Shown here: positions 1-47,679 of the stretch, in pieces
Layout: each line of letters opens with the position of its first letter
Numbering within the stretch: the stretch's first letter is position 1
Source: an uncultured Prevotellaceae bacterium
GTDB lineage: Bacteria; Bacteroidota; Bacteroidia; Bacteroidales; Bacteroidaceae
NCBI GenBank assembly: GCA_900315455.1
Contig: OMZE01000029.1
Coordinates: 1-47,679, forward strand
DNA: 47,679 nt
Reading direction: 5' to 3'
The notes under the pieces: generated by a model
The model's input: the letters and a program-made list of their open reading frames with translations, nothing else
Databases searched by the model: none
What the model was told of the DNA's origin: nothing
Made by a program: the position numbers and the translations under genes

Positions 1-34
1 TCGTTGAGTTGTACTCTAAATAATCATTAAATTA

Positions 35-1027
35 ATGGCGATATTAGCATTTCAAAAACCCGATAAGGTCGTAATGTTGGAGGCGAACGATAAGTTCGGC
101 AAGTTCGAATTTCGTCCTCTTGAGCCTGGCTTTGGCGTTACCATCGGAAACGCCTTGCGCCGCATCCTCCTCTCTTCCCTTGAGGGCTATGCCATCAACA
201 CCATCAAAATCGGTGGCGTGGAGCATGAGTTCTCTTCAGTACCGGGAGTGAAGGAAGACGTCACCAACATTATCTTGAACCTCAAGCAAGTGAGGTTCAA
301 GCAAGTAGTAGAAGAATTCGAGAATGAGAAAGTGACGATCACCGTAGAGAACACCACCGAGTTCAAGGCTGGCGACATCACTAAGTATCTCACTGGATTT
401 GAAGTGTTAAACCCTGATTTGGTGATTTGTCATTTAGATGTCAAGGCGTCCATGCAGTTGGACATTTCAATCAACAAAGGCCGTGGCTATGTGCCGGCCG
501 AGGAGAATCGTGATTTCTGCACCGACGTCAACGTAATTCCAATCGATTCTATCTACACCCCAATCCGTAACGTCAAGTATGCTGTCGAGCCCTATCGCGT
601 CGAACAGAAGACTGACTACGACAAACTCGTTCTCGAGGTGTCGACGGACGGCTCCATTCACCCGAAGGATGCCCTTAAGGAGGCCGCAAAGATACTCATC
701 CATCACTTCATGCTCTTCTCCGACGAGAAGATCACGCTCGAGAATCCTGATGTCAACGGCAATCAGGAGTTCGACGAGGAGGTGCTTCACATGCGTCAGT
801 TGCTGAAGACCAAACTCATCGACATGAACCTCAGCGTGCGTGCGCTCAACTGCCTCAAGGCAGCCGACGTAGAGACATTGGGTGACCTGGTACAGTACAA
901 CAAGACCGACCTCCTGAAGTTCCGCAACTTTGGTAAGAAATCGCTCTCAGAGCTTGATGATTTGCTCGAGGGTCTGAATCTTTCGTTTGGAACCGACATT
1001 TCAAAGTACAAAGTTGAAAATCCCTAA
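35..1027 (+). CDS. rpoA: DNA-directed RNA polymerase subunit alpha
   Basis: The 330-residue product has the normal length and layout of bacterial RpoA. The N-terminal assembly domain (about residues 1-230) carries the conserved stretch [17 protein letters not shown] near residue 35. After a linker, the C-terminal helix-hairpin-helix domain (about 255-320, with [12 protein letters not shown]) contacts DNA and activators. It is the scaffold on which beta and beta' assemble. The gene lies 6 bp upstream of rplQ, the usual end of the alpha/ribosomal protein operon, so its promoter and preceding genes (probably rpsD) lie left of the window. The ATG at 35 follows an A/T-rich stretch without a Shine-Dalgarno sequence, common in Bacteroidetes. 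Identification is secure. Confidence 0.98.
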
Positions 1028-1033
1028 CAAAAA

Positions 1034-1513
1034 ATGAGACACAACAAGAAATTCAACCATCTGAGTCGTACTGCGGATCATCGCAACGCCATGCTTGCCA
1101 ACATGACCATCTCGCTGATCATGCACAAAAGAATCACTACGACTCTCGCCAAGGCAAAGGCACTCAAGAAATATGCTGAGCCACTGATTACCCGTTGCAA
1201 GGATGATTCCACTCATTCACGCCGCGTGGTGTTCAGTTACCTCCAGAACAAGGAAGCGCTCAAAGAACTTTTCGGCCCGGTAGCCGAGAAGGTAGGCGAC
1301 CGTCCCGGTGGCTATACCCGTATCATCAAACTTGGCCATCGCCTGGGCGATGCTGCCCCGATTTGCTTCATCGAACTCGTTGACTTCGACGAGAACATGG
1401 CCAAGACGGGCAAGGCTGCCAAGAAGACCCGCCGTAGCCGCAAGTCGTCTGCCAAGGCAGAGGCTGCTCCTGCTGCAGAGGCTCCCGCTACCGAGGAGGC
1501 AAAGGCTGAATAA
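1034..1513 (+). CDS. rplQ: 50S ribosomal protein L17
   Basis: The 159-residue product begins [17 protein letters not shown], the L17 N-terminus, and contains the conserved region [18 protein letters not shown]17 is a large-subunit protein near the polypeptide exit side. The core ends around residue 120; the rest is a basic then Ala/Glu-rich tail ([20 protein letters not shown]...), a low-complexity extension typical of Bacteroidetes L17. It starts 6 bp after rpoA and is followed by a strong terminator, so it ends the operon. Confidence 0.97.
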
Positions 1514-1539
1514 TACACCGTATATCGCATACTCTATCA

Positions 1540-1572
1540 AGGGCTTCCGCCAATCGGCGGAGGCCCTTTTTT
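1540..1572 (+). terminator. Rho-independent terminator after rplQ
   Basis: GGGCTTCCGCC (1541-1551) pairs with GGCGGAGGCCC (1556-1566) with one G-U pair across a 4-nt loop, and is followed by a T run. It closes the rpoA-rplQ transcript. Confidence 0.9.
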
Positions 1573-1637
1573 CAATTACCGCCTCCATCCTCTGGGCAAA
1601 GATAGGGTTTTCCCTATACGTTTTTGGGGATTTTCCG

Positions 1638-1668
1638 TTTGTAAGGTTCCGGATCATTCATAATTTTG
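1638..1668 (+). promoter_or_regulatory. Promoter of the glycine-zipper lipoprotein gene
   Basis: TTTG (1638-1641), a 19-bp spacer and TAATTTTG (1661-1668) match the Bacteroidetes -33/-7 consensus. The predicted start near 1673 gives a leader of roughly 85 nt. Confidence 0.75.
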
Positions 1669-1758
1669 CATCGTGGAACAACACCTATGCGCATGGTGCT
1701 ACACCAGCAGCACAAGGAAATGATTCCGTGATTTAGCAACCGAAAAATGACAATCGAA

Positions 1759-2556
1759 ATGAAAAAAGTATTTATTTACTCCATTTGCGCAGCCCTGCTG
1801 GTTAGTGGCTGCGGCACATACGCCGGGGCTGGCGCATATACAGGAGCCCAATTCGGCTCAATACTCGGTTCTGCCATCGGAGGCATCACCGACGGCTATC
1901 GGGGAAGCCATGTAGGCACCATCATCGGTATGGCCGGTGGAGCAGTGGTGGGCGCAATGGTAGGAAGTGCTGCCGATGAGGCCTCACGCCGCGAGGTGCA
2001 CGACCACTATAGCGAGGTGCAGCGCCGTAAGTCACAATCTGGCTCTTCGCGCTACGACGATTCCGGTTACTACTCTCCCGACAACACCGGCGACGACCGC
2101 CTCTACGATTTCCAGAGCAGCGACTATACTTCCGACTACTCGGCTTCCAGCCCCAGAATCATGGACCCCTCGTCGTCGAGCATCGAGGACATCACCTCTG
2201 ACTATACCGTGAACAAGAGCCTGGTCATCCGCAATCCACGTTTCGTCGATGATAACCACGACGGATGCCTGAAGTCGAACGAGACATCGAAGGTCATCTT
2301 CGAAATCTACAACTCTTCCAGTGAGACGCTCTACGACATCCAGCCTACGGTAGTACTTGCTTCGAGAAGCCGCAATATCTATATCTCACCCAATATCCAT
2401 GTCGAGCGGCTCGAGCCGGGGAAGGCCATCCGCTATACCGCCATGGTAAGTACGGGCAGGCTGCGCAACGGCACCGCCACCTTCTGCCTCTCTGTATTGC
2501 AAGGCAACAGGGTAATGTCGAATGTAGCCGAGTTCACCGTCAATACACGCAGATAA
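1759..2556 (+). CDS. Lipoprotein with glycine-zipper segment
   Basis: The 265-residue product starts with a lipoprotein signal peptide; the lipobox VSGC puts the lipidated cysteine near residue 14. A Gly/Ala-rich segment follows (GAGAYTGAQFGSILGSAIGG... GTIIGMAGGAVVGAMVGS), with the regular glycine spacing of glycine-zipper proteins that insert into or lie along the envelope. A Ser/Tyr/Asp-rich linker (about 85-150) leads to a C-terminal domain (about 155-265) that looks like an Ig-like beta-sandwich (VIRNPRFVDDNHDGCLKSNETSKVIFEI). I chose the second ATG (1759) because MKKVF starts a proper signal peptide; an ATG at 1747 would add MTIE. It has its own promoter and terminator. I recognise no specific function beyond an envelope lipoprotein. 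Confidence 0.85.
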   Translation: MKKVFIYSICAALLVSGCGTYAGAGAYTGAQFGSILGSAIGGITDGYRGSHVGTIIGMAGGAVVGAMVGSAADEASRREVHDHYSEVQRRKSQSGSSRYDDSGYYSPDNTGDDRLYDFQSSDYTSDYSASSPRIMDPSSSSIEDITSDYTVNKSLVIRNPRFVDDNHDGCLKSNETSKVIFEIYNSSSETLYDIQPTVVLASRSRNIYISPNIHVERLEPGKAIRYTAMVSTGRLRNGTATFCLSVLQGNRVMSNVAEFTVNTRR

Positions 2557-2582
2557 CTGTCATTTTGTCTAAATCAGTCATA

Positions 2583-2615
2583 GCCCGGGCTTCGCGTCGT
2601 ATGCGAGGTCCGGGC
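2583..2615 (+). terminator. Hairpin downstream of the lipoprotein gene
   Basis: GCCCGG (2583-2588) pairs with CCGGGC (2610-2615), and the inner arms also pair with G-U wobbles, giving about 13 bp with a 7-nt loop. There is no T run, so termination strength is uncertain. Confidence 0.45.
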
Positions 2616-2647
2616 AACTTTGTTCTTGGATAATCACAAAGGGGTAT

Positions 2648-2683
2648 AAACAAAACTTGGGGAGATGAATCCATCTCCCCAAG
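2648..2683 (-). terminator. Rho-independent terminator of gdhA
   Basis: A perfect 12-bp stem, CTTGGGGAGATG (2656-2667) and its complement (2672-2683), has a 4-nt loop. On the minus strand it is followed by TTTTGTTT, which fits termination of gdhA. Confidence 0.85.
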
Positions 2684-2706
2684 CGCTTTTCCATACGTAC
2701 CACGGG

Positions 2707-4044
2707 CTATACGATGCCCTGTGCCATCATGGCATTGGCCACCTTCATGAAGCCGGCAATGTTGGCTCCCTTCACGTAGTTGATATAACCGTTGGGCTCC
2801 TTGCCATACTTCACACACTGGTCGTGGATGTTCGACATGATAGTGTGGAGTTTCTGGTCCACTTCGGCGCCGCTCCAGGAGATGCGCATCGAGTTCTGAG
2901 TCATCTCCAAGCCTGATGTAGCCACGCCACCGGCATTCACAGCCTTGCCTGGGGCAAACAGTTGGCCGGCTGCCACAAACTTGTCCACTGCCTCGGCCGT
3001 GCAGCCCATGTTGGATACTTCGGCCACGCACAGTGTCTTGTTGGCAAGCAGTTTGTCGGCATCCTCGCCGTTGAGTTCGTTCTGGGTAGCACAAGGCAGG
3101 GCAATGTCTACCTTCACCTCCCATGGCTTCCTGCCCTCATAGAAGGTCGAGCCTTCAAACTCCTCGGCATACGGAGCGCACACGTCGTTGCCACTGGCGC
3201 GCAACTCAAGCATGTAGGCTATCTTCTCGTCGTCAAGGCCGGCGGGGTCGTAGATGTAGCCGTCGGGACCCGAGATGGTCACCACCTTGGCACCCAGTTC
3301 GGTAGCCTTCTTGGCAGCACCCCATGCCACATTGCCGAAACCGCTGATGGCAACGGTCTTGCCCTTGATGTCGATACCGTGGGTCTCAAGCATCTGATGC
3401 ACGAAGTAGAGGGCACCGTAGCCAGTAGCCTCAGGCCTCAGGATAGAGCCGCCCCATTCCATGCCCTTGCCGGTGAGCACACCCTGATACTGGTGTGTCA
3501 GTTTCTTGTACATGCCGAAGAGATAGCCTATCTCACGGCCGCCCACACCGATGTCTCCGGCAGGAACGTCCATGTCGGGACCTATCACCTTGTGCAACTC
3601 CAGCATGAACGCCTGGCAGAAACGCATCACCTCGGCATCGCTGCGTCCGCGGATAGAGAAGTCGCTGCCGCCCTTGCCGCCACCCATGGGAAGCGTGGTG
3701 AGCGCATTCTTGAACGTCTGCTCGAAACCAAGAAACTTCAGGATGGAAAGATTCACCGACGGGTGGAAACGCAGACCGCCTTTGTAGGGGCCGATGGCAC
3801 TGTTATACTGCACACGGTAACCCAGGTTCACGTGTACCTCACCTTTGTCGTCTACCCATGGCACACGGAAGGTCAGGATACGCTCGGGCTCCACAATGCG
3901 CTCGATAATCTTGGCTTTCTCAAACTCAGGGTGTTTGTTGTAGACTTCCTCTACCGACAGCAACACTTCGCGCACTGCCTGCAGATACTCTGATTCGCCT
4001 GGATGCTTCTGCTCCAAGGCACGCATGATTTTTTCAACTTCCAT
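2707..4044 (-). CDS. gdhA: NADP-type glutamate dehydrogenase
   Basis: The 445-residue product matches the hexameric bacterial GDH family: substrate-binding region GPYKGGLRFHPSV (about residues 85-97), active-site segment PMGGGKGGSDF (about 119-129) with the catalytic lysine, and a Rossmann nucleotide-binding motif GFGNVAWGAA (about 236-245). It aminates 2-oxoglutarate to glutamate and is a main ammonium-assimilation route in ruminal and gut Bacteroidales. Length and N-terminus fit the biosynthetic NADP(H) type, although coenzyme preference is inferred from the family. It is a single-gene transcript with its own promoter and terminator. Confidence 0.96.
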   Translation of the reverse strand: MEVEKIMRALEQKHPGESEYLQAVREVLLSVEEVYNKHPEFEKAKIIERIVEPERILTFRVPWVDDKGEVHVNLGYRVQYNSAIGPYKGGLRFHPSVNLSILKFLGFEQTFKNALTTLPMGGGKGGSDFSIRGRSDAEVMRFCQAFMLELHKVIGPDMDVPAGDIGVGGREIGYLFGMYKKLTHQYQGVLTGKGMEWGGSILRPEATGYGALYFVHQMLETHGIDIKGKTVAISGFGNVAWGAAKKATELGAKVVTISGPDGYIYDPAGLDDEKIAYMLELRASGNDVCAPYAEEFEGSTFYEGRKPWEVKVDIALPCATQNELNGEDADKLLANKTLCVAEVSNMGCTAEAVDKFVAAGQLFAPGKAVNAGGVATSGLEMTQNSMRISWSGAEVDQKLHTIMSNIHDQCVKYGKEPNGYINYVKGANIAGFMKVANAMMAQGIV

Positions 4045-4092
4045 AGTAAAATAATATAGGTTACAAAATCAAAATGTCATAAACTGATGACG

Positions 4093-4124
4093 CAAAATTA
4101 TGTAAATAATATGTGACTTCCAAA
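4093..4124 (-). promoter_or_regulatory. gdhA promoter
   Basis: On the minus strand, TTTG (4121-4124), a 20-bp spacer and TAATTTTG (4093-4100) match the Bacteroidetes consensus. The leader would be about 40 nt. Confidence 0.8.
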
Positions 4125-4269
4125 TTTTTCGGCTTAAAAAACATACCATTCTTCCTTTTTGTCATTATCGTGGCTTATGACTGGTCTTCTGCTTATTGTC
4201 AGAAATCATTCCAGTGGGCTGGCATAGGTTTCAAAATGCTGCGCCAATGGCAAATCACCGCACAATAAT

Positions 4270-4300
4270 TTTGTTTTTCAGACGCTTTTCACTACTTTTG
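4270..4300 (+). promoter_or_regulatory. Promoter of the receiver/PEP-synthase-like gene
   Basis: TTTG (4270-4273), 19 bp and TACTTTTG (4293-4300) form a full -33/-7 pair. The start codon at 4319 gives a short leader of about 14 nt. Confidence 0.8.
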
Positions 4301-4318
4301 CCATTAAAATGATTTGTC

Positions 4319-7300
4319 ATGGAAAATAACATCCCTCAGGAGTGGACTAAGTTTTATCTCAAAGATGTGTCGTTCGTCAATCTCATGACGCACCGTATCT
4401 TCAACGTGCTCATCGTGGCCAATCCCTATGATGCCTTCATGCTCGAGGACGACGGACGCGTCGATGAGAAGATTTTCGATGAGTATATGGAACTGGGTAT
4501 GCGCTATCCGCCTACCTTCACGCAGGTGTGCACCACAGAAGAGGCGCGCCACGTGCTCTCCACTACTGATATCGACCTGGTCATCTGCATGCCCGGTATT
4601 GCCGACAACGACGCGTTCTCCGTGGCACGCGACATCAAGGCCGACTTCCCCGACCTGCCTTGCGTGGTGCTCACGCCGTTCTCGCATGGCATCACCCGCC
4701 GCATACAGGATGAGGACATGTCAATTTTCGACTATGTCTTCTGCTGGCTTGGCGACACCAACCTTATCCTCTCCATCATCAAACTGCTTGAGGACAAGAT
4801 GAACATCGAGCACGATATCCAGGAGGCAGGCGTACAGATGATACTCCTTGTCGAGGATAACATCCGCTTCTACTCCTCGGTGCTGCCCAATCTCTACAGT
4901 TATATCCTCCTCCAGAGCCAGCGCTTTTCCACCGAGGCGCTCAACCCGCATACCTCGGCGCAGCGCAAGCGTGGACGCCCGAAGGTGGTGCTCGCGCGCA
5001 CCTATGAGGAGGCCATGGCTTTCTACGAGAAGTATGCCGACAACACCCAGGGCATCATCAGCGACGTGCGTTTCCCCAAAGACGGGGTAAAAGACCCCGA
5101 GGCGGGCTTCAAACTGCTGCGTGAGATTCGCCGGCGCGACGAGTATGTACCGCTCATCATGCAGAGTGCCGAGGCAGTGAACGAGGAGAAGGCGCGCAGC
5201 GAGGGCTTCCACTATGTCGACAAGAACTCGAAGAAGATGAACATCGACCTGCGCAAACTCCTGGCAGAGCACATGGGGTTTGGCGACTTCGTCTTCCGCG
5301 ACCCGGTGACCAAGCACGAAGTGATGAGGGTGAGGAGCCTGAAGGAGTTGCAAGACAATATCTTCAATATCCCTTACGACTCCATGCTCTATCATGTCTC
5401 GCGCAACCATGTCAGCCGGTGGCTCTGTGCCAGGGCTATCTTCCCCGTCTCCAGGTTTCTCAAGACGGTCACCTGGCACAAACTCAAGGATGTGGATGCA
5501 CACCGCCAGATCATCTTCGATGCCATCGTGCAATACCGCAAGATGAAGAATGTGGGTGTGGTGGCTGTCTTCGACCGGGGAAAATACGACAAGTACGCAC
5601 ACTTCGCACGTATCGGCGAAGGGTCGCTCGGCGGAAAAGGACGTGGACTGGCTTTCCTCGACAATATCATCAAGAGGCACCCGGAGTTCAATAAGTTCGA
5701 CAATGCCAGCGTCTCCATACCGAAGACCGTAGTGCTCTGTACCGACATCTTCGACAAGTTCATGGATGCCAACAACCTCTATCAGGTGGCGCTCAGCGAT
5801 GCCTCCGACGAGGATATCCTCAGGCATTTCCTCAAGGCGCAACTGCCCGACTCGCTCATCGCCGACTTCTTCACCTTCTTCGATGCCACGCGATGTCCCA
5901 TCGCCGTCAGGTCGTCGTCGCTCCTCGAGGATGCCCATTACCAGCCGTTTGCGGGCATCTACTCCACCTATATGATTCCATGGCTCGAAGACAAGTATGA
6001 GATGCTTCGGATGCTCGCCTGTGCCATCAAGGCGGTCTACGCCTCGGTCTACTACCGCGACTCCAAGGCCTACATGACTGCCACGAGCAATGTCATCGAC
6101 CAGGAGAAGATGGCGGTTATCTTGCAGGAGGTGGTGGGCAACACCTACGGCACGCATTTCTACCCCAATGTGAGTGGCGTGCTGCGCTCGCTCAACTACT
6201 ATCCCATTGGCGACGAGAAGGCCGAGGAGGGTATTGCCAGCCTCGCCATCGGACTGGGTAAGTATATCGTCGATGGCGGACAGACATTGCGCGTCTGTCC
6301 CTATCACCCCAACCAGGTGCTGCAGACCAGCGAGATGGAAACGGCGTTGCGCGAGACGCAGACCAAGTTTTATGCGCTCGACATGACGCATGTGGGGGGC
6401 GACTTCAAGGTCGACGACGGATTCAATATCCTCAAACTGCGTGTCAAGGAGGCCGACAAGGACAAGTCGCTCGACTTCCTCGCCTCCACCTACGACCCCT
6501 ACGACCAGATAATCCGCGACGGTATTTATGAGGGTGGACGAAAGGTCATCTCCTTCGCCGGACTGCTCCAGCAAGGGGTGTTCCCCTTCCCGGAAATCAT
6601 GCAGATGGCGATGAAGTTCGGCTCCGAGGGTATGCACCGCCCGGTGGAGATAGAGTTCGCCTGCAATATCCTGGGAGGGAAAATGCTCGACTTCCATCTC
6701 CTTCAGATTCGCCCCATTGTCGACTCAAAACAGATGCTCGAGACCGACCTTACCACCATCCCCGACGAAAACTGCCTCCTCCGCTCGCACATGTCACTGG
6801 GGCATGGCATCAATGAAGAAATCACCGACGTGGTGTATGTGAAGACCGATGAGCATTTCACCGCTTCCAACAACCCCACTATCGCCATGGAGGTGGAGCG
6901 CTTCAACAGGAAATTCCTCGACGAAGGAAAGGGCTATGTGCTCGTGGGGCCCGGCCGATGGGGATCGAGCGACTACTGGCTCGGCATACCGGTGAAATGG
7001 CCTAATATCAGCGCTGCCAAACTCATCGTCGAGGCAGGACTAAAGAACTACCGCATCGACCCGAGTCAGGGCACACACTTCTTTCAGAACCTCACCAGTT
7101 TCGGCGTGGGATATTTCACCGTCAACACTTATATGGGCGAAGGCATCTGGCGCAAGGAGGTGCTCGATGCCATGCCGGCTGTCGAGGAAACGCAGTATGT
7201 GCGCCACGTCAGATTCCCACAACCCCTACGCATCATGATGGACGGTATGCGCCAGGAGGGCGTGGTGCTCATGCCTGAGAATTTGACGACCGAACAGTGA
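4319..7300 (+). CDS. Receiver-like domains fused to PEP/pyruvate-binding (PPDK_N) domain protein
   Basis: The 993-residue product has a composite layout. Residues about 27-155 form a CheY-like fold (VLIVANPYDAFMLEDDGR, later LDVVICMPG-like strand DLVICMPGIAD). A second receiver-like domain follows at about 172-325 (MILLVEDNIRFYSSVLP; GIISDVRFP; VDKNSKK), with acidic residues and a lysine placed as in phosphoacceptor domains. The segment about 430-800 is the nucleotide-binding domain of PEP synthase/pyruvate phosphate dikinase: GEGSLGGKGRGLAF near 433 and CPIAVRSSSLLEDAH near 525. I find no swivelling phosphohistidine domain or C-terminal PEP-binding barrel, so it is unlikely to be a complete PEP synthase. 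A distinct C-terminal region contains VGPGRWGSSDYWLG near 877. It is monocistronic; no DNA-binding domain is visible. The role could be ATP-dependent phosphotransfer controlled by phosphorylation, but this is inference. Confidence 0.85.
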   Translation: MENNIPQEWTKFYLKDVSFVNLMTHRIFNVLIVANPYDAFMLEDDGRVDEKIFDEYMELGMRYPPTFTQVCTTEEARHVLSTTDIDLVICMPGIADNDAFSVARDIKADFPDLPCVVLTPFSHGITRRIQDEDMSIFDYVFCWLGDTNLILSIIKLLEDKMNIEHDIQEAGVQMILLVEDNIRFYSSVLPNLYSYILLQSQRFSTEALNPHTSAQRKRGRPKVVLARTYEEAMAFYEKYADNTQGIISDVRFPKDGVKDPEAGFKLLREIRRRDEYVPLIMQSAEAVNEEKARSEGFHYVDKNSKKMNIDLRKLLAEHMGFGDFVFRDPVTKHEVMRVRSLKELQDNIFNIPYDSMLYHVSRNHVSRWLCARAIFPVSRFLKTVTWHKLKDVDAHRQIIFDAIVQYRKMKNVGVVAVFDRGKYDKYAHFARIGEGSLGGKGRGLAFLDNIIKRHPEFNKFDNASVSIPKTVVLCTDIFDKFMDANNLYQVALSDASDEDILRHFLKAQLPDSLIADFFTFFDATRCPIAVRSSSLLEDAHYQPFAGIYSTYMIPWLEDKYEMLRMLACAIKAVYASVYYRDSKAYMTATSNVIDQEKMAVILQEVVGNTYGTHFYPNVSGVLRSLNYYPIGDEKAEEGIASLAIGLGKYIVDGGQTLRVCPYHPNQVLQTSEMETALRETQTKFYALDMTHVGGDFKVDDGFNILKLRVKEADKDKSLDFLASTYDPYDQIIRDGIYEGGRKVISFAGLLQQGVFPFPEIMQMAMKFGSEGMHRPVEIEFACNILGGKMLDFHLLQIRPIVDSKQMLETDLTTIPDENCLLRSHMSLGHGINEEITDVVYVKTDEHFTASNNPTIAMEVERFNRKFLDEGKGYVLVGPGRWGSSDYWLGIPVKWPNISAAKLIVEAGLKNYRIDPSQGTHFFQNLTSFGVGYFTVNTYMGEGIWRKEVLDAMPAVEETQYVRHVRFPQPLRIMMDGMRQEGVVLMPENLTTEQ

Positions 7301-7384
7301 GTTTTGAGGTTTTGATGGCGATTTGTTGGCAGAAAGACCCTGTAACTGAAAAACTGTTATTAGTGTGCGAACACAGTCGAAAAA

Positions 7385-7417
7385 TTGATTTAAATCAAGA
7401 AAATTGTACTGTCTACA
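7385..7417 (+). promoter_or_regulatory. Paired dyads upstream of small RNA copy 1
   Basis: A perfect palindrome, TTGATTTAAATCAA (7385-7398), has the TTGA-N6-TCAA form used by FNR/CRP-family regulators. A second dyad, TGTA-N5-TACA (7405-7417), lies about 20 bp downstream, centred about 60 bp before the predicted RNA start. Both recur at identical spacing before copy 2. The binding protein is unknown. Confidence 0.55.
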
Positions 7418-7434
7418 CTTTTTCTATGGAAAAA

Positions 7435-7466
7435 TTTGCAAAACACGATGCGAGGTATTAACTTTG
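7435..7466 (+). promoter_or_regulatory. Promoter of small RNA copy 1
   Basis: TTTG (7435-7438), 20 bp and TAACTTTG (7459-7466) form an ideal Bacteroidetes promoter, with a predicted start about 5 nt downstream. Confidence 0.85.
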
Positions 7467-7470
7467 CATC

Positions 7471-7536
7471 GTGTTTTTCATAGTATTAGATTTAAGGTTA
7501 ACAAAGGTTGGAGTACGGCGGTACTCCTTTTTTTTT
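7471..7536 (+). ncRNA. Small RNA, copy 1 of a duplicated pair
   Basis: A short transcription unit of about 66 nt starts after the promoter box at 7459-7466 and ends in a terminator: GGAGTAC (7510-7516), loop GGCG, GTACTCC (7521-7527), then nine T. From 7459 to 7534 it is identical to 14725-14800. The 5' part is A/U-rich and looks unpaired, with two AAGGTT copies separated by AACA that could act as a pairing seed. There is no ATG and no convincing peptide. It ends 10 bp before the stop codon of the convergent RDD gene. I recall that families of paralogous sRNAs have been reported in Bacteroides, but cannot confirm membership here. Confidence 0.8.
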
Positions 7537-7546
7537 GCCCATACCC

Positions 7547-8263
7547 TTACACCACCTTCGTGGTATAGTATTGGAAGTCGTTGAAGATGGTGGTAAGAAA
7601 GTCTTCCGCAGTGCCCTCTTTGGGGTTCACGCTTAGAAAATTCTTCACTTTGTTTCCCAACATGTTGATGTCTATCTCGCGCATCTTGTTGTTCGTCGAA
7701 TAGAGAGTGCGGGCTATCAGGTTGAATTGCCTCATCGACAAATTCGCCGCCTCAGGATAGGTAGGCTGATAGTTGGGGTTGGTGTAGTAGAGGTCGTAGA
7801 AACTGATCGACGGATTCTGGCGGTTCACCTTCACTACGGTAGTGCCGGCGGCCAGGTCGCCCAATCGCTGACTGTTCTTCGTGAAGATGATGAAGGTGAG
7901 ACCTACAACACCCATCAGCAGGTCGACGAGCAACAGCAGCCACCTCAGAAGGTAGGAGCCTATCGAAGGTTTTGAACCGTCGAGTTTCGCCACTTTGATG
8001 CCCACGGCCATCTTTCCCACGCTCTGACCGTTGTTGAACACCTCCATCGCAAATGGATACATGAGGAGGGCCATTTGCAAGATGAGGTAGAAAGCAATGG
8101 CTGGTTCGCTGGAGAAAAACGGGGACATGATGGCGGCAATACTCAAAGAGGCAAACCAAATGATGGCGGAGTCGATGAGAAATGCCACAAACCGTTGCAT
8201 CACGGTGGCGGCAGGTTGGCGGATGCAGACATATTGTCCGGTGATAATACTGGTCTGTGCCAT
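7547..8263 (-). CDS. RDD family membrane protein
   Basis: The 238-residue product carries an RDD domain in its first 150 residues. It begins with RFVAFLIDSAIIWFAS, where the Arg and Asp sit in the first membrane segment, followed by two or three more hydrophobic segments (FYLILQMALLMYPFAM; WLLLLVDLLMGVVGLTFII) and the motif GQSVGKMAVGIKV. The C-terminal 90 residues are soluble. RDD proteins are poorly characterised membrane proteins; some affect ion homeostasis. It is divergently transcribed from a SpoIIM-MoxR-DUF58 operon with overlapping promoters, a conserved neighbourhood in Bacteroidetes that suggests one functional unit. Confidence 0.9.
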   Translation of the reverse strand: MAQTSIITGQYVCIRQPAATVMQRFVAFLIDSAIIWFASLSIAAIMSPFFSSEPAIAFYLILQMALLMYPFAMEVFNNGQSVGKMAVGIKVAKLDGSKPSIGSYLLRWLLLLVDLLMGVVGLTFIIFTKNSQRLGDLAAGTTVVKVNRQNPSISFYDLYYTNPNYQPTYPEAANLSMRQFNLIARTLYSTNNKMREIDINMLGNKVKNFLSVNPKEGTAEDFLTTIFNDFQYYTTKVV

Positions 8264-8279
8264 TATTTTTCTTGTTTGC

Positions 8280-8311
8280 TTGCAAAATTAGTTTTTTTTT
8301 CCCTACTTTTG
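8280..8311. promoter_or_regulatory. Overlapping divergent promoters of RDD gene and SpoIIM operon
   Basis: Plus strand: TTG (8280-8282), 21 bp, TACTTTTG (8304-8311). Minus strand: TAATTTTG, read from 8290 to 8283. The two -7 boxes lie about 20 bp apart back to back, so both units share one control region and could be co-regulated or compete for polymerase. Confidence 0.7.
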
Positions 8312-8348
8312 CATTCTTGAATGATAAAAAAGACGAAATAGTTGTTGA

Positions 8349-9314
8349 ATGAAGGAAGCACAGTTCGTAAGACGTCATATCGAAAAATGGAAAAAGGCAG
8401 AACTGCTCTTGGGTTCTCCCCTTTATGCCACACCCGACGAGTTGGTGGATGCCTACAACGAGGTGACGTCCGACTTGGCTTTCGCACAGACCCATTTCCC
8501 TGAGTCGGCGGTCACCCCTTACCTCAACGACCTGGCATTGGCGCTCCACCATGGCCTCTACCGCAACAAGCGCGACCCGTGGTCAAGACTCATCACGTTC
8601 TGGACACACGAGATACCGCTCAGCGTCTATGAGGCACGGCGGCCTTTGCTCGTGTCGCTCGCTGTCTTCGTCGCTTTTATCATCATTGGCATGCTCTCCA
8701 CGTTTGGCGACCCGGAGTTTCCGCGCCTTATCCTTGGCGACTCTTATGTCGACATGACGCTCGAGAACATCGAGAACGGGGAGCCGATGGCTGTCTATGG
8801 CGGCGACTCGCAGGTTCTCTCGTTCGCCAGCATCACCATCAACAATGTGATGGTGGCTTTTCGCAGTTATGTGATGGGGGTGTTCACCAGTTTAGGCACC
8901 TGCTTCTTCCTGATGTACAATGGCATCATGGTGGGGGCTTTCGTCACATTCTTCATGGTTCGCCATCTCTTCGTGGAGTCGATATTGGCCATCATGCTTC
9001 ATGGCACGTTGGAACTGTCGGCCATCGTCATCGCTGGAGGTGCCGGCATCACGTTGGGCAACGGATGGCTGTTTCCCGGCACTTACAGCCGCATGCAGTC
9101 GTTTGTAAGGGCAGCCCGGCATAGCGTCAAGGTGCTCATCTCCACGGTGCCCGTATTCGTCATCGCCGGTTTCATCGAGGGCTTTTTCACCCGTTATACT
9201 GAGATAGGCGATGCCATCAGGTTGCTGGTCATCCTCTCCTCGCTGGCCTTCGTCATCTTCTACTACGTGCTCTTACCCATCAAACGCCATCGCGATGCTC
9301 AAGCCCAGGGATAA
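8349..9314 (+). CDS. Stage II sporulation protein M-like membrane protein
   Basis: The 321-residue product has a soluble N-terminal region (about 1-95), then a SpoIIM-type domain with five or six membrane segments: LLVSLAVFVAFIIIGMLSTF, ITINNVMVAFRSYVMGVFTSLGT, MVGAFVTFFMV, HGTLELSAIVIAGGAGITLG and a final pair near the C-terminus. The stretch LHGTLELSAIVIAGGAG is characteristic. SpoIIM acts in septal peptidoglycan remodelling in sporulating Firmicutes; this organism does not sporulate, so the role must differ. It is the first gene of an operon and its last 20 bases overlap the next gene. Confidence 0.88.
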   Translation: MKEAQFVRRHIEKWKKAELLLGSPLYATPDELVDAYNEVTSDLAFAQTHFPESAVTPYLNDLALALHHGLYRNKRDPWSRLITFWTHEIPLSVYEARRPLLVSLAVFVAFIIIGMLSTFGDPEFPRLILGDSYVDMTLENIENGEPMAVYGGDSQVLSFASITINNVMVAFRSYVMGVFTSLGTCFFLMYNGIMVGAFVTFFMVRHLFVESILAIMLHGTLELSAIVIAGGAGITLGNGWLFPGTYSRMQSFVRAARHSVKVLISTVPVFVIAGFIEGFFTRYTEIGDAIRLLVILSSLAFVIFYYVLLPIKRHRDAQAQG

Positions 9315-10185
9315 GATATTGGTTTATCAGTGGCGCACGCTCTCGCAACGTATCGAGGCGGTTTTCGATTTCCTGCGCCAGTGCCGCAGGGCATGGTTCC
9401 TGTCGGTCGCTGTGCTTTTCCTCCCCGTTTGCGTGGTGCTCACCTCGTCGGCTTTCTTCCATCTTGTACGGGTGAGGCGACAGGAAACGCCGTATGAATG
9501 GTTCGACGACTTCTTCGGATGGGGCAATGGTCCATCGGCTCTGGTATATGGTGGCGTGGCGCTCGTGGGGGTGTGGGCAGTGTTCATCCATGTCTATTCG
9601 CTGCTGGCGGCTTATGAGCACAACGACTTCTGTCTTGACGGCATCTCTGTGCGTAAGTTGTGGCCTTATATTAAAGCCAATCTCTTGCCTACACTCGTGC
9701 CAACGGCAGTGACAGTCGTGGCCATCCTTCTGGTTGTCAATGCTTTTAATGCGTTTGTCGTTTTCCTTATGTTGGTAATTGCCATTCCCTTGTCGTTGTT
9801 CGCTCCTGTCTATATGATAGAGCGATGTGGGTTTATGCGGGCGATGGCAAAGGCCATCAACTTGGGGTTCTCGTCGTGGATGAGCCTGGCCTTCAGCATT
9901 GTGATGATAGTGCTCATCGGCGGACTGATGCTGTTGTCGGTCAATGTGCCGTGGATGTTGGCGCGAGTGTTCCTCGACACGTTCTCCTTCAACGGACAGG
10001 AATGGGGATATGTCATGCTCTTGCGCTTCGTCAGTCTCTTGCTCACCATCGTAGGCTACCTCAGTTGCTACATGGTGGGTGCCATGGTGGCGCTGCTCTG
10101 CGTCTATCACTATGGCTACATGGCAGAGATGCGGGGCGACAATGCCGTATATGGGAAAACCATCGATGATTTCGATAAATTGTGA
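9295..10185 (+). CDS. Multi-pass membrane protein of the SpoIIM-MoxR operon
   Basis: The 296-residue product has about six hydrophobic segments (WFLSVAVLFLPVCVVLTS, ALVYGGVALVGVWAVFIHVY, VPTAVTVVAILLVVNAF, FLMLVIAIPLSLFAPVYMI, FSIVMIVLIGGLMLLSV, FVSLLLTIVGYLSCYMVGAM) and short polar ends. I chose ATG 9295, which overlaps the SpoIIM-like gene by 20 bp, because an upstream extension would read through that gene's coding end. I recognise no named domain. Its position between SpoIIM-like and DUF4129 genes suggests a structural or sensory part of the same membrane module. Confidence 0.8.
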   Translation: MLKPRDKILVYQWRTLSQRIEAVFDFLRQCRRAWFLSVAVLFLPVCVVLTSSAFFHLVRVRRQETPYEWFDDFFGWGNGPSALVYGGVALVGVWAVFIHVYSLLAAYEHNDFCLDGISVRKLWPYIKANLLPTLVPTAVTVVAILLVVNAFNAFVVFLMLVIAIPLSLFAPVYMIERCGFMRAMAKAINLGFSSWMSLAFSIVMIVLIGGLMLLSVNVPWMLARVFLDTFSFNGQEWGYVMLLRFVSLLLTIVGYLSCYMVGAMVALLCVYHYGYMAEMRGDNAVYGKTIDDFDKL

Positions 10186-10257
10186 TAAGAAAGAAATAGA
10201 ATGCCGAACTCCTGATAGTTGAGCGAAAGCGAGACAATAGATAAAAAGTCAATCTGC

Positions 10258-10884
10258 ATGCCAGTCAATACCAATTCCATCATGAGCAACGACTCACTCG
10301 CCGCGAGTCTGTTCCAAGGGCACGATTACAATCGTTCGCTCGTGGGCGACTCTCTGGTGCAGCAATCCATGGAATGGGAGAAACTGCCTGATGCAGAACC
10401 GAAGACCAACCATATCGGGGAATTTTTCGACGGCGTTGCCAACTTCTTGGCCGACCTGCCCACGTTTGTCTATGTCATCTTCGGCGTGGTGTTCGCGGCA
10501 TGCCTCGCCTATTGGATGGTCAAGAGCGGCTTGTTCTATAGCAACCCCGTGCTCGATGGGGATGATGTGGAGGAGGGCACAGAAGACATCTATGCCGTCG
10601 ACATCGACAGCGAACTCGACAACGCACGGCAGCAACTCGACCATGCTGCTATTGTGCGGCTCATCTACCTACGCACCCTCCGTTTCCTCGACGAGAGCCA
10701 CCGCATCGACTGGCGCATCTACAAGACTCCTTCGCAGTATGCGCGGGAATACGCACATCCCTCGTTCGCCACAATGACCCGTCATTTCCTCCGGGTGAGG
10801 TACGGCAAGTTCCCTGCCTCACAGGAGATGTGCGACGAGATGGAGGCGCTCAGCCTCCAGGTGCAGAAAGGAGGTGAGGCATGA
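10258..10884 (+). CDS. DUF4129-type protein
   Basis: The product is 208 residues from ATG 10258 (ATG 10282 is also possible; a TTG at 10219 is less likely). A short polar N-terminus is followed by one membrane segment (FVYVIFGVVFAACLAYWMV, about residues 66-84), then a soluble C-terminal helical domain of the DUF4129 kind: AAIVRLIYLRTLRFL, RIDWRIYKTPSQYARE and MTRHFLRVRYGKFPASQEMC. DUF4129 domains are commonly encoded beside MoxR/DUF58 genes. The stop codon overlaps the next start, implying translational coupling. Confidence 0.82.
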   Translation: MPVNTNSIMSNDSLAASLFQGHDYNRSLVGDSLVQQSMEWEKLPDAEPKTNHIGEFFDGVANFLADLPTFVYVIFGVVFAACLAYWMVKSGLFYSNPVLDGDDVEEGTEDIYAVDIDSELDNARQQLDHAAIVRLIYLRTLRFLDESHRIDWRIYKTPSQYAREYAHPSFATMTRHFLRVRYGKFPASQEMCDEMEALSLQVQKGGEA

Positions 10885-12314
10885 GTAAGAATCTGCTGGC
10901 TATGATAGCCCTTGTCATCGTGGTAGGAGCAGTATATCTATGGATGCAGGCCAACCGCTCTTTCAACTGGGCTGCCCGTTATGCCCACGATGGCGACGAA
11001 CCGTTCGACTGCGAGATATTCGACAGCATCGCCTCGGCCACCATGCCCAAGGGCTATACTTTCTGGCAAGAGTCGTTCGACAGCCTGATGCATGTGCCGG
11101 GCAAAAAGTCGTTGCTTATCATCAATAAAACGTGGGCAGGCGACTCTACCGCCTTCTTGCGCCTCGACTCCTGTGTCAGGGCGGGGTGCAAAGTGCTGTG
11201 GGTGCTCGAAAACAACGCCATGTGGTTGGGAGAGAAATATAGTTTGAATGCAAGTTATGATTATGCGGATGTCGACACGCTGGCCAAGTCGCTCAAGGGT
11301 CAACTGCCTCTTGATACCCTGGAGTGGGTGGGCAGCAACCCCGTGACCACGACCATCAACCAGGGACTCTTTTCTTCCTGGTTCCGATGGGGATACGACA
11401 GACGTTTCAAGGTGACGGCATGGGTGAGTTCTTCCTCTTTGTGGGAAAAACTTGATCAATCGAGAAACTTGCTTGGTGAGGATACTGACATCGCTGCTAT
11501 TGGTGAGGTGGTGGACGCTATGGAAAATGATACCATTGGAGCAGAGGAGTATGAAGAGAAAAGAGATAAATATGGAGATATCTTCGACAACCTGTCTTAC
11601 GACGATGCCGATCTTTGGAAGTCTTATCTCCATACTGGCCAGTTGAGAATGCCCATAGCATTGGCAGGAAAGGTGGGCAAAGGGTGGTATTATGTCTCGT
11701 CCACACCGAGGTTCTTCACCAACTATGGTGCCCTCGACCCCCGTATCTCCAAATTCCTCAATCGCCAATTGGCACAACTGGCCGACTATCCCACTTATAG
11801 AATCGATAAAAAACTGTTGGAGAGTGAACGGCAATATTCGTCGAATAATAATGATTTCACGATGTCGCCGCTTTCCTATATGCTCTCCCGTCCACCGCTG
11901 CGCTGGGCGCTCTACACGCTTCTGGCTGCCGTCATCCTCTTCATGCTCTTCACTGCCCGCCGTCGGCAGCGGGTCATCCCCGTGCTGCCGCCACTCACCA
12001 ACCGCAACCTGGAGTTCGTGCGCTTGCTGGGCACCATCTACTTCCGGCGGCACGACAACCTCGACCTGCTTCGGAAGAAGTATACCTACTTTAAGGACGA
12101 CGTGCGGCGACGCCTGATGATGGACCTCGACGATGAGAAAAGTGAGAGGCAGAATGCACGCATACTGGCACAGCGGGCATCGCTCGATGAGGAGGAGGTG
12201 GTGGAGTTGCTCAGCAGCCTGCGCGGACTGGCCAAACTCAACGATGGCGACATCAGTGCCATCACTCTCAAAGACTATATCAATCGAATAGAAAACATAT
12301 CCAAACACCTGTAA
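10881..12314 (+). CDS. DUF4350 domain protein
   Basis: The 477-residue product has an N-terminal membrane segment (AMIALVIVVGAVYLWMQ), a large soluble domain (about 30-330) containing KKSLLIINKTWAGDSTAFLRLDSCVRAGCKVLWVLEN, typical of DUF4350, and a second membrane segment (LRWALYTLLAAVILFMLF, about 345-362) before a cytoplasmic helical tail. The domain resembles a degenerate glutamine-amidotransferase-like Rossmann fold, so it may bind a ligand rather than catalyse. It overlaps the DUF4129 gene by 4 bp and sits 2 bp before moxR. Confidence 0.82.
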   Translation: MSKNLLAMIALVIVVGAVYLWMQANRSFNWAARYAHDGDEPFDCEIFDSIASATMPKGYTFWQESFDSLMHVPGKKSLLIINKTWAGDSTAFLRLDSCVRAGCKVLWVLENNAMWLGEKYSLNASYDYADVDTLAKSLKGQLPLDTLEWVGSNPVTTTINQGLFSSWFRWGYDRRFKVTAWVSSSSLWEKLDQSRNLLGEDTDIAAIGEVVDAMENDTIGAEEYEEKRDKYGDIFDNLSYDDADLWKSYLHTGQLRMPIALAGKVGKGWYYVSSTPRFFTNYGALDPRISKFLNRQLAQLADYPTYRIDKKLLESERQYSSNNNDFTMSPLSYMLSRPPLRWALYTLLAAVILFMLFTARRRQRVIPVLPPLTNRNLEFVRLLGTIYFRRHDNLDLLRKKYTYFKDDVRRRLMMDLDDEKSERQNARILAQRASLDEEEVVELLSSLRGLAKLNDGDISAITLKDYINRIENISKHL

Positions 12315-12316
12315 TC

Positions 12317-13291
12317 ATGGAAGAGAATACCCAACAACGCCTTGACCTCACGGCATTTCACCAGAAAATCATGCTTATACGCCAACAGATAGGCACAGTG
12401 GTGGTGGGACAGACAAATGCCGTCGACCTTTTGCTCACCGCGGTGCTCGCCGACGGACATGTGTTGCTCGAAGGGGTGCCGGGGGTGGCCAAGACCCTGC
12501 TCGCCAAAATCCTGGCTCGGCTTATCGACGCACGGTTCAGCCGACTGCAGTTCACTCCCGACCTCATGCCCAGCGACGTGCTGGGAACTACCGTCTTCAA
12601 CGTGAAAAACTCGGAGTTCGACTTCCATAAGGGACCTGTCTTCGCCGACATCGTGCTCGTCGACGAAATCAACCGTGCACCGGCAAAGACACAGGCTGCC
12701 CTCTTCGAGGTGATGGAGGAACGGCAGGCCACCATCGACGGCGTCACCTATCCCATGGGCGACCTCTTCACCGTGATCGCCACGCAGAATCCCGTGGAAC
12801 AGGAGGGCACTTATAAGTTACCGGAGGCGCAACTCGACCGCTTCCTCATGAAGGTGGTGATGATTTACCCGCCTGCAGAACTTGAAATGGTCATCCTGAA
12901 ACGCCATCATGAGAACGCCCGGCTGGCCAAACTCGATGGCATCACCCCGCTGCTCTCGAAAGACGAACTGCTAGGGTTCCGGCAACTCATCAACCAGGTG
13001 GTGGTAGAGGAGTGCCTGCTCAAGTATATCATCGATGTGGTGCAACTCACCCGCAATTCCAAGGCGGTATATCTCGGAGCGTCGCCAAGGGCGGCAGTGG
13101 CACTGTTGAGGGCATCAAAGGCATATGCGCTCTTGCAGGGACGCGACTTCGTTGCCCCCGACGACATCAAGTTCGTGGCGCCATCGGTGCTCCGCCACCG
13201 ACTCGTCCTCACTGCTGAGGCCGAGATGGAGGGTTACGACACGGCAAGACTCATCGCCACACTGCTCGAACAAGTGGAAGTTCCAAAATAA
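12317..13291 (+). CDS. MoxR family AAA+ ATPase
   Basis: The 324-residue product shows the MoxR signature: Walker A GVPGVAKTLLAK (about residue 54), Walker B IVLVDEINRAPAKTQ (about 112), sensor I region VIATQNPVEQEGTYKLPEAQLDRF (about 152) and a C-terminal lid domain (about 230-320). MoxR ATPases act as chaperone-like remodelling factors, usually with von Willebrand-type or DUF58 partners, to mature or activate enzyme complexes. DUF58 lies 8 bp downstream, the classic pairing. A substrate cannot be read from the sequence; the surrounding membrane proteins are the best candidates. Confidence 0.94.
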   Translation: MEENTQQRLDLTAFHQKIMLIRQQIGTVVVGQTNAVDLLLTAVLADGHVLLEGVPGVAKTLLAKILARLIDARFSRLQFTPDLMPSDVLGTTVFNVKNSEFDFHKGPVFADIVLVDEINRAPAKTQAALFEVMEERQATIDGVTYPMGDLFTVIATQNPVEQEGTYKLPEAQLDRFLMKVVMIYPPAELEMVILKRHHENARLAKLDGITPLLSKDELLGFRQLINQVVVEECLLKYIIDVVQLTRNSKAVYLGASPRAAVALLRASKAYALLQGRDFVAPDDIKFVAPSVLRHRLVLTAEAEMEGYDTARLIATLLEQVEVPK

Positions 13292-13299
13292 ACACGTAA

Positions 13300-14613
13300 A
13301 TGTTTCTCCAACGCAGGTTCTATATCGTCATCGCTGTCGTGGCCATCATCATGGCTGCAGGCGTATGGGTAACACCGCTCTTTATCCTAGGGCAGTGCCT
13401 GCTCGTTGCGGCAGTGGTAGCGACTGCTTTCGAGGCACTGACTCTCTTTGCCAAGGCTGGGGTAGGGGCCGCGCGTTACTGTAGCCAACGGTTCTCGCTT
13501 GGCGACGACAATGAGGTGAGGCTGAGACTGACCAACCGCTCACCGTTCGACCTGAAGACAGAAATCATCGACGAACTGCCAGAGCAGTTTCAGAAACGCG
13601 ACTTCCTGCTGCGGCTCCGTGTGCCCAGAAACGAGAGCGTCACGACTACCTATACGCTCCGACCCACAGCGCGTGGCGACTATCGTTTCGGAAGGGTGAT
13701 GGTTTTCGCCACCACGCCAATGGGGCTGGTAGCACGCCGCTTCGTTTGCGGACAGCCTCTGGCAGTGAAGGTCTATCCTTCGTTTCTCAAACTGAAACAG
13801 TATCTCGTGGCCGCCTCGTCGAACACCCTCACGGAGTCGGGAAGCAAGAGGGTGAGGCGCGCGGGAAACAACACCGACTTCGAACAGATACGCGATTATG
13901 TGCAGGGCGACGACTATCGCACCATCAACTGGAAGGCGACGGCGCGGCGCACTCATCTCATGGTGAACGTCTATCAGGACGAGCGCTCGCAGGAAATCTA
14001 CTGCCTCATCGACAAAGGCCGGCTGATGCAACAGTCGTTTGAGGGAATGACACTGCTCGACTATGCCATCAATTCTTCACTGGTGCTCTCCTATGTCGCC
14101 GTCAACAAGCAAGACAAGGCCGGGCTGGTCACCTTCGCCGAAGAGATGGGGTCGTTTGTACCGGCGGGAAGACAGCATCAGCAGATGCAAATCATCCTTG
14201 AGGCACTGTATGCACAGCAGACTTCTTTCGCCGAGACCGATTATTCTATGCTTTGCCCTAATCTCAACAAACTGGTGGCAAAAAGGAGTTTCATGGTACT
14301 TTTCACCAATTTCACTGACTATGGGTCGCTCCTACGGCAACTCGAATACCTGCAACTGCTCAACAAGCGCCACAGACTGCTCGTGGTGTTCTTCAACGAC
14401 GTGGAACTGTCAGATTTCGTCAATTCGCCAAAACGCACCGAGGAAGACTATTACCAGCATGTCATCGCCGAAAAACTCATCTATGAGCGGCGGCTCATAC
14501 AGAGTTCTCTCAGGCAGCATGGCATTTACAGCGTACTCACCAACCCAAAGACACTCTCCGCAGATGTCGTCAACAAGTATATGGAGATGAAGTCGAGGCA
14601 TTTGCTCGCATAA
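13300..14613 (+). CDS. DUF58 domain protein, MoxR partner
   Basis: The 437-residue product starts with two hydrophobic segments (FYIVIAVVAIIMAAGVWV; FILGQCLLVAAVVATAF), followed by a beta-rich region (about 65-160) and the DUF58 core with NNTDFEQIRDYVQGDDYRTINWKATAR near residue 190. The remainder resembles a von Willebrand factor A fold (EIYCLIDKGRLM..., later SFMVLFTNFTDY), but the first metal-binding loop lacks the standard DxSxS, reading DKGRL. It closes the operon that starts with the SpoIIM-like gene. The likely role is to carry MoxR to its envelope target. Confidence 0.92.
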   Translation: MFLQRRFYIVIAVVAIIMAAGVWVTPLFILGQCLLVAAVVATAFEALTLFAKAGVGAARYCSQRFSLGDDNEVRLRLTNRSPFDLKTEIIDELPEQFQKRDFLLRLRVPRNESVTTTYTLRPTARGDYRFGRVMVFATTPMGLVARRFVCGQPLAVKVYPSFLKLKQYLVAASSNTLTESGSKRVRRAGNNTDFEQIRDYVQGDDYRTINWKATARRTHLMVNVYQDERSQEIYCLIDKGRLMQQSFEGMTLLDYAINSSLVLSYVAVNKQDKAGLVTFAEEMGSFVPAGRQHQQMQIILEALYAQQTSFAETDYSMLCPNLNKLVAKRSFMVLFTNFTDYGSLLRQLEYLQLLNKRHRLLVVFFNDVELSDFVNSPKRTEEDYYQHVIAEKLIYERRLIQSSLRQHGIYSVLTNPKTLSADVVNKYMEMKSRHLLA

Positions 14614-14650
14614 GGACATTCAGCCTTGAGGCGTATCCATGATTCCCGGA

Positions 14651-14683
14651 TTGATATAAGTCAAGAAAAATGTATATTATACA
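14651..14683 (+). promoter_or_regulatory. Paired dyads upstream of small RNA copy 2
   Basis: TTGATATAAGTCAA (14651-14664) keeps the TTGA-N6-TCAA core, and TGTATATTATACA (14671-14683) keeps TGTA-N5-TACA. Both sit at the same distance from the -7 box as in copy 1, although the bases inside and between them differ. That pattern suggests selection on the half-sites. Confidence 0.55.
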
Positions 14684-14700
14684 CTTTTTCCTTGCATAAA

Positions 14701-14732
14701 ATTGCAAAAGCCGAAAAAGGCAATTAACTTTG
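14701..14732 (+). promoter_or_regulatory. Promoter of small RNA copy 2
   Basis: ATTG (14701-14704), 20 bp and TAACTTTG (14725-14732) form the promoter, with the same spacing as copy 1. Confidence 0.82.
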
Positions 14733-14736
14733 CATC

Positions 14737-14800
14737 GTGTTTTTCATAGTATTAGATTTAAGGTTAACAAAGGTTGGAGTACGGCGGTACTCCTTTTTTT
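14737..14800 (+). ncRNA. Small RNA, copy 2 of a duplicated pair
   Basis: This copy is identical to 7459-7534 across 14725-14800, including the terminator hairpin GGAGTAC/GTACTCC (14776-14782, 14787-14793) and seven T. Predicted length is about 64 nt. It lies between the DUF58 gene and the C10 protease gene on the same strand, with its own promoter, so it is an independent unit rather than a leader of the protease mRNA, although readthrough is possible. Confidence 0.8.
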
Positions 14801-14894
14801 GTGCCATCACTTGAAGTCTTTGCTTTTTCAGGGCATTTCCCTTCATTTCTTTTTGAAATAAAGTGGATAATTTCTTGTTTTACAATATTTTTGT

Positions 14895-14902
14895 TAATTT
14901 TG
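14895..14902 (+). promoter_or_regulatory. -7 box of the C10 protease gene
   Basis: TAATTTTG matches the -7 consensus. A TTG 17 bp upstream is a weaker -33 candidate. It lies 27 bp before ATG 14929, which excludes the longer GTG start at 14863. Confidence 0.65.
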
Positions 14903-14928
14903 CAGCCAAATGTCCTGATATCATTGGA

Positions 14929-17900
14929 ATGAATAGAATATGTTGCACGGTCATCGCGTTTTTTGTTTGTCTGCTCGCCATGGCCAATCCCATCTCACAA
15001 CAACAGGCTCTGCGCAAAGCACAAGACTTTGCGGGGAAACGCATGCGCCTCTCGTCAGGACAGTTGAAACTGGCGCATGTGGGACAGAAAGATGGTGTGG
15101 CAGGATGGTTCGCGTTCAATATGCCGGAAAAGAAGGGATTTGTTATCATTTCCGGAAACGACCAGGCTGAGGAGATCCTGGGATACGCCGACAAGGGAGA
15201 GTTCGACTACGACAACATGCCTGAAAACATGAAGGTGTGGCTCGAACAATACAGCCAGAGCATACAGGCCATCAACGACGGGGCCATGCGACCGGCAAAG
15301 GCTAAACATCCTACGGAAGTGGTGGAGCCCTTAATCACTTCGCTCTGGGGACAGAAAGAACCATTCAACAGCCAGTGCCCGACAATCAATGCCTCGCGGT
15401 GTCCCGCGGGATGCACGGCGGTGGCCATGGCTCAGGTGATGCGTTACCATCGGTTCCCCACGACAAGTATTGATGCCATCCCCGCCTATACCACCGTCAC
15501 GGTGGGCCTCGACATGCCTGAGTTGCCCGCCACTACCTTCGATTGGGACAAGATGCCCGATGTGCTCACGCCGGAGTCGCCCCAGGAAAGTATCAACGAG
15601 GTGGCCAAACTCATGCTTTATTGTGGACAGTCTACCGACATGGACTATGTGGCTACGGGAAGCGGGGCCTATACCTATCTCATCCCACAGCGGTTGCCTA
15701 AGTATTTCAATTACCCCAAGACAATACATTACGTCTACCGCAGGTCCTACGACGAGGCACAGTGGGACAGCCTCCTTATGCATGAATTGCTCAATGGCCG
15801 ACCGGTCATCTACACCGCATACACCAACCTCTCACAAGGACATACTTTCATCTGCGATGGCTACGACGGCAATGGCCTCTATCACATCAACTGGGGATGG
15901 GTCGGTGCCGGCAATGGTTACTACCGCATCTCCGTGGCATGTGCTGAGGGCGAGGGACTCGACGAGAACATCAAGAACTACCAACTGAGCATCAACCAGT
16001 CGGCACTCCTCGGCATCAAACCTGAAGGGAAGGATGAATTCGTGGCTCCCGAGGATGTATATAATGCCTATTCCAGACCAAGTCTGAAAAATGGAACCAC
16101 TTATACCCGCTCGGCGAAGAAAAATGACTTCCAGAATATCACTCTCAAGCAGGTGTTCATCAATTCTGCCTCAACCACAAAAAGCCTCTCCTATGGGGTG
16201 GCGCTGTTCAACGAGAGTGGGAAACTGACCAGGGTGCTGGCGGCCTTTACTACCAAACTCTCATCAGGGGCAACCAAAACCATGGAGGCTGCCGACCTGT
16301 CTTTCGGGGCGGGAATTGTGGGGCACTATACACTCAAGGCTGTTTACAAGCCCAGTAGTACTGCCGATTGGCAAGCGATGGGGGGAACAGACCGAAACTA
16401 TATCGATGTGACGATTACCAACACTGAGATGACGCTCACATCGGTGCCAAAAGCCCATTTCGAGGTGAAAGGAGTAGAGATGGAGGACGATCACCTCCAT
16501 ATACTGTTCGACAACAACGACGAGGATTTCTTCGGACCAATATATCTCAGGAGAATGGTTCCCTCGACAGGACAAATCACAGCGGTGGCCAGCGATAATA
16601 TCTCGTTCGAATCGGGCACCAGCCGCGACTTCAGCATCTATGTCGACAAAAGCAAGAAATTCGACCCCTATGCCGATGAGTTCTATCTCTCTGTGGATGA
16701 GTATAATACTCAATATTTCTACACTAACCTGTCGGAAGAGGAAAGCCCACTCGAGAAAAGCATCGAAATCCTCAACCTGAGCGAAGATGGCACCACTATC
16801 GTTGGCGACAGGGCTATGTGCAGGGTTACCGTAACCAATGTAGGAGAGAAAAGATACAAAAACTACCTCACCTTATCCACCATCGACAGCAATGACTTGA
16901 CAACGGAGGTGGAATGCGAACTCATAGAACTGCAACCGGGGGCTTCACTTGTCAGACAATACGAAGCTCCTATCAGCGATTATACTGTCGACTATAGTTT
17001 GATGGCTTCTCACCATCGCACCCTTTATACATGGGTCAACGATACTACGGAGGTGAAACATGTCTCCAAAGGGGCCATCTACTGGACAAAAGACGGACAA
17101 CTCAAGACAAAGGTGGCAGAAGGGGTGTTCGAGGTTCCTGAAGAGGCTGTTGCCATCAACCTCCGCGGTGCATACACCTCCAATAATGTCGTACCCAACA
17201 GCAACCCCAACACCATCTACATGCTCGACAAGACGATCCCGAGCCGGCTTGCCCACTCCAACTACGTCAATGCGTCCAACAAAGGTGGAAAACTGACGTT
17301 GGTTGATGGATACGACTATTTCTTCCCCATCGAGATGTCTTTCTCGGGAGGGGTTTCCTACGAAAGGGTCATTGCCGATACGGTGAATTTCGAATGGAAC
17401 ACGATGACCCTTCCTTTCACACCCACTTATGTCAGTGCCGAAGGAAGCCTGCTGGCCTGGTATGCTGATGCCGATGCCACAGAGGGCGACTTCTGGCTGT
17501 TCAACTTCAAGGGGGTGGAGAATGATACCGTCAGGACATCGTATGCCGGAGGGGTGGAGGCTGATGTGCCTTGCTTGATGGCATACGACAACCGCCTGGC
17601 AGGGCAGACCATCATGTTCTTCACTGCGGATAAGACCACCATTGCACCTACCACCTTGCATCCTACACTCTCCAAGGGCGATTTCAGCATGGTGGGAACC
17701 AACATGCGTGAGCCGGTAGGCAGTGGCTTTGTGCTCAGCGACAACAAATGGGTGTGGACAGGCGATGATACCGACAGCGAGGAATCTGCCTCACACACTG
17801 CCGATGCCTTCAGGGCTTTCGTCACCACCACGGCAGCAGCCGGCAATGTTTTGACTATTGATGTCGACGGCATCATCAACCCACAGGGAACTGTCTTGAT

Positions 17901-18075
17901 GGGTGACGTCAACAACGATGGATTAATCAATATTGTTGATGTCAGCACCACCATCAACTATATTCTTGGAAATGCTCCTGAGGCCTTCTCTATAAAAGCG
18001 GCCGATATGAATGGTGATGGGTTCGTCAATGTTTCTGATGTGACAACAATGATTTCCGTTATCCTCCATCTTTAG
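14929..18075 (+). CDS. Secreted C10 family (streptopain-like) cysteine protease with dockerin-like C-terminus
   Basis: The 1048-residue product has a signal peptide (CTVIAFFVCLLAMA), then an inhibitory prodomain (about 20-125: QALRKAQDFAG... GFVIISGNDQAEEILGYAD). The C10 catalytic domain (about 130-360) has CPAGCTAVAMAQVMRYH with the nucleophile at Cys162, and GHTFICDGYDG...YHINWGWVGAGNGYYRI with His305. The long middle region (about 370-980) looks like beta-rich adhesive or Ig-like modules. The end (about 990-1048) carries two calcium-loop repeats, DVNNDGLINIVD and DMNGDGFVNVSD, as in type I dockerins. It resembles SpeB and Prevotella interpain and probably degrades host or dietary protein after export. 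I do not see the usual T9SS C-terminal domain. Confidence 0.92.
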   Translation: MNRICCTVIAFFVCLLAMANPISQQQALRKAQDFAGKRMRLSSGQLKLAHVGQKDGVAGWFAFNMPEKKGFVIISGNDQAEEILGYADKGEFDYDNMPENMKVWLEQYSQSIQAINDGAMRPAKAKHPTEVVEPLITSLWGQKEPFNSQCPTINASRCPAGCTAVAMAQVMRYHRFPTTSIDAIPAYTTVTVGLDMPELPATTFDWDKMPDVLTPESPQESINEVAKLMLYCGQSTDMDYVATGSGAYTYLIPQRLPKYFNYPKTIHYVYRRSYDEAQWDSLLMHELLNGRPVIYTAYTNLSQGHTFICDGYDGNGLYHINWGWVGAGNGYYRISVACAEGEGLDENIKNYQLSINQSALLGIKPEGKDEFVAPEDVYNAYSRPSLKNGTTYTRSAKKNDFQNITLKQVFINSASTTKSLSYGVALFNESGKLTRVLAAFTTKLSSGATKTMEAADLSFGAGIVGHYTLKAVYKPSSTADWQAMGGTDRNYIDVTITNTEMTLTSVPKAHFEVKGVEMEDDHLHILFDNNDEDFFGPIYLRRMVPSTGQITAVASDNISFESGTSRDFSIYVDKSKKFDPYADEFYLSVDEYNTQYFYTNLSEEESPLEKSIEILNLSEDGTTIVGDRAMCRVTVTNVGEKRYKNYLTLSTIDSNDLTTEVECELIELQPGASLVRQYEAPISDYTVDYSLMASHHRTLYTWVNDTTEVKHVSKGAIYWTKDGQLKTKVAEGVFEVPEEAVAINLRGAYTSNNVVPNSNPNTIYMLDKTIPSRLAHSNYVNASNKGGKLTLVDGYDYFFPIEMSFSGGVSYERVIADTVNFEWNTMTLPFTPTYVSAEGSLLAWYADADATEGDFWLFNFKGVENDTVRTSYAGGVEADVPCLMAYDNRLAGQTIMFFTADKTTIAPTTLHPTLSKGDFSMVGTNMREPVGSGFVLSDNKWVWTGDDTDSEESASHTADAFRAFVTTTAAAGNVLTIDVDGIINPQGTVLMGDVNNDGLINIVDVSTTINYILGNAPEAFSIKAADMNGDGFVNVSDVTTMISVILHL

Positions 18076-18168
18076 GCGACAAGAGTCCATCTTCTTTTTT
18101 TTCTTCAGCGGATTCCCATACCTCATTTCTCCCTCGATACTTTTTGCCTTAATTTTCTTAAAAAATTG

Positions 18169-18199
18169 TTGCAAGATTTAAAAACAATCGTTATTTTTG
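18169..18199 (+). promoter_or_regulatory. Aquaporin gene promoter
   Basis: TTG (18169-18171), 20 bp and TATTTTTG (18192-18199) form the promoter. The predicted leader is about 150 nt (18204-18354), longer than for neighbours. I see no known riboswitch in it. Confidence 0.65.
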
Positions 18200-18354
18200 C
18201 ATCTAATAATAAGAAGTATTTTTAACCTGTTGCAAATAGCGCCGTTTGGGCTTCTTGAAGGAATGATAGTTCACTCAACTGAAGCAAGTTCGTTTTTTTC
18301 CTTGTGCTAATGGTTGAGAAAATGCAAAACATGAATAATCAAAAATAATATAGA

Positions 18355-19041
18355 ATGATGAAAAAGTATTTAGCAGAACTGATAGGTACGTTTGTGCTCA
18401 CTTTCATGGGATGTGGCACGGCTGTGGCTCTCAGTTGTGGAGCAGACTCCGCATCGGTAGTGGGGACGGCAGTGGCATTCGGCCTCTCGGTAGTGGCCAT
18501 GGCTTATGCCGTGGGCGGCATTTCCGGCTGCCATATCAACCCGGCCGTCTCACTGGGCATGTTCTTCTGCGGGCGCATGGGGCTGAAAGACTGTGGCATG
18601 TACATGTTGTCGCAAGTCATAGGTGCCTTTCTCGCTGCTGCCGCACTGGCATGTGTCACCTCGACAGTGGTGGGCGACCCGCTCTCATCCAGCACACTCA
18701 CTGGGGCCAATGTATGTCACTTTGGCGTGACCAATGGACTGATAGTGGAGGTGCTGCTCACTGCAATCTTCGTGTTCGTGGTATTGGGAGCCACCTCCAA
18801 GACCAATGGCGCCACCAACAATTTCGCGGGATTGGCCATCGGACTCGCACTGACACTCATCTATCTGGTGGGTATCAAGTTCACGGGCTCTTCCGTCAAC
18901 CCTGCCAGGTCTATCGGACCGGCTATCTTCGAGGGGGGCAAGGCACTCTCCGACCTCTGGGTATTCATCATCGGACCATTCGTTGGAGGGGCAATCGCCG
19001 CTTTGGTTTGGAGAGCCATTGCCACCGACGACAATGATTAG
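18355..19041 (+). CDS. aqpZ: Aquaporin (MIP family water channel)
   Basis: The 228-residue product has six membrane spans and two half-helix motifs, INPAVSLG (about residue 62) and VNPARSIGP (about 181), the two NPA boxes of the pore. The residue pattern resembles AqpZ-type water channels more than glycerol facilitators: there is no large insertion and the second motif is NPARSIGP rather than NPARDFGP. It mediates rapid water flux across the inner membrane. It is a single gene with its own promoter and a strong palindromic terminator. The symbol is by family resemblance. Confidence 0.92.
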   Translation: MMKKYLAELIGTFVLTFMGCGTAVALSCGADSASVVGTAVAFGLSVVAMAYAVGGISGCHINPAVSLGMFFCGRMGLKDCGMYMLSQVIGAFLAAAALACVTSTVVGDPLSSSTLTGANVCHFGVTNGLIVEVLLTAIFVFVVLGATSKTNGATNNFAGLAIGLALTLIYLVGIKFTGSSVNPARSIGPAIFEGGKALSDLWVFIIGPFVGGAIAALVWRAIATDDND

Positions 19042-19058
19042 TTCTTATGCGATAAGCG

Positions 19059-19094
19059 ACGATATGGGCATCACGTGATGCCCATATCGTTTTG
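19059..19094 (+). terminator. Palindromic terminator after the aquaporin gene
   Basis: A perfect 32-nt palindrome (19059-19090), arms such as CGATATGGGCATCA, is followed by TTTG. It can act in both directions. Confidence 0.8.
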
Positions 19095-19183
19095 ACAATA
19101 CAACATCTTTCACACCCTTAAACTTCGCTTTAACTCCTGGACATGGGGCGAATACGAAATTTGAGTATAAAAAATAGGAGAAC

Positions 19184-20239
19184 ATGAGAAAACTTTTCAC
19201 TTTCATCATCGGGCTGCTGGGGCTCAACGCCTTCTCTGCCTGCGCGAATGCCAACTACGGCAACGAGAACGTAGATGCTTTCGACTCTTTAATCAATCAG
19301 AAGGGCATCATCGTGCTCGACGTGCGTACGGCAAGCGAATATGCTGAAGGGCATATCCCTGGAGCCGTGAACATCGACGTGAAGCAAGACAACTTCATGG
19401 CGCAAGTGGAGAAACTGCTCGACAAGAGCAAGACCATCGCCGTGTATTGCAGAAGTGGCAGAAGGTCGGCCAACGCTGCCGACATGATGACACAACGTGG
19501 CTACAAGGTGGTCAACCTGAAAGGGGGAATCCTCGCGTGGAAGTCTGAGAACAAGCCGGTCAACAATGTCGAGGTGGATGCTTTTATGACACCCGGCGGG
19601 AAGACCGTCACCTTCTGCGCGCTTATTCATGCGAGCCTGCGGATATGCTTCGACGGCACGGAAATAGAAATCGACCCGGTACGGCAACTTCGCGAACGGA
19701 AGGTCGACTATACCGTATATCCCAAGGCCGACTACCTTTTCGTCACGCACGAGCATGCCGACCATTTCGACAAGGAAGCCATCAAGTTGCTCTCTGCCGA
19801 CAGCACACAGGTCATCACCAACAAGAGGTGTGCCGATATGCTGGGATATGGCACGGTGATGGCCAACGGCGACCAGCGCAGTCTCTCCGACCGCATGAAG
19901 GTGGAGGCTGTGCCGGCTTACAACAACACAGAGGGACACCTGCAGTTCCATCCCAAAGGACGCGATAACGGCTACGTCATCACTCTCGACGGACTGCGCA
20001 TCTATGTGGCTGGCGACACGGAAGACATCGAGGAGATGGCTGCCATCAAAGACATCGACATCGCCTTCTTGCCCTGCAACCAACCTTTCACTATGACCAC
20101 CGCCCAGTTGGTGAAGGCGGCGCGCATCGTGAAACCCAAGGTGCTCTTCCCATACCACTATGGGGATACCGACCTGAGCGGTGTGACCGAGGATTTGAAA
20201 GCCGATGATATCGATGTGAGAATCCGCCACTACGAATAG
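19184..20239 (+). CDS. Exported rhodanese-metallo-beta-lactamase fold fusion protein
   Basis: The 351-residue product has a signal peptide ending in a probable lipobox (AFSAC, Cys about 20). Residues about 30-125 form a rhodanese domain: VLDVRTASEYAEGHIPGAVNI, and the active loop CRSGRR with Cys89. Residues about 130-345 form an MBL-fold hydrolase of the UlaG-like type, with THEHADHFDK (His189, His191, Asp193, His194), then VAGDTEDIEEM and FPYHYGDTD supplying further metal ligands. The start ATG 19184 follows AGGAG. Rhodaneses move sulfane sulfur, and related MBL-rhodanese fusions include persulfide dioxygenases; here the domain order is rhodanese first and the MBL part is UlaG-like, so the substrate is uncertain. 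Confidence 0.88.
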   Translation: MRKLFTFIIGLLGLNAFSACANANYGNENVDAFDSLINQKGIIVLDVRTASEYAEGHIPGAVNIDVKQDNFMAQVEKLLDKSKTIAVYCRSGRRSANAADMMTQRGYKVVNLKGGILAWKSENKPVNNVEVDAFMTPGGKTVTFCALIHASLRICFDGTEIEIDPVRQLRERKVDYTVYPKADYLFVTHEHADHFDKEAIKLLSADSTQVITNKRCADMLGYGTVMANGDQRSLSDRMKVEAVPAYNNTEGHLQFHPKGRDNGYVITLDGLRIYVAGDTEDIEEMAAIKDIDIAFLPCNQPFTMTTAQLVKAARIVKPKVLFPYHYGDTDLSGVTEDLKADDIDVRIRHYE

Positions 20240-20374
20240 GTTGGCATTTGGCTACAACGCCATTGCGGCTATGCCGTTTGCTATCTGCATTTTGCAAAAT
20301 CCCTGACTCGTTCGTGAATAGCCCGAAGATAACCCGACAAACGGTTTCTTGAGTCGAAAAAATAACACGAAATC

Positions 20375-20405
20375 TTTGATTTGACAATTTAAAATGCTAA
20401 ATTTG
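20375..20405 (+). promoter_or_regulatory. fba promoter
   Basis: TTTG (20375-20378), 19 bp and TAAATTTG (20398-20405) form the promoter; the leader is about 45 nt. Confidence 0.78.
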
Positions 20406-20453
20406 CAATCACAAAACACTAATATTATATTTTTATAAATCTATAGTTAAATT

Positions 20454-21464
20454 ATGGTAGATTACAAATCTTTGGGCCTTGTGAACACGAAGGATATGTT
20501 CGCTCGTGCCATCAATGGCGGTTATGCCATCCCCGCTTTCAACTTCAACAACATGGAGCAACTCCAGGCCATCATCAAGGCTTCGAGCGACCTGAGAAGC
20601 CCCGTTATCCTGCAGGTGTCGAAAGGCGCACGCAACTATGCCAACCAGACCTTGCTGCAGTATATGGCTCAGGGTGCCGTGGAATATGCCAAGGAATTGG
20701 GTTGCAAGCATCCTGAGATTGCTCTGCACCTCGACCATGGCGACAGTTTCGAAACCTGCAAGAGTTGTGTCGACTTCGGCTTCTCGTCGGTAATGATCGA
20801 CGGTTCCGCTCTCCCATACGAGGAGAATATCGCACTCACCAAGAAGGTGGTGGAATATGCTCATCAGTTTGATGTCACCGTAGAGGCTGAACTGGGTGTG
20901 CTCGCCGGTGTGGAAGACGACGTGGTGGCTGCCGAGAGCCATTACACCAAGCCCGAGGAGGTAATCGACTTCGCTACCCGCACGGGATGCGACTCGCTCG
21001 CTATCTCCATCGGTACATCGCATGGCGCTTATAAGTTCACTCCCGAGCAGTGCACACGCGACCCGAAGACCGGCAAACTCGTGCCACCGCCACTGGCTTT
21101 CGACGTCCTCGATGCCATCATGGAGAAACTCCCCGGATTCCCCATCGTGCTCCATGGCTCCAGTTCTGTACCACAGGAGTATGTCGACATCATCAACCAG
21201 TATGGCGGCAAACTGCCCGACGCTGTGGGTATCCCCGAGGAGCAACTCAGCAAGGCTTCGAAGAGCGCCGTTTGCAAGATTAATATCGACTCCGACTCTC
21301 GTCTCGCTTTCACCGCTGCCGTGCGCAAGGTGCTCGTCGAGAAACCCGGTGAGTTCGACCCACGTAAGTACTGTGGTCCCGCTCGCGACGAGATGGAGAA
21401 GATGTACAAGCACAAGATCAAGGATGTGCTGGGTTCCGACTTCAAACTCGCTCAACTCGACTAA
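20454..21464 (+). CDS. fba: Class II fructose-bisphosphate aldolase
   Basis: The 336-residue product is a zinc-dependent aldolase of glycolysis and gluconeogenesis, interconverting fructose 1,6-bisphosphate with dihydroxyacetone phosphate and glyceraldehyde 3-phosphate. Recognisable parts are YAIPAFNFNNMEQLQAI, the metal site ALHLDHGDSFE (about residues 88-98), VEAELGVLAGVEDD, a phosphate-binding region (SIGTSHGAYKF) and IVLHGSSSVPQEYV. Length and motifs are complete. It is followed by a G/C-rich hairpin and an esterase gene on the same strand. Confidence 0.96.
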   Translation: MVDYKSLGLVNTKDMFARAINGGYAIPAFNFNNMEQLQAIIKASSDLRSPVILQVSKGARNYANQTLLQYMAQGAVEYAKELGCKHPEIALHLDHGDSFETCKSCVDFGFSSVMIDGSALPYEENIALTKKVVEYAHQFDVTVEAELGVLAGVEDDVVAAESHYTKPEEVIDFATRTGCDSLAISIGTSHGAYKFTPEQCTRDPKTGKLVPPPLAFDVLDAIMEKLPGFPIVLHGSSSVPQEYVDIINQYGGKLPDAVGIPEEQLSKASKSAVCKINIDSDSRLAFTAAVRKVLVEKPGEFDPRKYCGPARDEMEKMYKHKIKDVLGSDFKLAQLD

Positions 21465-21486
21465 TCCTGTCAACACTTGAACAATG

Positions 21487-21520
21487 ACGACGGGAGACCT
21501 CCTCCGAGGCCTCCCGTCGT
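21487..21520 (+). terminator. Hairpin between fba and the esterase gene
   Basis: ACGACGGGAG (21487-21496) pairs perfectly with CTCCCGTCGT (21511-21520), with additional inner pairing. No T run follows, so it may attenuate or stabilise mRNA ends rather than terminate fully. Confidence 0.55.
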
Positions 21521-21536
21521 TCGGAAAGGAGCAAAC

Positions 21537-22643
21537 ATGAAAAAATACCTGATCACTTTAATGATGGCAGCCTTGCCCTTGATGATGATGGCACAAGACC
21601 CCTTCTTCTATATCTTCCTCTGCATCGGACAGTCGAACATGGTGGGACAGGGAAAAATCTCACCTGCCGACTATATCGACGACAACAATTTCCTCAGTCT
21701 CTCGGCTGTCGACGGGCCTGATAGGAAAATGGGGGAGTGGCGCATGGCCAACCCACCGCTCTGCAGAAGCAATACGGGAATGTCGCTCGTCGACTTCTTC
21801 GGACGAATCATGCGGCGTAACTTCAACGACAAGGTGAGAATCGGTGTGATACACGTGGCGGTAGACGGCTGCGCCATCGACCTCTTCGATAAAGACGGCT
21901 ATAAGGCCTACACCGATACCATACAACCCGACTGGCTGAAGGCCGAGATTGCTGCTTATGGGGGAAATCCTTACGGACGCCTCATCGAGATGGCTCGAAG
22001 GGCACAGAAAGACGGTGTCATCCGGGGCATCCTGCTGCATCAGGGTGAGACGGATGCCTATAACGACCGGTGGCTCGAGAAGGTGAAGAAAATCTATGGC
22101 GACATCATCAGCGACTTGAACCTCGACCCGAAGAAGGTGCCGCTCGTAGCCGGTGAGGCAGTGGGAGCCGACCAAAATGGTATCTGCGCACATGCCAACC
22201 CCACCATCAACCGCTTGCCAAGTGTGCTGCCCAACTCCTACGTGGCATCGTCGAAAGGATGTGAGGCGGGACCCGACCACTTGCATTTCACCACCCGGGG
22301 ATATCGTACCCTCGGCACACGATACGCCATCAAGATGCTGCAGGCCATGGGCTTCCCGATTACCGACGGATATAGCGAACAGTCGGAGTCCTCTCTCCAG
22401 CAGCAACCAGTTCTCAACGTGGAGGCTTCGCTCGTCAACAACGATGTGCTGCATGCCGTAGCCGATGCTCCTTTGAGCAAGGTGGAGTATGTGAGTTTCT
22501 CAGGAAACGTGCTCAAGACCATAGTGAAAAATGGTGAGACGGTGGTAGATCTCGATGCCAACCTCTTCCCAGAAGAGCGACACCTCGTCATCGTGTTCTA
22601 CGGACAGAACGGCGCCACAACTTCTGTCGACATTACCCGATAA
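21537..22643 (+). CDS. Secreted SASA-type (sialate O-acetylesterase/CE6-like) SGNH esterase
   Basis: The 368-residue product has a signal peptide (LITLMMAALPLMMMAQ) and an SGNH-like hydrolase domain: CIGQSNMVGQG with the nucleophilic serine (about residue 32), LLHQGETDA (about 170), and the distal GPDHLHFTTRGYR with Asp and His of the triad (about 247-250). The family removes acetyl groups from sialic acids or plant polysaccharides such as xylan. ATG 21537 is preceded by AAAGGAG and a correct signal peptide; an upstream TTG would add a peptide encoded by the hairpin region. It ends with a strong terminator. Confidence 0.88.
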   Translation: MKKYLITLMMAALPLMMMAQDPFFYIFLCIGQSNMVGQGKISPADYIDDNNFLSLSAVDGPDRKMGEWRMANPPLCRSNTGMSLVDFFGRIMRRNFNDKVRIGVIHVAVDGCAIDLFDKDGYKAYTDTIQPDWLKAEIAAYGGNPYGRLIEMARRAQKDGVIRGILLHQGETDAYNDRWLEKVKKIYGDIISDLNLDPKKVPLVAGEAVGADQNGICAHANPTINRLPSVLPNSYVASSKGCEAGPDHLHFTTRGYRTLGTRYAIKMLQAMGFPITDGYSEQSESSLQQQPVLNVEASLVNNDVLHAVADAPLSKVEYVSFSGNVLKTIVKNGETVVDLDANLFPEERHLVIVFYGQNGATTSVDITR

Positions 22644-22662
22644 GGTGATTAGTAAGACAATA

Positions 22663-22706
22663 CAAAGGAGCCGAAGTCAATTCTTCGGCTCCTTTGCTAT
22701 TTTTCA
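22663..22706 (+). terminator. Rho-independent terminator after the esterase gene
   Basis: CAAAGGAGCCGAAG (22663-22676) pairs perfectly with its complement (22683-22696), followed by CTATTTTT. Confidence 0.9.
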
Positions 22707-22819
22707 AATGTCGTGCAAGCCAAATGCAGACAGAAGTCTGCTTTTAGCAAACTGAGGTGCAGTCGACATTCAAACGAAGTTTAGTTTTCAATTTTCAATT
22801 TTCAATTTTCAATTTTCAA
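22704..22819. repeat. Dispersed repeat copy A with TTTTCAA heptamers
   Basis: The unit beginning TTTCAAATGTCGTGCAAGCC is followed by degenerate sequence and then five exact TTTTCAA heptamers (22785-22819), lying between the convergent esterase and nnr genes. The same unit occurs at about 28088, 28497 and 36155. Confidence 0.8.
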
Positions 22820-24337
22820 TCATCCCATAATGAACTTAAATGCCTGTGGCAGATAGTCAATGATGTCGCTGGCTATCATGCTCTCCTTGCCTTTTGACTC
22901 AGCAGCCATGTCGCCGGCTAAACCATGCACGAACATACCTATCTGGCACGCTTCGGCCTGATGGTAGCCACGGGCAAGCAGACCAGTGATGATGCCGGTG
23001 AGCACATCGCCACTGCCGGCTGTCGCCATGCCGGAATTGCCGGTGGAGTTGAACACCACCTTGCCGTCGGGCATGCAGAGGGCAGAGAAATGGCCCTTGA
23101 GGATGATGTAGGCCTGCAACTTGATGGCCAGGTCTACGGCTTTTTGCAGACGCTCGCAGTCGTCGCCACAACGGGTGCCGCTCAGACGGTCAAACTCCTT
23201 GGGGTGGGGGGTTAGGATGAGACCCTTGGGCAACTGCTGTATCCATGCACGGTGATTGGCAAGGATGTTCAGGGCATCGGCATCCACCACAGCCGGACAT
23301 TGCGTGCGGCGCAACTGGGCGATAAGGGCGATGGCTGTTTCTTCAAGTTGGCCCAGGCCAGGACCGATGCCAAGGGCATCAAACTCGTCTGCACTGATGG
23401 CATCAGAGAAGTGATTGTCTTCATGGTCTACCTGGATAATGGCTTCGGGAACGGTAATCTGCAGGATGTCGAGGTTGTGCTTGGGTGTGAGAACGGTGAG
23501 CTTGCCTGTGCCAGAGCGCAGACAGGCACGAGAGGCAAGGATGGCAGCGCCTGCCATGCCATAACTGCTGGCAATGAGGAGGGCATGACCCATCAGACCC
23601 TTATGGGCGAAATCGCTGCGGGGAACAACCAATGCACGCACGTCGTCGGTCTCTTGCATCGTATACATCGTATTGGTCTTCGATATATACTCCTCGGAAA
23701 GGTTGATGTCGAGCACTTTGAGACGACCGATATATTGTTGATTGTCGGTGAAGAACATGGCGAGTTTCTTCACGCCAAGGGTCAGGGTAAGGTCGGCATG
23801 GATGATATGGGAGTGGTCGTTGTAGGTGTTGCTCTCCGACATCAGTCCGGAGGGAAGGTCGATGCTGACCACCTTGCACGGCGACTGGTTGATGTATTTC
23901 ACCAATGAGGCAAAACCTTTCTCCAACGGCTTGTTCAAACCCGTACCGAAAAGGCCGTCAACAACAAGGGTGCCACTGTCCAGACGGGGTGGGTCGAACT
24001 CATGGGTCACCTCCACGAAATTCTTGATGCCTTTGGTCTCGGCACAACGGTCGCGGTTGATGGTGCAGTCGTCGGAAAGATGGTTGCTGATGTTGAAAAG
24101 ATATACACTGACAGCATAACCCTTCAATGCCAACATGCGTGATACAGCCAAAGCATCGCCTCCATTGTTGCCAGGACCGGCAAACACTACTATGGGGGTA
24201 GTAGAAGGCCATTCCTTGGCAATGGCAAGGGTGATGGCTTTGGCAGAACGCTCCATCAGGTCGATAGACTTGATGGGCTCATGCTCGATGGTGTATTGGT
24301 CGAGCTCCTTAATCTGTGTGCTTGTGAATATTTTCAT
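22820..24337 (-). CDS. nnr: Bifunctional NAD(P)H-hydrate epimerase/dehydratase
   Basis: The 505-residue product fuses two repair enzymes. The N-terminal epimerase (about 1-215) carries VFAGPGNNGGDALAVSRML (about residue 57) and the region VDGLFGTGLNK. The C-terminal ADP-dependent dehydratase (about 225-505) has VVDADALNILA, LTPHPKEFDRL and NSTGNSGMATAGSGDVLTGIITG. Together they restore NAD(P)H damaged by hydration. ATG 24337 is chosen because the matching promoter lies only 9 bp upstream; an upstream extension would lie on the promoter itself. Confidence 0.95.
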   Translation of the reverse strand: MKIFTSTQIKELDQYTIEHEPIKSIDLMERSAKAITLAIAKEWPSTTPIVVFAGPGNNGGDALAVSRMLALKGYAVSVYLFNISNHLSDDCTINRDRCAETKGIKNFVEVTHEFDPPRLDSGTLVVDGLFGTGLNKPLEKGFASLVKYINQSPCKVVSIDLPSGLMSESNTYNDHSHIIHADLTLTLGVKKLAMFFTDNQQYIGRLKVLDINLSEEYISKTNTMYTMQETDDVRALVVPRSDFAHKGLMGHALLIASSYGMAGAAILASRACLRSGTGKLTVLTPKHNLDILQITVPEAIIQVDHEDNHFSDAISADEFDALGIGPGLGQLEETAIALIAQLRRTQCPAVVDADALNILANHRAWIQQLPKGLILTPHPKEFDRLSGTRCGDDCERLQKAVDLAIKLQAYIILKGHFSALCMPDGKVVFNSTGNSGMATAGSGDVLTGIITGLLARGYHQAEACQIGMFVHGLAGDMAAESKGKESMIASDIIDYLPQAFKFIMG

Positions 24338-24345
24338 ATGGGGGA

Positions 24346-24377
24346 CAAAGGTACGAATAAGCGAGCGGAAATCCAAA
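24346..24377 (-). promoter_or_regulatory. nnr promoter, nearly leaderless
   Basis: On the minus strand TTTG (24374-24377), 20 bp and TACCTTTG (24346-24353) form a full consensus. The predicted start near 24341 leaves only about 4 nt before the ATG. Confidence 0.7.
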
Positions 24378-24394
24378 TATTTATTTGGAATTTC

Positions 24395-24646
24395 CCGAGC
24401 GGGAGTACCTTCGGCCGCAGACCAAAGTTAGTGAAAACCGAGCGCAATGCGAAACAAAAAACAAAATTTTTTGTTTCCATTGCCGAGGTGCATCCTAACT
24501 TCGGCGAAGCCAAAGTGCAAACCGAGCGGAAAACAAAACAAACAACAAAGTTTTTGTTTTTTTGCCCGAGGTGCCGCCTAACTTCGGCGGAGCCAAAGTA
24601 CAATTAAGTGAGCGAAAAGCAGAACAAAATTTGGTTTTTCGCTCAC
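24395..24646. repeat. Degenerate ~82-bp tandem repeat, about three units
   Basis: Units starting near 24395, 24482 and 24564 share GCCGAGGTGC, CCTAACTTCGGCG, AGCCAAAGT, an A-rich AACAAAACA stretch and a T run. The last two align best. The start of the first unit is approximate. Confidence 0.6.
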
Positions 24647-24651
24647 TTAAT
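24603..24651. repeat. 16-bp perfect inverted repeat upstream of hpt-adk
   Basis: ATTAAGTGAGCGAAAA (24603-24618) and its exact complement (24636-24651) flank a 17-nt loop. The right arm falls in the spacer of the first hpt-adk promoter. Confidence 0.85.
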
Positions 24652-24744
24652 CGTAACTTTGCTGCAAAGGAGCGAAGTTACCCTGTCTCGGGATAAAAAA
24701 TGAATGAATTCATTTTGTTCTCCTCTCGACTTTTCGTAACTTTG
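24630..24744 (+). promoter_or_regulatory. Two tandem promoters for hpt-adk
   Basis: P1: TTTG (24630-24633), 20 bp, TAACTTTG (24654-24661). P2: TTTG (24714-24717), 19 bp, TAACTTTG (24737-24744). An 18-bp sequence around each -7 box is identical (24652-24669 and 24735-24752), indicating a local duplication of the promoter. Confidence 0.7.
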
Positions 24745-24767
24745 CTGCAAAGAAACAGCAAAAAACT

Positions 24768-25904
24768 ATGAAAACTGTAACCGTCAAAGACAAATGCTTC
24801 GGGGTATCAATCCCTGAGGATGTTATCAAACAGAGAGTAAAGGCATTGGCCGAGAGAATCAGCAAAGACATGGATGGGAAAAATCCGCTGTTCTTGGCTG
24901 TTCTCAATGGGGCATTCGTCTTTGCTGCCGACCTCATGCGTGAACTTACCATCCCCTTTGAGATTTCCTTCGTGAAACTGGCTTCCTATCAGGGCACTAC
25001 CTCTACAGGAAAGGTGAAAGAGGTGATTGGCATCAATGAGGACCTGACAGGCCGCACCATCATCATCGTAGAGGATATCGTGGAGTCGGGACTCACCATC
25101 AAGCAGATGATGGAGTCGCTGGGAACACGAAACCCTGAGTCGGTGCATGTGTGTACCTTGCTCCAGAAGCCTGACCGGTTGAAAGAGGATATCAATGTGG
25201 AATACGTGGCCTTCTCCATCCCCAACGAATTTGTGGTGGGCTATGGACTCGATTACGACCAGCAGGCACGTGGCCTGAAAGACATCTATTCTCTCATCCC
25301 AAAAGAAGAAACAGCAATCAATACAAGCAAAATGAAGAATATCGTGATTTTCGGTGCTCCTGGTTCTGGAAAAGGAACACAGAGCGACCTCATCATCGAG
25401 AAGTATGGGCTCAACCATATCTCTACTGGCGACGTGCTGCGCAGTGAGATGAAAAACGGAACGCCTCTCGGTCAGACGGCACGGCAGTATATCGACGAGG
25501 GGAAACTGGTACCCGACAGCCTCATCATCGACATGCTGGCAAAGGTTTACGACAGTTATGGCAGCGACCATCAGGGGGTTATCTTCGACGGCTTCCCACG
25601 CACGGTGCCACAGGCTGAAGCACTGAAGAAGATGCTCGCCGAGCGTGGACATGAGGTGGCAGCGATGATAGAACTCGACGTGCCCGAAGAGGAACTCATG
25701 AAACGACTGGTTAAAAGAGGCCTCGAGAGTGGACGGAGCGATGACAACGAGGAGACCATCAAGAAACGTCTCGACGTGTATCACAACCAGACCTCACCGC
25801 TCATCGACTGGTATGAGAAGGAGGGCCTGCGCAGACCCATCAACGGTCTCGGCGCACTCGACCGTATCTTCGCCGACATCTGCGCGGTCATCGACGCCAT
25901 CTGA
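24768..25904 (+). CDS. Fused hypoxanthine phosphoribosyltransferase-adenylate kinase
   Basis: One uninterrupted frame of 378 residues joins two purine enzymes. Residues 1-about 180 are a complete Hpt, with the PRPP-binding motif IIIVEDIVESGLTI (about 95-108) and AFSIPNEFVVGYGLDYD. After a short polar linker (KEETAINTSK), a complete adenylate kinase begins at Met189: P-loop GAPGSGKGTQ, FDGFPRTVPQAEAL and a short LID lacking zinc cysteines. Hpt salvages hypoxanthine/guanine with PRPP; Adk equilibrates AMP, ADP and ATP. The linker codons resemble a normal intergenic spacer, and Met189 follows AAGCAAA, so the kinase could also be made separately by internal initiation. Promoters P1 and P2 precede it. 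Confidence 0.88.
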   Translation: MKTVTVKDKCFGVSIPEDVIKQRVKALAERISKDMDGKNPLFLAVLNGAFVFAADLMRELTIPFEISFVKLASYQGTTSTGKVKEVIGINEDLTGRTIIIVEDIVESGLTIKQMMESLGTRNPESVHVCTLLQKPDRLKEDINVEYVAFSIPNEFVVGYGLDYDQQARGLKDIYSLIPKEETAINTSKMKNIVIFGAPGSGKGTQSDLIIEKYGLNHISTGDVLRSEMKNGTPLGQTARQYIDEGKLVPDSLIIDMLAKVYDSYGSDHQGVIFDGFPRTVPQAEALKKMLAERGHEVAAMIELDVPEEELMKRLVKRGLESGRSDDNEETIKKRLDVYHNQTSPLIDWYEKEGLRRPINGLGALDRIFADICAVIDAI

Positions 25905-26068
25905 CCTCTCTGAGCGATACTTATTGGGGCGACGGCCATGCCCATCCGTGGTGAAAACCGGGGGTGGGCAAGGTTGGTGTATATTGCTCGTTTTTGCTTG
26001 AGTACACCTTCTCCCCGACATCTTCATAACGTCCTTTCAACTTCCCATTTAAAAAACTTCCCATAAAA

Positions 26069-27229
26069 ATGGAATCGAATTTCGTTGACTATGTGAAAAT
26101 CTGCTGCCGCTCAGGAAAGGGCGGTAGGGGTTCCATGCACCTGAAACATGTGAAATACAATCCCAACGGAGGACCCGATGGTGGCGATGGCGGCGACGGC
26201 GGTAGTGTCTACCTCCGTGGAAACCATAACTACTGGACGCTCCTCCACCTGAAATACCAGCGGCATGTGTTCGCCCAGCATGGGGGAAACGGAGGACGTG
26301 ACAAATGCCATGGCACCAAAGGAAAGGATGAATATATCGACGTGCCGTGTGGCACCGTGGTCTATAATGCCGAGACGGGGAAGTTTGTGTGCGACGTGGC
26401 ATACGACGGACAGGTGGTGTGTCTGCTCAAGGGTGGGCGCGGTGGTCTGGGCAACTTCCAGTTCCGCTCTGCCACCAACCAGGCACCGAGATATGCGCAG
26501 CCGGGAGAACCGATGCAGGAGATGACCATCATCCTTGAACTGAAGTTGCTCGCCGACGTGGGACTGGTGGGATTCCCCAACGCAGGGAAGTCGACACTGC
26601 TCTCCTCGCTCTCGAGTGCACGGCCTAAAATTGCCAACTACCCGTTCACCACCCTCGAACCGTCACTGGGCATCGTGGGATACCACGACCGCCAGTCGTT
26701 TGTCATGGCGGATATCCCTGGCATCATCGAGGGGGCGAGCGAGGGAAAGGGACTGGGGCTGCGCTTCCTCCGTCATATCGAGCGCAACTCGCTCCTGCTC
26801 TTCATGGTGCCGGGTGATACCGATGACATCAAACATGAGTATGAGGTGCTGCTCAACGAACTGGGGAAGTTCAACCCTGAGATGCTCGACAAGCACCGCG
26901 TGCTGGCTGTGACGAAGTGCGACCTCCTCGACGACGAACTCATCGACATGTTGCGCGACACGCTGCCCGACGGCATCCAGACAGTATTCATTTCGTCTGT
27001 CACCGGACAGGGACTGGAGGAACTGAAGAATGTGTTGTGGGTGGAACTCAACAGCGAGAGCAACAAACTGCAGACTATCATGGCGGAGGACACCCTGGTA
27101 CATCGCGACAAGGACATGGCGCGCTTCGCCCTGGAGTTGCAGGACGAGGGTGAGGATGGTAGCATCGAGATGGTCGACGAGGATGATATCGAGATTCTCG
27201 ATGATTTCGAATACGAAGACGAACAATGA
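26069..27229 (+). CDS. obgE: Obg family GTPase
   Basis: The 386-residue product has the glycine-rich Obg domain (about 1-158: [32 protein letters not shown]), followed by the GTPase domain: G1 GFPNAGKST (about 167), switch region [13 protein letters not shown]3 [16 protein letters not shown] and NKxD-like TKCDLLDD. The C-terminal tail is strongly acidic ([16 protein letters not shown]), a feature of many Obg proteins. It takes part in late 50S ribosome assembly and stress control. The stop codon overlaps the pgeF start (ATGA). Confidence 0.96.
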
Positions 27230-28008
27230 TACAGCCTGTTCTTCATCAGTATGACATGGGACCGGGGGTGATGGCCTTCAGTTCCACTCGTCATGGTGGG
27301 GTAGGGAAGGGCAATTATGCCTCTTTCAATATCAATTACTATTGTGGCGACAATCCCGAAGACATTGAGGCCAACCGCGGGGCATTGTGCCAGTTGCTGG
27401 GTGTCGACAGGTTTCATCTTGTCTATCCCCATCAGGTGCATGGTGACAAGGTAATCATCATCGACAGGCAATGGCTGGAGTCAATGAGTCCGGCAGAGAG
27501 GTTTTCCAGTCTGGAGGGAAAGGATGCCGTGATGACCAACCTCGCTGGTGTATGTATCGGTGTATCTACGGCCGACTGCATCCCCGTGCTGCTCTACGAT
27601 GCCGCCCATCATGCCTGCTGTGCCGTACACGCAGGGTGGCGGGGAACGGCAAAGCGTATCGTGCAAAAGGCAGTGGCGGCGATGGCGGCAGAATACGGGT
27701 CTTCACCGCAACAACTCAAGGCTGTTATCGGACCGGGCATCTCCCTCGACAGTTTTGAGGTGGGCGACGAGGTCTATGAACAATTTGAGCAGGCCGACTT
27801 CGACATGTCGCTTATAGCGAAGAAATACAAGAAATGGCACATCGACTTGTGGATGTGCAACCGTATCCAACTCCTGGAAATGGGCGTTCCCTATGCCCAA
27901 ATCCACATCGCTGGCATCTGTACTTACACCCACTACCGGGATTTCTTCTCCGCCCGCCGCATGGGCATCAACTCCGGCCGCATCTTTTCTGGATTGATGC
28001 TGAAATAG
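27226..28008 (+). CDS. pgeF: Peptidoglycan editing factor, laccase-domain protein
   Basis: The 260-residue product matches the PgeF/YfiH (DUF152) family: [18 protein letters not shown] at the N-terminus, [11 protein letters not shown], the metal-site region [12 protein letters not shown] and [20 protein letters not shown], and a C-terminal [19 protein letters not shown]. Family members act as a hydrolase/amidase that removes misincorporated L-Ser from muropeptide precursors, or as purine nucleoside phosphorylases. Translation is coupled to obgE by a 4-bp overlap. Confidence 0.94.
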
Positions 28009-28044
28009 TGTCTTCGCCCGAAGAATATCTTCAATTATCCGAAA

Positions 28045-28086
28045 AATCAAGGGGAAGTGTCTTTTTTGTGACACCTCCCCTTGATT
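28045..28086 (+). terminator. Terminator hairpin after pgeF
   Basis: AATCAAGGGGA (28045-28055) pairs with its complement (28076-28086), extended inward by GTGTC/GACAC with one mismatch. Its loop is T-rich, but no clear T run follows. Confidence 0.7.
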
Positions 28087-28087
28087 C

Positions 28088-28198
28088 TCAATTCTCAATT
28101 TTCAAATGTCGTGCAAGCCGAATGCAGACAAAAGTTTTCTTTTAGTATGCTTAGGCGCAGCCTACATTCAAGCGAAGCATAATTTTCGGGCGAAGCCC
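28088..28198. repeat. Dispersed repeat copy B
   Basis: Two TTCTCAA and one TTTTCAA heptamer precede the unit AAATGTCGTGCAAGCCGAATG; the tail includes GGCGCAGCCTACATTCAAGCGAAGC and a CGGGC/GCCCG hairpin. It sits between the convergent pgeF and small basic-protein genes. Confidence 0.75.
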
Positions 28199-28204
28199 GT
28201 GAAT

Positions 28205-28402
28205 TTATTTATGACGGTTGGCGCGGGCCTCGCGGTATTTGGCCTTCTGGCGCGCGCTGCCACTGCCATGGGCACCGGTGATATAGGCCTTCTTCTTGGC
28301 CTTCGTCTTCGTCTTCTGCTTCTTTGGGGCCTCATTCCTTGCGCCTCGTCCCCAGACGATGCCTTCCTGGATGATAGCATCAATATCGTCGCCTTTGCTC
28401 AT
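28205..28402 (-). CDS. Small basic hypothetical protein
   Basis: This is a 65-residue frame. The N-terminus (MSKGDDIDAIIQEGIVWG) is mildly acidic and the rest highly basic (KKQKTKTKAKKKA, SARQKAKYREARANRHK), with a Gly/Ser turn (TGAHGSGS). Codon choice resembles neighbouring genes and the frame is clean. No promoter box is obvious upstream, and the gene lies between two repeat copies. It could be a nucleic-acid- or ribosome-associated protein, but I recognise no family and it could be spurious. Confidence 0.5.
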   Translation of the reverse strand: MSKGDDIDAIIQEGIVWGRGARNEAPKKQKTKTKAKKKAYITGAHGSGSARQKAKYREARANRHK

Positions 28403-28496
28403 TATTCAATCTTCAATTTTACCTTCGCTGATTTTTGTCGCGACTCGGCCTAATTGATGCAAGCATCATTCGGCTCTCACTGCTCCAAAATTCATT

Positions 28497-28604
28497 TTTC
28501 AAATGTCGTGCAAGCCGAATACAGAAGAACTTGTTCTTATGTTGAGGTGCAGCCGACATTCGCTGCGAAGCAGCAATTTTCAATCTTCAATTTTCAATTT
28601 TCAA
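28497..28604. repeat. Dispersed repeat copy C with heptamers
   Basis: TTTCAAATGTCGTGCAAGCC is followed by the degenerate unit and four heptamers (TTTTCAA/TCTTCAA, 28577-28604) leading directly into a 28-bp tandem repeat. Confidence 0.75.
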
Positions 28605-28686
28605 TCGGCCAAAGGCCGGAATCAATTTTCAATCGGCCAAAGGCCGGAATCAATTTTCAATCGGCCAAAGGCCGGAATCAATTTTC
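28603..28686. repeat. 28-bp tandem repeat, three exact units
   Basis: Three identical units occupy 28603-28630, 28631-28658 and 28659-28686. Each contains the hairpin CGGCC-AAA-GGCCG and one CAATTTTC heptamer-like end. They precede the 3' end of the transformylase gene. Confidence 0.9.
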
Positions 28687-28700
28687 AATAATTCGAAGGC

Positions 28701-29882
28701 TTAGTGATGGAACAGACGCACACCGATGAATGCCATGGCAATTCCGTATTTGTCGCAGGTCTCTATCACGTTGTCGTCGCGCACCGAACCGCCTGCCTGG
28801 GCGATGTACTCCACACCGCTCTTATGGGCTCGCTCGATGTTGTCGCCGAAGGGGAAGAAGGCATCGCTGCCCAGTGACACTTTCGTATTCTGTGCTATCC
28901 AGGCTTTCTTCTCTTCCATGGTGAGCACCTCGGGCTTCTCAGTGAAGAACTGCTGCCAGGTGCCGTCGCGGAGCACGTCGTCGTGGTCTTCGCTGATATA
29001 CACATCAATTGTGTTGTCGCGGTCGGCACGACGGATGCCGGGGACGAAGGGCAGACCCATCACCTTCGGGTGCTGGCGGAGCCACCAGATGTCGGCTTTG
29101 TTGCCGGCAAGGCGGGTGCAGTGGATGCGGCTCTGCTGACCGGCTCCGATGCCGATGGCCTGACCGTCTTTCACATAGCACACGCTGTTGCTCTGCGTGT
29201 ATTTCAACGTGATGAGGGCGATGATGAGGTCGCGGCGGGCTTCATCGGTGAACGTCTTGCACTGTGTGGGGATGTTCTCAAACAGCGAGGGGTCGTCGAG
29301 ACGTATCTCGTTGCGTCCCTGCTCGAAAGTGATGCCAAACACCTGCTTGCGCTCGATAGGGGCAGGCTGGTAGGTGGGGTCAATCTTGATGACATTGTAG
29401 GTGCCCTTGCGCTTGGCACGCAGAATCTCCAATGCCTCGGGAGTATAGTCGGGGGCGATAACGCCGTCGCTCACCTCACGCTTCAGGAGATTGGCGGTCA
29501 CGGCATCGCAGGTGTCGCTCAGCGCTACGAAGTCGCCGTAACTGCTCATACGGTCGGCACCGCGGGCACGGGCATAGGCGCAGGCGATGGGAGAGAGTTC
29601 CTCCTTGATGTCGTCAACGAAATACACCTTCTTGAGTGTGTCGCTGAGGGGAAGTCCCACGGCAGCACCGGCGGGCGACACGTGTTTGAAACTGGCGGCG
29701 GAGGGCAGGCCGGTGGCTTGCTTCAACTCTTTCACCAGTTGCCAACTGTTCAGGGCATCGAGGAAATTGATGTAGCCGGGACGGCCATTGAGCACTTCGA
29801 GGGGTAACTCACCCTCTTCCATGAAGATGCGGGAGGGTTTCTGGTTGGGGTTGCAACCGTATTTCAATGCTAACTCTTTCAT
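28701..29882 (-). CDS. AICAR transformylase (stand-alone PurH-like)
   Basis: The 393-residue product corresponds to the transformylase portion of PurH without the N-terminal IMP cyclohydrolase (MGS-like) domain. It starts LKYGCNPNQKPSRIF, contains ASFKHVSPAGAAVGLPL with the Lys-His catalytic region, RGADRMSSYGDFVALSD and AGQQSRIHCTRLAGNKAD. It formylates AICAR using 10-formyl-tetrahydrofolate in purine synthesis; the cyclohydrolase step must be encoded elsewhere. This single-domain form is typical of Bacteroidales. Its gene follows rplS on the minus strand, separated by a terminator. Confidence 0.93.
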   Translation of the reverse strand: MKELALKYGCNPNQKPSRIFMEEGELPLEVLNGRPGYINFLDALNSWQLVKELKQATGLPSAASFKHVSPAGAAVGLPLSDTLKKVYFVDDIKEELSPIACAYARARGADRMSSYGDFVALSDTCDAVTANLLKREVSDGVIAPDYTPEALEILRAKRKGTYNVIKIDPTYQPAPIERKQVFGITFEQGRNEIRLDDPSLFENIPTQCKTFTDEARRDLIIALITLKYTQSNSVCYVKDGQAIGIGAGQQSRIHCTRLAGNKADIWWLRQHPKVMGLPFVPGIRRADRDNTIDVYISEDHDDVLRDGTWQQFFTEKPEVLTMEEKKAWIAQNTKVSLGSDAFFPFGDNIERAHKSGVEYIAQAGGSVRDDNVIETCDKYGIAMAFIGVRLFHH

Positions 29883-29934
29883 GATGGTATGGGTATTTGA
29901 CGATAATTCGATAATGAAAACAGAAAAGGGGTTT

Positions 29935-29963
29935 CATTGTCTGAAACCCCTTTATTTCTGATG
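29935..29963 (-). terminator. Rho-independent terminator of rplS
   Basis: AAAGGGGTTTCA (29935-29946) and its complement (29952-29963) form a 12-bp stem, followed on the minus strand by TTTTCTG. Confidence 0.85.
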
Positions 29964-30008
29964 GACAATCGCCGGGCTTCGGATAGAGCGATGGCGAATG
30001 ACCGGTAA

Positions 30009-30374
30009 TTAAGCCTTTGGCTGCAGAGGAGTTCTCTTCTCCTTGATGCGGGCCTTCTTGCCAGTGAGTTTGCGCAGGTAATACAGTTTGGCGCGACGCA
30101 CCTTACCGCGTTTGTTCACCTCAATGCTGGCGATGTTGGGTGACTCGATGGGGAAAATACGCTCCACACCTACAGTGCCCGACATCTTGCGGACGGTGAA
30201 ACGTTTCTTGTCGCCATGACCGGAAATGCGAATCACCACACCACGGTATAACTGGATACGCTCCTTGTTACCCTCGATAATCTTGTAGGCTACGGTGATG
30301 GTGTCGCCAGGATGAAACTCCGGGAACTGATTGCCAGTAGCAAATGCTTCTTCAGCAACTTTAATTAAATCCAT
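30009..30374 (-). CDS. rplS: 50S ribosomal protein L19
   Basis: The 121-residue product has the L19 layout: [52 protein letters not shown] and a basic C-terminus ([21 protein letters not shown]). It sits at the 30S-50S interface. It is a separate transcript with a leader of about 85 nt and a hairpin terminator. Confidence 0.97.
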
Positions 30375-30465
30375 TGTGCTTAACTGTTAAATATTGGTTG
30401 TCATTTCGCACGCAACATAACTAGGCTACTCTTCTTCCTGTCAGCGATTACGCGGAAAAGCGGTG

Positions 30466-30473
30466 CAAAGGTA
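30466..30473 (-). promoter_or_regulatory. -7 box of rplS
   Basis: TACCTTTG on the minus strand gives a start near 30461 and a leader of about 85 nt. No good TTTG is seen 19-21 bp upstream. L19 leaders are known regulatory elements in some Bacteroidetes; whether this is one needs a structure model. Confidence 0.55.
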
Positions 30474-30598
30474 ATACTTTTTTTTGATATACAGGCACTT
30501 AAGGGGATTTTTTTTCTTAATGTTTGTTTATGACTCCAAAAAATCCAGAGAATCTGGGAAATCCTGAAATGCAAGAACCAGCATTTTTCAAGGCATAT

Positions 30599-30635
30599 AA
30601 AAAGAAATCCAACCTTAGGGCTGGATTTCTTTTTG
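30599..30635 (-). terminator. Terminator after the small 61-aa gene
   Basis: AAAGAAATCCA (30601-30611) pairs with TGGATTTCTTT (30622-30632), with further inner pairs. T-rich tails exist on both strands, so it could work bidirectionally. Confidence 0.8.
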
Positions 30636-30647
30636 AGATGGTATGTG

Positions 30648-30833
30648 TTAATCGGCCATGGCGGGGTCGCCACCACCGGCGAAACCTCCAAGGTCATTCA
30701 ATTCTGTGTCGACTTCAATGTCGGTTTCTTCTTCTTGTTCGCTTATAACCATGATGGCATTCCTTATCGTGGCATGGAGCACTTTTATCGCAGGAGCCTC
30801 ATAAGCCCTTATGATGGATATGGTTGTTTTCAT
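30648..30833 (-). CDS. Small protein downstream of the BspA-like gene
   Basis: This 61-residue product has an N-terminal amphipathic or hydrophobic stretch (ISIIRAYEAPAIKVLHATIRNAIMVIS) and an acidic Gly-rich tail (EEETDIEVDTELNDLGGFAGGGDPAMAD). Similar short proteins with an EAPAI/V-like N-terminus and Gly/Asp tail are common in Prevotella, from memory. It begins 28 bp after the BspA-like gene on the same strand and is followed by a terminator, so it probably shares that transcript. Function unknown. Confidence 0.6.
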   Translation of the reverse strand: MKTTISIIRAYEAPAIKVLHATIRNAIMVISEQEEETDIEVDTELNDLGGFAGGGDPAMAD

Positions 30834-30861
30834 GTTTTATTATTGTTTAAATGTAATACTT

Positions 30862-33800
30862 TTACTTGACAACGACTTTTTTGCCGTTGATGATATAAAT
30901 GCCATGGTGAGGACGTGTGGTGGCTATGCCTTGAAGTGAATGGTACAGTCCGCTGTCGGCGTTCTTTTCAGAGATGACCGAGATGATGCTGTCGGGATCA
31001 TCCTCCATATTCAGAGCCACGCTGTTGGCATTGGCTGCATCACCCAGCAGGTGGAAGTAGCAGCGCATGGCGGGCAGCGGGTTGGTAGTGGCAGGATAGT
31101 AGAACTGGTTGTTGATGATGAAGAGGTAACTCTTGTCGCCCAATGGGAGTGGGGTGGCGTTGAGCACGCCAATCATCTCGCAGTCGCCGAAGTTGAGTGC
31201 CAATGGGTCGGCACTGTTGATGGTCACGCCTTCAAACTTCGGGTCATTCACGGCATCACTCACGCGGAGGAGGTAGGGCTTGCCGGCAAGAATCTCTGTC
31301 ACCTTGTTGAAGTTCATGCTCATGGTCAGGTTCTCGGCATCCCATGTGCAGCCAATCATCTCCTGGATGTTGGCATTCTCGCCGAAGGCTTCCTTCAACT
31401 GGTCGTTGCTGAGGTCGAAGGGTACGCAGAGGGAGTACCACTTGTCGGGCTGGCAGGTGTAATCATCCAACTCCACGTCAACGGTCATGCCGTCGTATTC
31501 GCTCAGTGGCACCTCGTTGTCACCACTGGTGAGGGTAATCATTGGGGTCTCGTTCTCAAACTTGAAATATCCGCTCTTCCATACAAAATAATCACCGGAA
31601 GTGTCCACACCGAAGTCAAAGCCTTCAGGAGCGACGATGGTGCAGGGGGTCTCGGCTGTGCCGACATATTGACAAGCACTTTCATCAAGACTGCCCATGG
31701 ATGACGATATGGTTAGTTTTTCAAGCCCTTTGCAATATCCTAACATACTCCCTGTGTTTGTAGAATTGGAAATGTCAAGATTACTTACGTCAAGAGTCTT
31801 CAGTTTCAGACAACAATAAAACATACAATACATGTTTGTACAATTAGACGTATTAAGGAAATTCAGACCTGTAATCTCTTCAAGTTCACCCATGTAGGCA
31901 AACCACAAGTAAGTGCTTGTTGGTTTTACATCAGCAAATGATGGATTAAATACCACTTTTTGGACACTACTCGTTATACCCCATCCAGGAAACCATGCAG
32001 GGTTTTCCCATTCGCCATTCAGATAATACGTGGTACCCACTCTTTCTCTTTTCTTGTCATCATAGCAGAAAGTAAGAGTCTTTCCATCTTCTGACATCCA
32101 GGCATAGGCTTTTATGACTGAAGGATTCAAAGTGAAATACCCAGACTTCCAGACGAAATAGTCGCCAGAGGTGTCCACGCCGAAGTCAAAGCCTTCAGGG
32201 GCTATTATAAGGCAGGGATTATCAGCGGAGCCGACAGATGTGCAAGCCTCGTCATGGAGATTGCTCATGGATGATGATATGGTTAGCACTTCAAGACCTC
32301 TGCAATACCCGAACATATACGTAGTATAGTAAGGATCTATTTTAGAAATGTCAAAATTGCTTACATCAAGGGTTTCTAGATTATAACTACCATAGAACAT
32401 AAGCCCCAAATCTGTACAATTGGATGTATTAAGGAAGTTTAATCCAATAATCTCTTTAAGTCCTGTCATCATGCCAAACCACAAGTAAGTGTTTGTTGGT
32501 TTTACATCAGCAAATGATGGATTAAATATCACTTTTTGGACACTGCTCTCACCACTCCATCCACCAAACCATGCAGGGATTTCCTCGTTGCCATTCAAGT
32601 CATACGTCGTTCCTTCCCTCGTTGCCCTGTCGCCGTCGTAGCAGAAGGTGAGGGTCTTGCCGTCTTCCGACACCCATGCGTAGGCTTCTTTGAGAGCGTT
32701 ACCCATAATGAAATAGCCAGTCTTCCATTCGAAGTAATCACCAGAAGTGTCCACGCCAAAGTCGAAACCCTCGGGGTAATTGATGGTACAGGGATTCTCG
32801 GCGGTGCCGACCCCCTGACAGGCATCAGCATAGAGGTTGGCAGCTGTAGTGTTGATGGTTAAGTCCTTGAGTGAAGTACACCCTGCTAATAATCTTTCAC
32901 TTTTATTCGCTATAGATGGGATGGTAAATGTGCTTAAGTCAAGTTTTTCCAGATTGCTGCACCCACTAAACATACCGCTCATAGAACCTATATCTTCGCC
33001 ATATTGCTGGCTCACTTCTTCCATATATTTACCAGGGTTGAATGTACCGATACTGATGTTTTTCATGTTTGTACAGCCAGCAAACATGTTTCTTGTATAG
33101 TATAAGCTATTGGAGGTAAAATTACTAATGTCAAGGCTTTCAAGTTTGCTACAACCTTGGAACATGTAATTCATAGTATATACTTCTCCTGTGTTGAATT
33201 TGCTCAAGTCGATGCTTTCCAGACAACTACATCCATCAAATAGGTGATCCATTACGGTCACCAGACTGGTGTCGAAATTGCCAAAATTGACATCTGTCAA
33301 GTTGCTGCAACCTTCAAACATACTTGACATCGTTCTAATACTTGAAACATCAATTTTACTTAAATCTAAGCTCTTCAGGCTTGTGCAGTGTGAAAACATA
33401 TAATTCATTTTTACAACTTTGGAAGTATTCAAATGATCAACTATGTTTTGAATCACTTCACTGGGTAGATAGGAGCAATAAGAGAACAAACACTGCATCG
33501 AAGTAACATTGTCTGTGTTGAGGTTCTCAATCCCTTCGACGTTTTTCAGGTTTCTAAATGAAAACATATTATCGAACAAAGTGGGACGAGCTTCTTTTGC
33601 AGACGGGTCGATGATTATCAACTCTATGGGATCATAGTTACTCCAACTCCATATTGAAGTGATTTGTGAAACCAATGTGACATTGTCGGTATCTGAAAGA
33701 CGTTCTTCATTGTCATCATAATAGAGTGTAGCGGTCTTCTCATTGGTTTTGTAATAATAGAATTCTTTTGCTGACAAATTGCTATTCAATGTGAAATAGC

Positions 33801-34686
33801 CATTTTTCCATTGAAAATAATCGCCGGATGTGTCCACACCAAAGTTGAAACCCTCTGGTGCAATAATGTGGCAAGGCTTATCGATTGTGCCGACTTTATC
33901 ACAACTATAATTAGTGAAGTGTCTGGCGGAAGATGGTATTGTCAGTTCCTTTAGACTTGCACAGTTGTAAAGGAATTGATCTGACCTCCAGCCTTCATTT
34001 GGGATTGTAAAAGAGCTTAAGTCAAGACTTTCCAAATAACGGCAGGAATCGAACATTCTTCTCATTAAAGTTACATTGGAAGTATTGAAATTGCTCACAT
34101 CCACACTCTTCACACTACACGCATAGAACATATAATCCATATTGGTGACATTGGATGTGTCGAAACTGCTAACATCAATCACAAAAGAAAGTCTCTTTTG
34201 AGCTGTGTAATCATAGCCATCAATTCTAAACATCCCACTCATGTCTGTCACCTTGGATGTGTCGAAGTTGCTTAAGTCCAAGGTCATTTCAAAGTTAATA
34301 GTTATTTGAAACATGTTTTTCATGTTTGTGACTTCACTCGTGTTCAAGTAAGAGATCCCTGTGAATTCTTCATTGACATACATATTATAAAACCACTTGT
34401 ATGTGCTTGTAGGCCTTGCATTCTGAAAGGATGGTTCAATAATAATGGAGGAATAATTTGCCGGAATATCATCCGTAATCCATCCAGGTTGGGTCTCACC
34501 TTCATTCAAGTCATACGTAGCACCTTCTCGTGTCGCCCTGTCATTGTCGTAGCAAAAATTCAGCGACTTGGTGGTATGACCCCATTCGTCGATTATCTTT
34601 TCCGACACCCATACATACGCTTCTTGAGCGTGTGCCGACAGCATACTGGCTGTCAGCATCACCATTAGGAATAGTAGTTTTTTCAT
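30862..34686 (-). CDS. BspA-like leucine-rich repeat (DUF285) surface protein
   Basis: The 1274-residue product has a signal peptide (LLFLMVMLTASMLSAHA) and many DUF285 repeats of the type LDLSxFxTSxVTxMxxMF. It is built from four modules, each opening AYxWVSEDGKTLTFCYD (degenerate in module 2) and closing with PEGFDFGVDTSGDYF plus WKxGYF. Close copies of the closing segment fall near 31570-31635, 32150-32210, 32720-32780 and 33810-33870. The C-terminal 200 residues are non-repeat and end GIYIINGKKVVVK, a sorting tail frequent in Prevotella secreted proteins. BspA-family proteins bind host or bacterial surfaces. The region is A/T-richer than the flanking genes. Confidence 0.9.
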   Translation of the reverse strand: MKKLLFLMVMLTASMLSAHAQEAYVWVSEKIIDEWGHTTKSLNFCYDNDRATREGATYDLNEGETQPGWITDDIPANYSSIIIEPSFQNARPTSTYKWFYNMYVNEEFTGISYLNTSEVTNMKNMFQITINFEMTLDLSNFDTSKVTDMSGMFRIDGYDYTAQKRLSFVIDVSSFDTSNVTNMDYMFYACSVKSVDVSNFNTSNVTLMRRMFDSCRYLESLDLSSFTIPNEGWRSDQFLYNCASLKELTIPSSARHFTNYSCDKVGTIDKPCHIIAPEGFNFGVDTSGDYFQWKNGYFTLNSNLSAKEFYYYKTNEKTATLYYDDNEERLSDTDNVTLVSQITSIWSWSNYDPIELIIIDPSAKEARPTLFDNMFSFRNLKNVEGIENLNTDNVTSMQCLFSYCSYLPSEVIQNIVDHLNTSKVVKMNYMFSHCTSLKSLDLSKIDVSSIRTMSSMFEGCSNLTDVNFGNFDTSLVTVMDHLFDGCSCLESIDLSKFNTGEVYTMNYMFQGCSKLESLDISNFTSNSLYYTRNMFAGCTNMKNISIGTFNPGKYMEEVSQQYGEDIGSMSGMFSGCSNLEKLDLSTFTIPSIANKSERLLAGCTSLKDLTINTTAANLYADACQGVGTAENPCTINYPEGFDFGVDTSGDYFEWKTGYFIMGNALKEAYAWVSEDGKTLTFCYDGDRATREGTTYDLNGNEEIPAWFGGWSGESSVQKVIFNPSFADVKPTNTYLWFGMMTGLKEIIGLNFLNTSNCTDLGLMFYGSYNLETLDVSNFDISKIDPYYTTYMFGYCRGLEVLTISSSMSNLHDEACTSVGSADNPCLIIAPEGFDFGVDTSGDYFVWKSGYFTLNPSVIKAYAWMSEDGKTLTFCYDDKKRERVGTTYYLNGEWENPAWFPGWGITSSVQKVVFNPSFADVKPTSTYLWFAYMGELEEITGLNFLNTSNCTNMYCMFYCCLKLKTLDVSNLDISNSTNTGSMLGYCKGLEKLTISSSMGSLDESACQYVGTAETPCTIVAPEGFDFGVDTSGDYFVWKSGYFKFENETPMITLTSGDNEVPLSEYDGMTVDVELDDYTCQPDKWYSLCVPFDLSNDQLKEAFGENANIQEMIGCTWDAENLTMSMNFNKVTEILAGKPYLLRVSDAVNDPKFEGVTINSADPLALNFGDCEMIGVLNATPLPLGDKSYLFIINNQFYYPATTNPLPAMRCYFHLLGDAANANSVALNMEDDPDSIISVISEKNADSGLYHSLQGIATTRPHHGIYIINGKKVVVK

Positions 34687-34757
34687 ATCAAATTGTTTAA
34701 GATATTATTGTAAAAATTGAAAAGTAATGCAGTCAGAACAAATAGAGGTTAATGTTG

Positions 34758-34765
34758 CAAATTTA
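34758..34765 (-). promoter_or_regulatory. -7 box of the BspA-like gene
   Basis: TAAATTTG on the minus strand predicts a start near 34752 and a leader of about 65 nt. No clear -33 TTTG is present, so extra activation may be needed. Confidence 0.6.
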
Positions 34766-35012
34766 AATAAAAAAGCCGATTTTACCCCCCCCATTTGTTA
34801 AAAAATGTTAACAAATAGTATAAAGGTGTGAATAATGATTTCGGGGGGTATGAATAGGAAAAAGTGTCCCAATTAAAGGGACATTTTGGTGAATGACCTC
34901 ATCTTTAAGGGAAGAATAGCACACCAGAATGAAACCTTGAATAACTGTGTCAGCACAGAGACTTTTTGTTATCCTCTGTATCTCTTTATCTCTGTGTCTC
35001 TGTGTTGAAACC
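34766..35012. other. Intergenic region upstream of the BspA-like gene and downstream of porT
   Basis: It holds a 9-bp inverted repeat ATTTGTTAA/TTAACAAAT (34793-34801, 34808-34816), a C run, the porT terminator (34859-34887) and a TCTCTGTG-rich tract near 34970-35010. No coding frame is credible. Confidence 0.6.
34859..34887 (-). terminator. Terminator downstream of porT
   Basis: AAAGTGTCCC (34861-34870) pairs with GGGACATTTT (34878-34887) with one G-U pair, and a T run follows on the minus strand. It lies about 125 bp beyond the porT stop. Confidence 0.65.
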
Positions 35013-35747
35013 CTACTCGAAATAGAATGTCAATACAAACAGTTTGGTGCGGGCCTCGCTCACCGAATTGGCATACATAATCATGTTCTTGTTTTTCATG
35101 TGGTTCACATGGTCGGTATCGAGACTGTTGGTAAGACTGATCATGAACTTGAGTTCGGGGCGTAACTTGAAGAAAGGCAAATAAAAATCGCAACCTAGAC
35201 CCAACTCCAAGAACAGGTCGTAGCGCTTCAACTTGATGAACTGCTCGTCTTTGCCCGAAAGGTTGATCATCGGGTCGATGCCCATCATCATGTACGGACG
35301 ATGGTTGTTGAAACGGGGAGCCGAGAAAATGAGGTTGATGGGGGCAGCGATATAGGCGGTCTTCAGGTCTTGATGCTCCTCTGTGAGCCGCTCTTCGGAA
35401 TGGTTGATAAAGGTAAAATGGCGGGTACCGAAATACATCGTGGGCGCCAGGCGCAACTGGAAATTGGTGTTCAGGCGCAACTCTCCCAGCACTCCCACGT
35501 TGAATCCCGGGTCCCAACGGTCTTGGTCGCACGATATCAGTCGCTCGACAGTGGTGCCGTCTTCAAGTTCCACCATCTGAGGCCCAACGTTCAGCATCTC
35601 GATGTCTTGGAGGTGGGTTCCCACAAGCACGCCAAAGTGAAACGGCCTCAGGTCGATATAAGGCCGGTTCTCCACCTTCCTGTCCTGCGAGAAGACAGGA
35701 ACAACAGAAATTATTGCCAGTAGAAGTGGAATCAAACGGTGGGTCAT
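35013..35747 (-). CDS. porT: PorT family outer membrane protein (type IX secretion)
   Basis: The 244-residue product has a signal peptide (HRLIPLLLAIISVVPVFSQ), then NRPYIDLRPFHFGVLVGTHLQDIEM, the characteristic PorT start. Alternating beta-strand segments (FQLRLAPTMYFGTRHF, PYMMMGIDPMINLSGKD, YDLFLELGLGCDFYLPFF) suggest an outer membrane beta-barrel and it ends in an aromatic (TFYFE). PorT is needed for type IX secretion in Porphyromonas. Met 35747 starts the signal peptide; an upstream ATG at 35771 would add MAKRRYYN. Its presence agrees with T9SS use by secreted proteins in this strain. Confidence 0.88.
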   Translation of the reverse strand: MTHRLIPLLLAIISVVPVFSQDRKVENRPYIDLRPFHFGVLVGTHLQDIEMLNVGPQMVELEDGTTVERLISCDQDRWDPGFNVGVLGELRLNTNFQLRLAPTMYFGTRHFTFINHSEERLTEEHQDLKTAYIAAPINLIFSAPRFNNHRPYMMMGIDPMINLSGKDEQFIKLKRYDLFLELGLGCDFYLPFFKLRPELKFMISLTNSLDTDHVNHMKNKNMIMYANSVSEARTKLFVLTFYFE

Positions 35748-35822
35748 ATTATAATAACGGCGTTTGGCCAACCTTATTGCATTTGTTCTTATTTTGACGA
35801 CATCTAAATAGCGAAAAAATCC

Positions 35823-35863
35823 ATACCTAATTGTAGGTATATGAGAATAAAAATGTATCTTTG
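35823..35863 (+). promoter_or_regulatory. Ferredoxin promoter with palindrome at the -33 region
   Basis: TATCTTTG (35856-35863) matches the -7 box. The TTG 22 bp upstream lies in the middle of a perfect palindrome ATACCTA-ATTG-TAGGTAT (35823-35840), a plausible operator. A second short dyad ATAGG-N5-CCTAT (35875-35889) lies in the leader. Confidence 0.6.
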
Positions 35864-35924
35864 CAGCGAATAAAATAGGTACGTCCTATAATAGAAAACA
35901 GTATTAACGAAAATATTTTGAATT

Positions 35925-36092
35925 ATGGCTTATGTAATTGGTGAAGACTGCATCGCTTGCGGTACATGTATTGACGAGTGCCCCGCTGGAGCCATCTCCG
36001 AGGGTGAGAAGTATTCGATTGATCCCGATGCTTGCACTGAGTGTGGAACTTGTGCTGATGTATGCCCATCAGAGGCTATCAGTCTTCCATAA
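35925..36092 (+). CDS. 2[4Fe-4S] ferredoxin
   Basis: This is a 55-residue protein. Two CxxCxxCxxxCP motifs are present: CIACGTCIDECP (Cys9-Cys19) and CTECGTCADVCP (Cys37-Cys47). The layout is the clostridial-type low-potential ferredoxin, with the usual pseudo-twofold repeat (AGAISEGEKYSIDPD linking). It transfers electrons between oxidoreductases such as pyruvate:ferredoxin oxidoreductase and hydrogenase in anaerobes. It has its own promoter and terminator. Confidence 0.97.
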   Translation: MAYVIGEDCIACGTCIDECPAGAISEGEKYSIDPDACTECGTCADVCPSEAISLP

Positions 36093-36113
36093 AGAAAGGA
36101 AAGGATAAACAAG

Positions 36114-36137
36114 AAGGCGGCCAAAAGCCGCCTTTTT
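36114..36137 (+). terminator. Rho-independent terminator after ferredoxin
   Basis: AAGGCGGC (36114-36121) and GCCGCCTT (36127-36134) form the stem, followed by T. Confidence 0.9.
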
Positions 36138-36154
36138 GCATGCTTGAAAAAATC

Positions 36155-36279
36155 ATTTCGTGCAAGCCGAAGGCAAACAGAAGCATATGCTTATAGTATG
36201 CTGAGGCGCAATAAAATTTTCAATTTTCAATCTTCAATCTTCAATCTTCAATTTTCAATCTTCAATTTTCAATCTTCAA
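36155..36279. repeat. Dispersed repeat copy D with nine heptamers
   Basis: The degenerate unit (TTTCGTGCAAGCCGAAGG...GCTGAGGCGCA) is followed by nine heptamers, TTTTCAA or TCTTCAA, at 36217-36279, lying between convergent ferredoxin and TPR genes. Confidence 0.8.
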
Positions 36280-36285
36280 TAATAT

Positions 36286-36316
36286 AAAAATCCCCAGCCA
36301 AAGGCCGGGGATTTTT
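36286..36316 (-). terminator. Bidirectional terminator of the TPR gene
   Basis: AAAAATCCCC and GGGGATTTTT form the outer stem with an inner GCC/GGC around AAA; T tails exist on both strands. Confidence 0.85.
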
Positions 36317-36320
36317 ATTG

Positions 36321-37736
36321 TTACATTCCAAGTGCTTTCTTAGCCTGTACCGATACAGGGTTTTCGGGGTCGAGTTGGATGAGTTTCTCGAGATAAGGAC
36401 GGGCAACTTCCACGCCACGCTTGCTGTCGCGCCAGATGGCGAGACCCACGATGCGGTAGGCTTCGGTCAGGTAACCTCTCTCGCTGTCCTTGAGGTCGGC
36501 CTTGTCCTTCAACTCGTCAATCACCTGCTTGCCCTTCGTCTCCACGTAGTCAGTCTTCTCGAGGTCTACACCAGCCTTGCACTGCTGCAAGTGAGCGAAA
36601 CTGGCAATAGTGGGATACTTCTCAGCCAATTTGTCGTATACGGACATGGCTTTCGAGAAGTCGGCCTCTTTGTCGGTGCCGGCCTTGGCCCTGTTCAGGT
36701 AGATGGTAGCCAGGTTGACGAAGTCGGAAGGAGCGGCCTTCGGGTCGAGGGAGATGTATCTCTCGCTGAACTCAAGGGCTTTTGCCTCATCGCCAAGACC
36801 TTTGTAGGCCTCGCTCATGTATTTGTAGTTGAGGATGTTCTCTCCGTCGAGGTCGAGTGACTTCTTGTAGTTCTCGATGGCATCGTTGTACTGTCCCTGA
36901 CTGGCAGCCACTCTACCGAGATACAGGTAGTCCTTGGTCACGAGGTCTTGCTTCGAGTTTTTCAAAGTCTGCACGAACTGGGCGGTCTGGTCCATCTTGT
37001 CCAGGTCAACGGCACTGTAGAGGGCATAACGGGCGAAGTACTCCTCATAGGCCTCACCGGCGAAACGTCTCACACCAATGCTGCTCAGGTTGAAGGCATC
37101 TTCCTTCTTGTCGAGGTAGTAGGCTGCCTGGGCATACTCATAGAGGAAACTCTCGTCGATAGTGTTCGGATTGGTGCGCTGATAGTACTCATAGGCCTTC
37201 CTGAGGTCGATAGACCAGAACATGTGGCCGAGTTCTGCATCGGCAGGATAACTGGGCACGTTCTTCTTCAGGAGTTCCATGGTCTGCTCCACGGTCTGCG
37301 GGTCACGCTTGCGGTAGATGCTGGCGTAACGGGTGTAGCCGTTGGGGTTGGTGGGGTCGAGGGTCATCGACTGCTGATACCACATGGCGGCCTCGCCACC
37401 ATCGTCCTTCAGAGCCTCCACGTCGCCTTTCAGCACGTAGGCATCACCGAAGTTCTTGTTCTTCTTCAGCGCCATGTCGGCATACATGATGGCCTTGTCA
37501 TACTGCTTGGCAGTGAAGTAGGCATTGCCGAGAGCAACGAGGGCCTCGGGATTCTTCTTGAACTGTTTCACATAGGTCTTCACCAGGTCCTTGGCTGCAT
37601 TGGGGTTCGTGGGATCGGCCTTGAGGGCGGTGATGATCGGACCCAACTGCGAACTGTAGACGGTGGATTGTGCGCTGGCTGCTATCTGCGACAACACCAG
37701 CATGGCAACAATTGCCAGATATTTGATTGCTTTCAT
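36321..37736 (-). CDS. Exported tetratricopeptide repeat protein
   Basis: The 471-residue product has a signal peptide (YLAIVAMLVLSQIAASAQ) followed by helical TPR units over most of the length, for example NPEALVALGNAYFTAKQYDKAIMYADMALKKNKNFGDAYVLKGD and GQYNDAIENYKKSLDLDGENILNYKYMSEAYKGLGDEAKAL. The start MKAIKY at 37736 provides the signal peptide; upstream residues would lie before it without one. It is the last gene of the exbB-tonB-pstS-like cluster, 106 bp after the lipoprotein gene. TPR proteins scaffold protein complexes, so a periplasmic assembly role with TonB is plausible. Confidence 0.88.
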   Translation of the reverse strand: MKAIKYLAIVAMLVLSQIAASAQSTVYSSQLGPIITALKADPTNPNAAKDLVKTYVKQFKKNPEALVALGNAYFTAKQYDKAIMYADMALKKNKNFGDAYVLKGDVEALKDDGGEAAMWYQQSMTLDPTNPNGYTRYASIYRKRDPQTVEQTMELLKKNVPSYPADAELGHMFWSIDLRKAYEYYQRTNPNTIDESFLYEYAQAAYYLDKKEDAFNLSSIGVRRFAGEAYEEYFARYALYSAVDLDKMDQTAQFVQTLKNSKQDLVTKDYLYLGRVAASQGQYNDAIENYKKSLDLDGENILNYKYMSEAYKGLGDEAKALEFSERYISLDPKAAPSDFVNLATIYLNRAKAGTDKEADFSKAMSVYDKLAEKYPTIASFAHLQQCKAGVDLEKTDYVETKGKQVIDELKDKADLKDSERGYLTEAYRIVGLAIWRDSKRGVEVARPYLEKLIQLDPENPVSVQAKKALGM

Positions 37737-37842
37737 TTTCTTCTCGTTTTTAAGGGTTAGTATTGCGTATTGGTTGCTGTCTCTTTGACGGAGTAAACGA
37801 AACAACGTTTAATGGTGGTGGAAAATAATTGTGTCCACCTTA

Positions 37843-38805
37843 TTATTTTTTAATGTCTACTTTTTTCAACTCCAGGTCGCCGCGGTAGGGCAACAGGCCC
37901 GCACGGAGAATGATGGTCTGGCCCTGCGGACCTGCCACAAACTCTGAGAAACCACGGGGCAGACGGAAACCGGGATCCACCAATATGGCATAAAGGGTGC
38001 GCACAAAGGGATAGGTGCCGTCGAGCAGGTAGAACTGATAGGGCTTCCAGGAGTTTTCAGGAGTAGCCTCGTCTCTTATCGAGACAGACATCACTTGAAC
38101 ATTCATGTTGAAGGTGGTGTGAGTGGGGTCGCGATGGTCCATCACCCAGTTCGAACCAATCACACCAATGGCATTGGGATTGTTCTCGACATATTCTATC
38201 ACGCCTTCACTCGTCTTGGCGGCAACGATGTTCTCGCTGTTGATGGGCTTGCCGTCAAGGATGGAGTCCACACAATAGTGGAGCGTGGCCGAACGGGCAT
38301 TGTCGAAGACAACATCAATCTTGCCACGGGTGGAACCTTTCACTATCTGGTTCCAGTTGGTGGCTTCACCACTGAGGATGCGTTTCACGTCTTTCACCGA
38401 GATGCAAGTGTCCTTGTTGGCACGGTTCACGATAAACGTGATGCCATCATAACCTATCCTATACACACGAGGCTTGATGTCGAGTTTCGTCTCAATGTGG
38501 TTGCGCTCTCCTTCCTTCAGGTCGCGCGACGAGAAGTAAAGGGGAATCTCTCCTGCCATGAGTTTCGTGAAACCGTCGATGTCGTCGGTGTAGGTGGGGG
38601 TGAGATGGGCTTCCGGGTAGAGGAAGACAAATTGCTTGCGCTCCTCTTCCACGATAGGACTAAAACTTTCGTCAGAGGCGAATTGCATCGCCCCTGACGT
38701 AGTTGTATCAGTTCTATGATTCTTTTTCTTATCTCCACCGCATGACGAAACAAACGCCGCCAGTGTCAATAATACTAGGAATGTATAGAAGAAAGTTCTT
38801 TTCAT
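37843..38805 (-). CDS. PstS-like phosphate-binding lipoprotein
   Basis: The 320-residue product has a lipoprotein signal with lipobox VSSC (lipidated Cys about 22) and a periplasmic binding protein fold like PstS: SFSPIVEEERKQFVFLYPEAH, GEIPLYFSSRDLKEGE, IVNRANKDTCISVKDVKRILSGEATNWNQI and a C-terminal VRTLYAILVDPG. In the usual PstS family these residues bind phosphate; ligand residues are not verified here. It is not beside pstCAB but between tonB and a TPR gene, which suggests a sensing or transport-accessory role. Confidence 0.85.
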   Translation of the reverse strand: MKRTFFYTFLVLLTLAAFVSSCGGDKKKNHRTDTTTSGAMQFASDESFSPIVEEERKQFVFLYPEAHLTPTYTDDIDGFTKLMAGEIPLYFSSRDLKEGERNHIETKLDIKPRVYRIGYDGITFIVNRANKDTCISVKDVKRILSGEATNWNQIVKGSTRGKIDVVFDNARSATLHYCVDSILDGKPINSENIVAAKTSEGVIEYVENNPNAIGVIGSNWVMDHRDPTHTTFNMNVQVMSVSIRDEATPENSWKPYQFYLLDGTYPFVRTLYAILVDPGFRLPRGFSEFVAGPQGQTIILRAGLLPYRGDLELKKVDIKK

Positions 38806-38812
38806 TGTTGCT

Positions 38813-39673
38813 TTACTGAAGCTTGAATGTTACAGGAAGATTGTACTTCACACGCACTGCCTGACCGTTCTGCTTACCAGGATTCCACTTCGGCATTGAC
38901 TTCACCACACGCACGGCTTCTTTGTCGAGCGACTGGTCTACGCCACGCACCACGGCTACGTTGCTGATGCTACCGTCGGGCTCTACCACGAACGATACCA
39001 CAACTTTACCCTGGATGCCGTTCTCCTCTGCTACTGGAGGATAGTGGATGTTGCTGCTAAGCCATGAGAGAAGAGCACCTTGGCCACCGGGGAACGACGG
39101 CTGCTGTTCCACAACGTCGAAGATCTTCTGGGTGACCTCTTGCTTCACCTCTTGCACAGGCTCTGGGGCTGGTGGTGGGGGAGGAGGAGGAGCCTCTACT
39201 GCCGTCGGGGGAACGATACGCTCGTTGGTACCCTCTTGGTCCTTGGCACCCACGGCAACGTCCTTGTCGAGGTCTTGCATCTGCTTCACCATATTCTCTT
39301 CCTTCACCAACTCGTCTTTCTTGATCTCGGGGGCGGTGAACTGCTGGGTAGCACGCTCCTCGGGAACCTTCATCTCCTGTGGTGGTGGTGGTGGTTTTTG
39401 TTCTTCTTGTTTCCGCTCTTTCTTAGCGGCCTCTTCCAGTCTCGAGAGCTCTATCTGAGCATTGTAGGCCGCAAGTTCCTTGGCACGCTGCTCCTCGATG
39501 ACTTTCCATGCGAGGTAACCGCCAATCAGGAATACGGCAGCCGTAAGGATAAGCAGTGACACGATGTTACGGCGCGACGTACCCTTGCGAAGCTGATAGG
39601 CTCCGTATTCCTGGTTCTTGCCAGCGAATACCATCTCGATCCATTTCGGATCGAATAGATCAATTTTTGCCAT
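38813..39673 (-). CDS. tonB: Energy transducer TonB
   Basis: The 286-residue product has a short cytoplasmic N-terminus, a membrane anchor (SLLILTAAVFLIGGYLAW, about residues 39-56), a coiled region, a Pro-rich spacer (PPPPPPAPEPVQ) and a C-terminal TonB domain (GKVVVSFVVEPDGSISNVAVVRGVDQSLDKEA... MPKWNPGKQNGQAVRVKYNLPVTF). It transfers proton-motive energy to outer membrane TonB-dependent receptors, here with the adjacent ExbB and ExbD genes. Confidence 0.94.
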   Translation of the reverse strand: MAKIDLFDPKWIEMVFAGKNQEYGAYQLRKGTSRRNIVSLLILTAAVFLIGGYLAWKVIEEQRAKELAAYNAQIELSRLEEAAKKERKQEEQKPPPPPQEMKVPEERATQQFTAPEIKKDELVKEENMVKQMQDLDKDVAVGAKDQEGTNERIVPPTAVEAPPPPPPPAPEPVQEVKQEVTQKIFDVVEQQPSFPGGQGALLSWLSSNIHYPPVAEENGIQGKVVVSFVVEPDGSISNVAVVRGVDQSLDKEAVRVVKSMPKWNPGKQNGQAVRVKYNLPVTFKLQ

Positions 39674-39710
39674 TTTTGCTTTACTTTTTAAAAGGTTAAT
39701 TTCACATCGT

Positions 39711-40364
39711 TTACATCTTCACGCCTTTCGAGGTGAGTAACTTCTCATCGTCGGGGTTGATCTTGTCGATGACATAAGTACCGATACTCAGAATCTGCAT
39801 CTCGTTGAGAGCGTTGATCATATCCTGATAGGTCGAGTTGTCGGTGGGCTTGATAACGATGGTCAGGGTAGGTACCTTCTCACCGTCAATCTCACCGCGC
39901 ATGATGTCGGCCTTCTTCTGCTGGTAGATGGAGTCGATAGGATATTTCTCCGGATGGTTCTTCTTATCCTGCTCCAGTTTCTCCATGGCAAGGATAATGC
40001 GGTTCACCGGCTTCTGTCCGTTCTCCACAGCGTGGTATCTCAACACGTCACGAATGCCCTTGTCGGTCCAGGTGGTCTCCTGAATCCAGTCGGGATTGTT
40101 GTAGTCGGGAATTCCTTTGCCGTAGTAGAGTTTGTTGTCGGCAGCCACATACAACGTAATGGTCTGGGAAGCCTTGGCCTCGTTCTTATTCTGTTCTTGT
40201 TGGTTCTTGTCGTTGCTCGGCATGAACAGTTCCATACTGCTCGGTTTGCTGAGGGTCGTACAGAGCATGAAGAAGGTAATAAGAAGCATAAGCATATCCA
40301 CCATCGGGGTGAAGTCGACGCGGACGTTGATTTTCTTCTGTTTGCTTTCTTTTTTCTTTGCCAT
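39711..40364 (-). CDS. exbD: ExbD/TolR family biopolymer transporter (second copy)
   Basis: The 217-residue product has one N-terminal membrane segment (VDFTPMVDMLMLLITFFMLCTTL) containing the conserved aspartate of the proton path, and a periplasmic domain. Compared with the upstream paralogue, the periplasmic part is longer and ends SIGTYVIDKINPDDEKLL. The gene starts 2 bp after exbD1 ends. Confidence 0.92.
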   Translation of the reverse strand: MAKKKESKQKKINVRVDFTPMVDMLMLLITFFMLCTTLSKPSSMELFMPSNDKNQQEQNKNEAKASQTITLYVAADNKLYYGKGIPDYNNPDWIQETTWTDKGIRDVLRYHAVENGQKPVNRIILAMEKLEQDKKNHPEKYPIDSIYQQKKADIMRGEIDGEKVPTLTIVIKPTDNSTYQDMINALNEMQILSIGTYVIDKINPDDEKLLTSKGVKM

Positions 40365-40366
40365 TA

Positions 40367-41050
40367 TTATTCGCCTCCCATATTCTCTATGTAACTTCTG
40401 GCAGACAGCACCTTGCCGCCATCAAGTTGGGTAGCCATGTAGTAGTGGCTCTCACCCATGTCCTGAAGTTCGTTCATCACCTTCTTGATGGTCTTGTAAG
40501 GAGTGTCTTTGTCGGATTTGATGACAAGTTGCACGTCGGAGTTGGCAACCAAGGCTGCCGTTACCCATTGCTGGAACTCACTCATGCCACCGTCAATACT
40601 GTCGAGGGGAATACCTGCCTTGATCTTCGGGTTGTTGCCCTGAAGAATCTCCGAACGCTGGGCCTGGTCCAGACTCAGGTAGGTCTTCATTGAACTGAGG
40701 GGCACACCAAACTGTGCCTCGCTCTCAAACACGTTTTTATGCAAGGCGTCAACACCGGGGAGCATGTCGTCGAGCATCTGGCCAAGTTGTGCGGCATTCG
40801 ACATTCCAAGGAATACCGTGCCGTTGCCGGTGGCCTTGCCGTTGACTTTCTCCGGACTGACGGTTATCGAAAGTGTATTGGTCTCGGGCACCTTTGTCTC
40901 GCTGACGGTTCCCGGCACGTTGACTCTCACAGGCTCGTTCTTGATGAACGTAGAGGTGAGCATGAAGAATGTCAACAGCAGGGTCATCACGTCCGACATC
41001 GGCGTCATGTCGATCCAAACGTCACTTTTCTTAATTTTTACTTTACCCAT
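40367..41050 (-). CDS. exbD: ExbD/TolR family biopolymer transporter (first copy)
   Basis: The 227-residue product has the membrane segment WIDMTPMSDVMTLLLTFFMLTSTF, with the conserved aspartate, and a periplasmic domain that includes a long insertion (about 60-130). Tandem exbD genes are normal in Bacteroidetes and may form heteromeric channels. Confidence 0.93.
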   Translation of the reverse strand: MGKVKIKKSDVWIDMTPMSDVMTLLLTFFMLTSTFIKNEPVRVNVPGTVSETKVPETNTLSITVSPEKVNGKATGNGTVFLGMSNAAQLGQMLDDMLPGVDALHKNVFESEAQFGVPLSSMKTYLSLDQAQRSEILQGNNPKIKAGIPLDSIDGGMSEFQQWVTAALVANSDVQLVIKSDKDTPYKTIKKVMNELQDMGESHYYMATQLDGGKVLSARSYIENMGGE

Positions 41051-41081
41051 AGCTGATAAGTTTTTAAAGGGTTAGTAAAAA

Positions 41082-41924
41082 TTAAGCTTCTTCTGCGTGG
41101 TTGGCTTCGTAGGTCTGTGCGATTGAATATCCAACTTCGTCGAGTGCGTAAGTCAACTTGTCCACCTTGTTGGTGAAGTAGTTGTAGGATACAACAGCAA
41201 ACCATGATGTGGCAATACCGAAGGCAGTGTTGATAAGGGCCTCGGAGATACCTTGTGCCAACTGGCCAGAGTCTGCGGCACCACCTTTACCCATGGCGGA
41301 GAACGACTTGATCATACCAACCACAGTTCCGAGAAGTCCGGTAAGTGTACCGAGGGTTACGATGGTAGCGATGATGGGGAGGTTCATTGTGAGGGTAGGC
41401 ATCTCAAGCTGGGTGGCTTCCTCGTGAGCCTGGGCAATCTTTGCCACTTTCTGAGCCTTCTTGATACCAGGGGTCTGCTCCATCTCCTTGTAAGCGTTCA
41501 GAGAAGCGGAGAGCACGTTGGCCACAGAACCTTTCTGCTGGTCGCAGAGTTGCTGAGCCTTAACGAAGTCATTGGCATTCAAGGCAGCCTTGATGTTGGT
41601 CACAAACTTAGGCAGAGAGCCTTTACCGAAAGCGGTCTTCAGAGCCAGCCAACGCTCGATAGACATAGCGAGCACGGTGAGCAACAGGGTGTGGATCACA
41701 GGCACGATGACACCGCCCTTGAAGATCAGGCCCCATACGTCCTTGGCTTCGCCTTCAGCATCACCACCTTCGAAGTGCATGCCGTTGCCAAACCACAAGA
41801 AGAAGAACAAGAAAGCGAATATTGCGCAAGCGATGATGATCCAGAATGCGCCTCTCACTCCTGTGAAACCAGTACTTTTCTTTGCCGGCTTTGCTCCGCC
41901 AGCGGGTTTTGTTGTTGTTGCCAT
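41082..41924 (-). CDS. exbB: ExbB/TolQ proton channel protein
   Basis: The 280-residue product has an N-terminal low-complexity segment, three membrane spans (FWIIIACAIFAFLFFFLWF; VIPVIHTLLLTVLAMSIERWL; PIIATIVTLGTLTGLLGTVVGM) and the conserved LTGLLGTVVGMIKSF and IALINTAFGIATSW-like ISEALINTAFGIATSWFAV region. It forms the proton channel that energises TonB. It is the first gene of the operon with a predicted leader of about 115 nt. Confidence 0.93.
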   Translation of the reverse strand: MATTTKPAGGAKPAKKSTGFTGVRGAFWIIIACAIFAFLFFFLWFGNGMHFEGGDAEGEAKDVWGLIFKGGVIVPVIHTLLLTVLAMSIERWLALKTAFGKGSLPKFVTNIKAALNANDFVKAQQLCDQQKGSVANVLSASLNAYKEMEQTPGIKKAQKVAKIAQAHEEATQLEMPTLTMNLPIIATIVTLGTLTGLLGTVVGMIKSFSAMGKGGAADSGQLAQGISEALINTAFGIATSWFAVVSYNYFTNKVDKLTYALDEVGYSIAQTYEANHAEEA

Positions 41925-42041
41925 AATTTTTTTAATTTGTTGATTTAAGTTATTAATAAATTTAAGTTATAAAAATGTCGATAATAATAATACTTAAAAT
42001 GTATTATGCTTATGCATACATATGTAATTACATTAACTTCG

Positions 42042-42049
42042 CAAAGATA
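42042..42049 (-). promoter_or_regulatory. -7 box of the exbB operon
   Basis: TATCTTTG on the minus strand predicts a start near 42037 and a long A/T-rich leader of about 115 nt. A good -33 TTTG is not visible. Confidence 0.6.
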
Positions 42050-42135
42050 ATAATTTAGATGAAACTAATCTTGTGATTAAGGAATTTTAACAATTTATTT
42101 CTCTATTTTTGCTTTATCTGTGCCTTTGTTTCTTG

Positions 42136-43329
42136 TCAATGCAGTGCTGCGAGGGCTTCTTTGATGCGTCGCATGGCCTCGCGGATGTTGGTGTCGCTGG
42201 TGGCATAACTCATCCTGAAACACTCGGGGTCGCCGAAGGCATCGCCTGCCACGGTGGCCACATGGGCTCGGTCGAGCAGGTAGAGGGCAAGGTCGGTGGA
42301 ACTGGCGATGGTAGTGGTGCCGTCGCTTTTGCCGAAGAAGGAGTCGCACTTGGGGAAGAGGTAGAAAGCACCCTCGGGCACGTTCACCTCCAGACCGGGG
42401 ATGTCCTTGGCGAGGGCCACGATGAGGTCGCGGCGGCGCTCAAAGGCCTGCCGCATCTCCTCCACGCAGTCCTGTGGCAGCACATAGGCGGCCTCGGCGG
42501 CTTTCTGACTCACCGAACAGGCACCGCTGGTGTATTGTCCCTGCAACTTGTTGCAGCCCTTCACTATCCATTCGGGGGCGGCCATGAATCCGATTCTCCA
42601 TCCGGTCATGGCGTAGGCCTTCGACACGCCGTTGATGATGATGGCGCGCTCTTTCATCCCGTCAAACTGGCCGATGCTTTCATGGTGCCCGGTGTAGTTG
42701 ATGTGCTCATATATCTCGTCGGCGAGCACGAAGAGGTCGTCGTGGGCGAGCACTACGTCGACAATCGCACGAAGTTCTTCCTTGGTGTATACGCTGCCCG
42801 TGGGGTTGCTCGGCGAACAGAGTATCAGCATGCGGGTCTTGGGGGTGATGGCGGCTTCGAGTTGCTGGGCGGTCATCTTGAAGTTCTGTCCGAAACCAGT
42901 GGGCACCACTACGGGTTCTCCGCCAGCCAACTTCACCATCTGTGGGTAACTCACCCAATAGGGAGCGGGTATGATAACTTCTTCACCATCGTCGACAAGG
43001 GCCATGATGGCGTTGCAGACACATTGCTTGGCACCGTTGGAGACGAGGATTTCGTTGGGGGAGTACTCCAGCCGGTTCTCGTTCTTCAGTTTCTCGCTGA
43101 TGGCCTTGCGCAGACTGGGATATCCCGGGACGGGGGAGTAGCGTGAGTAATTCTCGTCGATGGCTTGCTTGGCAAGTTTCTTGATGGCGTCGGGGGTGTT
43201 GAAGTCGGGCTCACCGACACTGAGGTTGATGACGTCGATGCCTTGTGCTTTCATCTCGCTGCTCTTCTGCGACATCACGAGGGTGGCTGAAGGGGCGAGG
43301 CGGTTGAGTCGTGCAGATAATTTTGCCAT
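42136..43329 (-). CDS. Class I PLP-dependent aminotransferase (aspartate type)
   Basis: The 397-residue product belongs to fold-type I transaminases: SVGEPDFNTPDAIK, VSNGAKQCVCNAIMALVDDGEEV, SPSNPTGSVYTKEEL and the PLP lysine region NGVSKAYAMTGWRIGFM. It exchanges amino groups between aspartate or related amino acids and 2-oxo acids. I selected the ATG at 43329 (MAKLSARL); the ATG at 43341 adds MTTY and is equally readable. It follows ribBA on the same strand with a 112-bp gap. Confidence 0.92.
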   Translation of the reverse strand: MAKLSARLNRLAPSATLVMSQKSSEMKAQGIDVINLSVGEPDFNTPDAIKKLAKQAIDENYSRYSPVPGYPSLRKAISEKLKNENRLEYSPNEILVSNGAKQCVCNAIMALVDDGEEVIIPAPYWVSYPQMVKLAGGEPVVVPTGFGQNFKMTAQQLEAAITPKTRMLILCSPSNPTGSVYTKEELRAIVDVVLAHDDLFVLADEIYEHINYTGHHESIGQFDGMKERAIIINGVSKAYAMTGWRIGFMAAPEWIVKGCNKLQGQYTSGACSVSQKAAEAAYVLPQDCVEEMRQAFERRRDLIVALAKDIPGLEVNVPEGAFYLFPKCDSFFGKSDGTTTIASSTDLALYLLDRAHVATVAGDAFGDPECFRMSYATSDTNIREAMRRIKEALAALH

Positions 43330-43441
43330 ATATGTCGTCATTTTTTGGGTTTCTAGTTTCTTAACGGATGGAAAGCCACTTTATTACGTTGGAAGCGGGC
43401 TTTTCATCCTCTTGGGCTAAAGTGGGTGTCACGAGGTGGGG

Positions 43442-44650
43442 TTAGAGATGCAGGGTGTGCCCCATGCGCTCTTTCTTCGTGCGCAGGTATTTGATGTTGT
43501 AGGGATTGGGGGTGGTCTCGATGGGCACGTTCTCCACGATCTCCAGGCCATAGGCCTCGAGTCCCACGCGCTTCACGGGGTTGTTGGTGAGCAGGCGCAT
43601 CTTGTGGATGCCAAGGTGGCGCAGCATCTGTGCCCCGCACCCATAGTCGCGCTCGTCGGGCTTGAAACCGAGGTGGGTGTTGGCATCCACGGTGTCGTAG
43701 CCTTCTTCCTGGAGTTTGTAGGCGGCAATCTTGTTCATCAGGCCGATGCCGCGGCCCTCCTGCTGCATGTATATGAGCACGCCCTTGCCTTCTTTCTCTA
43801 TCATCTCCAGCGACTTGTGCAGTTGTTCGCCGCAGTCGCAGCGCATGCTGCCGAGGATGTCGCCGGTAATGCACGAGGAGTGCACCCTCACGAGCACAGG
43901 CTCGTCGGCGCTCCAACTGCCCTTGGTGAGGGCAAAGTGCTCGGTGCCGTTGCTCTTCTGCCGGAAGGGGATGAGTTTGAATTGCCCCCATTGCGTGGGC
44001 AGGCTGACCTCGTTGCCCACCTCGATGAGCGAGTCGCGCTGCAGGCGGTAGGCTATCATGTCCTTGATGGTGATAATCTTCAGACCGTGCTCAGTAGCCA
44101 TCTTCTTCAACTCCGGCAGACGGGCCATCGTGCCGTCATCGTTCATGATTTCCATCAGTGCGCCGGCAGGGTAGAGGCCGGCAAGGTGGCAGAGGTCAAT
44201 GGTGGCCTCGGTGTGGCCGCTGCGACGCAGCACGCCGTGGTCCTGGGCGTAGAGGGGGTTCACATGACCGGGACGGCCAAAGGTCGCGGGGGTCGACGTG
44301 GGGTCGGCCAACGCGCGGATGGTAGCGGCACGGTCGTGGGCGCTCACCCCGGTGGTGCACCCTTCCAACTTGTCGATGGTGACGGTGAAGGGGGTGCCGA
44401 GCACGGAGGTGTTCTCCGACACTTGGCGGGGCAGGTCGAGTTCCTCGCACCGCGAGATGGTGATGGGGGCGCAGAGCACGCCGCGGGCGTGTTTGAGCAT
44501 GAAGTTCACTTTCTCGGCGGTAATCTTCTCGGCGGCGATGACGAGGTCGCCCTCGTTCTCGCGGTCTTCATCGTCGACGACGATGACGAACTTCCCTTCC
44601 CGGAAGTCTTTCACGGCGTCTTCTATGCTGTCGATGATTATCTGTTCCAT
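43442..44650 (-). CDS. ribBA: Bifunctional RibBA (DHBP synthase/GTP cyclohydrolase II)
   Basis: The 402-residue product combines the DHBP synthase domain (about 1-200: [39 protein letters not shown]) with GTP cyclohydrolase II (about 205-402: [24 protein letters not shown] with zinc cysteines, then [11 protein letters not shown]). It supplies the two precursors of riboflavin. The start at 44650 begins MEQIIIDS; a longer frame would overlap the upstream lptF gene. It starts 4 bp after the LptF/LptG-type gene. Confidence 0.95.
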
Positions 44651-44654
44651 ATTA

Positions 44655-46589
44655 TTATAATGTAATGTCGTTTCCTGTGGCCGACTTGTCGAGGCCTTTC
44701 TCCTTGATGCGGGCGATGATGTTGGCATTGTTTTGCTTGATCACACGGAGGTCTTTGAGCAGGCGGAGCCTGAATGTCCACATACGGATGTAGAGGAAGG
44801 CACCGAGGGGGACGAGGATGGCGGCCATGATGTTGAGCCACTTGCGCTCGAAGGGCCGGGTATGGGCTTTCTCGGAAACCACGGGATAGCGGCCCAGGAG
44901 CGATAATATCATTCTGTCGCGGGTGTTGCCCAGGTCTTCAATCACCGACTCGAGTTCCTCGCTGATGCGCTCTATCTCATGGTCGGGCTGGTATTTGAAG
45001 AACACCTTGATGATGTTGGGAGGCGACTTCAGGTTGTGGTCGTGGGCATAGGTGGTCACCTCATTGCTCAGGCGCTCCAACTCTTCTATGTCGGCGATAT
45101 AGTTGGGGTCGTTGATAATCACTTCCTTGCCCTGCACGCTGCGCTTGCGGCGCATACCCAGGATGCGCATGCCCAGATTCACGTAGGCGTCGAGGTTGAA
45201 CACGGCGGAGTCGTTGTTGGCCTTATAGGTCACGAAGGCCGCCGTGGGGGCGAGGACGGCGGTGGCGAGCCCCTTGCCGAACCATATCGACCACATTCCG
45301 CCGCGGGCCATGCGGTAGCCGGTGTTGTCGAGGATATAGAAGATGATGAATACCACCACCGAAGCGATGATGGGAATGCCGAGTCCGCCCTTGCGGATGA
45401 TGGCTCCAAGCGGTGCGCCGATAAAGAAGAAGATGATGCACGACAGGGCGAGCACAAACTTGTTGATGGCTTCTATCTTGTGCTGCCTGAGGTCGTAGTC
45501 GCCTTCATCGGTCACCATGCTCTTGAAGTCGAGTTCGCTCATGTGCTGGTTCACCTTTGAAAGGGCGTTGTTCATCGCCAGGCGCTGCTTGTCGGCGGAG
45601 AGTTGGTTGTAGAGGCTGTCGAAATTGTATTCCTGACGGCGAGAGGCCTGCAGCGCGCGCAGCGAGTCGGCCTTGGAGATACCGTTTATGGCATAGGTCA
45701 CATGCTTGGCATCGTTGAAGTAGGCTCGTCCGATACTGTCGAAGGTATGGTTCAGCGAGTCGATGTCTACGCGGATCTGACTGAGACTCTTGCCTTGTGC
45801 GTTCTGCCCCCATACATTGGCATCGGCAAGACTGAAGTCGCCGTCGAAGTCTATCAGGATGCGTTTCTTCCAGAATGACTCGCGGCGGTAGGGCACAGAG
45901 GCGTTTCCGCCAAGTTCCGAGGAGCGCATGTTCTCGAACCACTCGCCGCTGTAGAGGCTCAGCAACAGGTGCTTCTTCTCGGCGGTCGACTGCAGCATGC
46001 CCGAGTCGGCGAGGATGATGGCGGCATCGTCGTAACTGCCGGTCATGCGGTAAATCATGATGCCGTAGAGCATGCCGGTGTTGAGGTCCTTCCGCTGCAC
46101 GTAGATATTGCACTGGGGTATGCCGTCGTAGAAAATGCCTTCTGGAATCTCGAGTTCCGGACTCTTCTGCTTCATCGAGATGAGCAGGCGGGCCATCTTC
46201 TTCTTCGACTCCGGACCCACGTTGTTCTGGAAGTAGAACGAGCCGCAGGCGATGAGCACCACGATGAATGCAAGGGGCCTAAGGGTCTGCATCAGTGAGA
46301 TGCCTGCCGCCTTGATGGCGGTGAGTTCAGAGGTCTCACCCAGGTTGCCGAAGGCGATGAGCGAGGAGAGGAGAATGGCGAGGGGAAGGGCCTGTGGCAC
46401 CATCATCAGCGACATGTACCAGAAAAACTGCCCGAGAATGTCGAGGGTGAGGCCCTTGCCGATGAGGGTGTCGACATATTGCCACACAAACTGCATCATC
46501 AGCACAAACAGGCTGATGAAGAATGTGCCGACAAAAAGCAGCGCAAACTGCTTGATGATCATGACGTGGAGCCTCTTTATCCCAAACAT
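44655..46589 (-). CDS. LptF/LptG family permease
   Basis: The 644-residue product has LptF/G-like layout: three N-terminal membrane spans ([60 protein letters not shown]), a long periplasmic domain (about 125-380), then three further spans ([54 protein letters not shown]). An additional C-terminal region (about 490-644) ends with a predicted membrane segment. It exports LPS across the periplasm with LptB. As the only copy in the window it cannot be assigned to LptF or LptG. It may be co-transcribed with ribBA. Confidence 0.9.
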
Positions 46590-46628
46590 CGTGAACTAAA
46601 ACTATATCACGGATTCATTGTCGAAATG

Positions 46629-46636
46629 CAAAAGTA
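46629..46636 (-). promoter_or_regulatory. -7 box of the LptF/LptG-type gene
   Basis: TACTTTTG on the minus strand predicts a start near 46624 and a leader of about 35 nt. Confidence 0.6.
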
Positions 46637-46756
46637 CGACAATTTTATCAGAAACTCCCATTTTTTGGATTTTTTATTCTTACTCAACGTTTGTCGGTAA
46701 GGAAAAATGAGACGAGAAGAAGGGCTTGAAGAAGAGTGGAGGACCAAAGGACGGAA

Positions 46757-47155
46757 TCATAGTCCGGTGGCCTGACGCAACTGGTCGAAATTCTGCTCCC
46801 AGATGTCGTAAAGGCTGTCGAGGTCTTCGGGGAGGGCGAAGTCGGTCACGTGCAGACTGTAACCGTCAGTCATCTCGTTGTGCACCATGCGCATCTCCAG
46901 ATAGGCTTCGGGGTCGGTCTCGTCGGCCCAACGTAGGCGGATGTGGCTGTGGCGCACGCGTTCCAGCGTGTTGGCACAGCGTTTCTCATGGTGACTCCAT
47001 TCGTCGCCCCATGTGAAGAAGAACTTGTCGTCTACGGCTTTCACTTCATCGGCAAGCCATTTGCCCATTCCGCCTTCGGTGCTGATGATTCCCCAAATGA
47101 TATTGGCAGAGGTGGAACGGAGGCTGCGCTCAATCTCTATTTGTTGTTTTTTCAT
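46757..47155 (-). CDS. START-like domain protein
   Basis: The 132-residue product starts MKKQQIEIERSLRSTSANIIWGIISTEGGMGKWLADEV and ends with helix DLDSLYDIWEQNFDQLRQATGL. Alternating beta strands and the terminal long helix suggest a helix-grip SRPBCC/START-like fold, of the Bacteroidetes type. ATG 47155 follows a short leader; an ATG 60 bases upstream adds a weak N-terminus. Hydrophobic ligand binding is possible but unproven. Confidence 0.85.
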   Translation of the reverse strand: MKKQQIEIERSLRSTSANIIWGIISTEGGMGKWLADEVKAVDDKFFFTWGDEWSHHEKRCANTLERVRHSHIRLRWADETDPEAYLEMRMVHNEMTDGYSLHVTDFALPEDLDSLYDIWEQNFDQLRQATGL

Positions 47156-47241
47156 TTGTGTCAGGAGGATTAAGGTTTCTTTATATAAATAGGTAAATGG
47201 TGGTGACGCAAACATGGCGTCATGTGTTTCTTACGATGTGG

Positions 47242-47249
47242 CAAATATA
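47242..47249 (-). promoter_or_regulatory. -7 box of the START-like gene
   Basis: TATATTTG on the minus strand predicts a start near 47237 and a leader of about 80 nt. Placement of a -33 box is uncertain. Confidence 0.55.
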
Positions 47250-47288
47250 GCAAAAAAAGTTTGATACAAGAAAAAAAAAGAAAATATT

Positions 47289-47319
47289 TTTGGCGATAAC
47301 AAAAAAATGCTTACCTTTG
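47289..47319 (+). promoter_or_regulatory. Promoter of the CAU tRNA
   Basis: TTTG (47289-47292), 19 bp and TACCTTTG (47312-47319) lie 20 bp before the tRNA. Confidence 0.8.
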
Positions 47320-47338
47320 CACCCGCTTAAAACATGAT

Positions 47339-47412
47339 GGCGGGATAGCTCAGCTGGTTAGAGCGCATGATTCATAATCATGAGGTCCCCGGTTCAATCC
47401 CGGGTCCCGCTA
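47339..47412 (+). tRNA. tRNA with CAU anticodon, probably elongator tRNA-Met
   Basis: A 74-nt cloverleaf folds completely: acceptor stem 7 bp (G1-U72 wobble), D stem GCTC/GAGC, anticodon stem CATGA/TCATG with loop TTCATAA (anticodon CAT), 5-nt variable loop, T stem CCCGG/CCGGG with TTCAATC. CCA is not encoded. The anticodon stem lacks the three G-C pairs of initiator tRNA. A tRNA-Ile decoding AUA through lysidine cannot be excluded from sequence alone. Confidence 0.93.
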
Positions 47413-47423
47413 CTTTAAGAATC

Positions 47424-47459
47424 AGAGAGTTACGAAGTTCGTAGCTCTCTTTTGTTTTT
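47424..47459 (+). terminator. Rho-independent terminator after the tRNA
   Basis: AGAGAG-T-TACG (47424-47434) pairs with CGTA-G-CTCTCT (47440-47450), loop AAGTT, then a T-rich tail. Confidence 0.85.
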
Positions 47460-47463
47460 CCCT

Positions 47464-47485
47464 ACGATACAAAAACGATACAAAA
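47464..47485. repeat. 11-bp direct repeat beside the tRNA
   Basis: ACGATACAAAA occurs twice in tandem (47464-47474, 47475-47485), 52 bp after the tRNA. It could be a recombinase arm or core site, or the trace of an insertion. Confidence 0.6.
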
Positions 47486-47566
47486 TTGGGGTTTTATATG
47501 TCTTATGAAAGATTGTGGAACCATAATATCGGGTCAGCGGATAAACCTGGTTGGCGGGCTGCCCGG

Positions 47567-47679
47567 TCAAGAGTATAGCTTTGAGAGTCTGTACATGAAG
47601 AACTTGATGTCGGTCACTCCTCTGAACTGTGTCCTGAAAGCTTTTATTTTCGCGTTGAACGACTCAGCCGAGGCGTTGG
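47567..47679 (-). CDS. Transposase C-terminus (truncated by window edge)
   Basis: Read on the minus strand, the frame gives NASAESFNAKIKAFRTQF followed by RGVTDIKFFMYRLSKLYS and a stop at 47567-47569. The AESFNAKIKAFR and RGVxDixFFxxRL pattern is the end of a DDE transposase of the ISAon1/ISL3-like kind, from memory. Only about 37 residues fall in the window, so whether the element is intact is unknown. Confidence 0.8.
   Translation of the reverse strand, partial: NASAESFNAKIKAFRTQFRGVTDIKFFMYRLSKLYS

Follow-up and report, generated by a model that had tools for sequence, protein, structure and literature searches.

Paired FopS small RNA genes with a putative CRP/FNR-type promoter dyad in a Prevotella-type Bacteroidaceae genome

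A 47,679-nucleotide stretch of DNA from an uncultured Prevotellaceae bacterium (contig OMZE01000029.1; the whole stretch is hereafter called the window) contains two copies of a small RNA (sRNA) gene which, judged by covariance-model score, are new members of the known sRNA family FopS. The reading that we favor, with a probability of roughly 0.8, is that both loci encode FopS RNAs that are activated through an upstream dyad, repress their targets by means of a seed, probably act without the protein RbpB, and derive from an old duplication. The RNA family itself is known; new here are a different upstream switch, the occurrence of two promoter classes per genome, and the lack of a detectable RbpB-type protein.

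A preliminary description of this DNA reported an identical RNA body in two copies over 76 bp and suspected membership in a paralogous Bacteroides sRNA family. We find that the identity extends over 78 bp (7457-7534 and 14723-14800), far beyond chance, and that both copies match the Rfam family RF04319, FopS, at 78.5 and 78 bits, respectively, against a cut-off of 56 (Table 1). The FopS paralogues were described in Bacteroides thetaiotaomicron (PMC11697453). Genome-wide, four copies exceed the cut-off: the window holds a pair, contig C35 a third copy, whose sole difference from the window body is a single inserted A, and contig C89 the fourth. Contig C28 has a weak match (37.7 bits), which a second search at E 0.01 did not recover, and four others are weaker still (E >1). 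Across the genus, 111 of 120 genomes (that of the window included) have a FopS match, 109 of them above the cut-off; among genomes with completeness of 90% or more and contamination of 5% or less, every one (56 of 56) has a match. A set of 26 well-assembled genomes, consisting of the window's own and 25 FopS-matching genomes chosen for completeness and few contigs, provided 82 matches at E<=0.001 (76 above the cut-off). The genus carries 1-5 copies per genome in this set, and up to 6 in the survey of 120, compared with the 12-15 reported for Bacteroides species (PMC11697453) and the 6-12 that we counted in genus g2 with the same tool.

The suggestion that each locus is a complete small RNA gene also held up, as its predicted elements comprise a promoter of the form TTTG-N20-TAACTTTG in copy 1 and ATTG-N20-TAACTTTG in copy 2, an ATG-free body of 64 nt, a hairpin and a T run. 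The promoter directly upstream of both window copies is of the sigma-ABfr type. Throughout the genus set (26 genomes) its elements are well conserved: 81 of the 82 copies have a TAnnTTTG -7 element, preceded by TTG at a distance of 19 nt in 27 copies and 20 nt in 47. Model score, R1-type seed, terminator, promoter type and the presence of several copies are all shared with the FopS family of B. thetaiotaomicron (RF04319).

Conservation of the RNA itself is concentrated at its 5' end. Nucleotides 3-22 are unchanged in 81 or 82 of the 82 copies, with nt 12 as the exception (A in 46 copies); 78 copies begin with the 21-nt seed if either A or G is accepted there. The seed proposed earlier, AAGGTT-AACA-AAGGTT, was only partly right: the near-invariant part is nt 1-22 bar nt 12, whereas the second AAGGTT varies among relatives and was rejected as part of the seed on that ground. 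In the predicted fold, nt 1-31 are unpaired, the terminator hairpin is formed and the U run is partly paired with nt 32-37; 7 of 200 shuffled sequences fold as well as the FopS RNA. The model alignment and this fold together place the R1-type seed in the unpaired 5' part.

The terminator hairpin is supported by covariation. We aligned 42 of the 53 distinct bodies found, and because their first 32 nt are fixed by the search pattern except for one A/G, only the stem counts as evidence. Standard pairs fill 98.6% of the 294 hairpin pair cells, and cells changed on both sides number 78, against a shuffle mean of 23.7 and at most 6 in slid versions of the hairpin. Two of the five covariation measures, pairs with two-sided change (180/500) and further pair types (275/500), did not rise above shuffles.

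Table 1. Coordinates of predicted elements of the two FopS loci in the window
Feature	Position	Strand	Basis
CRP/FNR-type dyad TTGATTTAAATCAA, perfect palindrome, centre -79.5, copy 1	7385..7398	+	sequence; fixed distance to -7 box in relatives
-33 element TTTG of sigma-ABfr-type promoter, copy 1	7435..7438	+	sequence
-7 element TAACTTTG, copy 1	7459..7466	+	TAnnTTTG in relatives
FopS RNA, copy 1	7471..7534	+	RF04319 (Rfam match 7471-7537); start inferred from model and promoter
R1-type 5' seed (nt 1-21), predicted unpaired, copy 1	7471..7491	+	model alignment, fold, conservation, PMC11697453
Terminator hairpin GGAGTAC-GGCG-GTACTCC and T run, copy 1	7510..7536	+	sequence, covariation
CRP/FNR-type dyad TTGATATAAGTCAA, centre -79.5, copy 2	14651..14664	+	sequence, relatives
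-33 element ATTG, copy 2	14701..14704	+	sequence
-7 element TAACTTTG, copy 2 (N20 after ATTG)	14725..14732	+	sequence
FopS RNA, copy 2	14737..14800	+	RF04319 (Rfam match 14737-14803); identical to 7471-7534
Terminator hairpin and T run, copy 2	14776..14800	+	sequence, covariation

Upstream of the core promoter, the flanks of the two copies had been described as diverging. This is not simply so: between about -84 and -25 the copies agree at 46 of 60 positions (compared in ten-base windows), and both contain a TTGAT-N4-RTCAA dyad at an identical distance from the start (-79.5). The half-sites of this dyad have the form of CRP/FNR-family boxes. In the genus set, where A or T was permitted at one outer base, the dyad is present upstream of 39 of the 82 copies, against 0.06 expected from base shuffles; its centre lies at -79.5 in 30 of these, at -80.5 in five, at -78.5 in two and elsewhere in two. 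As fewer than half of the genus copies have it, the dyad is inessential to FopS. Copies with and without it coexist in 22 of the 26 genomes, and they differ in the RNA as well. Bodies in the genus form two subtypes, which track promoter class and set the genus apart from FopS of B. thetaiotaomicron: the subtype lacking an ATT insertion includes 37 dyad and 14 non-dyad copies, whereas that with the insertion (subtype II) includes one dyad and 28 non-dyad copies, two further copies belonging to neither (Fisher p 6e-10, an optimistic value since the genomes are related).

The dyad is not confined to FopS but belongs to a wider promoter class of fixed geometry. In the 26 genomes we count 285 sites where TANNTTTG lies 50-80 nt downstream of TTGAY-N4-RTCAA, a count that includes the FopS promoters and takes a few boxes twice, compared with four sites for the reversed pattern; this amounts to about 11 dyad-promoter sites per genome. 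Among the 150 sites listed of the 285, the gap from dyad to -7 element is 60 in 68 and 61 in 36 (104 together), with a second mode of 70-71 in 13. The window's own genome has 26 matches to TTGAYNNNNRTCAA, versus 16 for the control pattern, and eight of the 23 located outside the window are centred 68 or 78 bases from a -7 box (the third window site, 33287, is excluded from this count). These eight own-genome promoters share both the dyad and its spacing to the -7 box.

Three CRP/FNR proteins above the Pfam cut-off are encoded in the window's genome, on contigs C78, C35 and C70, and their best matches in the Protein Data Bank are 2gau, 9day and 1zyb. Of these structures, 2gau is CrpPg and 9day is one that we take to be HcpR. 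The genes beside dyad promoters, surveyed at the eight own sites and in 40 stretches of relatives, point to no clear signal or regulator; neighbors that recur in relatives, recognized by eye, include a ksgA operon and genes for a MATE transporter, a winged-helix protein and a small exported protein. The accessible portions of the literature on CRP/FNR proteins yielded no usable consensus for the TTGAY box.

FopS copies of Bacteroides have a different box. A CRP-like regulator, Cur, acts in that genus. The consensus given for Cur (BT4338) is wwwTATGTTnTAnAACATAwww (PMC6989115), and we scored upstream regions for a Cur-like box with at most four mismatches of 14 and a centre between -72 and -52. 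This was done for 86 named copies with at least 110 nt upstream, drawn from 80 listed of at least 119 stretches; the search pattern was the 5' body of the window copies, which favors the subtype without insertion, and taxon labels are those of the record titles. Among the matches listed, 25 of the 29 Bacteroides copies have the Cur-like box, as do all six Mediterranea and all four Phocaeicola copies, compared with one of the 14 Prevotellaceae copies and none of the 19 from Prevotella. The dyad, again among the matches listed, was found upstream of none of the 29 Bacteroides copies, 15 of the 19 from Prevotella and 11 of the 14 from Prevotellaceae. The other 14 listed copies are a mixture from Bacteroidaceae, Bacteroidales, Paraprevotella, Caecibacteroides and one metagenome-assembled genome titled Clostridium, which is probably mislabelled. 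When Cur-like boxes anywhere upstream are considered, 38 of 46 among the matches listed center at -60.5 (chance rate 5.6%). Similarly, 37 of 40 Bacteroides-type upstream regions are within four mismatches of the Cur consensus, and 28 of the 40 contain TGTT-N4-AACA, for which the reversed control gave 0. Bacteroides FopS copies thus have a Cur-like box at -60.5, whereas the window's genus has the TTGAY dyad at -79.5.

Within the window's genus, 44 copies of the other groups include seven with a Cur-like box under the same thresholds, three of them at -60.5 or -61.5; with a chance rate of 5.6%, this is little above chance. In 11 of the 29 subtype-II copies, TGTTA is kept at -66 or -67, the position of the left half of the Bacteroides box, and a remnant of a Cur-type site is a possible interpretation. 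Two viral contigs (L411 and L422) carry FopS with ATGTTATAAAACAT, a Bacteroides-type box, upstream, and by eye other viral contigs have half of it, so a promoter of the Bacteroides type may also travel with phages.

The FopS report speaks of an unknown transcriptional regulator (PMC11697453), and a Bacteroides sRNA, MasB, has been assigned to activation by Cur (PMC10994844). MasB offers a precedent for such control, although its RNA is unrelated to FopS and the box of the window copies is of the TTGAY rather than the Cur type. In the sections available, that report on MasB and Cur contains no mention of FopS that we could find, within a literature search that mostly covered journals other than subscription titles. 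At the SnoA-HcpR locus, a Bacteroides regulatory RNA is tied to a CRP/FNR-family protein, as proposed here for FopS; unlike FopS, SnoA overlaps the hcp promoter (PMC13370916). FopS is mentioned zero times in the accessible text of that preprint.

A further difference from B. thetaiotaomicron concerns the protein partner, which in that species is RbpB, a protein with an RRM_1 domain (PMC11697453). A search of the window's genome for RRM_1 (PF00076) gave no match in 93 contigs (completeness 100, contamination 8). RRM_1 was undetected in 56 of 60 genus genomes, this one included, and matched in the remaining four; in Bacteroides ihuae, the positive control, it was detected. Across the family, 25 of 101 genomes have an RRM_1 match, one of which (in G165) is partial with two internal stops, and 76 have none detected. 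FopS is present in 98 of 101 family genomes, 89 of them above the cut-off, in what is by its listing the same draw as the RRM_1 survey. By genus, g2 has RRM_1 in 13 of its 14 genomes, the window's genus (g1) in 2 of 15 and g9 in 2 of 13, while FopS copies number 6-12 per genome in g2 and 6-10 in g9; in g9, too, FopS copy number and RbpB are uncoupled. Because RRM_1 matches are strong where present, genomes with none probably lack the domain, though a replacement protein would be invisible to this search. Since no RRM_1 protein was detected, FopS probably acts independently of RbpB in the window's genome.

FopS is reported to repress translation of SusC-type mRNAs in B. thetaiotaomicron by pairing at the start codon (PMC11697453). 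In the window copies the seed complement contains ATG, which agrees with start-codon pairing in the family. Mean duplex energy between the FopS 5' end and the start regions of 18 SusC and 17 SusD genes of the same genome was no better than for shuffled seeds. With nt 1-37, 36 of 100 shuffles were as low for SusC and 50 of 100 for SusD; with nt 1-21 the corresponding counts were 29 and 5 of 100, and 7 of 100 for control genes, whose 60 start regions are biased in that some loci were picked by the seed complement. The result speaks against a general preference for SusC, which is unsupported here, but a test of mean energy has little power if few mRNAs are targets and says little about single ones. 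The seed complement TAATACTATGAAAAA occurs at 43 sites in the genome, versus 19 when the pattern is reversed; the four FopS copies and the weak match on C28 account for five of the 43. Start-codon hits among the 30 sites with assigned loci (SusD-like, GH5-like by eye, and others) form no clear class.

We propose the following model. FopS RNAs of approximately 64-67 nt would be transcribed from their own sigma-ABfr-type promoters, each with a predicted unpaired 5' seed and a predicted Rho-independent terminator. By analogy with the family, the seed most likely pairs with start-codon regions of mRNAs for outer-membrane and glycan-uptake proteins, whose translation would be repressed, and RbpB would probably take no part in this genome. 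A putative CRP/FNR-family regulator binding the TTGAY-N4-RTCAA dyad at -79.5 most likely activates this class of copies. The 64-nt identity would reflect conservation of the whole RNA, perhaps with gene conversion, rather than a recent duplication.

Several alternatives bear on this model, beginning with the origin of the repeat, for which selection or recent duplication had been offered. Recent duplication or gene conversion alone might produce the 78-bp identity with no selection on the RNA, and three same-genome pairs of dyad copies, that of the window and those of genomes G009 and G063, do share their first 58 nt exactly; the near-identity of the C35 copy points the same way. A relative, G070, argues otherwise. 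It keeps both loci, in a series comprising glutamate dehydrogenase, PPDK-like, FopS, RDD, SpoIIM, DUF4129, MoxR, DUF58, FopS and MIP genes, and because both are kept the duplication is old. Aligned flanking pieces of G070 and the window are only ~66-87% identical, yet the FopS bodies differ at one position or none, and the 5' part is nearly invariant across the 82 genus copies. Recent duplication was rejected on this evidence, RNA conservation is favored, and we consider an explanation by duplication or conversion alone unlikely; gene conversion may nevertheless contribute to the identity of the terminators. A second explanation of the repeat is that it is the fixed end or a passenger of a mobile element or phage, with the RNA incidental. 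FopS-type sequence does occur in 17 viral-contig stretches, in four of 50,697 phage records (each with less than 80% of the query covered) and in 20 of 72,556 plasmid records, and the authors of the FopS report suggest a role for phages in its dispersal (PMC11697453). On the other hand, the promoter dyad and the terminator mark the limits of the similarity, the hairpin covaries, and both window loci keep their neighbors in other species, a conserved synteny that largely refutes this explanation. The preliminary description had itself raised the fixed end of a mobile element as what would overturn its view; that possibility was not borne out, the similarity spanning dyad to terminator and the neighbors being kept in the relative, and we regard it as very improbable.

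Identity of the RNA and of its regulator invite two further alternatives. That the loci encode GibS or BTnc231 rather than FopS draws on weak similarity to both (GibS 40 bits; BTnc231 33.3 and 30.1 bits), and the window copies share the R1 5' sequence with GibS (RF04182). These scores are far below the respective cut-offs of 115 and 80.4, while FopS scores 78 against 56, and the covariance models therefore refute this assignment, to which we attach next to no probability. GibS RNA is longer and contains R2, a second seed (PMC11697453); the central portion of the GibS model is mostly missing from the window copies, as it is from the FopS family. The dyad, in turn, could be a site for the nitrosative-stress regulator HcpR, which would place these FopS copies in the response to nitric oxide. 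HcpR belongs to the CRP/FNR family, and the genome encodes an HcpR-like protein (the one best matched by 9day, E 6e-37). However, no hcp or nrf gene was recognized by eye beside box promoters at the eight own sites or in the 40 stretches of relatives, and the number of sites per genome, together with housekeeping-type neighbors, suggests a broader regulator, perhaps an orthologue of CrpPg (2GAU). We view control by HcpR as improbable.

The genomic setting of the two loci varies among relatives. At least one of the two FopS positions is kept in ten further stretches. In the window, the FopS copies form direct repeats that bracket an RDD-SpoIIM-DUF4129-MoxR-DUF58 block (7547-14613). Three stretches (L067, L104 and L389) have a lone FopS between PPDK and MIP with the block absent, at 1.1, 2.8 and 0.1 kb from PPDK, respectively, a pattern that would fit recombination at the repeats. 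In the window, FopS copy 2 and the MIP gene are separated by a C10 peptidase gene with Spi inhibitor and dockerin domains (14932-18075), unlike in G070, where MIP directly follows FopS. Elsewhere, FopS sequence is found next to tRNA genes. A FopS-like element in genome G045 (L401, 1201-1266, minus strand; 38.3 bits, below the cut-off) has no promoter of its own and sits between two tRNA genes, 2 nt past the first, which is a tRNA-Glu gene. On a viral contig (L409, 3821-3847, minus strand), a FopS body likewise begins 2 nt past a tRNA-Arg gene. Such elements may be released by tRNA processing. In the window, a 100-nt tRNA-Gly called by ARAGORN at 29066-29165 is unreported by the Rfam tRNA model at its cut-off and is probably spurious.

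In B. thetaiotaomicron, glycan uptake is controlled by an RNA network made up of FopS and RbpB. The data presented here offer candidate activator sites for the RNA side of this network: a Cur-like box at Bacteroides copies and a different one in the window's genus, where the copies fall into two classes. They also reveal many genomes that have FopS but no detectable RRM_1 protein (98 versus 25 of 101 family genomes with each). We speculate, at about even odds, that FopS in Prevotella-type Bacteroidaceae has split into two regulons making nearly the same RNA: a dyad set, to which both window copies would belong, under a global CRP/FNR-family regulator, and another set, including the ATT subtype, outside its control. 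Cur-type input would have been replaced in the dyad copies and RbpB would be missing, and FopS may therefore be an older core that has been wired to different signals by lineage.
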